A DNA stretch of 37,902 nt from Verrucomicrobiota bacterium (GTDB taxonomy: Bacteria > Auribacterota > JABMQX01 > JAFGEW01), in assembly GCA_016931415.1 (NCBI GenBank), contig JAFGEW010000046.1, forward strand, positions 1 through 37,902. Reading direction: 5' to 3'. The notes beneath the pieces are model-generated. The model saw nothing but the letters and a program-made list of their open reading frames with translations, was not told the origin of the DNA and ran no database searches. The first letter of the stretch is position 1; the number at the start of each line of letters is the position of its first letter. Below, piece by piece: positions 1 through 37,902 of the stretch. A program made the translations under genes and the position numbers.

Positions 1-1023
1 GATGTCCATGCCCATGGTGATCTTGATGTCGCGCAGGAACAGCTCGGCCATCCAGCGCCGGCGATACAGGTCGGCAAAACACGGGGCCGGATAGGCCTTG
101 GCGTCCAGGATGGTTGTTGCCAGAGTCAGCACGCGGGTCCGGAAGCCCGCGACGGCCACCGGCACTCGGATATGGCGCACGCGCAGCACGTCGGGCAACG
201 CACGCCACTGGGGAGTGCTCATCCACTTGGGGCAGATGTTTGTTTTCTTCCACTCGACGAGCCAGTCGCCGGGGGCCAGCCGGGCGAGGGTTCGCACGCC
301 CGTGCTGCGTCGCGCGTGGAGCCGCATGACGGCATCGACGCCGCGTTCGAGCAGCAGGCAGTAGTCGGCGAACCCGCAGAAGCCGCGATCGGCCAGCACG
401 ACACTGCCGTTCTCCATCAGGGGCCACAGACCACGCCACAGCGTGCGTTCATGAACGTGCAGCGATCCGCTCGCCACACCCACGAGAGCCCCGGTGGCCA
501 GAGAGAACAGGGCCGCCAGACGCATAGTGGGGAACCCACACCCGGGCCGTTGGCGCGACGATTGTGGATACGCACGCTGATTGTCGGGCGTGTCGGGCAT
601 CGACAGGGTGGTTCCGTCGACCACGGTGACGAGGCGCCCCATCCAACGCGCGCCGCCGTGGTGAGGCAACTGGTCCACGAGGTGGGCCAACAGTTTGTCG
701 AGCATCGTTTGCGACAGACGCGCCCGGGCCTGACAATAGGCCGAGGTGCTGGGCGACAGGTCGGTCTGGGTGAGCCAGGCTTGGGCGTTGCGTACCCCGC
801 TCCGAGCGGGGCAGGCGCGGGCGGGGCCGAGCACTTGCGACAGAAAGAGCCAGAAGGTGGTTGCCGCGGTGAAGACGCGTCGGCGCATCTGGCCGACGTG
901 GATCAATCGGACCACGGGGCCGGCCAGCGCCACGAGGTGCTCGAGAGGCAGACGGCGCAGGCGCCGCACGCAGGCGGACAAGACGGCTCGATCGGCCAGG
1001 GCGTGAGAGCGGTGAGCACCCAT
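1..1023 (-). CDS. IS4-family DDE transposase (3' end beyond window)
   Basis: Reading the minus strand from ATG at 1023-1021 gives 341 codons without a stop up to the window edge, so the C-terminus is missing. The DDE core is visible. The first Asp is D136 in VVDGTT and the second is D212 in VVLADRGFCG. The IS4 signature Y-x2-R-x3-E-x6-K is formed by Y320, R323, E327 and K334 in YRRRWMAELFLRDIK. Known role: cut-and-paste transposition of its own element. A Shine-Dalgarno AAAGGAA lies about 7 bases before the ATG. At about residues 70-78 the protein reads RACPARSGV, encoded by a short perfect inverted repeat (795-811); this looks like a small in-frame insertion. The catalytic residues are intact, so the protein may be active if the unseen end is complete. 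Confidence 0.93.
   Translation of the reverse strand, partial: MGAHRSHALADRAVLSACVRRLRRLPLEHLVALAGPVVRLIHVGQMRRRVFTAATTFWLFLSQVLGPARACPARSGVRNAQAWLTQTDLSPSTSAYCQARARLSQTMLDKLLAHLVDQLPHHGGARWMGRLVTVVDGTTLSMPDTPDNQRAYPQSSRQRPGCGFPTMRLAALFSLATGALVGVASGSLHVHERTLWRGLWPLMENGSVVLADRGFCGFADYCLLLERGVDAVMRLHARRSTGVRTLARLAPGDWLVEWKKTNICPKWMSTPQWRALPDVLRVRHIRVPVAVAGFRTRVLTLATTILDAKAYPAPCFADLYRRRWMAELFLRDIKITMGMDI
795..811. repeat. 8-bp inverted repeat inside the transposase gene
   Basis: CCCCGCTC at 795-802 and GAGCGGGG at 804-811 form a perfect inverted repeat with one central base. It encodes part of the unusual RACPARSGV stretch of the transposase and keeps the reading frame. Confidence 0.6.
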
Positions 1024-1064
1024 GCGAGTTCCTTTCGTCTGGGATGACCTTGACGGCGAAGCGC

Positions 1065-1090
1065 TACTACATGTATATATACATGTAGTA
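1065..1090. promoter_or_regulatory. Perfect 26-bp palindrome in divergent intergenic region
   Basis: The 13 bases TACTACATGTATA (1065-1077) are followed at once by their exact reverse complement (1078-1090), with an AT-rich centre and no mismatch. It lies between the divergent starts of the transposase (1023) and the DUF6788-like gene (1125). There is no T-run on either strand, which argues against a terminator. Its position suits an operator or a protein-binding site of the element. The function is inferred. Confidence 0.6.
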
Positions 1091-1124
1091 ACACCCCACA
1101 AGAACAAAAAGGAGGCCCGTGGTC

Positions 1125-1499
1125 ATGAGCGCACAGCGCGACGTGTCCCAACTCGAACAAAAACTCCAGGCCCTCAAGCAGTCGGTGCTCGGCCTGCGCC
1201 CGGCGATCCAGGGCAGCATCCTCAAGCGCACCATCCGCCGCCCCGACCCGGCGCGCCCGGGCAAGACCAAGGCCTATGGCCCCTACTACCAGTGGACACG
1301 TAAGGTGGCCGGTCGCACCGCGATCCAGAACCTCACGGCCGCCCAGGCCAGAGTCTACGCGCGGGCGATCCGCGAGAACCGCAAACTGGACCGCATCGTG
1401 GCCGACATGAGAACCATCTCCTTGAGGCTGCTGGAGCTGACCACCCCCGGCGTGGTAAGAAGACACAGGAGGACAAAGGCCAAGAAAGCCTTATCTTAG
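1125..1499 (+). CDS. DUF6788-like small basic protein of the IS
   Basis: This 124-residue Lys/Arg-rich protein begins with a short heptad-like helix (about residues 5-25). It continues with GSILKRTIRR, a GPYYQW motif and RKVAGRTA, then an Ala/Arg-rich C-terminal helix. The order (G)S-hydrophobic-R, GPYYxW, R/K-hydrophobic-GxT, then a helical tail matches my memory of DUF6788, a family of unknown function often found next to transposase genes. The Cys residues common in that family (RCGKPxCRC region) are absent here, replaced by RRPDPARPGK. ATG at 1125 is preferred over GTG at 1119 because GGAGG at 1111-1115 lies 9 bases before the ATG. It may be an accessory or regulatory factor of the IS; this is inferred from position only. 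Confidence 0.65.
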   Translation: MSAQRDVSQLEQKLQALKQSVLGLRPAIQGSILKRTIRRPDPARPGKTKAYGPYYQWTRKVAGRTAIQNLTAAQARVYARAIRENRKLDRIVADMRTISLRLLELTTPGVVRRHRRTKAKKALS

Positions 1500-2230
1500 T
1501 GCCATTCGTGCCTGTCCCTAATTTCGAGGACTTGCTTGAAGTAGGCGTTGGCGCCTTGGTGGATGGCTTCGCGCGGAGCGAGGTCACGGGAGACGGCGGC
1601 GAGCGTACCGGGCGACATTGCACCGTCACGCACGAGCTGGCGGCCGGCCTCGCGCGCGGCGTCGAACGCGTCCTCGACGGGCACGCCTTGCTGCTTGAGG
1701 AACGGGATGAGCGGCGCGCCGGGCCGCAGAACGGCCCCGGCGAACGCACCGTGCATGTTGGCACAGATCGCCTTGACGTGCTCGATGAGCCCGCTGAAGT
1801 TCTCCACCTCCGGGAAGCCGCTGACCGACACAAGGACGACGCGCGCGTCGTGCCGCCCGTAACGGCCAGGGTGGCGCGTGCGGCCATCGACGAGCTCGAA
1901 GAACGGCAGCGCCAGCGGGATGAACCGGTCGAGCATCATCTTCATCGTGCCCGTCATCCCGTCAACGTAGAGCGGCGTTCCGAGCACGAGCACGTCGGAG
2001 CCGACGACCTTCTCCAGCACGCCGGCCATATCGTCTTTCTGCACGCATCGGCCCGGCGTCTTGAGCCAGCAGTAGAAACAGCCGAGGCACGGCTTGACCT
2101 TGAGGTCGGCGACGTAGACCAGCTCGATTTCAGCGCCGGCCTCCTTCGCCCCATCGAGAAACGGGCCGAGGAGGGCCGCCGTCATGCCGCGCTCCTTGCG
2201 CGGACTGCTGTTGAACACGAGGATCTTCAT
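1496..2230 (-). CDS. Iron-sulfur flavoprotein / NADPH-dependent FMN reductase family
   Basis: This 244-residue flavodoxin-fold protein starts MKILVFNSSPRKERG, the FMN-phosphate loop of the family. A compact cysteine cluster follows at about residues 53-67 (PCLGCFYCWLKTPGRC), spaced C-x2-C-x2-C-x7-C. That spacing is typical of iron-sulfur flavoproteins carrying [4Fe-4S] and FMN. GTPLYVDGMTGTMKMMLDR is the usual flavin-binding segment. The likely role is cytoplasmic electron transfer or quinone/metal reduction; the substrate is unknown. ATG at 2230 is chosen because GGGAGAG lies just upstream; a longer reading from 2260 would translate the Shine-Dalgarno. The last residues (about IRDRHEWH) appear to be encoded by the end of the adjacent insertion element, so the native C-terminus was probably replaced. 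Confidence 0.87.
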   Translation of the reverse strand: MKILVFNSSPRKERGMTAALLGPFLDGAKEAGAEIELVYVADLKVKPCLGCFYCWLKTPGRCVQKDDMAGVLEKVVGSDVLVLGTPLYVDGMTGTMKMMLDRFIPLALPFFELVDGRTRHPGRYGRHDARVVLVSVSGFPEVENFSGLIEHVKAICANMHGAFAGAVLRPGAPLIPFLKQQGVPVEDAFDAAREAGRQLVRDGAMSPGTLAAVSRDLAPREAIHQGANAYFKQVLEIRDRHEWH

Positions 2231-2378
2231 GGTTCTCTCCCTTTCCAAGTCGCTTGCCACAGAACGCCGAGAAACGAGCCGGCCACCCGGCGCGGCGCTC
2301 CCGCCTCGCCCGAGTGGCCAGCCTCAAGCTCTGTCTGTGCGAAACCTACGCGCCCCGAGCCACGTGTGCCTGTCTCCC

Positions 2379-2846
2379 CTACTCGCCTTCGCCCGTGAGC
2401 GTAGCGAGGTAGGCGGCACCGAGCTGATCAACGTGGCGCTTGATGTTCTGGAACTCGTCGAGGTGGGCTTCCTCCTCGGCGAGCAGCTCCTCGAACAACT
2501 GCTTGGAAACCTGGTCCTTCTCGGCAGCGCAGGCGTTGGCCGACTCGTTGTACATCTTGACCGCGCCGGTCTCGAGCGCGATATCGGTTTCGAGCAGCTT
2601 GGCGATCTCCTGGCCCTTCTTCGACTTGCCGTCGGGCTCGGTCGTCGGCGTACCTCCCAGGAACAGGATGCGTTCGGCCAGCTTCTCGGCGTGCTTCATC
2701 TCCTCGATGCCCGTTTTCTTGAGCACCTTGGCCAGTTTGCCGAAGTCGGTGTCCTCAAGCTCGTAGTGATGGAGCATGTACTGCGAGATTGCCGTCAGCT
2801 CACTCGCCCGGGCCTTGTTGAGCAGATCGATGACTTTCTTGTTCAT
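2379..2846 (-). CDS. bfr: Bacterioferritin
   Basis: This 155-residue four-helix iron-storage protein is the usual bacterioferritin length. Di-iron ferroxidase ligands are visible at E16, E49 with H52 (EEMKHAE), E92, and E125 with H128 (EEEAHLDE). M50 in EEMKHAE corresponds to the haem-ligating Met of bacterioferritins, so a haem-binding 24-mer is expected. The function is oxidation and storage of Fe2+ and protection from peroxide. ATG at 2846 is used because GGAGG sits 6 bases upstream; the in-frame ATG at 2861 would translate that site. A promoter and an inverted repeat lie just upstream. The iron-sulfur flavoprotein gene is 148 bases downstream on the same strand, a plausible redox partner, though co-transcription is not proven. 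Confidence 0.94.
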   Translation of the reverse strand: MNKKVIDLLNKARASELTAISQYMLHHYELEDTDFGKLAKVLKKTGIEEMKHAEKLAERILFLGGTPTTEPDGKSKKGQEIAKLLETDIALETGAVKMYNESANACAAEKDQVSKQLFEELLAEEEAHLDEFQNIKRHVDQLGAAYLATLTGEGE

Positions 2847-2882
2847 CGCCACCTCCTCCAATCACGAATAGTGTGAGTCAGA

Positions 2883-2934
2883 ACTACCGGATCAAAGACG
2901 GCGGTAGTATGTCACCTCCCAAGCCCGTCGTCAA
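2883..2934 (-). promoter_or_regulatory. bfr promoter with overlapping inverted repeat
   Basis: On the minus strand, TTGACG (2934-2929) and CATACT (2911-2906) are separated by 17 bases, a good sigma-70 promoter about 60 bases before the bfr start. ACTACC (2908-2903) overlaps the -10 box and repeats in inverted form as GGTAGT (2888-2883), with 14 bases between. This could be an operator or a small leader hairpin. It does not resemble a Fur box. Confidence 0.5.
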
Positions 2935-3020
2935 CTGAACAACCTCCATGCGCCCCATGTTCCCCGTGGTTGAGAGAAGAGACAAGTGCGGGGGATGCGC
3001 GAGGCAGAGCGATCAGGCGG

Positions 3021-3587
3021 CTACGCTGACGGCAGGTCGCTAGGCATATCGAGCCCAAAGGACCTGCCCGAGCGTCTGCGGTAGACGTCGTGCAGGCCGT
3101 GCGACCAGTCGTGGATATACTCGCCCTCGCTGTAGACAGAGCGGCCGAAGTTGCCCACCGCCGCCCGCCGCCTGCAGTGGACCGTCTCGGCCCGGAACGA
3201 GGTCGTCGCGCCGAGCATGCAGGTCAGCCCAGTACATCTCACATGCTCGACGAGAGACCCGCACTTGTCGCCGATGTTGTCGCCCTCCGTCGCACAGGCG
3301 GGCAGAACGCCGTTCGAGACGTGCTCGCCGGCGTCGAGCGCCTGCATCACGTGCTCGACGTGCATACAGTGCTGGGCGACGATGACAAGCACGTCGAGAT
3401 CGGAGCGGCAGATCTCGTCGAGGCCCGTGTACGTCTCCGCGATGCCGGACTCCTGGGCGCAGTCTGCAGGGCGGTCGGCACCTGCATCGCACAGGGCGAT
3501 CTTGTCGACCCCCGGGTGATCGCGGAAGAGCCGGACGAACTCCTTGCCGAAGTGGCCCAGGCCAACCATGCCGATCCTGATACCCAT
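3021..3587 (-). pseudogene. Truncated Gfo/Idh/MocA family oxidoreductase
   Basis: The reading frame starts MGIRIGMVGLGHFGKEFVRL, a Rossmann NAD(P)-binding loop (GxGxxG). It continues through the usual N-terminal domain (LDVLVIVAQHCMHVEHVMQALDAGEHV) and into the start of the substrate domain (YSEGEYIHDWSHGLHDVYRRR). It stops after 188 residues, about half the normal 330-400. A conserved family position reads EHV followed by SNGVLPA where KP would be expected, and several odd Cys and Arg residues suggest decay. No continuation is visible in other frames before bfr. I therefore call it a degraded gene; a short functional remnant cannot be excluded. Confidence 0.7.
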
Positions 3588-3745
3588 CGCCTTTCAGCCC
3601 GACGTGAGCAGCCCTCACGCGCCACGGTAATGTGATTCTTTCAGGTCACGCCCGTAAGGCAGGCAGAGTAAGCCAATTCCGGCAACGGCTAACGTTGGGG
3701 GTCTCCGGCCTGCGGCGAAAAAGCGAGGGAAATCGAAAAAAACGC

Positions 3746-3775
3746 TTGACCTCCCGGGGTGGGATTGCGTAATAT
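3746..3775 (+). promoter_or_regulatory. Sigma-70-type promoter of candidate RNA
   Basis: TTGACC (3746-3751) and TAATAT (3770-3775) are separated by 18 bases, among the best consensus matches in the window. No protein gene starts within 300 bases downstream. The predicted transcript start near 3782 falls exactly at the base of the structured RNA below. Confidence 0.6.
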
Positions 3776-3781
3776 CTCGCC

Positions 3782-3925
3782 TTGAAGGCAGAGGTTGTAC
3801 CTCCCAAAAGGTAGAATCCCCCTTATCTCCTGGTGACAATCACAAACGTCACCGCGACTTCTGCCTTCCTTTTTGTCTTCCTTGCGAAGGCGCACGGTCG
3901 CTCCGTGCGCCTTCTGCATTTTCCC
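3782..3925 (+). ncRNA. Candidate structured small RNA or leader RNA
   Basis: A closing stem of 12 pairs joins 3784-3795 (GAAGGCAGAGGT) to 3857-3868 (ACTTCTGCCTTC), with one G-U pair. Inside it are two hairpins: TACCT/AGGTA (3798-3802 with 3809-3813, loop CCCAAA) and GGTGAC/GTCACC (3832-3837 with 3848-3853). Between them lies an unpaired C-rich stretch, GAATCCCCCTTATCTCCT (3814-3831). The closing stem is followed by CTTTTTG. A second 12-bp hairpin with a short T-run follows at 3886-3924. A consensus promoter ends 7 bases before the structure. It is not recognisable as SRP, 6S, tmRNA or a riboswitch class I know. Either a free sRNA or the leader of the lipoprotein gene at 4092 is possible. Confidence 0.45.
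3886..3924 (+). terminator. Strong hairpin with T-run (intrinsic terminator candidate)
   Basis: GAAGGCGCACGG (3886-3897) pairs perfectly with CCGTGCGCCTTC (3903-3914) around the loop TCGCT and is followed by TGCATTTTC. The 12-bp GC-rich stem is strong, but the T-run is short and offset by four bases. It would end transcription from the promoter at 3746 or attenuate reading into the lipoprotein gene. Confidence 0.5.
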
Positions 3926-3956
3926 GGGCACGGGCGATCCCGAACTGATCCCGCCC

Positions 3957-3985
3957 TTGCTCTTGCTGCGCCATGGTAGTATAGG
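3957..3985 (+). promoter_or_regulatory. Possible promoter of the lipoprotein gene
   Basis: TTGCTC (3957-3962) and TATAGG (3980-3985) lie 17 bases apart and about 105 bases before the lipoprotein start. The match to sigma-70 consensus is moderate. Its presence would let the lipoprotein be transcribed independently of the RNA element upstream. Confidence 0.4.
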
Positions 3986-4091
3986 GTGAGACAGACGTTC
4001 GGAGAGATCCACGGCACGCGGCTGGCCATGAGCCGGCCCCGACCCAGGCATCGACTTGCCCTCGCCGGGCAAGAACGAAGGAGATCACCCA

Positions 4092-4664
4092 ATGAGGGTA
4101 CCCCCGATGAGGACACGCTCCATGAGGCCCGGGCCTACAGGGCATGACCGCACACGCCGCTTACCGCGCGTCCTCGTCGTGCTGCTCGCAACGGGCCTCA
4201 TCGGTTCGGTCGCCACCGGCTGCTTCCTGCTGAGTCGCCCGCCCGATGAACCCGCGCCCAAGCCGCTCAAACTCGAGCCGATCAAGATCGACTGGAGCGA
4301 TCCCGCGTCGGTGGTCGAGGGCTTCTTCGACGCCAAGAAGCGCGGCGACTGGAAGAAGGCGTTCAGTTGCTGCGACTACGTCGAGACCCTCGGCGACAAG
4401 GAAGCGGCCAGGATCCTCGCAGCCTGGAAGAAAGAGGCCTCCGAGTGGGTCACGATGTACCGCTACTCCATGTGGTTCATCGCCGCCGCCCCCGACATCG
4501 ACGAGCAGACCGGCATGGCCGCCGTCAGCGTGGTCCGCATCGACTCGACCGGCCCCGGCGCCATGGACACCAAGCGCACCGGCTTCGTCGAGCTCTGCAA
4601 GCTCTACGGCGACAAGTGGAAGATCACCACCTTCATCGCCCCCGGCGAGAACAGCGAGCAGTAG
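4092..4664 (+). CDS. Secreted lipoprotein with NTF2-like domain
   Basis: The 190-residue product has a basic N-terminus, a hydrophobic stretch (about residues 27-42) and a lipobox ending in C44 (SVATGC). It should be lipid-anchored on the envelope. After a Pro-rich linker, residues about 60-185 (DPASVVEGFFDAKKRGDWKKA... ending GDKWKITTFI) show the helix-then-sheet pattern of NTF2-like or DUF4878-type domains, which usually bind small ligands or partner proteins. ATG at 4092 has AAGGAG at 4078-4083, 8 bases upstream. In-frame ATGs at residues 6 and 11 are alternatives that would give a more typical signal peptide length. No partner can be named from the context. Confidence 0.75.
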   Translation: MRVPPMRTRSMRPGPTGHDRTRRLPRVLVVLLATGLIGSVATGCFLLSRPPDEPAPKPLKLEPIKIDWSDPASVVEGFFDAKKRGDWKKAFSCCDYVETLGDKEAARILAAWKKEASEWVTMYRYSMWFIAAAPDIDEQTGMAAVSVVRIDSTGPGAMDTKRTGFVELCKLYGDKWKITTFIAPGENSEQ

Positions 4665-4888
4665 ACTGAACCGGGGAGGGATCGCGCGGGAAGGGAGACG
4701 AGCGGGCCGCGCTGTGCGCGAGCATGCGGCATCCCGGCTGAGTGTCACAACATCAGCTTCTGGTTCTGCATCCCCGCCCAATACAGCCTCGACCGAGAAG
4801 CCGAAAGCGGGTCGTGGTTCGTTCGCCAAGGCCAAGCAGGTGCAGGTGCAGGACAGCGGGGCGGACGCGGAAGGGGCAAGGTAGCTCA

Positions 4889-5608
4889 ATGCGCGATAGT
4901 GAAGCACGGAGGCCACCGACCTGGAATGGGACTTGTATCCCGTATGACCTGCCCGTGCAGGAGATCAAAGCCCGTCTAGCCAGCCCTGGTCGGGAGGCAT
5001 GGGCTGCTCTTGTCGCGCTGGGGCACCTTTCCAGCAACGAGGCCACCGAGCTTCTTAGGGAGACCGCGACCCATCCCGATTGGCGCTACAGGCGCTTGGC
5101 CATGGTGGCGATGGGCGATCACCCAAGAACAACCGATCTCGGGTTGATGATTATGAGGGCCCTCGACGATCCGTCCCCCCATGTCGTCCGAGCTGCATGC
5201 GAAGCCGCCGCTCGTCTGTCGCTGTCGGCCACTCATGACAAGGTGCTGCGTCTGCTCGCGTCTGGCGACAAGGAGACCCGTCTGGCGGCGCTGACCGGGC
5301 TCTCCGAGCTGTGGGAACCGACTGACTTCTTCATGGTCCTGCACGTGTTCCGAGCAGACAGGGAAGAACGCATCCGACGGGAAGCAGCCTGGGTCCTCTG
5401 TACAAACGCGGACGCAACGACGTGGGAGAGGCTATTCAGTGAGTGGCGTCATGACCCATTGCCCCGGCACCGAGTCTGGGCGTGCAGACTGACGGCCCGA
5501 CTCGGTGCGCCAAAGCACGTTGCTGCGCTGGAGGTGTTTTTCAACGACAGGGACAGACACGTGCGCAAGGCAGCCAGAGCAGCCATGGATACTCTGACTG
5601 CTCGTTGA
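4889..5608 (+). CDS. HEAT-repeat protein
   Basis: This 239-residue protein consists of tandem helical pairs with the HEAT/PBS-lyase pattern. Repeats are visible as WRYRRLAMVAMGDHP (about 63-77), SPHVVRAACEAAARLS, DKETRLAALTGLSELW, ERIRREAAWVLCTNA and DRHVRKAARAAMDTL at the C-terminus. Such repeats form a curved protein-binding scaffold and carry no catalytic residues. There is no signal peptide, so it should be cytoplasmic. The start is not certain: ATG at 4889 follows a GGGG/AAGG-rich stretch. The 224 bases between the lipoprotein and this gene contain no convincing gene. The function is unknown. Confidence 0.72.
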   Translation: MRDSEARRPPTWNGTCIPYDLPVQEIKARLASPGREAWAALVALGHLSSNEATELLRETATHPDWRYRRLAMVAMGDHPRTTDLGLMIMRALDDPSPHVVRAACEAAARLSLSATHDKVLRLLASGDKETRLAALTGLSELWEPTDFFMVLHVFRADREERIRREAAWVLCTNADATTWERLFSEWRHDPLPRHRVWACRLTARLGAPKHVAALEVFFNDRDRHVRKAARAAMDTLTAR

Positions 5609-5633
5609 CACACGCGGCGCGTTCCCGGCAGCC

Positions 5634-6542
5634 TCACTCCTCCACCGGCGCTACGGCCTCCTCTGGCTCGAGCTTCTCGGCGATCTCGTCCATGTCGAGG
5701 ATGAGCTTCGTGTCGGCGAGTGGGCCGCCTTCGTGTGAGAGTCCTTTCAGGATGATGGACGTGACGGCGATGATGCCGGTCCTGGTCACGTGCAGCTTGT
5801 CGATGGTGAAGATCTCGCTCGGCTTGAATGTGTGCTGCTTGCCGTCGAGCTCGATGGCCTCGCCGTTGCGGACGGACTCGACGAGGGCGGCCAGCGGGTA
5901 GACCGTCACGTTCTCGTGCTCCTTGGCCCATTCGACGATCATGGCGTTGAGCACCTCAAGCTCCTCGGCCGACGGGATCTGATCGGCGTCGAGCATGAAG
6001 CTCGGGGCGAAGGTTGGCACGTCGCCGACGAGGATGGGGCAGTCGAGCTTCTCGAGGAACTCGAAGGCTTTCTGCATCTCGACCTCTCGCGTAGCAGCAT
6101 CCTTGTCGCCGTAGGCGAACCAGAACAGGAAGTCGAGGCCGATCACCACGTCCGGCGGCTGGGCATCGAACGTCACGACGACCTCTTGCGGCCCGGTCTC
6201 TGTCTTGAGCACGCCGGTTACCGACCGGTCCTTGGTGAGAGCTTGGATGATCCTCTCCGTCTTGCCCACGGGATCGAGGAAGAACGTCCCTTCCGAGAGA
6301 TCGGTGATCGTCTTGGGACTCTCGATGGCGACGTCGAGCACGTCGGCTAGCTTGACGCCGCAGCCGAAGCCCGCGCTGACGCTGGCGCCGATGACGGCGA
6401 CGTGCAGGGTGTTGGAGGCCGGTTCCTCTGTCGCAGGCGTCGTGGGCTCCGTACCCAGGCACACCGACGACAGAACGACGGCCAGAACCAGCCAGACGGC
6501 CCTACCCACAATAGCCTTCTTATTCGCTCCCCTCTCGCTCAT
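5634..6542 (-). CDS. Secreted SGNH/GDSL hydrolase-like protein
   Basis: This 302-residue protein has an N-terminal signal (positive residues, then WLVLAVVLSSVCLG at about 17-30) and a short Thr/Glu-rich linker. Block I of SGNH esterases is seen as VIGASVSAGFGCG, with Ser as the candidate nucleophile in place of the classic GDS. Near the C-terminus, DKLHVTRTG fits block V (D-x2-H). Such enzymes hydrolyse esters on lipids or carbohydrates outside the cytoplasm. The block III Asn is not clear, so activity is uncertain. GGGAGG lies 7 bases before the ATG. The C-terminus ends in an acidic stretch. It converges with the HEAT-repeat gene. Confidence 0.68.
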   Translation of the reverse strand: MSERGANKKAIVGRAVWLVLAVVLSSVCLGTEPTTPATEEPASNTLHVAVIGASVSAGFGCGVKLADVLDVAIESPKTITDLSEGTFFLDPVGKTERIIQALTKDRSVTGVLKTETGPQEVVVTFDAQPPDVVIGLDFLFWFAYGDKDAATREVEMQKAFEFLEKLDCPILVGDVPTFAPSFMLDADQIPSAEELEVLNAMIVEWAKEHENVTVYPLAALVESVRNGEAIELDGKQHTFKPSEIFTIDKLHVTRTGIIAVTSIILKGLSHEGGPLADTKLILDMDEIAEKLEPEEAVAPVEE

Positions 6543-6732
6543 GCCAGCCTCCCTGCAACATCGAGTGTGACCCCCTGCTGCCCCGTGGTGTTCCCATGTC
6601 CGAGCGGTGCTTCACGGCCCGTGCCGGGGCTTCTCAGAGGGTCAGACGGATGGAGCGGCAGTCTATTCGCGCGGAGCAGCGGCCTGATTCCAGCGCGGAG
6701 GGTGGGCGCTCAGCCACGCCCGCCGATCTGTC

Positions 6733-6770
6733 CTCGCAAACGCCCACGGGCGAGACGCCCGTGCTACGGC
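6733..6770. repeat. GC-rich hairpin repeat downstream of proS
   Basis: CACGGGCG (6745-6752) and CGCCCGTG (6756-6763) form a perfect stem with loop AGA, 13 bases past the proS stop. Sequences of this form (ACGGGCG, a short loop, CGCCCGT) recur between genes in some planctomycete-type genomes, from memory. It may also slow transcription after proS. The remainder of the 233-base gap between proS and the SGNH gene shows no gene. Confidence 0.45.
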
Positions 6771-6775
6771 CCGGC

Positions 6776-8203
6776 CTAGTACGCCTTGGCGAAGATGACG
6801 CGTTTCTGGGATGGCTTGCCGGTGACGATGCAGGCGCCGGGCTCGTCGGGTTCGTTGAACGGGATGCAGCGCAGCGTGGCTTTCGTCTTCTGCTTGATGA
6901 CTTCCTCGGCTTCGGTGCCGTTACCGCCCCAGTGGCAGCGGGCGAAGCAGCCGGCCTCCATGACCTCGACAAGCTGGTCGAGGGTATCGACGGTGATCGT
7001 GTTCGCCTCGCGGAACTTGAGGGCCTTCTCATACACGGCGTGCTGGATCTCATCGAGGACGGCGGGTACGCGGCTCGCGACGAGGTTGCGGTTGACGGGC
7101 GTCTTCTCGCCGGTGTCGCGGCGCACGAGGACGACCTGGTTCTTCTCGAGGTCTTTCGGGCCGATCTCCAGGCGCACGGGCACGCCCTTGAGCTCCCACT
7201 CATTGAACTTCCAGCCCGGCGTGTGCTCGTCGCGGTCGTCAACCTTGACGGCGAGCTTCGATCCGAGCGACTCCTTGATCTGCTGGGCCATGGCAACGGT
7301 CTTCACGCGCGCGTCGGGGTCGCGGTAGATGGGGACGATGACGACACTGATCGGCGCGATGCGCGGCGGGAGCACAAGGCCCTGGTCATCGGCGTGCGCC
7401 ATAACAAGCGCGCCGACGAGCCGCGTGCTCACGCCCCAGCTCGTCTGCCAGACGTATTCGAGCTGGCCCTGGCGTGTCTGGTAGGTGACCTCGAACGGCT
7501 TGGAGAAGTTCTGACCCAGGTTGTGCGAGGTGCCGCACTGGAGCGCCTTCTTGTCCTGCATCATGGCTTCGATCGTGTACGTGCTCACGGCGCCGGCGAA
7601 GCGCTCAATGGCGCTCTTCTCGCCGACGAGTACGGGGACGGCGAGCACGTCCTCGACGAACGCGCGGTACACCTCGAGCATGCGCAGCGTCTCCTCCTGC
7701 GCCTCCTCGGCGGTGGCGTGGGCCGTGTGGCCTTCTTGCCAGAGGAACTCGGTCGTGCGCAGGAACAGGCGCGTGCGCATCTCCCAGCGCACGATGTTGG
7801 CCCACTGGTTGATGAGCAGCGGGAGGTCGCGGTACGAGTTGATCCACTTGGCAAACATGCTGTACATGATCGTCTCGGACGTCGGGCGCACGTAGAGCGG
7901 CTCCTCGAGCTCGGCGCCGCCGCCGTGCGTGACCACCGCGCATTCGGGCGCGAAGCCCTCGACGTGCTGGGCCTCCTTCTTGAGGAAGCTCTCCGGGATG
8001 AACAGCGGGAAGTAAGCGTTCTGGTGGCCGGTCGCCTTGATCTCGGCGTCAAGCGTGCGTTGGATGCCCTCCCAGATCGCGTAGCCATACGGGCGGATGA
8101 TCATGCAGCCCTTGACGGGCGAGTAGTCGGCCATCTCGGCCTTCTGCACGACGTCTGTATACCAACGCGAGTAGTCTTCCGATCGGCTCGTGATACCCTT
8201 CAT
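6776..8203 (-). CDS. proS: Prolyl-tRNA synthetase, archaeal/eukaryotic type
   Basis: This 475-residue class II synthetase charges tRNA-Pro with proline. It is the short ProS3 type, without the editing insertion of the common bacterial enzyme: it begins [19 protein letters not shown] and ends in a C-terminal Tyr (VIFAKAY). Motif 2 is seen as [20 protein letters not shown] (about 139-158), followed by HTAH. The anticodon-binding domain begins near the segment [12 protein letters not shown], and a C-terminal domain with Cys residues (CFARCHW) follows. ATG at 8203 is preceded by GAGG. The gene is separated by 93 bases from the HAD phosphatase gene upstream and may share its transcript. Confidence 0.96.
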
Positions 8204-8296
8204 GCCCCTGCCTCGGTCCTGGTGTTCGTTCCATTCGCTCCAGATCGCACGGATCAGTTCTCGTCGAGATCCGTGGTCCTTGGTGCAGTCCGTGGC

Positions 8297-9157
8297 TCAT
8301 CCCTCAAAGGCGCAGCGCTCGATCGCCTCGGCCACACCGTCGTGGTCCTTGTCGGCTGTAATCCAATCGGCGATCCGGCGCACCGGCTCAACGGCATTTG
8401 CCATCGCCACCCCAAACCCGGCGCCTTCGATCATGGCGAGGTCGTTCAGATCGTCACCGATTGCCATGATGCGTTGGGGCGGGATGCTATAGGAAGCGGC
8501 CAGGAATTGCAAGGCCCGCCACTTCGACGCACCCTCGGGGAGCACTTCGAGCGAGCTGCCGCTGTATTTGGTGTTGCGGACAGTGAAGACGTGCGCCAGC
8601 CCGCGCGTCGCCTCGGCAAGCGGCCCCTCGACGGCGCGCAGCCGCTCGCCCTCGTGCATGATGCAGCACTGGATGACGCGCTCGGTCGGCAACACCTCGA
8701 GCGTCTCGACGGCGCGCAGCATGCGCGGGTTCCAGTCAATGTACTCCATGTGATAGGCGTTGGCGCCGCGGGCGGCATCGCGCCCGTCCGTCACGTCCGC
8801 GCAGTACTCATAAGCCGGGTACTCGTCGACCATGACGAGCGCAGGCGTGTCCGGACAGAGACGCTTGAGCGCGCCGATCACCGTGCGGTAGGCCTCCCGC
8901 GTGAAAAAGCTCGAGTAGACCGTCTCGCCGGACGCGACCTCCTTGGCCACCACGCCGTTGTTGACCACGATGTGGTCGGCAAACGACACGCCGCCCAGCA
9001 CCTCCATCGCCGACGAGAAGCGCCGGCCGGTGCAGATGACGATCTCGACGCCGGCACGGTGGGCTCGATCGACTGCCGCGCGCGTGCGCGGCGTCACCTT
9101 GCCCTCGCTCGAGAGCAGCGTCGAATCAAGGTCAATGGCGATCAGATCGAATCTCAT
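8297..9157 (-). CDS. HAD-superfamily hydrolase, Cof type
   Basis: This 286-residue cytoplasmic phosphatase-like protein shows all four HAD motifs. Motif I is DLDSTLL with the nucleophilic Asp (D9), motif II is ICTGR, the motif III Lys lies in EGASKW, and motif IV is GDDLNDLAMI. The large insertion between motifs II and III is the type IIB cap typical of the Cof subfamily, which dephosphorylates sugar phosphates and nucleotides of broad specificity. The substrate cannot be predicted. The ribosome-binding site is weak. The 107-base gap upstream towards purC holds a stretch of repeat-like sequence and no gene. Confidence 0.9.
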   Translation of the reverse strand: MRFDLIAIDLDSTLLSSEGKVTPRTRAAVDRAHRAGVEIVICTGRRFSSAMEVLGGVSFADHIVVNNGVVAKEVASGETVYSSFFTREAYRTVIGALKRLCPDTPALVMVDEYPAYEYCADVTDGRDAARGANAYHMEYIDWNPRMLRAVETLEVLPTERVIQCCIMHEGERLRAVEGPLAEATRGLAHVFTVRNTKYSGSSLEVLPEGASKWRALQFLAASYSIPPQRIMAIGDDLNDLAMIEGAGFGVAMANAVEPVRRIADWITADKDHDGVAEAIERCAFEG

Positions 9158-9264
9158 ACTTCAACGGGCCATAGATCTCACAGATGACACGGATCAACGC
9201 ACAACCGCCGGTGGTCTGCGCGTGGGATCAGTTGTCCGCCTGCGGAGTCTGTGGCGAACCTTTC

Positions 9265-10158
9265 CTAGCCCTCAAACGCCTTGCCGGTGAGGCGCTCATA
9301 GGCCTCGACGTAGCGGGCGCGCGTCCCGTCGATGACCTTCCGCGGCAATCTCGGCGCGGGCGGCGTCTTGTCCCAATCGAGTGTCTCCAGGTAGTCGCGC
9401 ACGTACTGCTTGTCGAAACTCGGCTGGATGTGCCCCGGCTCCCACTGGTCGGCGGGCCAGAACCGCGACGAGTCTGGCGTGAGCACCTCGTCGATGAGGA
9501 TCAGCTCGCCGTCGCGCTCGCCGAACTCGAACTTCGTGTCGCACAGGATGATGCCGCGCTCGCGAGCGTAGTCGCGCGCCCTGGTGTAGATGGCCAGACT
9601 CATCGAGGCGAGCTCGCCGGCCGTCGCTTCGCCGACGAGCTCGGCCGCCCGTTCCTGCGTGATGTTCTCATCATGGCCGGTCTCGGCCTTCGTCGCAGGC
9701 GTGAAGATCGGCTCGGGCAGCTCGGAGCCGAGCTTGAGTCCGTCGGGCAGCGCGATGCCGCACACGCTTTGCGATTGCCGGTACTCCTTCCAGCCGCTGC
9801 CGGCCAAGTAGCCGCGCACGACGCACTCGATCGGCACGACGTCGGCCTTGATGCCGATCATCGATCGGCCGGCGAGCTGTTTTCGGTAGGGCGCGAGCTC
9901 CTCGGGATACTCGTCGAGGTCGCCGGTCACAACGTGGTTCTCGCAGATGCCGGCGAGGAAGTCGAACCAGAACAACGAGATCTGCGTGAGCACCTTGCCC
10001 TTATCGGGAATCGGGTCGGGCAGAATGCAGTCGAAGGCCGACAGACGGTCGGTCGCGACAAAGAGCAGCGTGTCGCCCAAGTCGAACACCTCGCGCACCT
10101 TGCCGCTCTTGAACCGTGTGATGCCCGGCATCTCGATCGTCATGATTCCAGCGCTCAT
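9265..10158 (-). CDS. purC: SAICAR synthase (purine biosynthesis)
   Basis: The 297-residue enzyme joins aspartate to CAIR using ATP, giving SAICAR in de novo purine synthesis. The N-terminal ATP-binding motif is ITRFKSGKVREVFDLGDTLL, followed by ATDRLSAFDCILPDPIPDKG. Further family blocks are VVPIECVVRGYLAGSGWKEY and LILIDEVLTPDSSRFW. The length agrees with the approximately 300-residue form found in yeast and many bacteria. ATG at 10158 has GAGGAG close upstream. Other pur genes are absent from the window. It lies 84 bases after recN on the same strand; an inverted repeat in that gap may separate the transcripts. Confidence 0.96.
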   Translation of the reverse strand: MSAGIMTIEMPGITRFKSGKVREVFDLGDTLLFVATDRLSAFDCILPDPIPDKGKVLTQISLFWFDFLAGICENHVVTGDLDEYPEELAPYRKQLAGRSMIGIKADVVPIECVVRGYLAGSGWKEYRQSQSVCGIALPDGLKLGSELPEPIFTPATKAETGHDENITQERAAELVGEATAGELASMSLAIYTRARDYARERGIILCDTKFEFGERDGELILIDEVLTPDSSRFWPADQWEPGHIQPSFDKQYVRDYLETLDWDKTPPAPRLPRKVIDGTRARYVEAYERLTGKAFEG

Positions 10159-10188
10159 CGTCTCCTCCTCGACTCATTGCGTCCTCGG

Positions 10189-10239
10189 CCTGCGCCGCGG
10201 TGAGAGAAGAACACCCGCAGGGCACGCCGAGGGCGCAGG
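10189..10239. repeat. 8-bp inverted repeat between recN and purC
   Basis: CCTGCGCC (10189-10196) and GGCGCAGG (10232-10239) are exact reverse complements, separated by 35 bases. On the minus-strand transcript they could fold into a hairpin between the recN stop and the purC start. There is no T-run, so an intrinsic terminator is doubtful. Confidence 0.35.
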
Positions 10240-10242
10240 GGG

Positions 10243-11895
10243 CTACCGCTTCAACAGCTCACGGGCAAGCGTGCGGGTCTCGCTCGAGACCTTCTCGCCC
10301 CCGAGCATGCGGGCCAGCTCAGCCACACGCGCCTCATCATCGAGCCGATTGATTTTCGTCACTGTTCGTCTCTTGTCAACCGCCTTATACACCGCGAGGT
10401 GCGTCGTGGCCTTCCCCGCTACCTGCGCCAGATGCGTGATACACAGCACCTGGTGTGAGCCGCCCAGCGCGCTCAGCTTGTCGCCGACAACGGCGGCCGT
10501 CTCGCCCCCGATGTTCACGTCCACCTCGTCGAAGATGAGCACGGGGACGCAGTCGCTCGCAGCGAGGACACTCTTGACGGCGAGCATCGTGCGCGAGATC
10601 TCTCCGCTCGAGGCGATCTGCCGCAGGCCCTTCATCTCCTCGCCGAGGTTGGGCGAGATCATGAACTCGACCTCATCGAGGCCCGTCGGTCCCGGCTCTT
10701 TCGTCTCGAACGACACATCGAAGCGGCCGTTCGCCATGCCAAGCTCGCGCAGGTTGCGCTCGACGGCCGTCGCGAGGCCCTTCGCCGCCTTCTTGCGTTC
10801 GACCGAAAGCTTCGTCGCCTTGTCGCGAAGCCTCTTCTCGAGGTCGGCAATCTCGATGGCCAGACGCGCGAGCTCTTCGTCCCGATGCGTGATCCTGCGT
10901 ATAGCCTCCTCACACCCGGTGCAGAACTCGACGATCTCCTCGATCGTGTTGCCGTACTTGCGCTTGAGCTGCGCAATGAGCGCAAGCCGCTCCTCGATCG
11001 CCTCGAACCGCACGGGATCGAACTCGATCCCGTCGCGCCGCGCGCGTACCGTCGACGCAACGTCCTCGATCGTAGCGATGCCGTCGTTCAACTCGTCGAA
11101 GGCGGCCCTCGTTGCATCGTCGATGCGGCCGGCTTCCTCGCAGGCGCGCGCCGCTTCATTGAGGCGCGTCATTGCCGAGCCGTCGTCGGCCACCAGGGCG
11201 TCGTAGACCGTCGAAAGCAGCCGGTGCAGTGTCTCGGCGTTCGCGAGGATGCGCCGCTCTTTGCGCAATGCCTCGTCCTCGCCCGGCTCGAGCTTCGCCC
11301 CCTGGATCTCGTCGACCTGGAACGTGTGGAGATCGAGCTGGTGGGCCTTCTCGCGCTCCCCCTCGGCCAGATCGTCGCGTTCGTGGCGTTTGACAGAGAG
11401 GTCCTCCGAGATGGCCCTGATCTCACGGCGCCGTTCCCCGAGCCCGGCGTACTCGTCGATCACGTCGAGATGCGTACCCGCACGCAGGAGCGCCTGATGG
11501 TCGTGCTGGCCGTGAATATCGACCAGGAGATCGCCGATCTGGCCGAGCATGCCGACACTGACGGGGCTCCCGTTGACGTGGCACCTGTTCCGCCCGTTCG
11601 AGGTTAGCTCGCGGTGCAGGACGAGCACGTCATCGCACTCGAGGCCGAGCTCGCGAAGCGCTGCGCCGATCGGGCCATCGACGTCGAGCTCGAATGCCGC
11701 GTCAACAACGGCGCGGTCGGCCCCCGTGCGGATCGAGCGCGCGTCGGCCCGGGCACCAAGCACGAATTCGAGCGCACCGATGATGATCGACTTGCCCGCG
11801 CCCGTCTCGCCCGTAAGCGCGTTGAAGCCGGGGGCGAACTCGACGTGGAGTTCGTCGACGAGTGCCACGTTTCGGATCTTGAGCTCGCGCAACAT
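10243..11895 (-). CDS. recN: DNA repair ATPase RecN
   Basis: This 550-residue SMC-like protein acts in double-strand break repair by bridging DNA ends. It starts [20 protein letters not shown], followed by Walker A GETGAGKS (about residues 29-36). A long coiled-coil middle follows, then a C-terminal half with the signature region and Walker B VLIFDEVDVNIGG, and the His-switch region CITHLAQVA. The length matches the family. ATG at 11895 overlaps the lepA stop by one base (TGATG), so translation is probably coupled. An in-frame upstream reading to 12030 lies inside lepA and has no family similarity. It is the last gene of the long minus-strand train. Confidence 0.96.
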   Translation of the reverse strand: MLRELKIRNVALVDELHVEFAPGFNALTGETGAGKSIIIGALEFVLGARADARSIRTGADRAVVDAAFELDVDGPIGAALRELGLECDDVLVLHRELTSNGRNRCHVNGSPVSVGMLGQIGDLLVDIHGQHDHQALLRAGTHLDVIDEYAGLGERRREIRAISEDLSVKRHERDDLAEGEREKAHQLDLHTFQVDEIQGAKLEPGEDEALRKERRILANAETLHRLLSTVYDALVADDGSAMTRLNEAARACEEAGRIDDATRAAFDELNDGIATIEDVASTVRARRDGIEFDPVRFEAIEERLALIAQLKRKYGNTIEEIVEFCTGCEEAIRRITHRDEELARLAIEIADLEKRLRDKATKLSVERKKAAKGLATAVERNLRELGMANGRFDVSFETKEPGPTGLDEVEFMISPNLGEEMKGLRQIASSGEISRTMLAVKSVLAASDCVPVLIFDEVDVNIGGETAAVVGDKLSALGGSHQVLCITHLAQVAGKATTHLAVYKAVDKRRTVTKINRLDDEARVAELARMLGGEKVSSETRTLARELLKR

Positions 11896-13694
11896 CAGTC
11901 CGTCGCCTTGAGCACTTCCACAAACGCCGACTGCGGAAGGCTGACCATGCCGATCTGCTTCATGCGCTTCTTGCCGGCCTTCTGCTTCTCCAGAAGTTTG
12001 CGCTTGCGCGTAATGTCGCCGCCGTAGCACTTGGCAGTGACGTCCTTGCGCACGGCGCTTACCGTCTCACGCGCGATGATGCGTGCGCCGATGGCCGCCT
12101 GAATCGCCACGCGGAACTGCTGACGCGGGATGACCTCGCGGAGCTTCTTGCAGATCGCGCGGCTGCGGAAGTCGGCGCGATCGCGATGCACGATCATCGA
12201 GAACGCGTCGACGGGATCGCCGTTGAGCAGGATGTCGACGCGAACCATGTCGCCCGGCCGGTATTCGAGCAGTTCCCAGTCGAGCGAGCCGTAGCCGCGC
12301 GTGACCGACTTGAGCTTGTCGTAGTAGTCGACGATGATCTCGCTCAGCGGGAACTCGAACGTGAGCAGGACGCGCCGCGAGTCGAGCGACTCCGTGGCGA
12401 CACACTCGCCGCGCCGCTCCAGGCCGAGCTGCATTACGGCCCCGATGTGCTCGTTGGGGACGATGACCGACGCGGTGATGTACGGTTCCTCGACCGCGCC
12501 GATCACCGCCGGGTCCGGCCAATGGATCGGGTTGTCGACCTCGACGAGCGTGCCGTCGGTCTTGAGGATGCGGTAGATGACACTCGGTGTCGTCGAAATC
12601 GTCGCGATGCCGAACTCGCGTTCGATGCGCTCGAAGATGATCTCCAGATGGAGCAGGCCGAGGAATCCGCACCGGAACCCGAAGCCAAGGGCTACCGAGC
12701 TCTCCGGCTCGTAGATGAACGAGGCGTCGTTCAGCCGCAACCGTTCGAGCGCGTCCTTGAGCTGCTCGTAATCGCTCGCCTCGATCGGATAGAGGCCGCT
12801 GAACACCATCGGCCGCACGTCGCGGAAACCGGGCAACGCCGCCTCGGCGGGATGCGCCTCGTCCGTGATCGTGTCGCCGATGCGTACAAGGACCGCTTCC
12901 TTGATCCCGGCGACAATGTAGCCGACATCGCCCGGCTCGAGCGCCTCGATGGGCGTCATCGCGGGCCGGAACACGCCGACCTCGGAGACGGGGAAGGTCC
13001 GGCCGCTGCTCATCATGCGCATCGTCGTGCCCCGCGCGATCCGGCCCGAGAACACGCGCACGTAGCTCACCGCGCCACGATAAGCGTCGAACGTACAGTC
13101 GAAGATGAGCGCCTTCAGCACCTCGTCCGCATCCGACCGCGGTGGCGGGATGCGTTCGACGACAGCCTCGAGGATGGGCGCCACGCCGTCGCCTGTCTTG
13201 GCGCTGCACGCGAGTGCCTCTTCGGCGGGGATGGCGATGATCTCCTCGATCTGCTTGAGCACACCTGCCACGTCCGCCGACGGCAGGTCGATCTTGTTGA
13301 TCACGGGGATAATCTCGAGCCCGCGTTCGAGCGCGAGGTGGAGGTTGGCGATCGTCTGCGCTTCGATGCCCTGCGCCGCGTCGATGACAAGCAGCGCGCC
13401 CTCGCACGCCGCGAGGCTGCGCGAGACCTCGTAGGTGAAATCGACGTGGCCCGGCGTATCAATGAGGTTGAGCTCGTAGGTCGCCCCATCGGCCGCCGGG
13501 TACACCATGCGCACGGGGTGCGCCTTGATCGTGATGCCGCGCTCGCGCTCGAGGTCCATGTTGTCGAGCACCTGCGCCTGCATCTCGCGCTGGGCGATCG
13601 TGTGCGTCAGCTCCAGGAACCGATCGGCGAGCGTGGACTTGCCGTGGTCGATGTGGGCGATGATGCAGAAGTTCCGGATATGCGATCGGTCCAT
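11895..13694 (-). CDS. lepA: Translation elongation factor 4 (LepA)
   Basis: This 599-residue GTPase acts on ribosomes. The G motifs are AHIDHGKST (G1, near the N-terminus), DTPGHVDF (G3), NKIDLP (G4) and SAKTGDG (G5). The LepA-specific C-terminal domain carries [18 protein letters not shown] and KKRMKQIG. The start at 13694 ([20 protein letters not shown]) gives exactly the E. coli length. A second possible ATG at 13733 overlaps the stop of the preceding kinase gene as ATGA and would add 13 residues ([13 protein letters not shown]); this coupling makes it a serious alternative. Its place behind sugar-kinase genes rather than lepB is notable. Confidence 0.97.
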
Positions 13695-13729
13695 AGTCGT
13701 CCGCGAGTCGTCCCCGCGTCTTTCTCCGC

Positions 13730-14740
13730 TCATGCCGCCACGCGCACGTCGAGACCCGTCGGCGAGATGGCGTACGGGAGGATCTCGGCCCCGTCGTCGC
13801 GCAGCGACGCCTCGACCACCTCCCGCGTGCCACACTCGACGAAGGTGATCATGCTCCCGCCGCCGCCGGCGCCGCAGAGCTTGCTCGCAATCGCGCCGTG
13901 CTTGGCGGCGTTGGCCATCATCCTGTCAATGTGTGCGTTCGTCACGCCCTCGGCCAGCATGCGCCGGCACGCCCACTCGCGCGCGAGGTGCTCGCCGAGC
14001 GCGTCGAGATCACCCGCGCGAAGGCACTCGGTCATGGCGATTGCCGACGCTTTGATCTCGGCCATGTTGCGCACCGTCGCCGTGTTGCCGTCCATGTAGT
14101 TGCGCACCATGTGCCAGTTCGTCGCGCCCGAAAACCGCGGCTCGCCCGCAAAGCTCAGGATGAGCCGCTCCTCAATCGCGCGCTGTGCGCTCGGATCCTC
14201 GAGCAGCGGCTCGACCCGGTTCTCGACGAGGCCGAACCAGATCGCGTTGGCCCCGCCGTACATGGCCGCATAGTAGTCCTGCTTCCCCGTGAGCGTCGAG
14301 AGCGTCTGCGCCTCCAGGAGCGACGCAATATGGATAAGTTCCTCCTTCGAGCGCACCTCACCGTTGAGCGCCGTGAGCGCACCGCTCAGGGCAATGAGCA
14401 GCGACGACGACGCGCCGAGGCCCGAGCCTTCCCTGACGTTGTTGCGCGTTTCAATGTTGACGCCCACCGGCGGCCTGTAGAACCGCACGGCGCGGCAGAC
14501 CAAGTCGAGACGCCGCTCCGCGTCAAGCGCGGCGAGGTTGTCGGCCTCGACGACAGTGCCGACATCCAGTGCGCGGATCACGATGCGCTCGTCGTCGCGC
14601 GTCTCGACGCGAACCTGGCTCGTGAGCGTCACGGCTACATTGACCGTCACGCTCCCAACCTCGAACAGGTAGAGAGGGAAGATGTCGAGCGTGCCGCCCG
14701 CGAGATCGACACGGTTCGGCGCCATCGCCTCGATGATCAC
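13730..14740 (-). CDS. GHMP-family sugar kinase (heptose/fucose kinase-like)
   Basis: The 336-residue protein has the three GHMP motifs. Motif 1 is [13 protein letters not shown] near the N-terminus, motif 2 is [14 protein letters not shown] (about 103-116), and motif 3 is [14 protein letters not shown] near the C-terminus. Known members phosphorylate sugars such as D-glycero-D-manno-heptose 7-phosphate, fucose or galactose, or mevalonate. The LAGGTLDI motif 1 resembles the heptose/fucose branch. GTG at 14740 is chosen because GGAGG lies 7 bases upstream; the ATG at 14725 is farther from it. The nearby mutase and mannose-1-phosphate guanylyltransferase suggest a role in nucleotide-sugar supply. 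The substrate is inferred, not shown. Confidence 0.82.
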
Positions 14741-14828
14741 ACAGGGTCCTCCAGTCGCCGTCCTGTAACGGGGAGAGTCTAGCAGACTGACCGGGAGCTC
14801 CGGAACGACGTTTTCCGGGCCCTGCGGC

Positions 14829-15785
14829 CTACACCGGGTCGCGACCCAGGTCGATGAGCAGCGCGCGAGCCGCACCGATCATGCCCGCGTTGTCGCTCAG
14901 GCGGCTGCGCGGAAACCGCACGCCGCGGACCATGGCGCGAAAGGCGCGCCGCTCGACCTCGGCCCGCATCGGCTTGAACAGCAGGGCGCCGAAGTTCGCC
15001 ACCCCGCCCGAGAAGCTGACCACCTCGGGGTTGAAGATGTTGATCGCAGCCCCAATGGCAATGCCGAGCAGACGGCCCGTGTCCTCGATGATCTCGAGCG
15101 CGAGGCGGTCGCCGTGTTTCGCCGCCTGATGAATGACGCGCGCCGTGACCGTCTCCGGCTTCATCCGCGCCAGCACCGACGGCCCGCCCTGGAGCAAACG
15201 GCAGAGCGTACGCCTGACAATGCCGGTGGCCGACGCGTACGTTTCGAGGCAACCCTGGCTGCCGCACCCGCAGAGCAGCCCGTCGGGCACGATGGTGACG
15301 TGGCCGAGTTCGGCCCCCGCGCAATCGCGCCCCTCGAGCAGGCGCCCCTCGACGATGACACCACCGCCGATGCCCGTACCGAGCGTGTAATGGACCAGGT
15401 TGCACGTGCCGCGCCCCACGCCGACCCAGTGCTCGGCCAGCGCGGCGCAGTTCGCGTCGTTCGCCACCTTGCACGGCAGACCGAAGCGCTTGAGCACGGC
15501 GTCCTTGAGCCGGATTTTGCCCCAGCCGGGGATGTTGGGCGAATGGAGGATCGTCCCGCTGCTGTCGAGCGGCCCCGGCGATCCGACACCGATGCCCACA
15601 ACGCCGGCCCGCGCCTTGTCGAGCATCCCGGCGATCCCATCGAGAATGCGCTCGAGCGTGCGTGCCGCACCCTCGTGTCCCTCGGTGCGACACTGGCTGC
15701 GCTCGAGCACCTCGCCCTTCGACGATACAAGCCCGAAGCGGATGTTTGTCCCTCCGAGATCAACTCCCACGATCGGTTTCGCCAT
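14829..15785 (-). CDS. ROK-family sugar kinase (glucokinase-like)
   Basis: This 318-residue kinase starts MAKPIVGVDLGGTNIRFGLV with the phosphate-binding DLGGTN loop. Other blocks are VANDANCAALAEH with the catalytic Asp, LGTGIGGGVI, and the ROK zinc site GHVTI followed by CGCGSQGCLETYAS. SFSGGVANF is the second phosphate loop. The likely reaction is ATP-dependent phosphorylation of glucose or a related hexose in the cytoplasm. All zinc ligands are present, favouring an enzyme over a repressor, and there is no DNA-binding domain. The ATG at 15785 overlaps the mutase stop as TGATG; a GTG at 15788 is also possible after AAGGAG. Confidence 0.92.
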   Translation of the reverse strand: MAKPIVGVDLGGTNIRFGLVSSKGEVLERSQCRTEGHEGAARTLERILDGIAGMLDKARAGVVGIGVGSPGPLDSSGTILHSPNIPGWGKIRLKDAVLKRFGLPCKVANDANCAALAEHWVGVGRGTCNLVHYTLGTGIGGGVIVEGRLLEGRDCAGAELGHVTIVPDGLLCGCGSQGCLETYASATGIVRRTLCRLLQGGPSVLARMKPETVTARVIHQAAKHGDRLALEIIEDTGRLLGIAIGAAINIFNPEVVSFSGGVANFGALLFKPMRAEVERRAFRAMVRGVRFPRSRLSDNAGMIGAARALLIDLGRDPV

Positions 15786-17221
15786 CACACAACGCTCCTT
15801 GCCGTTTGCTCACCAAGGGCCAGCAGTTCGTCAACAACGTCGAAGCTCTTCGCCTCGGCATAGATGCGCAGGACCGGTTCGGTCCCCGACGGCCGCACAA
15901 GCAGCCAGTCGTCGTTCTCCGCGATGAACTTCACCCCGTCGTAGGTCTTGACCTCCACGACAAGCGAACCGCCCAGCGACTCGATAGGCCGCCCCGCAAG
16001 GTGCCGCAACAAGTCATCCTTGCGCTCGAGCGGGTACTCGACGTCGACGCGCCGGTAGCGGAACGTGCCGTACTCGGCATCGAGCCCGGCCATGATCTCG
16101 TCCAGACGCCGGCCCGTCGTCGCCATGAGCTCGAGCAGGAGAAGTCCGCTCAGTGTGCCGTCGCGCTCGGGGATGTAGCCCGCGTAGCCGATGCCGCCGC
16201 TCTCCTCGCCGCCGATGAGCACGTCGCGTGTGCGCAACAGCTCGCAGATGTGCTTGAACCCGATCGGCACCTCGACGAGCTCGAGTCTGTGTTTCCGGGC
16301 GATCTTCTCGACGAGCGTCGTGCTCGAGATCGTCTTGGCGACGATCCCGCGCGCCTTGCGGTGCTCGAGAAAATGCAGCAGGAGCATGGCGAAGATCTGG
16401 TGCGGGCTGACGAACGTGCCGTCGGGCATGCAGGCGCCGATACGGTCGGCGTCGCCATCAACGGCCAGCCCCACGTCGGCGCCGGACCTGGCCGTTGTCT
16501 CCTCGAGCAGCCTGGTGTGCGGCGGGATCGGCTCGGGAAAGATGTCGGGGAAGTCCGGATGACGGTCGCCGCGAATCGTCTCCACCGTGCACGTCGTGCC
16601 GCCGAGCAACTCGCTCATCAGGTGTTGCTGCGCGCCGTACATCGCGTCGGCCACGATGCGGAAGCCCGCGCCGGCGACCCGCTTGAAGTCCACGAACGCG
16701 CGCAACCCGTCGAGGTAGCCGGGCACGAAGTCCGCCTCCTTGACAAGGCCCCCCGCCTTCGCCTCCTCGATCGGCAGCACCTTCGGCTGCGTGAGATAGA
16801 GGTGCGCCTCGATCTGCGAGGTAACGGCCTTGTCGGCCGAGCCGGCGTAGTCGGCCTTGAACTTGAACCCGTTGAACTGCGGTGGATTGTGGCTCGCCGT
16901 GAACATGATGCCCGCGTCGAGGCCGCGCTCCTTGATCGCCCAGGACACGCACGGGCTGGGAATGGCGCGCGTGCTCAGATCCACGCGGATGCCGTTCGCC
17001 GCAAGCACCTCAGCGGCAAGCGCCGCGAAAGTCTCGGACTGGAACCGCGTATCGTAGCCGATGGCGATGCGCACGGAAGGCTTGCCGAGCGAGAGCAGGT
17101 AATCGGCCGCTGCCTGCGATACTGTGCGTACGCTGTCGAACGTAAACGTATCCGCGATGACGCCGCGCCACCCGTCGGTGCCGAACGTAATCTGCGGCCT
17201 TGCCGTCCTCGCATCAGCCAT
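15785..17221 (-). CDS. Phosphoglucomutase/phosphomannomutase
   Basis: The 478-residue alpha-D-phosphohexomutase interconverts hexose 6- and 1-phosphates. Visible motifs are FGTDGWRG at the N-terminus, the phosphoserine loop MFTASHNPPQFNGFK, the metal-binding loop DGDADR, the sugar-binding loop GGEESGG, and the C-terminal phosphate-binding loop RPSGTEPVLRIYAE. The sugar-binding GGEESGG is compatible with glucose or mannose, so specificity is open. The neighbouring guanylyltransferase would use mannose 1-phosphate, which favours a phosphomannomutase activity at least in part. ATG at 17221 overlaps the end of rpe by 8 bases. Longer in-frame readings run inside rpe and lack similarity. Confidence 0.94.
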   Translation of the reverse strand: MADARTARPQITFGTDGWRGVIADTFTFDSVRTVSQAAADYLLSLGKPSVRIAIGYDTRFQSETFAALAAEVLAANGIRVDLSTRAIPSPCVSWAIKERGLDAGIMFTASHNPPQFNGFKFKADYAGSADKAVTSQIEAHLYLTQPKVLPIEEAKAGGLVKEADFVPGYLDGLRAFVDFKRVAGAGFRIVADAMYGAQQHLMSELLGGTTCTVETIRGDRHPDFPDIFPEPIPPHTRLLEETTARSGADVGLAVDGDADRIGACMPDGTFVSPHQIFAMLLLHFLEHRKARGIVAKTISSTTLVEKIARKHRLELVEVPIGFKHICELLRTRDVLIGGEESGGIGYAGYIPERDGTLSGLLLLELMATTGRRLDEIMAGLDAEYGTFRYRRVDVEYPLERKDDLLRHLAGRPIESLGGSLVVEVKTYDGVKFIAENDDWLLVRPSGTEPVLRIYAEAKSFDVVDELLALGEQTARSVV

Positions 17222-17891
17222 GGACGCGCAGCTCCTTGATCGCTTCCGCCATGTTGCGCGCGCGGAAGACGGCCGTTCCCGCCACAAGGACGTTGGCGCC
17301 GGCCTGGACGACGAGCCGCGCGGTCTCCGGATCAATCCCCCCGTCAACCTCGATATCGAGCGGCGTGCCGAGTCCGTCTGCCTTCTCTCGCAGCGCGCGG
17401 ATCCGGTCGACGCTCTCGGGGATGAACTGCTGCCCGCCGTAGCCCGGGAAAACACTCATGACGAGCAGCATGTCGATCCGCTCGATATATGGGAACATCT
17501 GCTCGACGGGTGTGTCCGGATTCAGCGTCAGCCCACAGCGCGCACCGGCTCCCTTGATCTGTTCGAGGTCGCCCTCGATGTTCTTCGACGCCTCGACGTG
17601 AATCGTCAAGTTGTCCACGCCAGCCTCGAGGAACTGCGGGATCTGCCGCTCCGGATTGTCCACCATGAGATGCGCGTCGAGGAACAGCCGTGTGTAGCGC
17701 CGCAAGGCGGCGACCGCTTGCGCGCCGAACGTGATCGGCTCGACAAAATGACCATCCATCACATCGAGATGCAGGATGTCGGCGCCCGCCGCCTCGGCCC
17801 GCCGCGCTTCCTCGCCCATCCTCGCAAAATCCCCGGCAAGCAGCGACGGTGCGATCACGACTGCCTTGTCGGGGAAACGATGTCGTTCCAT
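17214..17891 (-). CDS. rpe: Ribulose-phosphate 3-epimerase
   Basis: This 225-residue TIM-barrel enzyme interconverts ribulose 5-phosphate and xylulose 5-phosphate in the pentose phosphate pathway. Motifs in order are IAPSLLAGDF, HLDVMDGHFVEPITFG (catalytic Asp and metal-binding His), DAHLMV, VMSVFPGYGGQQF and VDGGI with the second catalytic Asp. The length is standard. The start at 17891 lies one base after the M16 peptidase stop, with GGAGG about 9 bases upstream inside that gene, which indicates coupled translation. Confidence 0.96.
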   Translation of the reverse strand: MERHRFPDKAVVIAPSLLAGDFARMGEEARRAEAAGADILHLDVMDGHFVEPITFGAQAVAALRRYTRLFLDAHLMVDNPERQIPQFLEAGVDNLTIHVEASKNIEGDLEQIKGAGARCGLTLNPDTPVEQMFPYIERIDMLLVMSVFPGYGGQQFIPESVDRIRALREKADGLGTPLDIEVDGGIDPETARLVVQAGANVLVAGTAVFRARNMAEAIKELRVHG

Positions 17892-17892
17892 C

Positions 17893-19164
17893 TCACAAAG
17901 CCTCCAGCTCGATACTGCGTCTAAGCCGCGCCTCGTCTTGCACCGGCCCGATGTAGGCGAGCGCTGTGCGGCCCGGACGGAACACAAGGCGCGCAACGCG
18001 CTGCACGTCGTCGGCCGTAATCGCCCGCAGCCGTCGGATCGTCTCGGCGGGGTCGGGGACGCACCCGCTCAGCAGCAGGTTTTCGCCAATCCATACCACA
18101 CGGCTCATGCTCTTCTCCAGCCCCATGGTAAGCTGGCCAACGGCGTACTGCTTCGCGCGCTCGAGCTCGGCGCGGCCGATGCGGTGCCTGCGCAGCCGGT
18201 CGAACTCGTGAACGATGGCGCGCAACCCCACGGTGAGTCGTGCGGTGTCCAGCCCGCCACCAACATACAAGCAGCCCGTGTCCATGTAACGGTCGATGCC
18301 GCTGTAGATCGAATAGGCCAGCCCCCGCTTCTCGCGCACGTTCTCGAAGAGCCGCGAGCTCATATTCTCACCGAGGATCGTGCTGATGATCCGGAGCGCG
18401 AATCGCGCCGGATGCCCACGCCGGAACGTCCGCACGCCGAGTACAACGTGGCCTTCTTCCGTCTCGCGCGCGAAGACCTTCACGACGGGCCGACGCTGAC
18501 GCTCGACGACGCGCCGGAATCGTGCCGTCGGCGGCCCCGGCATCCGCCGGGCCCCTCGCCCGACGAGCTTCACCGCCGCGTCGTGGCGCACGTTGCCCGC
18601 GAGCGCGACGACGCACCCGGCGCGCGTATACATCCGTTTCTGATACCCGACGAGGTCCGCCCGCGTCATACGCTCGATCGTGCCCACCGTGCCGAGCACG
18701 CGCCGCCCGAGCGGGTGCGTGCCCCAGAGCGCCTCGCTGAACAAGTCCTCGACTAAGCTCGACGGCCGGTCTTCAACCATGCGGATCTCTTCAAGCACGA
18801 TGTCCTTCTGCACGTCGAGCTGATCGGCAGGGAACGTCGGTGAGACGACCATGTCCATCAGCGTATCGACCGCACACTCGAGATGCTCGGGGAGCACGTG
18901 GGCGTAGTAGAACGTGCTCTCCTCGCCTGTGGAGGCGTCGAGCGACCCCCCCACACCCTCGATCTCGCGCGTGATCTGCTCGCCCGTGCGGCGACGCGTG
19001 CCCTTGAACACGTAGTGCTCGATGAAGTGCGAGATCCCGTTGAGACGCGCCGACTCGTCGCGCGAGCCGCATCGAAGCCACACACCGACCGAGACCGACT
19101 GGCGATCCGGCATTTCAGCGGTCACGACACGCAGCCCGCCGTCGAGCGTCGTCACGTACGTCAT
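17893..19164 (-). CDS. M16-family zinc peptidase
   Basis: This 423-residue protein belongs to the pitrilysin/processing-peptidase family. The inverted zinc motif HxxEH is HFIEH at residues 46-50, and the third ligand Glu lies in VLEEIRMVEDRP. A second inactive half follows, with NMSSRLFENVREKRGLAYSIYS typical of the family. No signal peptide is visible, so it should be cytoplasmic, as are many short bacterial members that degrade peptides or transit sequences. The residue after HFIEH is Tyr where Met or Leu is usual. The start overlaps ruvX by four bases (ATGA). Confidence 0.93.
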   Translation of the reverse strand: MTYVTTLDGGLRVVTAEMPDRQSVSVGVWLRCGSRDESARLNGISHFIEHYVFKGTRRRTGEQITREIEGVGGSLDASTGEESTFYYAHVLPEHLECAVDTLMDMVVSPTFPADQLDVQKDIVLEEIRMVEDRPSSLVEDLFSEALWGTHPLGRRVLGTVGTIERMTRADLVGYQKRMYTRAGCVVALAGNVRHDAAVKLVGRGARRMPGPPTARFRRVVERQRRPVVKVFARETEEGHVVLGVRTFRRGHPARFALRIISTILGENMSSRLFENVREKRGLAYSIYSGIDRYMDTGCLYVGGGLDTARLTVGLRAIVHEFDRLRRHRIGRAELERAKQYAVGQLTMGLEKSMSRVVWIGENLLLSGCVPDPAETIRRLRAITADDVQRVARLVFRPGRTALAYIGPVQDEARLRRSIELEAL

Positions 19165-19604
19165 GCGCCGCGACCTCCCGCGCTCGTGCGCCGCAACGCG
19201 TCAAGGTAGCTCTGAAGCATCAGCTGCGCCGCCATGGTGTCGACCTTGCCGCGGCGGTCGCGCTCGCTCACGCCGCCCTGGTCGAACACGCGTCCGGCCG
19301 ATACGCTCGTAAGCCGCTCGTCCCACAGGCTCACCGCCACGCTTGCCGTGCACTGGAAGGCCGCAACGAAGCGGATCACCTCGCGCGCCTTCGGTCCAAT
19401 CGCCCCGCTCATGCTGCGGGGCAACCCAACGACGACGTGCACGGCGCCGTGCCGCGTGGCCGCGTCCCCAACGGCGCGCATCGCCTCGCGCGGGGTGGAG
19501 ATCGTCACGGTGCCGGCCGGCTGCGCCGTGATCCCGAGGGGATCGCTCACGGCCAACCCGATGCGCCGCTCGCCGTAGTCGACACCGAGCACTCGTCCGC
19601 GCAT
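19161..19604 (-). CDS. ruvX: Putative pre-16S rRNA nuclease (YqgF/RuvX)
   Basis: The 147-residue RNase H-like protein carries VLGVDYGERRIGLAVSDPLG with the first catalytic Asp, VVGLPRSMSG, the DERLTS motif with an acidic residue, and a C-terminal D in KVDTMAAQLMLQSYL. The family matures the 5' end of 16S rRNA in E. coli. The length is typical. The start is three bases past the stop of the guanylyltransferase gene, and the end overlaps the M16 peptidase start, so it is embedded in the same operon. Confidence 0.93.
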   Translation of the reverse strand: MRGRVLGVDYGERRIGLAVSDPLGITAQPAGTVTISTPREAMRAVGDAATRHGAVHVVVGLPRSMSGAIGPKAREVIRFVAAFQCTASVAVSLWDERLTSVSAGRVFDQGGVSERDRRGKVDTMAAQLMLQSYLDALRRTSAGGRGA

Positions 19605-19607
19605 GGG

Positions 19608-20693
19608 CTAGAGATACCTCTTCAGGTCGTCCTGCGCCTTGAGCTTCCCGACAAGGTCCTTGACCTCCTCCACCCGGCTGCGCGCGCACACGAGCAGCGC
19701 GTCTGTCGTCTTGACGATGACAAGGCCCTCGACACCGATGGCAGTTACGAGTGTGCCGTCACCCGAGATGATGCAGTTCTTGGTGTCGACGTACTCGAAA
19801 GGCCCAACGACGACATTGCCGCACACGTCAGCCTCAACGTGGTTGGCGAGCGACGCCCAGGAGCCGACGTCGTCCCACAGAAACGTGCCCGCCGCGGTGT
19901 AGACATTGTCCTCGCGTTCCATGACGCCCGTGTCGATCGGCTTCGGCTTGAGGCGCTCGTACACGCAGCGCACGGTCTCGTCCTGCCTCGGCGTGTCGAT
20001 CGCGTCGCGCATTTCAACAAGACCGCGATGGAGTTCCGGCATATGGCGCTCGAACGCCTTACAGATGGCCTCGACGGTCCAGACAAAGATCCCGCTGTTC
20101 CAGTAGTAACCGCCTTGCGCGACGTACCCCCGCGCCGTCTGCTGATCGGGCTTTTCGACAAAGCGCTCGACGCTGTAGATCTCGGTCTGGCCGTTAGTGC
20201 TGACGCGTTCGGCGCGGTGGATGTAGCCATAGCCCGTCGCCGCATGCGTGGGCACGATGCCGATCGTAACAAGTCCGCGTGTCTGCTCGGCCGCCGTGCA
20301 GCAGTCCGCAAGCGTGCGGCGGTACACGTCGAGCGTCTTCGTCCCGATTGCCGCGTCGGCGTGCAGCGATATCATCGTCGACTCCGGATCGCGCTTGCTC
20401 AGCGCCGCCGCTGCGAGCGCGATGGCCGGCGCCGTGTTACGCCCGACGGGCTCGCCGAAGACGTTCGCTGGATCAATCTGGGGCAACTGCTCGGAGACCT
20501 GTGCTCGCTGTGCTTCGGCGGTCACCACGTAGATGCGCTCGGGCGGCACGAGGCCGTCGAGCCGGTCAACCGTCTGCTGGATCATCGTCCGCGCACCGAC
20601 GATCGCCTGGAGGTGCTTGGGCATCGCCTTGCGGCTCTTCGGCCACAGGCGCTCGCCCCTGCCACCGGCAAGGATCACCGCATATCGCCTCAT
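19608..20693 (-). CDS. manC: Mannose-1-phosphate guanylyltransferase
   Basis: The 361-residue nucleotidyltransferase starts MRRYAVILAGGRGERLWPKSR, the GTP-binding signature. It contains the PKH block (RKAMPKHLQ), FGEPVGRNTAPAIALAA and FVEKPD, and WNSGIFVW. WDDVGSWASL near residue 290 is also typical. It makes GDP-mannose from mannose 1-phosphate and GTP. It is the short form: the C-terminal cupin isomerase domain of bifunctional ManC/AlgA is absent. ATG at 20693 is preferred, with GAGGAG 9 bases upstream; GTG at 20699 overlaps the trpA stop. With the mutase and the GHMP kinase it suggests a GDP-sugar supply for envelope glycans. Confidence 0.93.
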   Translation of the reverse strand: MRRYAVILAGGRGERLWPKSRKAMPKHLQAIVGARTMIQQTVDRLDGLVPPERIYVVTAEAQRAQVSEQLPQIDPANVFGEPVGRNTAPAIALAAAALSKRDPESTMISLHADAAIGTKTLDVYRRTLADCCTAAEQTRGLVTIGIVPTHAATGYGYIHRAERVSTNGQTEIYSVERFVEKPDQQTARGYVAQGGYYWNSGIFVWTVEAICKAFERHMPELHRGLVEMRDAIDTPRQDETVRCVYERLKPKPIDTGVMEREDNVYTAAGTFLWDDVGSWASLANHVEADVCGNVVVGPFEYVDTKNCIISGDGTLVTAIGVEGLVIVKTTDALLVCARSRVEEVKDLVGKLKAQDDLKRYL

Positions 20694-20695
20694 AC

Positions 20696-21496
20696 TCACA
20701 CGCTCCTCAACGGCGCCATCAGCTCACCGACGAACGCCGTCACTCGCTCAACGAGATCGCCACGCCCGGCATTGGTCTCGATGCGCTGCACGATGGCGCT
20801 GCCGACAACGACGCCGTCGGCCGACTCCGCGACGTGTGCCACCTGCTCGGGCGTCGAGATGCCGAACCCGACGGCGACCGGCTTGGCCGAACACGACTTG
20901 ATCCGTGCGACCATCGAGCGCACCGAGCCCTCGACCGCCTCGCGCATGCCGGTTACACCCGTGCGCGACACGCAGTAGATGAAGCCCGTCGAGGTCTCGG
21001 CCAGCATGCGCATGCGGTCATCGGGTGTCGTCGGCGCAATCAACTGAACCATTCTCAGCCCCTGCGTGTCGAGGGCGGCTCGGAACGCAGCCGATTCCTC
21101 CGGCGGGTAGTCGAGCGCGAGAATGCCGTCCAGACCCGCCTCGCGCGCCGCTTTCGGGAAGGCGTCGAGCCCGAATCGCATCACGGGATTGATGTACGTG
21201 AAAAGCACGATCGGGATCTCGCTTGTCGAACGGATCGTCCGCACCGCGTCGAGCACGTCGGCGAGCGAGACGTTGTGGCGCAGCGCGCGCTCGGCGGCAC
21301 GCTGATTGACCAGACCATCGGCGAGCGGGTCCGAGAATGGCACGCCGAGCTCAAGCACGTCGACGCCTGCGCCGTCGAACGCGTTGGCAAGCTCGATCGT
21401 CGTCGCGAGCGTCGGATCGCCCGCCGTGATGAACGCGACGAAGCCCTTCCGCCCGTCGCGCCTGAGCCGCTCGAACCGTGCATCAATCCGATTCAC
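20696..21496 (-). CDS. trpA: Tryptophan synthase alpha subunit
   Basis: The 266-residue TIM-barrel subunit cleaves indole-3-glycerol phosphate to indole. It shows [26 protein letters not shown] with the catalytic Glu and Asp, [15 protein letters not shown], and the phosphate-binding loop [14 protein letters not shown] at 21496 is the chosen start: [18 protein letters not shown] aligns with the family N-terminus, and GGAG lies 7 bases upstream. The coding region overlaps the end of trpB by 14 bases, so the subunits of the complex are translationally coupled. Confidence 0.96.
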
Positions 21497-22733
21497 GCTG
21501 CGTCTCCACAATTCCCACCCCCAGGTCCACGCCGAGGACGCGCGCCGCCTCCTGCACGTCCTTGTCGCCGCGGCCCGACATGTTGATTACGACGATCTGG
21601 TCGGATCGCATCGCCGGCACGACCTTGAACGCCTGCGCCACGGCGTGCGCGCTCTCCAGCGCGGGCAGAATGCCCTCGAGCTCGCCGCAGCGCTGGAACG
21701 CCGCGAGCGCCTCGTCGTCCGTCACAGAGGTGTATGTGACCCGCCCGCGGTCCCGCAGGTGCGCGTGCTCGGGGCCAACACTCGCGTAGTCGAGGCCCGC
21801 CGAGACCGAGTGCGTCAGGCTGATCTGGCCGTGCTCGTCCTGGAGCACGTAGCTGTACGTGCCTTGGAGCACGCCGAGCGTGCCGCCGGCGAAGCGCGCC
21901 GCGTGCTTGCCGCTCTCGATGCCGTAGCCGCCCGCCTCGACGCCCAGCATGCGTACGCCCTCGTCATCGAGGAAGTCGTAGAACAACCCGATCGAGTTGC
22001 TCCCGCCGCCTACGCACGCGAGCAGCAGGTCGGGCAGCCGGCCTTCCTTCTCGAGAATCTGCGCGCGGGTCTCGCGGCCGATCACACGCTGAAAATCACG
22101 CACGATCATCGGGAACGGGTGCGGCCCGAGCACGCTGCCGAGGATGTAGTGCGTCGTGCCGACATTGGTCACCCAGTCGCGCATCGCCTCGTTAATTGCG
22201 TCTTTGAGCGTGCGGCTGCCCGAGTCCACACGGGTGACCTTTGCGCCGAGCAGCCGCATGCGGAACACGTTGAGCGCCTGGCGCCGCATGTCCTCGGTGC
22301 CCATGTAGACTTCGCACTCGAGGCCGAGCAACGCAGCCGCCGTCGCCGTTGCCACACCGTGCTGGCCGGCGCCCGTCTCGGCGATGATGCGCGGCTTGCC
22401 CATGCGCTTGGCGAGCAGTGCCTGGCCAACCGTGTTGTTAATCTTGTGCGCGCCCGTGTGGGCGAGGTCCTCGCGCTTGAAGTAGACCTTCGCACCGCCA
22501 AGCGTCTCGGTGAGCCGCTTGGCGAACGTGAGCGGCGTCGGCCGGCCCACGTAGTCGCGCAGCAAGCAGGCAAGCTCGTCCTGGAACGCCGCGTCATCCC
22601 GACACTCGACATAGAGGCGATCGAGGTCGTCGAGTGCCGACACCAGCGTCTCGGGCACAAACCGCCCGCCGTACGGACCGTACCGCCCGCGCTCGTCGGG
22701 TGCCGTGCCGATGTATCGGTTCCGTTCAGTCAC
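21483..22733 (-). CDS. trpB: Tryptophan synthase beta subunit
   Basis: The 416-residue PLP enzyme condenses indole and serine to tryptophan. The PLP Lys is K97 in [41 protein letters not shown] and [18 protein letters not shown] mark the TrpB1 type that pairs with TrpA. The start is GTG at 22733 with GGGAG 6 bases upstream, and it overlaps the end of trpF by 8 bases. Confidence 0.97.
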
Positions 22734-23370
22734 GCTGCGCTCCCTTGGCGTTCGAGATGAATGCGCGCACCTTGTCGTGGTTCTTGCAGCCGGGACGTGC
22801 CTCGACGCCGCTGGAAACGTCTACGCCGAACGGCCGCACGCGCCGTACGGCCTCGGCCACGTTGTCCGGCGTCAGCCCGCCCGAGAGCAACACGGACAGC
22901 CCCGCCTCGACAACGGGCCGCGCCAGCTCCCAGTCAAACGTCCGGCCCGTACCGCCCGCTCTGCCCTCGACAAACGTGTCGAGCACGATGGCGCGTGCGT
23001 TATACGCTCTGAGCGCCTCGACGTCAATCGCGCCGCGCGTGTCGGTGGGGCGCACACGCACCACCTTGAAAAACGGCACAGCGAGCCGCGCCGCCTCGTC
23101 GGGCGTCAGATCGCCATGGAGCTGCACGACGTCGAGCGACACCTCACGGGCGATCCGGTTGACTTCGTTGATGGACGCCTCGACAAATACGCCCACCTTC
23201 CACACCGTCGGCGAGACCACGCGAGCGACCGCCTTCGCCGTCTCGACGGTCACGCACCGCGGCGTACCCGGCACGAAGATCAGACCGATCGCATCAGCGC
23301 CGGCCCCGACGGCGACGGATGCGTCGTCGGCGTTCGTGATGCCGCAGACCTTCACGAAGAGCACGCTCAC
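22726..23370 (-). CDS. trpF: Phosphoribosylanthranilate isomerase
   Basis: The 214-residue TIM-barrel enzyme isomerises phosphoribosylanthranilate. VKVCGIT carries the catalytic Cys, IVLDTFVEG the catalytic Asp, and [11 protein letters not shown] with GVDVSSGVE the phosphate-binding ends. QLHGD is also conserved. The GTG start at 23370 overlaps the trpC stop as GTGA. TrpF is a separate protein here, not fused to TrpC. Confidence 0.96.
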
Positions 23371-24170
23371 GGGGCGCCCCGCAGCGCTCGGAGCGTCGCC
23401 TGTGGATCGCCACCGCGCATAAGCGACTCGCCCACAAGCACGGCGTGGGCGCCCGCCTCGCGCGCCGCCTGGACTGCCTTGGCCGAGTCGAAACCGGACG
23501 CGCTGATAATGATCCGCCCATCGGGCACCTGCGGCGCGAGCCGCCGCGTCACACCAAGGTCAACCTCGAACGTCTTGAGATCGCGGTTATTGATCTGGAT
23601 GATGCGGCACGGCGACTCAACGGCAGCCGCCAGCTCGGTCTCGTTATACACCTCGAGCACGGCGTTCAGGTGCAGTTCGTCGGCGAGCGCGGCGAAGGCC
23701 TCGATCTCCTCGCGGTCGAGCACAGCGGCGATCAGCAGCACCGCGTCTGCACCGTGGGCGGCGGCTTCGAGCACGTGGTAGGCGCTGGTCGTGAAGTCCT
23801 TGCGCAGCAGCGGCAGCGTCACGCCGCTCTCGTACACCTGCCGCAGGTGCGCCAGGCTGCCCTGGAAGAAACGCTCATCCGTCAGCACGCTGATCGCGTC
23901 GGCCCCGCCCGCCTCGTACTCGCGGGCGATGGTCGCCGGGTCGAAGTCGGCGCGGAACACACCCTTGGACGGCGACGCCTTCTTGATTTCCGCGATGAGA
24001 TTGACGCCGAGCGCGTTCGTCTTGCCGACCGCCTCCTCGAAGTCCGAGTAGATGGCCCGTTCGGCAACAAGCTCGCGCAGCCGGGCCTCCGGCACCGCCT
24101 TCTGCGCCGCCTCGAGCTCGGCCCGCTTGTGGACGATGATCTCGTCCAGGATTGTCCCGCCGGTCGTCAT
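23367..24170 (-). CDS. trpC: Indole-3-glycerol phosphate synthase
   Basis: The 267-residue TIM-barrel enzyme closes the indole ring. Family blocks are LDEIIVHKRAELE, AEIKKASPSKG with the catalytic Lys, SVLTDERFFQGS, LLRKDFTTSAYHV, INNRDLKTFEVDL and ISASGFDSA. ATG at 24170 is the first start that fits the family; no strong Shine-Dalgarno precedes it (GAGG lies about 15 bases upstream). It opens the minus-strand gene train. trpE, trpG and trpD are not in the window. Confidence 0.95.
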   Translation of the reverse strand: MTTGGTILDEIIVHKRAELEAAQKAVPEARLRELVAERAIYSDFEEAVGKTNALGVNLIAEIKKASPSKGVFRADFDPATIAREYEAGGADAISVLTDERFFQGSLAHLRQVYESGVTLPLLRKDFTTSAYHVLEAAAHGADAVLLIAAVLDREEIEAFAALADELHLNAVLEVYNETELAAAVESPCRIIQINNRDLKTFEVDLGVTRRLAPQVPDGRIIISASGFDSAKAVQAAREAGAHAVLVGESLMRGGDPQATLRALRGAP

Positions 24171-24208
24171 CAAGTGAGGCCCATGTTCCTCATTCCGTCG
24201 CGTATGAT

Positions 24209-24237
24209 ATGGTACGCGATGCCATTCAGGATGTAAA
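24209..24237 (-). promoter_or_regulatory. Possible promoter of the trpC-recN gene train
   Basis: On the minus strand, TTTACA (24237-24232) and TACCAT (24214-24209) are 17 bases apart, about 40 bases before the trpC start. The -35 box lies inside or at the edge of the transposase remnant, so the present promoter may have been formed by the insertion. No leader peptide rich in Trp codons or attenuator is visible in the short leader. Confidence 0.4.
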
Positions 24238-24681
24238 GCGGTCCGGCGAGCCCCGAATCGGCGGATAGGGACTCGCAGCGAGGCGGGGGTTCGCCGATGG
24301 ACGGGGTGGGGGCTCTTTCGCGGCGTGTGTCGGCGGCCAGGAGACGTGCTCGGAGCGGGCGCGCCAGCGCGAGACACCGGTGAGTCGTTCAGAGCTTCTC
24401 TGTGGGCGCCAGAGCACGGCGAAGAACGCCGAGATGAAGGTGACCCTGGGCGAGCCTGACGATTGGCGCCGTGCATAGCGCACCACGAGCACGGCGATGT
24501 GGGCAAAGTGGAGCCACAGCGCCATGACCAGATGATAGGCCAGCAGGCCCAGCTGCATGGAGACCGCGTTTCTCGCAAACCGCCCCGACGGCAGCCGCTC
24601 GAGCCCGAAGCCCTCCTTGAGTTCCTTGATCCAGTACTCGCTGCTGGCCCGCTCCCGGTGCCACACGATAAGCCGCTCGGC
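24226..24681 (-). pseudogene. C-terminal remnant of an IS1380-like transposase
   Basis: The open frame reads RLIVWHRERASSEYWIKEL then KEGFGLERLPSGRFARNA and MQLGLLAYHLVMALWLH. This is the C-terminal part of DDE transposases of IS1380 type, with the last catalytic Glu in SSEYWIKELK. A stop codon (TAG at 24684-24682) closes the frame just upstream. A neighbouring frame reads LKISHAFWPAG and VRVIGRAAYR and may be the frameshifted continuation, but the N-terminal catalytic Asp residues are absent. It is therefore a dead remnant, sitting between trpC and the divergent aspartate kinase gene. Confidence 0.7.
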
Positions 24682-24827
24682 CTATGACGCGCACCCGCCC
24701 GAGCCCGGCGGGCCAAAACGCATGGCTGATCTTCAGCACAGGCTGTAGTGTGCCACCGCGCCACTTGGGAGACCTCTGCTGTCTCGACCTCCAACATGAT
24801 CCTCTGATCTGGGTCAGGGCAACAGGC

Positions 24828-24855
24828 TTGACTTGCCATACAGGCCTGTTACTAT
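24828..24855 (+). promoter_or_regulatory. Probable promoter of the ask-valS-nadC-birA operon
   Basis: TTGACT (24828-24833) and TACTAT (24850-24855) are separated by 16 bases and lie about 70 bases before the aspartate kinase start. This is a good sigma-70 match. The leader is too short for a lysine riboswitch, and none is seen. Confidence 0.55.
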
Positions 24856-24926
24856 CCGGCCTTCACAGACGGACGGCCGGCGCACAACTCTGTGCCGGGA
24901 AACAGCCGGAAGAGGTTACTCGGGCG

Positions 24927-26174
24927 ATGAGTCTGATCGTCCACAAATACGGTGGCACATCGATGGGGTCCGTCGAGCGCATCCGCCAGGTCGCCCGTCG
25001 CGTCGCTGCCGCCAAGGACCAAGGCCATGACCTCGTCGTCGTCGTCTCGGCCATGGCCGGTGAGACCGACCGCCTGACCGACTTGGCGTATGAGATCTGC
25101 GCCGATCCGCCGGCGCGCGAGGTCGACATGCTCATCAGCACTGGCGAACAGGTTTCCGCCTCGCTGCTCGCCATGGCGCTGTGCGATATCGGCCATCCGG
25201 CGATCTCGTTCACCGGCAGCCAGATCGGCATGCTCACCGTCGGCCACCACCGCAAGGCCCGCATCCAGGAGGTTCACGCCGAGCGCGTGATCGAGAAGCT
25301 GCGCCAGGGCCTCATCGTTATCATCACCGGTTTCCAGGGCCTCGATGTCGAGGGCAATATCACCACACTCGGCCGCGGCGGGTCGGACACCTCGGCCGTC
25401 GCCGTGGCTGCCGTGCTCAAGGCCGACTTGTGTGAGATCTACACCGACGTCGACGGTGTCTACACCGCCGACCCGCGCCTCGTACCCAACGCACGGAAGC
25501 TCAAACACGTCTCGCACGACACCATGCTAGAGATGGCCACTCTCGGCGCCAAGGTTCTCCAGAGCCGATCCGTCGAGTTTGCCAAGAAATACCACGTGCC
25601 GCTCGCGGTACGATCAACCTTCTCCGACGACCCCGGAACGCTCATTGTTGAGGAGATCTCCGAAATGGAAAGCACCGTGCTCACCGGCGTCACCCTGCTG
25701 CGCGATCAGGCGCGGATCAACGTGCTCGACCTGCCCAACGTGCCCGGCATCGCCGCCAAGATCTTCAAAGCGGTCGCCGAAGAGGGGGTTAACGTCGACA
25801 TGATCGTGCTGACCGAGAACAACTACGGCGGTACCGACATTTCGTTCACACTCGGCATCGGTGACATCAAGATCGCTCACGCCACCGCCGAACGCATCTG
25901 CAACGACGTGTCGGCCAAGGGCGTCACCGTCGAGAAAGACGTCGCCAAGGTCTCCGTCGTCGGTATCGGCATGCAGAGCCAGCCCGGCGTCGCCGCCGAC
26001 CTATTCGACGCCCTTGGCTCGAACGGCATCAACATCGAGATGATCAGCACCTCCGAAATCAAGATCTCATGCCTGATCAAGTCCAAGGACGTCGACCTCG
26101 CCATGCGCGTCATTCATGAACGCTTCAAGCTCGGCGAGGACGCCGTGATTGCTGACAAGGAGACGCAGGCCTAG
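24927..26174 (+). CDS. lysC: Aspartate kinase
   Basis: This 415-residue kinase makes aspartyl phosphate, the first step to lysine, threonine and methionine. It starts MSLIVHKYGGTSMGSVERIR (KFGGTS-type motif). It has LGRGGSDTSAVAVAAVLKAD and CEIYTDVDGVYTADPRLVP, followed by two ACT domains (about 265-415) that usually bind the feedback inhibitor lysine or threonine. The length fits the monofunctional ACT-containing type; there is no homoserine dehydrogenase domain. ATG at 24927 follows GAGG by 11 bases. The valS gene starts 43 bases downstream. Confidence 0.96.
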   Translation: MSLIVHKYGGTSMGSVERIRQVARRVAAAKDQGHDLVVVVSAMAGETDRLTDLAYEICADPPAREVDMLISTGEQVSASLLAMALCDIGHPAISFTGSQIGMLTVGHHRKARIQEVHAERVIEKLRQGLIVIITGFQGLDVEGNITTLGRGGSDTSAVAVAAVLKADLCEIYTDVDGVYTADPRLVPNARKLKHVSHDTMLEMATLGAKVLQSRSVEFAKKYHVPLAVRSTFSDDPGTLIVEEISEMESTVLTGVTLLRDQARINVLDLPNVPGIAAKIFKAVAEEGVNVDMIVLTENNYGGTDISFTLGIGDIKIAHATAERICNDVSAKGVTVEKDVAKVSVVGIGMQSQPGVAADLFDALGSNGINIEMISTSEIKISCLIKSKDVDLAMRVIHERFKLGEDAVIADKETQA

Positions 26175-26217
26175 CCCGGCTGCCACTCAAACGCCGCACG
26201 CAGACACGCCGCTTCCC

Positions 26218-28941
26218 ATGGATATCCCCAAACAATACAGCGCGGCCGACGTCGAAGGCCGCATCGCTCTGTTCTGGCAGGAGACCCATGCCTTTGACGC
26301 CGATCCCCCCCGGGGCGGCGCGAGTTACTGCATCGTCATCCCGCCGCCGAACGTCACCGCGACGCTCCACACCGGCCACGCGCTCAACAACACGCTCCAA
26401 GACGTGCTCGTGCGCTGGCAGCGCATGCGCGGCCGCAATACGCGGTGGGTCTACGGCACCGACCACGCCGGCATCGCCACCCAGAACGTCGTCGAGCGCG
26501 CGCTGGCGCAGGAGGGCATTCGACGCGACGACCTCACACGCGACGAGTTTCTCGAACGCATCTGGCAGTGGTGCCGCGACAAGGGCGGCGGCATCACGGA
26601 ACAGCTCAAGCGCCTCGGCTGTTCGCTCGACTACGCGAACGAGCGCTTCACGATGGATGACGGTCTCTCAAACGCCGTCCAGGAGGTCTTCATCCGCCTC
26701 TACGACAAGGGCCTCATCTATCGCGGCAACTACATCGTCAACTGGTGCCCGCGGTGCCGCACGGCACTGAGCGATGAGGAAGCCGAACACCGCGAGCAGG
26801 ACGGCAAGCTCTGGTACATTCGCTACCCGATCGAGGGCGGCAAGACCTACATCGTCGTTGCCACAACGCGGCCCGAGACAATGCTCGGCGACGTCGCCGT
26901 CGCGGTGAATCCGGCCGACAAGCGGCTCGACGAGCTCCGCGCGAAGACCATCGTCCTACCGATCCTCAACCGCCGGCTCGCTGTGATTGCCGACGACTTC
27001 GTTGACCCGAAGTTCGGCACCGGTATCGTTAAGGTCACCCCCGCGCACGACCCGAACGACTTCCAGATGGGTCTGCGCCACGGCCTGGATCCGGTCAACG
27101 TCATGACCGACACCGGCCTGATGAATGAGAATGCCGGCCCATACGCCGGCATGGACCGCTTCGTGTGCCGCACGCAGCTTCTCGACGACCTCGATCGCGA
27201 GGGCCTCATCGAGAAGATCGAACCGCATACCTTGAGCATTGGCGAGTGTTACCGCTGCCACACCGTCGTCGAGCCGCGGCTCTCCAGGCAATGGTTCGTC
27301 AGGATGAAGCCGCTCGCCGAGCCGTGCATCAAGCCCGTTGAGGACGGGGCGATTCGCTTCCACCCCAAACGCTGGACCAAGGTCTACCTCGAGTGGATGA
27401 ACAATATCCGCGACTGGTGCATCTCGCGCCAGATCCAATGGGGCCACCGCATTCCGATCTATTACGTCGACGGAACGGATCAAGTCATCGCCGCGCGCTC
27501 TGAGGCCGAGGCGATCGAGAAGTCCGGCGGCCGACCCGTCGCGCAGGACCCAGACGTGCTCGACACGTGGTTCTCATCGTGGCTGTGGCCCTTCTCGACG
27601 CTCGGCTGGCCCGAGGAGACCGCTGAGCTCAAGTGTCACTACCCAACCAACGTGCTTGTCACCGCGCCCGAGATCATCTTCTTCTGGGTCGCCCGCATGA
27701 TCATGGCCGGCTACGAGTTCATGGGCGATCTGCCGTTCACCGACGTCGTCATCCACGGCACCGTGCGCGACGAGTACGGCCGCAAGCAGAGCAAGTCGCT
27801 CAGGAACGGCATCGACCCGCTCGACATTATCGCCGAGCTCGGCGCCGACGCCTTGCGCTTCAGCATCGTCAGCCTCGCCTCGCCCGGCCAGGACCTGCCG
27901 ATGCAGACCGGCTGCGATAGCCCGCCCGGCTTCAAGCCGGTCCATCTCTCGGATGAGGAACGCGCCCGCAGACAGCTCGAGACCTTCCTGCCCGGCCGCA
28001 ACTTCGCCAACAAGCTCTGGAACGCTTCCCGCTTCGTGCTCCAGAACCTCGAGGGCGCCGACCCGACCTACGATCTCGCCGCGGCCACACCTTCGCTGCG
28101 GCTCTCGCCCGACGACGTGTACATTCTCGGCAAGCTCAACGAGGCAATCGCCGCCACCGACGACGCGCTGACGCGCTTCCGTCTCAACGACGCGGCGCAG
28201 TGCCTCTACGAGTTCTTTTGGCGCCACTACTGCGACCGCTACATCGAGTACGCCAAAGGCCCGCTCGGCAACGGCGCACCCGAGGACAAACAGCGCACTC
28301 AGGCCGTGCTGCGCATCGTCCTCGAGAACACGCTCAAGCTTCTTCACCCGATTGTGCCCTACATCACCGAGGAGATCTGGCGCCTGCTCAACGGCAAGGG
28401 CCGTACACCGCTCATGGTCTCGGCTTGGCCGAAGCGCCTCGATCTTGCACTCGATGAGCCGACGGTCGCCCTCATGGACCAGAACTACGAACTGATCCGC
28501 GCCGGCCGCAACCTGCGCAAGGAATACGGCGTCGCGCCAAACGAGAAGCGGCCGTTCATTGTCGCTGCCTCGAGCGACGTCAATGCCGAGTTCCTCAACA
28601 CGGCCCGCGCCACGACGCAGACCATGCTCGGTGCTTCCGTCGTCGATATCCACGGCCCCGGCTACGAACCCGACAGACCGATGCCGAGTGGCGTGACCCC
28701 CATCGGCACGATCTACATCGACCTCGGCGCCGACGCCGCCAAGGAGCTCGCCCGGCTGCGCAAGGAACTCGACAAGCTCGACGGCGTCATCGCGACGCTC
28801 AAGAAGAAGCTGCGCAATCAGCAGTTCCTCGCCAAGGCGCCCGAAGAGGTCGTGCAGAAGGAACGTGAGAAGCTCGATCAGTTCTCCGACAAGGCCGACC
28901 GGCTGCGCCGCAGCCTTGCAGCCCTCGAACCGGAAGCGTAA
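26218..28941 (+). CDS. valS: Valyl-tRNA synthetase
   Basis: This 907-residue class I synthetase has the HIGH-like motif as HTGH in PPPNVTATLHTGHALNN, followed by YGTDHAGIATQ. The editing domain contains TTRPETMLGDVAVAVNP. The catalytic end reads GRKQSKSLRNGIDPLDII, where the KMSKS loop has Gln in place of Met. WCISRQIQWGHRIP is typical. A C-terminal coiled coil (about 840-905) binds tRNA. ATG at 26218 gives the usual N-terminus (MDIPKQYSAADVEG), but no clear Shine-Dalgarno precedes it; coupling to the kinase gene 43 bases upstream is likely. Confidence 0.97.
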   Translation: MDIPKQYSAADVEGRIALFWQETHAFDADPPRGGASYCIVIPPPNVTATLHTGHALNNTLQDVLVRWQRMRGRNTRWVYGTDHAGIATQNVVERALAQEGIRRDDLTRDEFLERIWQWCRDKGGGITEQLKRLGCSLDYANERFTMDDGLSNAVQEVFIRLYDKGLIYRGNYIVNWCPRCRTALSDEEAEHREQDGKLWYIRYPIEGGKTYIVVATTRPETMLGDVAVAVNPADKRLDELRAKTIVLPILNRRLAVIADDFVDPKFGTGIVKVTPAHDPNDFQMGLRHGLDPVNVMTDTGLMNENAGPYAGMDRFVCRTQLLDDLDREGLIEKIEPHTLSIGECYRCHTVVEPRLSRQWFVRMKPLAEPCIKPVEDGAIRFHPKRWTKVYLEWMNNIRDWCISRQIQWGHRIPIYYVDGTDQVIAARSEAEAIEKSGGRPVAQDPDVLDTWFSSWLWPFSTLGWPEETAELKCHYPTNVLVTAPEIIFFWVARMIMAGYEFMGDLPFTDVVIHGTVRDEYGRKQSKSLRNGIDPLDIIAELGADALRFSIVSLASPGQDLPMQTGCDSPPGFKPVHLSDEERARRQLETFLPGRNFANKLWNASRFVLQNLEGADPTYDLAAATPSLRLSPDDVYILGKLNEAIAATDDALTRFRLNDAAQCLYEFFWRHYCDRYIEYAKGPLGNGAPEDKQRTQAVLRIVLENTLKLLHPIVPYITEEIWRLLNGKGRTPLMVSAWPKRLDLALDEPTVALMDQNYELIRAGRNLRKEYGVAPNEKRPFIVAASSDVNAEFLNTARATTQTMLGASVVDIHGPGYEPDRPMPSGVTPIGTIYIDLGADAAKELARLRKELDKLDGVIATLKKKLRNQQFLAKAPEEVVQKEREKLDQFSDKADRLRRSLAALEPEA

Positions 28942-28970
28942 GCTCCGCACTGGAGCATAAGGACCGAACC

Positions 28971-29834
28971 ATGCCGCCCAAGGACAAGCTTTCGCGCGAG
29001 CAATTGCTCGCCATTGTGCGCCGCGCCCTCGACGAAGATATCGGCGTCGGCGACATCACGACCACCGCCGTCGTGCCCGAGCGCGCCAAGATCAGCGGCC
29101 GTATCATCGCCTCCGACCCCTGCGTCGTCGCCGGCATGCCGGCGGCCGAGGCCGTGTTCGAGGAGATCGACGGCGACATCGAGTTCACGCCCATCGTCGA
29201 GGAAGGCACGAGCGTCAAGGCCGGCACGGCCCTCGCCACGGTCGCCGGCCCGGCCCGCGCCATCCTCGGCGGCGAGCGCGCCGCGCTCAACTTCCTCGAA
29301 TGGCTCTCGGGGATCGCGACGCTCACGGCGGCGTTCGTGGCGAAGGTCGCCAAGCACAAGGCGCGCGTCATGGACACACGCAAAACCAGTCCCGGCTTGC
29401 GCGTCCTGGAGAAATACGCCGTCCGCGTCGGCGGTGGCACCTCGCACCGCATGGGCCTGCACGACCAGTTTTTCGTCAAGAACACGCACCTCGGCGTGCT
29501 CTCCGGCGAGCGCGCCGAGCGTATCCGCAAATGCATCACCCAGGCACGCGCGCTCAACCCGAACATCCAGATCGAGATCGAGGTCGCTACCCTCGACGAC
29601 GCCAAGGTTGCCGTCGAGGCCGGTGCTGACGTGCTCATGCTCGACCGCATGCCGCTCGCGGACATCAAGCAGACCGTGAAGATCGCCTCCGGCAAGGCCG
29701 TCATCGCCGCCTCAGGCGGCATAACGCTCGACAACGCAGCCGAGATCGCCGCCGCCGGCGTGGACTACATCACCGTCGGTGCGCTGACCACCACCGCCCG
29801 GCGCATCCGCATGCGCCTCGATGTTGCCCCTTGA
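28971..29834 (+). CDS. nadC: Quinolinate phosphoribosyltransferase
   Basis: This 287-residue enzyme converts quinolinate and PRPP to nicotinate mononucleotide in NAD synthesis. Family blocks are LDEDIGVGDITTTAVVP, AERAALNFLEWLSGIAT (here GGERAALNFLEW), MDTRKTSPGLRVLEKYAVRVGGG, HRMGLHDQFFVKNTHL, and the C-terminal ASGGITLDN. The start is 29 bases after valS. The stop overlaps a possible TTG start of birA. nadA and nadB are not in the window. Confidence 0.96.
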   Translation: MPPKDKLSREQLLAIVRRALDEDIGVGDITTTAVVPERAKISGRIIASDPCVVAGMPAAEAVFEEIDGDIEFTPIVEEGTSVKAGTALATVAGPARAILGGERAALNFLEWLSGIATLTAAFVAKVAKHKARVMDTRKTSPGLRVLEKYAVRVGGGTSHRMGLHDQFFVKNTHLGVLSGERAERIRKCITQARALNPNIQIEIEVATLDDAKVAVEAGADVLMLDRMPLADIKQTVKIASGKAVIAASGGITLDNAAEIAAAGVDYITVGALTTTARRIRMRLDVAP

Positions 29835-29848
29835 GGCGCGACGGCCTC

Positions 29849-30859
29849 ATGAAGCGCGCGCACATATCGAGACCCGTTGGCCAGCCTCACGACGAGCAAC
29901 TCCTGGATCTGCTCCGTGCCCGTGAGGACGATTTCGTCTCCGGCGCCGAGCTTGCCGACGCCCTCGGCGTCTCGCGCACCACCGTCTGGAACCACATCCA
30001 GGCGCTGCGCGCCGAAGGGTACGTCGTCGACGCCTGTACGCACCGCGGCTACCGACTCGTCTCTGTGCCTGACCGTTTGCTGCCCAACGAGGTGCAGCGC
30101 CGCCTGCGCACGCGTTGGATCGGCCGCACGCTCTGGTGTTACCGCGAAACCGACTCGACGAATGACATCGCGCTCGACCGTGCCGTCGAAGGCGCGCCCG
30201 AGGGCGCTGTTGTCCTCGCCGAGGCCCAGCGGCGCGGCCGCGGCCGCTTTCACCGCACGTGGCTCTCGCCGCCTGGTGCCAACATCCTTGCCTCGGTCAT
30301 CCTGCGGCCTGAGGTCCACCCGAACCTCGTTTCGCAGCTTGTCATTACCGCTGCCGTCGCTGCAGCCGAGACGCTCAACGCGCTCTACAAGCTCGACGCG
30401 CACATCAAGTGGCCCAACGACGTCTACATCGGCGGCCGCAAGATCGCCGGCATCCTCGCCGAACTGAGCGCCGAAGCCGAGCAGACCAAGCACGTCGTCA
30501 TCGGCATCGGCCTCAACGTGAACATGACGCGCGCGCAGCTCCCACGCGCCGTGCGCTCGACGGCCACATCCGTGCACATCGAGATCGGCCGCACCGTCTC
30601 GCGCCTCGATGTGCTCGCCGAGTTCCTTGCTCGGATCGAGACCGGGTATGAGCGCTGGCGCCGCGACGGCTTCGCGCCCGCCAAGGCACGCTGGGTGGCC
30701 CTCTCGTCTTCGGTCGGCCGTCGTGTCGAGATCGTTTCCGGCACCACCAAGCTTACCGGCCTCGTCGCCGATCTCGACGACGACGGCGCCCTGATCCTGC
30801 GCCTCGATTCAGGCCTCATCCGCAAGGCCGCCTCCGGCGACATGACCGTCGTGGGCTAA
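29849..30859 (+). CDS. birA: Bifunctional biotin ligase / biotin operon repressor type (BirA)
   Basis: The 336-residue protein has an N-terminal winged helix (about residues 15-60; SGAELADALGVSRTTVWNHI). A catalytic domain follows, with ETDSTNDIALD, the biotinyl-AMP loop RRGRGRFHRTWLSPPG, and KWPNDVYIGGRKIAGIL, then a C-terminal SH3-like cap. It attaches biotin to carboxylases; the helix-turn-helix suggests it also represses biotin genes, although no target operator is seen here. ATG at 29849 is chosen; a TTG at 29831 overlapping the nadC stop is an alternative. It is the last gene of the plus-strand operon. Confidence 0.94.
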   Translation: MKRAHISRPVGQPHDEQLLDLLRAREDDFVSGAELADALGVSRTTVWNHIQALRAEGYVVDACTHRGYRLVSVPDRLLPNEVQRRLRTRWIGRTLWCYRETDSTNDIALDRAVEGAPEGAVVLAEAQRRGRGRFHRTWLSPPGANILASVILRPEVHPNLVSQLVITAAVAAAETLNALYKLDAHIKWPNDVYIGGRKIAGILAELSAEAEQTKHVVIGIGLNVNMTRAQLPRAVRSTATSVHIEIGRTVSRLDVLAEFLARIETGYERWRRDGFAPAKARWVALSSSVGRRVEIVSGTTKLTGLVADLDDDGALILRLDSGLIRKAASGDMTVVG

Positions 30860-30870
30860 GAGGACAGGCC

Positions 30871-31260
30871 TCAGACTGCGGGGGCCGCACAGCAGAAGGA
30901 TATGGCATGCCCTCTGGCGACAACCCTGGCTTGTTCGGTCTCCTGGTAGAACGCGGGGCGCAGCTGGAGGTGGCTCTCGGCGCTGCAGAAGGCGGCTTCG
31001 GCCTCCGTGAGCCGGATGTGTCGGCGGCACAGCGAGACCGGATCACCGTCGCCTTGTCTGGGAACCACCAGGTGGGCACCGTGGCCCAGCCGGCTCCGCC
31101 TCGCGCACACCGGGGGCGCTGGGCTGGGCGATCTCTCATGTCCGGCCTCGCTCCGCGCGATGGAGGCCGGGATGACCCCCGACGCGGCCACGCTCACGCT
31201 GGTCAGGCTGGCCAGACTGCCGTTTCTCGTGCGCCGCAATCGAGCGTAGAGGCACACCAT
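30871..31260 (-). CDS. Hypothetical protein downstream of the sigma factor
   Basis: I do not recognise this 129-residue reading. From ATG at 31260 it begins MVCLYARLRRTRNGSLASL and ends with a Cys-containing tail (LCRRHIRLTEAEAAFCSAES...). Most third codon positions are G or C, as in neighbouring genes, and it runs in the same direction as the sigma factor 58 bases upstream. The same frame stays open upstream into the sigma gene and there reads DSCPFCRSHVAQGAASC, a zinc-ribbon-like cluster, but no start codon precedes that cluster. It may be a real small protein, a frameshifted gene, or chance. Overlapping plus-strand readings look weaker. Confidence 0.35.
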   Translation of the reverse strand: MVCLYARLRRTRNGSLASLTSVSVAASGVIPASIARSEAGHERSPSPAPPVCARRSRLGHGAHLVVPRQGDGDPVSLCRRHIRLTEAEAAFCSAESHLQLRPAFYQETEQARVVARGHAISFCCAAPAV

Positions 31261-31318
31261 GGCAGACTGGCAACTTGCGGCGCCCTGCGCCACGTGGGAG
31301 CGGCAGAAGGGGCAGGAA

Positions 31319-31819
31319 TCAGGCCAACACGCTGGCCAGCTCGTTGGCGATCTTCTTGCGCTGCTTGCTGACGTACTGGTGCGAGCACCCCAGCGCCTGG
31401 GAGACCTCGGAGACGCTCTCGCCCTGGGCAAAAGCGTCAAGCACGACGCGCTGCGTGCGCGTCAACCGCCCCCGCAGTGTCGAGAGAACATCGCCGACAA
31501 ACAGCTCTTCGCGGAAATCGCGCTCGTCGGGCGGTTCAAGGGAAGGTCGATCATCATCGGGATCGGCATTGAGCGAGAGGAGGAGGCAGTCGCTGCGACG
31601 CTTGCTGTCCACGCTCCGGCCACGCTTCGCATAATCCAGGCCGTGGTACTTGCAGCTCTGCATGTACCAGCTCTCCGTCTGACCGGGGCAAGCCTGCTCG
31701 GTCTGCCACAGATGGATAAGCATCTCCTGCAGCAGATCGTCGTGGTCGGACGCGTTGCAGACAATCGAGCGCGCAATGCCGCGCAGACTGGCGCGGACAC
31801 GAGGGTCGGATACGAGCAT
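31319..31819 (-). CDS. ECF-like RNA polymerase sigma factor
   Basis: The 166-residue protein has region 2 at the N-terminus (ASDHDDLLQEMLIHLWQTE, then the promoter-melting segment ESWYMQSCKYHGLDYAKRG). Region 4 is at the C-terminus (LTRTQRVVLDAFAQGESVSE, then ALGCSHQYVSKQRKK as the helix-turn-helix). Region 3 is replaced by an acidic linker, as in ECF sigma factors. It would direct RNA polymerase to a special promoter set. ATG at 31819 follows GGAG by 9 bases; ATG at 31834 is an alternative. No anti-sigma factor with a membrane helix is adjacent. Confidence 0.82.
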   Translation of the reverse strand: MLVSDPRVRASLRGIARSIVCNASDHDDLLQEMLIHLWQTEQACPGQTESWYMQSCKYHGLDYAKRGRSVDSKRRSDCLLLSLNADPDDDRPSLEPPDERDFREELFVGDVLSTLRGRLTRTQRVVLDAFAQGESVSEVSQALGCSHQYVSKQRKKIANELASVLA

Positions 31820-32550
31820 GACCCTACTCTCCATCGCCCAATGATCCGCCGGCCCCTACACCGGCAACCACTGGCGACCCCGCCTGTGTCTCTGTCCGGG
31901 CTGTCGCCTACTCGCTGCTCGGCCCTACCCAAGCAGCGCATAAACCCCGAGGACTAACCCCATGAACACCCGCCGCTCAGCGGCGATGGGCTTTCACCGC
32001 ATCCCAGCGGTGTTCGCCTTCCCTTCAGTCCTCTGGGCGTTCCAGCACCCGTTGCCGTCCGGCCCTAAGCCGGACACAGAACAGCCTACCTGGAGGTGCA
32101 ATACCCTTGGCGCGGGACTTCGGGAGTCCCGAAGTGATGCATACCCTCCCTTGAGCTCACACAAGACAAGCAAGGCTCGCTTGACGCCCTCACACTATAT
32201 CTTGTGGTCTGTCACGGACGCAACACACTTTCTCGTAGGTGCAAGAACACCCCACGTTGTTGCTCCGTCAGAACCTACGCGAACCCCTAGAAATGAACTC
32301 CGCGAGAACTATAGCAGAAACACGGAGGCTTTACAAGCGGAATGATCCCGGCAAACACAAATGACCGACCCATTGACAGACTGCCAACTCGTTCCCTGCC
32401 AGCATGTGGTACGCCCCCCCCCTTCGCAATGCTCTCGCGGATACAGCCTCCCGCTTCGGTTCGGCAGAATGCGCGGATATGCACCTTGACACAGGCCCCG
32501 GCCCTGACTCACCATCGACCGCCAACCAGCGGACCGCCAGAGAGCCTGTA
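31820..32550. other. Long intergenic region between divergent genes
   Basis: This 731-base stretch separates the sigma factor (minus) from the nucleotidyltransferase (plus). No reading frame in it has convincing codon use or similarity. It contains a perfect 19-base inverted repeat at 32117-32135 (ACTTCGGGA, G, TCCCGAAGT) and a CACCGC/GCGGTG hairpin near 32015. Base composition is less GC-rich than the neighbouring genes. I see no clear promoter. Confidence 0.5.
32117..32135. repeat. Perfect 9+1+9 inverted repeat
   Basis: ACTTCGGGA and TCCCGAAGT flank a single G. The site has operator-like size and symmetry and lies in the non-coding gap upstream of both the sigma factor and the nucleotidyltransferase genes. 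No T-run follows on either strand. Confidence 0.5.
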
Positions 32551-33342
32551 ATGACATCAGCGAACCGCCGAACGGGCACCTGCGACACCTTGATCCAGGA
32601 CGAATTCCGCGATCTCGTTGCCGCGACGGATGGCGCATGCGCCGCACGGTTCGGATCCAAGCTTCGAGGAGCCTTCCTTGGAGGCAGCACGGCCTTCGGC
32701 GAAGCATGGCCCGGGGCATCGGATCTCGATTGGTTCGTTTTCGTGCAAGACGAACCGGCGCGGGCAGACAAGACGTGGCAGCGACGGACGCGCAGACGAC
32801 TCGAGAGCCGTTTCCCCGTCGCCAACGAAGTCCACCTGAACCTGTTTTCGGTGGACCGTCTCCGGCTCGAGGCATTCTGGCGGTTCATCATGCGGTACAA
32901 TGCTGTCCGGGTCAGGGGCACAGACCTCCTTGCTGAACTGGCCCGAGAAGGCGTCCGGACACCTCGCCCGAGTCGTAGGCTGGCCAAGGGACGGGTGGGT
33001 TTCGTGCGTCAGTGTTGGGAAGCGACGCTGGCGGGTCGATGCCCGCCCTCACTTCAGGACCCCCTGCCTTCCGATCCGTTCCTGAGGACCCGGAAGCTCG
33101 CCCGCAACTACGTCATCGTCGAGGGCGGCTTCGCTCTGATGACGTTGGGCACCTTCGAATCGTTCAAGCAGGAAGTCGTCCTTCGCGGCCTTCGCGAAGC
33201 CTCAGCACGATGGCGCCCGCTGATCAAGACGACGGAAGCCGTGCTCGCCGACCCGTTTCGGGCCGCTGTGCGGCCCGAGGTCTTCGTCCGCGAACTCCGC
33301 CGCTTCATGGAGTGGGCGATCAAACGTGTGGAGAACGCGTAG
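32551..33342 (+). CDS. Nucleotidyltransferase-domain protein (Pol beta superfamily)
   Basis: This 263-residue protein carries the superfamily signature as LGGSTAFGEAWPGASDLDWFVFV (about residues 42-64): G-S, then G, then S-D-L-D with two metal-binding Asp residues. A third acidic position may lie in NEVHLNLFSVD. The C-terminal half is helical (ARNYVIVEGGFALMTLGTFE). Relatives include aminoglycoside nucleotidyltransferases, MNT toxins/antitoxins and orphan transferases. Neither a HEPN partner nor a resistance signature is seen, so the substrate is unknown. ATG at 32551 is a likely start; upstream in-frame ATGs exist without similarity. Confidence 0.68.
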   Translation: MTSANRRTGTCDTLIQDEFRDLVAATDGACAARFGSKLRGAFLGGSTAFGEAWPGASDLDWFVFVQDEPARADKTWQRRTRRRLESRFPVANEVHLNLFSVDRLRLEAFWRFIMRYNAVRVRGTDLLAELAREGVRTPRPSRRLAKGRVGFVRQCWEATLAGRCPPSLQDPLPSDPFLRTRKLARNYVIVEGGFALMTLGTFESFKQEVVLRGLREASARWRPLIKTTEAVLADPFRAAVRPEVFVRELRRFMEWAIKRVENA

Positions 33343-33356
33343 ACGGAAGCGGCGCG

Positions 33357-33497
33357 CTAGGCGTCGCGCGAACGAGTGCCCTTTGCCTTCTGTGCCTGCA
33401 TCCGGACCGCCCCGCAGTTGGGACAGACCCACTTGCGCTTCTTGTGGAAGCTGCGCTTCTCCTCACGCATCGCTTTGCCGCACCGCCTGCATGTCAT
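33357..33497 (-). CDS. 46-residue zinc-ribbon protein
   Basis: The product starts MTCRRCGKAMREEKRSFHKK and contains a second pair in KWVCPNCGAVRMQ. The four Cys (CRRC and CPNC, about 20 residues apart) form a rubredoxin-like zinc ribbon, followed by a basic tail. GGAG lies 9 bases before the ATG. It is 117 bases downstream of the pyrophosphatase gene on the same strand and converges with the nucleotidyltransferase. It could bind nucleic acid; nothing more can be said. Confidence 0.68.
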   Translation of the reverse strand: MTCRRCGKAMREEKRSFHKKRKWVCPNCGAVRMQAQKAKGTRSRDA

Positions 33498-33614
33498 GGG
33501 CTCAGGCTCCAAGGAAGCGGCACCGAAGTGCTCGACAACGAGCCCGCCGGCTCCAGTCTGCGGCGTCATCCTTCGACGCCCCCCTCAGGCCACCGCGCGT
33601 CGGCTGACCAGGCG

Positions 33615-36026
33615 TCACCGGATGCCGAGCCAGCCCTGGATGACGGGCGCCAGCTTGACAGTAAGGCCGGCCACGACGACGCTGACCATGCTCACGAGCT
33701 TGATGAGAATGTTGAGTGACGGGCCGGAGGTGTCCTTGAACGGATCGCCCACGGTGTCGCCCACAACGCTCGCCTTGTGGTTGGCGCTTCCTTTGCCACC
33801 AAGTTGGCCGGTCTCGATGTACTTTTTGGCGTTGTCCCATGCGCCGCCCGCATTGGCCATGAAGACGGCGAGCGCGAAGCCGCTCGTCAGTCCGCCAGCG
33901 AGCAGACCGAGCACCCCGGCCGGGCCGAGAATGATGCCGACAACGATGGGCGTGATGATCGCCAGCAGCGACGGGAAAATCATCTCGCGCTGGGCGCCGG
34001 CAGTCGAGATGGAGACGCAGCGTGCATAGTCGGGTTTGTCCTTGCCCTCCATGATACCGGGCTTCTCCCGGAACTGGCGCCGCACCTCCTCGACCATCGC
34101 GCCGGCGGCCCGGCCGACGGCCTTCATCGTGAGCGCGCAGAAGACAAAGGCAAGCAGCACGCCCGAAAAAATGCCAACCAACACGAGCGGGTTCATCAGC
34201 GTAACGCCGTACGCTTCCATGAAGTCCTCAAAGCTCATGCTCCTGATCATGGCTTCGGTCCGTTCCACGCCGGGCCTCAACACGGCGCTCGCGCCCTTGG
34301 CCACGCGGATAAGGCCGATCTTGAGCTCCTCGATGTAGGCAGCCAGCAACGCAAGCGCCGTGAGTGCCGCTGAGCCGATGGCGAAACCCTTGCCCGTGGC
34401 CGCTGTCGTGTTGCCGAGACTGTCGAGCGCATCGGTGCGTTTGCGCACCTCGGGTCCGAGCTGGCTCATCTCCGCGTTGCCGCCGGCGTTGTCGGCGATC
34501 GGACCGTAGGCGTCGGTGGCCAGCGTAAAGCCCAGCGTCGAGAGCATGCCGACGGCGGCCAGCCCGATGCCGTAGAGCCCCATATTCAGGCCGCCATCCG
34601 AGAAGCCGCCGGCCAGCCCGAAAGCGAGCAGGATGCCGACGCCGATGGTCAGGATCGGGATCCACGTCGAGATCATGCCCGTGGCCGTGCCCTCGATGAT
34701 GACCGTGGCCGGGCCTGTCTGCGACTGCCTGGCAATGCCGCGCGTCGGGCCGAAGTCCATCGAGGTGTAGTATTCGGTACCCTTGCCGATGATCAGACCG
34801 GCTACGATGCCGACCACGATGGCGGCCCACACACCCCACGAGCTGAGCCCGAGCAGCCACCACACGGCGAAGAATGACACGGCAAGAATCCCGGCCGAGC
34901 TGACCCACAGCCCCATGTTGAGCGCGCCCATAAGCTGCTTCATCGAGGCGCCTTCCTTGGTGCGCACGAGGTACGCGCCCAGCACCGAGAGCAGGATGCC
35001 CACCCCGGCGATAAGCATCGGCACCACGACCCCGTTGAAGCCGAGCCCGGCCGCCGTCGCGAGTGCGGCCGTGGCCAGGATGGAGCCACAGTAGCTCTCA
35101 TAGAGATCGGCGCCCATGCCGGCGACGTCGCCGACGTTGTCGCCCACGTTGTCGGCAATCGTGGCTGGGTTGCGTGGATCGTCCTCGGGAATGCCGGCTT
35201 CGACCTTGCCCACGAGGTCGGCGCCGACGTCGGCGGCCTTCGTGAAGATGCCGCCGCCGACGCGGGCGAACAGCGCCTGCGTGCTCGCGCCCATGCCGAA
35301 GCAGAGCATGATGACTGTGATCTCGTGCAACGGCAGCTCGCCCCAGCCGAGCGTTGGCGCAAGCCATTTGAGCCCCAAGAACCACAGCGTGATGTCGAGC
35401 AGGCCGAAGCCGACCACGACCAGCCCCATCACGGCGCCACTGCGAAACGCCACGCGAAGCCCACGGTCAAGCGAGTTGCGCGCCGCTTCCGCCGTGCGCG
35501 CCGAAGCGTACGTGGCCGTCTTCATACCCAGCCAGCCGCACAGCCCCGAGAAGAAGCCGCCGGTCAGAAAAGCGAACGGCACGATCTTGTGTTGCACGCC
35601 GAGCCCGAAGGCGAGGAACGCGAGGAATGCGCTCAGACAGATGAAAACGACGGTCACCGTCGTGTACTGGCGCTTGAGGTACGCGTTGGCACCCTCGCGC
35701 ACGTGCTGGGCGATCTCACGCATCGTCTCGTTGCCCTCGCTCTCCTTCATCATCCCCTTGAAGAAGATGAAGGCAAACAGCAGCGCCACGAGTGCGCACA
35801 CGAGCGCGATGGCCCACGCAATCCACCCGGCCTGGCTGCCCGAGTCGCCGCTCGCCTCGTCGGCCGCCGCGGTCTCACCGGATTCCGTAACCGCCGCTGG
35901 CGTGGAATTCGCTTCGGGTGTCTCGACGGGTGTCGGCTGGCCGGCGAGCGGTCCGCTGGCAACGAGAACGACAAATACGGCCAACAAAAGTGCCAGCGGC
36001 AACGCTTTCAGCAATCGCTTGTCCAC
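33615..36026 (-). CDS. hppA: Membrane-bound ion-translocating pyrophosphatase, K+-dependent type
   Basis: The 803-residue integral membrane protein hydrolyses pyrophosphate and pumps H+ or Na+ out of the cytoplasm. Conserved loops include GGGIFTKAADVGADLVGKVE, DDPRNPATIADNVGDNVGD, GKGTEYYTS, DAYGPIADNAGGNAEMS and the C-terminal GDTVGDPFKDTSGPSLNI. GNTTAATGKG has Ala where K+-independent enzymes have Lys, so K+ dependence is expected. About 16 membrane helices are likely. Unusually, a signal-like helix and about 45 Thr/Glu/Ala-rich residues precede the first conserved helix. GTG at 36026 after GAGGGAGGG is the preferred start; ATG at 36044 would translate that site. H+ versus Na+ cannot be decided by eye. 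Confidence 0.96.
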   Translation of the reverse strand: MDKRLLKALPLALLLAVFVVLVASGPLAGQPTPVETPEANSTPAAVTESGETAAADEASGDSGSQAGWIAWAIALVCALVALLFAFIFFKGMMKESEGNETMREIAQHVREGANAYLKRQYTTVTVVFICLSAFLAFLAFGLGVQHKIVPFAFLTGGFFSGLCGWLGMKTATYASARTAEAARNSLDRGLRVAFRSGAVMGLVVVGFGLLDITLWFLGLKWLAPTLGWGELPLHEITVIMLCFGMGASTQALFARVGGGIFTKAADVGADLVGKVEAGIPEDDPRNPATIADNVGDNVGDVAGMGADLYESYCGSILATAALATAAGLGFNGVVVPMLIAGVGILLSVLGAYLVRTKEGASMKQLMGALNMGLWVSSAGILAVSFFAVWWLLGLSSWGVWAAIVVGIVAGLIIGKGTEYYTSMDFGPTRGIARQSQTGPATVIIEGTATGMISTWIPILTIGVGILLAFGLAGGFSDGGLNMGLYGIGLAAVGMLSTLGFTLATDAYGPIADNAGGNAEMSQLGPEVRKRTDALDSLGNTTAATGKGFAIGSAALTALALLAAYIEELKIGLIRVAKGASAVLRPGVERTEAMIRSMSFEDFMEAYGVTLMNPLVLVGIFSGVLLAFVFCALTMKAVGRAAGAMVEEVRRQFREKPGIMEGKDKPDYARCVSISTAGAQREMIFPSLLAIITPIVVGIILGPAGVLGLLAGGLTSGFALAVFMANAGGAWDNAKKYIETGQLGGKGSANHKASVVGDTVGDPFKDTSGPSLNILIKLVSMVSVVVAGLTVKLAPVIQGWLGIR

Positions 36027-36092
36027 AGTCCCTCCCTCTCGCAACGCGTTTCGGGGTCGATGTGCGCACCCTCATCCTCCGGACGCAGTGAC

Positions 36093-36500
36093 GCGGAGAA
36101 GCGGGTCTATAAGCCGAATCCTGTCCGACAAAACGCTGCAGGCAACGTCTTACCGGGATGGTCATTCATCTGGGACGACCGTTGCCGGCCGCCTCATGCG
36201 GCCTACCTGGGGCAGGGCGAGCAACCCTATTGTCCCTGTTTGGCCTTGCTCCGGATGGGGTTTGGCCTGCCACAACGGTTTCCCGTCGCGCGGTGCGCTC
36301 TTACCGCACCTTTTCACCCTTACCTAACCAGAATCGGTCTCCCGATTCTGGCGGCGGTGTGTTTTCTGTGCCACTTTCCGTCGCCTTGCGGCGCCCGGGC
36401 GTTACCCGGCATCCTGCTCTGTGGAGTTCGGACTTTCCTCTGACCGACTGGGTCGCCAAAGCGGCACACTCGGCAGTGACCATCCGGCCCGCTCCTCCGC
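36093..36500 (-). ncRNA. rnpB: RNase P RNA, bacterial class A
   Basis: The minus strand carries the universal RNase P blocks: AGAGGAAAGTCCGAACTCC with ACAGAGCAGG (CRI), GGTAAGGGTGAAAAGGTGCG with GTAAGAGCGCACCG (CRII/III), CATCCGGAGCAAGGCCAAA (CRIV), and AGATGAATGACCATCC (CRV). The two ends pair as a 15-base P1 helix (GCGGAGGAGCGGGCC with GACCCGCTTCTCCGC, allowing G-U). This sets the ends near 36500 and 36093 and gives about 408 bases. It is the catalytic RNA that removes tRNA 5' leaders. It lies between the zinc-ribbon gene and hppA on the same strand. Confidence 0.97.
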
Positions 36501-36544
36501 GCACAACGCTCAGTGTCTGCTATCTGATCGGCCCGAGGGCACGC

Positions 36545-37336
36545 CTACGCGGTCGTGTCTTCCGTGCCGGTGCCGGTCCCGGTCTCGGCGTCCTCCCGGA
36601 CGACCGGTGCAGCCTCGCCCTCGGTCTCGTCATCAACGGCGACGTAGAGAATGCGTCCGCAGTTCTCGCACTGGACAATTGCCTCGCCGCGACGGGCGAG
36701 GTTCTCCATCTGCGGCGTCACCGCCAAGTGGCACCCGCCGCAGGTGCGGTGGGAGATCGGTACGACAACGGCGCCTTTCTTGTTCTTGAAGATCCGGTCA
36801 AAGAGCCGGAGCACTCGTGGCTCCAGTCGCTGGCTGGCATCTCGGCGGCACCCCATGGCCTCGTCGAGCCGACGGCTGAACTCGTGCAACTCAGCCTCGG
36901 CAGCGGCGATGCGCTCCTGGAGCTTGGCGCGGCGCTCGGCCACCTCTCTGTCCCGGACGGTCGTCTGTTGGCTCTCCTGCTCGATCTCCTCGTACTTCTC
37001 GAGGATCTTGTCCTCGGTGAGCCGGATGGCCGCCTGCACATCGAGGATTTCCTTCATCATCGCCTTGTACTCGACGTTGCGCTTGACGGCCGCCTGCTGC
37101 GCCTCGAGTTGCTGCTTCTTCTGCTGCCGGGATTCGAGCTCAACCTCAAGGTGCTTGAGTTCGGTGCGCAGGTGCTTGAGCCGGTCCTGCTCAGCCTCGA
37201 GCGCCTTGATCTGCTCGTCAACGTCCCGCTGCTCTGCAACAAGATGTTGGCGAAGCTCCTGCTCCCGCCGTTTCAGATCCAGGATCTGAAGGTCATGCTC
37301 CTGAAGCTGAAGAAGCTTTCGTATCGTCTCCTGCAT
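36545..37336 (-). CDS. C4-type zinc-ribbon coiled-coil protein (DUF164 family)
   Basis: This 263-residue protein is a long charged coiled-coil hairpin (about residues 1-165), containing the conserved KRNVEYKAMMKEI segment. A C-terminal zinc ribbon follows, with CGGCH and CENCGRILY as the two Cys pairs, then an acidic Thr/Gly-rich tail. Homologues occur widely in bacteria, often near rnpB, and some are involved in nucleic-acid or chaperone-like functions; the role is not settled. No strong Shine-Dalgarno is seen before ATG at 37336. The 3' end lies 44 bases before rnpB. Confidence 0.9.
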   Translation of the reverse strand: MQETIRKLLQLQEHDLQILDLKRREQELRQHLVAEQRDVDEQIKALEAEQDRLKHLRTELKHLEVELESRQQKKQQLEAQQAAVKRNVEYKAMMKEILDVQAAIRLTEDKILEKYEEIEQESQQTTVRDREVAERRAKLQERIAAAEAELHEFSRRLDEAMGCRRDASQRLEPRVLRLFDRIFKNKKGAVVVPISHRTCGGCHLAVTPQMENLARRGEAIVQCENCGRILYVAVDDETEGEAAPVVREDAETGTGTGTEDTTA

Positions 37337-37573
37337 CCGCTGTCCAGTGCGACTCGTACCAGTTTCAAGGCCGCTTACGTTACGAGCACGCCCGGCCGGA
37401 AGTCAACGCCTTTTTGGCCTCATGTATCCGCCGAGGGCAGAACGTCCCGGCGAGTGCGGTGACCGCGCCCTATGTCCCCCCAACGCGTCATGCCCAATGC
37501 GCCTATGCCGTGCATTCACCCCGTCGAGACGACACCCTTACATGCCAGCCGGGGCCTAGCACCTCGTTGGTAG
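37337..37573. other. Intergenic region upstream of the zinc-ribbon gene
   Basis: No gene is supported here. The stretch should contain the promoter for the zinc-ribbon gene, but no clear -35/-10 pair was found. Confidence 0.4.
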
Positions 37574-37606
37574 AAAAAACGAGGGCGACCATTTCAGTCG
37601 CCCTCG
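37574..37606 (-). terminator. Intrinsic terminator of the gene at the window end
   Basis: On the minus strand, CGAGGGCGAC (37606-37597) pairs perfectly with GTCGCCCTCG (37589-37580) around a 7-base loop and is followed at once by TTTTTT. This is the clearest Rho-independent terminator in the window. It lies about 50 bases after the stop at 37654. Confidence 0.9.
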
Positions 37607-37620
37607 CTCACGTCATCACC

Positions 37621-37639
37621 AGCGTCCTGAACGGACGCT
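37621..37639. repeat. 7-bp inverted repeat before the terminator
   Basis: AGCGTCC (37621-37627) and GGACGCT (37633-37639) form a perfect hairpin with a 5-base loop between the stop codon and the terminator. It may stabilise the 3' end of the mRNA. Confidence 0.5.
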
Positions 37640-37653
37640 GCGATATAGGCGTA

Positions 37654-37902
37654 CTACCACTCGTTCGGCGGGCTCGTGTACCACGGGTTCTGCATCAGCG
37701 TACCGGGCGCATTTGGCCCTTGGCGGAAGAACATCACCGCCGAGCCTGCCGGCAACGCCGGATCGACCGGTACCGCAGGAGCCCCGACAGCGAACCAGTA
37801 CTTGTTCGTGTTGTCGTACTGGTAGCGCAGCCACGTGCTGCCGCTGAGCAGACGCACCTCGTTGGTCGCCAGCCACAACGGCTGCACGGCCTCACGAAGC
37901 CC
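37654..37902 (-). CDS. C-terminus of an unrecognised protein (5' part outside window)
   Basis: The frame is open from the window edge to TAG at 37656-37654, so this is the last 82 residues of a longer gene. The visible part reads LWLATNEVRLLSGSTWLRYQ, then YDNTNKYWFAVGAP, then LPAGSAVMFFRQGPNAPGT, and ends WYTSPPNEW. It is rich in aromatic and small residues with a beta-sheet character, as in secreted or surface proteins. The LPAGSAVMFFRQG stretch recalls the ends of some verrucomicrobial TIGR02597-type proteins, but this is a weak impression. A strong terminator follows. Confidence 0.65.
   Translation of the reverse strand, partial: GLREAVQPLWLATNEVRLLSGSTWLRYQYDNTNKYWFAVGAPAVPVDPALPAGSAVMFFRQGPNAPGTLMQNPWYTSPPNEW

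What the first reader, a model, noticed from the sequence alone, without database searches (positions are those of the whole stretch)
3746..4091. Promoter-driven structured RNA with a C-rich anti-Shine-Dalgarno segment
A near-consensus promoter ends 7 bases before a 12-pair closing stem (3784-3795 with 3857-3868) that encloses two hairpins. Between them is an unpaired C-rich stretch with ATCTCCT at 3825-3831. That heptamer is the exact complement of AGGAGAT at 4079-4085, the ribosome-binding site of the lipoprotein gene. Two possible stop points follow: CTTTTTG after the closing stem, and a 12-bp hairpin with TTTT at 3886-3924. It could be a trans-acting sRNA with C-rich seed loops, or a cis leader that masks the Shine-Dalgarno when transcription reads through. 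Because AGGAGAT is a common Shine-Dalgarno sequence, the match alone is weak; the combination with the promoter and structure is what makes it notable.
Basis: partly seen in the sequence, partly recalled or inferred. Interest (0 to 1): 0.62.

Follow-up and report, generated by a model that had tools for sequence, protein, structure and literature searches.

The report
Small RNA targeting PEP-CTERM gene starts
The window holds a gene for a small regulatory RNA whose exposed C-rich loop is complementary to the ribosome-binding sites of a family of secreted matrix proteins (PEP-CTERM proteins) scattered over the same bacterium's genome, so it probably switches that whole family on or off together.

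Summary
The described features are real: promoter 3746-3775, a 15-pair closing stem 3784-3798/3854-3868, an unpaired C-rich strand, two stop points. Among 1262 90-nt windows it is one of the four most stably folded for its composition. No Rfam family and no full-length homologue were found. The proposed target is not special: the downstream lipoprotein start ranks 536th of 1399 gene starts, and cis pairing has probability 0 in the fold. The real signal is wider. The unpaired strand 3812-3829 has perfect complements of 11-12 nt over the Shine-Dalgarno region of 7 of 25 PEP-CTERM (exosortase-sorted) genes. Among 14 of these genes not used to find the link, 4 match, against 1 of 1381 other genes (p about 3e-8), and no shuffle reached the observed count. 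A second intergenic locus carries the same 19-nt seed in a different stem with its own terminator; a third, weaker copy abuts a c-di-GMP riboswitch. Best reading: a multicopy, trans-acting sRNA family that blocks translation of a PEP-CTERM regulon in a bacterium in which no Hfq was found. Expression and the direction of regulation are inferred, not shown.

The parts
3746..3775 (+). sigma-70-like promoter TTGACC-18-TAATAT of the sRNA gene; predicted start of transcription about 3782
   Evidence: 0.1 such sites expected per shuffled 541-bp region
3782..3876 (+). sRNA core (copy 1): spoon-shaped RNA, closing stem plus C-rich open strand plus apical hairpin; ends at CTTTTTG
   Evidence: folding; z-score scan; no Rfam family
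3784..3798 (+). 5' arm of the 15-pair closing stem
3854..3868 (+). 3' arm of the closing stem, followed by CTTTTTG 3869-3875 (first possible stop point)
3812..3829 (+). seed: unpaired C-rich strand TAGAATCCCCCTTATCTC whose complements lie over the ribosome-binding sites of PEP-CTERM genes; 3813-3831 is identical in copy 2
   Evidence: (unpaired)
3832..3853 (+). apical hairpin GGTGAC/GTCACC
3883..3922 (+). intrinsic terminator (15 pairs with one bulge, then TTTT); a transcript of about 140 nt if the first stop is passed
4079..4085 (+). Shine-Dalgarno AGGAGAT of the downstream lipoprotein gene; not an unusually good partner

Best explanation
3746-3922 is a gene for a trans-acting small RNA of about 90-140 nt, one of at least two (probably three) copies of a family in this genome. 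A long closing stem holds open a C-rich strand, AGAATCCCCCTTATCTCCT. That strand pairs over 11-12 bp with the Shine-Dalgarno region of mRNAs for PEP-CTERM (exosortase-sorted, secreted) proteins and so keeps ribosomes off them. Different targets use different parts of the seed around the common CCCCC. Shown by sequence: the anatomy, the complementarity and its specificity for PEP-CTERM genes, and the second copy with the same seed in a different stem. Inferred: that the RNA is made, that pairing occurs without Hfq, and that the effect is repression.
For: Anatomy: promoter, stable fold, open C-rich strand, terminators. Targets: 5 of about 1400 called gene starts in 2 Mb carry a perfect complement of at least 10 nt and 4 of at least 11 nt (11 or more: 3 of 1000 shuffles, mono- or dinucleotide); 3 of those 5 genes carry the PEP-CTERM signal. 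All PEP-CTERM genes with assignable starts: 7 of 25 have 11-12 nt; shuffled seeds average 0.01-0.04, and even with AAGGGGG held fixed 0.22; 0 of 15000 shuffles reached 7. Held-out set: 4 of 14 at 11 nt or more, against 1 of 1381 other genes, p = 3.2e-8. Positions 3812-3829 used by targets are the ones predicted unpaired. Target upstream flanks are unrelated to each other, and apart from one full-length paralogous pair and one partly similar pair the proteins share only their C-terminal sorting domain. Among all 33-nt windows of 2 Mb, both strands, outside PEP-CTERM starts themselves, only this locus and a second intergenic locus complement 7-8 PEP-CTERM starts; that second locus has the identical 19-nt seed in a different stem followed by a strong terminator. 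An exosortase gene is present.
Against: No transcript data. No full-length homologue in 384 genomes; only one class-level relative, an incomplete assembly, was available. Most PEP-CTERM genes (16 of 25) lack a match of 8 nt or more. Whole-RNA cofolding gains are small (0 to -5 kcal/mol), because target starts and sRNA also fold on themselves. Averaged over all gene starts the seed is no better than shuffled seeds; the signal lies in the longest matches only. Starts of the PEP-CTERM genes were chosen by hand from signal peptides. Only about half the genome could be read for other targets and copies.
Confidence: 0.77

Rival explanations
1. Cis-acting leader or attenuator of the lipoprotein gene: read-through transcripts mask its Shine-Dalgarno with ATCTCCT, or the closing stem and terminator form alternative structures.
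For: It is the only promoter-like site of this quality in the intergenic region and the lipoprotein gene lies downstream on the same strand; exact 7-nt complement; GAAGGC/GCCTTC repeats could form a weak alternative helix.
Against: Pairing probability 0.0 in the 339-nt leader. Forcing either alternative helix costs 13-15 kcal/mol against the default fold (-48.4 or -50.3 against -63.1). Rank 536 of 1399. It does not explain the PEP-CTERM matches or the second copy at an unrelated locus. The relative that keeps the lipoprotein gene shows no such RNA in its upstream stretch.
Confidence: 0.06
2. The C-rich strand and the PEP-CTERM starts share a motif for another reason: a DNA- or RNA-binding protein site at PEP-CTERM starts, or a dispersed repeat, with the sRNA-like loci merely carrying an inverted copy.
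For: Shared 11-12-nt words at several loci; the seed occurs at three intergenic places, two of them in tandem on one contig.
Against: The matches sit over the Shine-Dalgarno region, ending within about 6 nt of the start codon, and use different parts of the seed (GAGATAAGGGGG or AAGGGGGATTCT) with unrelated flanks, as total pairing length would demand and a repeat would not. At copies 1 and 2 the seed lies in the open strand of a folded element followed by a terminator.
Confidence: 0.1
3. Pairing is real but activates or stabilises PEP-CTERM mRNAs (as reported for most PmaR targets), or the mRNAs act as sponges for the sRNA.
For: PmaR, a stem-plus-C-rich-loop sRNA, mainly activates its targets (PMC6234868).
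Against: PmaR sites mostly lie away from the ribosome-binding site, whereas here every long match covers it.
Confidence: 0.12

Closest known systems
LhrC family sRNAs of Listeria monocytogenes (PMC4132741)
   Same: Multicopy sRNA with CU/C-rich motifs (UCCC) in loops and single strands that bind Shine-Dalgarno regions; pairing with the target does not need Hfq; target is a surface protein.
   Different: Different sequence and layout (three redundant sites per molecule there, one roughly 18-nt seed here); the target studied there is not a PEP-CTERM gene; unrelated organism.
PmaR of Agrobacterium (PMC6234868)
   Same: Spoon shape: long stem holding an open C-rich loop that contacts many mRNAs; narrow phylogenetic range.
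   Different: PmaR mostly activates, at sites away from the ribosome-binding site; no sequence comparison was made here.
Rhizobiales anti-Shine-Dalgarno sRNAs SmelA075/SmelA099 (PMC3927594)
   Same: Conserved anti-SD loops on stems of diverging sequence, in related copies.
   Different: They repeat CCUCCUCCC in three or four loops, a generic anti-SD; here one longer seed is specific for a gene family.
RsaE/RoxS (RF01820)
   Same: C-rich seed acting on Shine-Dalgarno sequences.
   Different: The weak Rfam match here is 19.4 bits against a cut-off of 79 and starts downstream of the seed.
PrsK/PrsR-sigma-54 control of PEP-CTERM genes (PMC1569441, PMC9850573)
   Same: A regulator dedicated to PEP-CTERM genes.
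   Different: Transcriptional, proteobacterial, with DNA sites on average 71 nt upstream of the start; here the element overlaps the ribosome-binding site and pairs with an RNA.

Membership tests
trans-acting C-rich anti-Shine-Dalgarno sRNA (functional class) | own promoter and intrinsic terminator around a short non-coding transcript | tested here: met
   transcript itself not shown
trans-acting C-rich anti-Shine-Dalgarno sRNA (functional class) | accessible C-rich seed complementary to ribosome-binding sites of genes elsewhere, beyond chance | tested here: met
trans-acting C-rich anti-Shine-Dalgarno sRNA (functional class) | regulation of those targets through base pairing in the cell | not testable with these tools
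   needs reporter and compensatory-change experiments
trans-acting C-rich anti-Shine-Dalgarno sRNA (functional class) | seed conserved in another copy or species | tested here: met
   19-nt identical seed in copy 2 of the same genome with a different stem; not found in other species
RsaE/RoxS (RF01820) | match at or above the Rfam cut-off | tested here: not met
   19.4 bits against 79
6S RNA / SRP RNA | this locus is the genome's copy of that housekeeping RNA | tested here: not met
   6S found at C39, SRP RNA at C31 of the same genome
cis-acting riboswitch or attenuator of the lipoprotein gene | mutually exclusive structures of comparable stability, or SD masking | tested here: not met
   13-15 kcal/mol penalty; masking probability 0; no known aptamer
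Hfq-dependent sRNA | Hfq encoded in the genome | tested here: not met
   no PF17209 match in the 98.9%-complete assembly while 5 control genomes ring

The most novel reading that the evidence does not exclude
A multicopy sRNA family dedicated to the exosortase/PEP-CTERM regulon, with one copy built into the transcript of a c-di-GMP riboswitch, so that the second messenger of biofilm formation would set the level of an RNA that controls translation of the matrix proteins.
Probability: 0.25. Interest if true: 0.85.

Novelty: new member of a known kind. Interest (0 to 1): 0.7.

Why it matters
Known control of PEP-CTERM genes is transcriptional (PrsK/PrsR with sigma-54) and described for Proteobacteria; the paper that defined the system states that further regulators of PEP-CTERM genes, within and outside that phylum, remained to be found (PMC1569441). 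A dedicated sRNA would be a post-transcriptional answer, and the seed/target words given here make it directly testable. It also suggests a way to find functions of unannotated sRNAs in uncultured bacteria without homologues: look for a gene family whose ribosome-binding sites share the complement of the open strand.

Tried and rejected
Rfam at cut-off and at low threshold: only chance matches at this locus. BLAST and a single-sequence covariance model over up to 384 genomes: only the locus itself; one E = 0.002 hit lies antisense inside a cysK-like coding gene and is taken as chance. Phage, plasmid and viral collections: no match to the region; 12 viral contigs share a 16-nt stretch of the seed without the flanks, taken as chance. 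6S and SRP RNA: found elsewhere in the genome. Class-level relative: lipoprotein gene present (41% identity) but no such RNA in its upstream stretch, and of its AAGGGGG starts that could be read none looked like a PEP-CTERM gene. Pseudoknot between CAAAAGG and the CCUUUUUG tail: rejected on geometry (no linker to span a 15-pair stem; reasoning only). A GTG-initiated frame across the region: no Shine-Dalgarno and it crosses the terminator, set aside by inspection. Lipoprotein as special target: rejected.

Full report
1. What is there. The window is one whole contig (C46, 37,902 bp, 65% G+C) of a 4.06-Mb, 98.9%-complete assembly with one held relative in its class. Between a divergent GFO_IDH_MocA oxidoreductase gene (3021-3587, minus) and a lipoprotein-like gene (4092-4664, plus; no Pfam family) lies a 504-bp gap. 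On the plus strand it holds TTGACC-18-TAATAT (3746-3775), a 15-pair stem (3784-3798/3854-3868) closing a loop with an apical hairpin (3832-3853) and an open strand 3799-3831, CTTTTTG at 3869-3875, and a second terminator-like hairpin 3883-3918 with TTTT. The promoter-like site is one of nine in the window. The fold is 4th of 1262 90-nt windows by z-score. No other strong feature of the gap suggests a protein-coding reading.

2. Is it a known RNA? No family reaches its cut-off here and the best sub-threshold hits are chance-like. 6S and SRP RNAs are elsewhere. BLAST and a covariance model made from the single sequence find nothing convincing in up to 384 genomes. The lineage is thinly sampled: the only class-level relative is an 81%-complete assembly.

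3. ATCTCCT/AGGAGAT is exact, but AGGAGAT stands before ATG at 71 places in the genome. Duplex energy with the lipoprotein start is rank 536 of 1399 starts, and the segments do not pair in cis. The lipoprotein is therefore not a distinguished target.

4. The real targets. Gene starts were called in 2.0 Mb of the genome, about half of it. Averaged over all starts, the open strand is no more complementary than shuffled versions. The longest perfect complements, however, are in excess: 5 genes with 10 nt or more and 4 with 11 or more, against means of 1.1-1.8 and 0.26-0.47. Three of the five are PEP-CTERM genes. I then took all PEP-CTERM genes of the genome (33 above the cut-off), fixed starts from signal peptides before looking at their upstream sequence, and scored 25. 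Seven have 11-12-nt perfect complements: GAGATAAGGGGG (C81, C121, C4), AAGGGGGATTCT (C93:5287, C50), AAGGGGGATTC (C93:6531), GGGGGATTCTA (C76); C112 has 9 and C92 has 8. Fisher p is about 1e-10 or lower at 9-10 nt against all called genes. On the 14 PEP-CTERM genes outside the 2 Mb in which the link was noticed, 4 have 11 nt or more, against 1 of 1381 others, p = 3e-8. None of 15,000 shuffles, including 5,000 that keep AAGGGGG, reached the observed 7. The pairing sites map to 3812-3829, the part predicted unpaired. Flanks of the nine best targets are unrelated, and their proteins share only the C-terminal signal, apart from C93:5287/C93:6531 (33% identity over the full length) and C93:5287/C92 (partial). 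In the whole-genome list of AAGGGGGN{4,11}ATG (40 sites, 8 in the reversed control) about a dozen sites stand before PEP-CTERM genes when compared. Non-PEP genes with long matches are an aminotransferase, a secreted DUF3352 protein and an 84-aa protein.

5. A second and a third copy. Scanning every 33-nt window of the 2 Mb for complementarity to PEP-CTERM starts returned, besides this locus and antisense strands of the targets, one other place: C116:18812-18925. It shares CCAAAAG and the 19-nt AGAATCCCCCTTATCTCCT with copy 1, but has a different stem (GTTGCCG/CGGCAAC) and its own 13-pair terminator with T7; z = -7.1. About 400 bp further on, ATCCCCCTTATCTCCT occurs a third time, followed at once by a c-di-GMP-I riboswitch (RF03167, 70.2 bits, 19271-19348) and, by inspection, a terminator-like hairpin. 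A constant seed on changed stems is what an sRNA family with selected targets should look like; it also explains why a structure-based model of copy 1 finds no relatives. In copy 2 part of the seed (18850-18857) is predicted to pair weakly.

6. Mechanism. Most likely the RNA pairs by its seed with the ribosome-binding site of PEP-CTERM mRNAs and blocks initiation. No Hfq gene was detected; G-C-rich pairing of 11-12 bp (about -20 to -24 kcal/mol for the seed duplex) would be compatible with Hfq-independent action, as reported for LhrC. An exosortase gene is present, so the PEP-CTERM system is probably functional. Expression, binding and direction remain inferred. The small cofold gains are a caution.

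7. Known or new. It works like C-rich anti-SD sRNAs (LhrC, RsaE, Rhizobiales aSD RNAs) and looks like PmaR, but it was not shown to belong to any of their families. One search of the held library for PEP-CTERM together with sRNA terms returned no paper describing sRNA control of PEP-CTERM genes; that is not proof of absence.

Noticed in passing
L134:19206-19396 (contig C116 of the window's genome): A third copy of the seed, ATCCCCCTTATCTCCT, lies just upstream of a c-di-GMP-I riboswitch aptamer (RF03167) and a terminator-like hairpin, with no obvious gene directly behind.
   Followed up: partly
window:1066-1091: Perfect AT-rich palindrome TACTACATGTATATATACATGTAGTA about 30 bp upstream of a DUF6788 gene; the 90-nt window over it (minus strand from 1021) has the strongest folding z-score of those scanned (-9.3).
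   Followed up: no
window:3021-3587: GFO_IDH_MocA oxidoreductase frame is short (188 aa) and matches only the N-terminal Rossmann domain; possibly truncated.
   Followed up: no
window:36094-36495: RNase P RNA (class A) on the minus strand, 289.5 bits.
   Followed up: no
window:37570-37610: Hairpin CGAGGGCGAC/GTCGCCCTCG with an A-run on the plus strand, i.e. terminator-like on the minus strand.
   Followed up: no
L017:1770-2691 (contig C109): Peptidase C39-family gene with AGGAGATAGGGGGACAAATG at its start, complementary to the seed over about 13 pairs with one bulge; a possible further target.
   Followed up: partly
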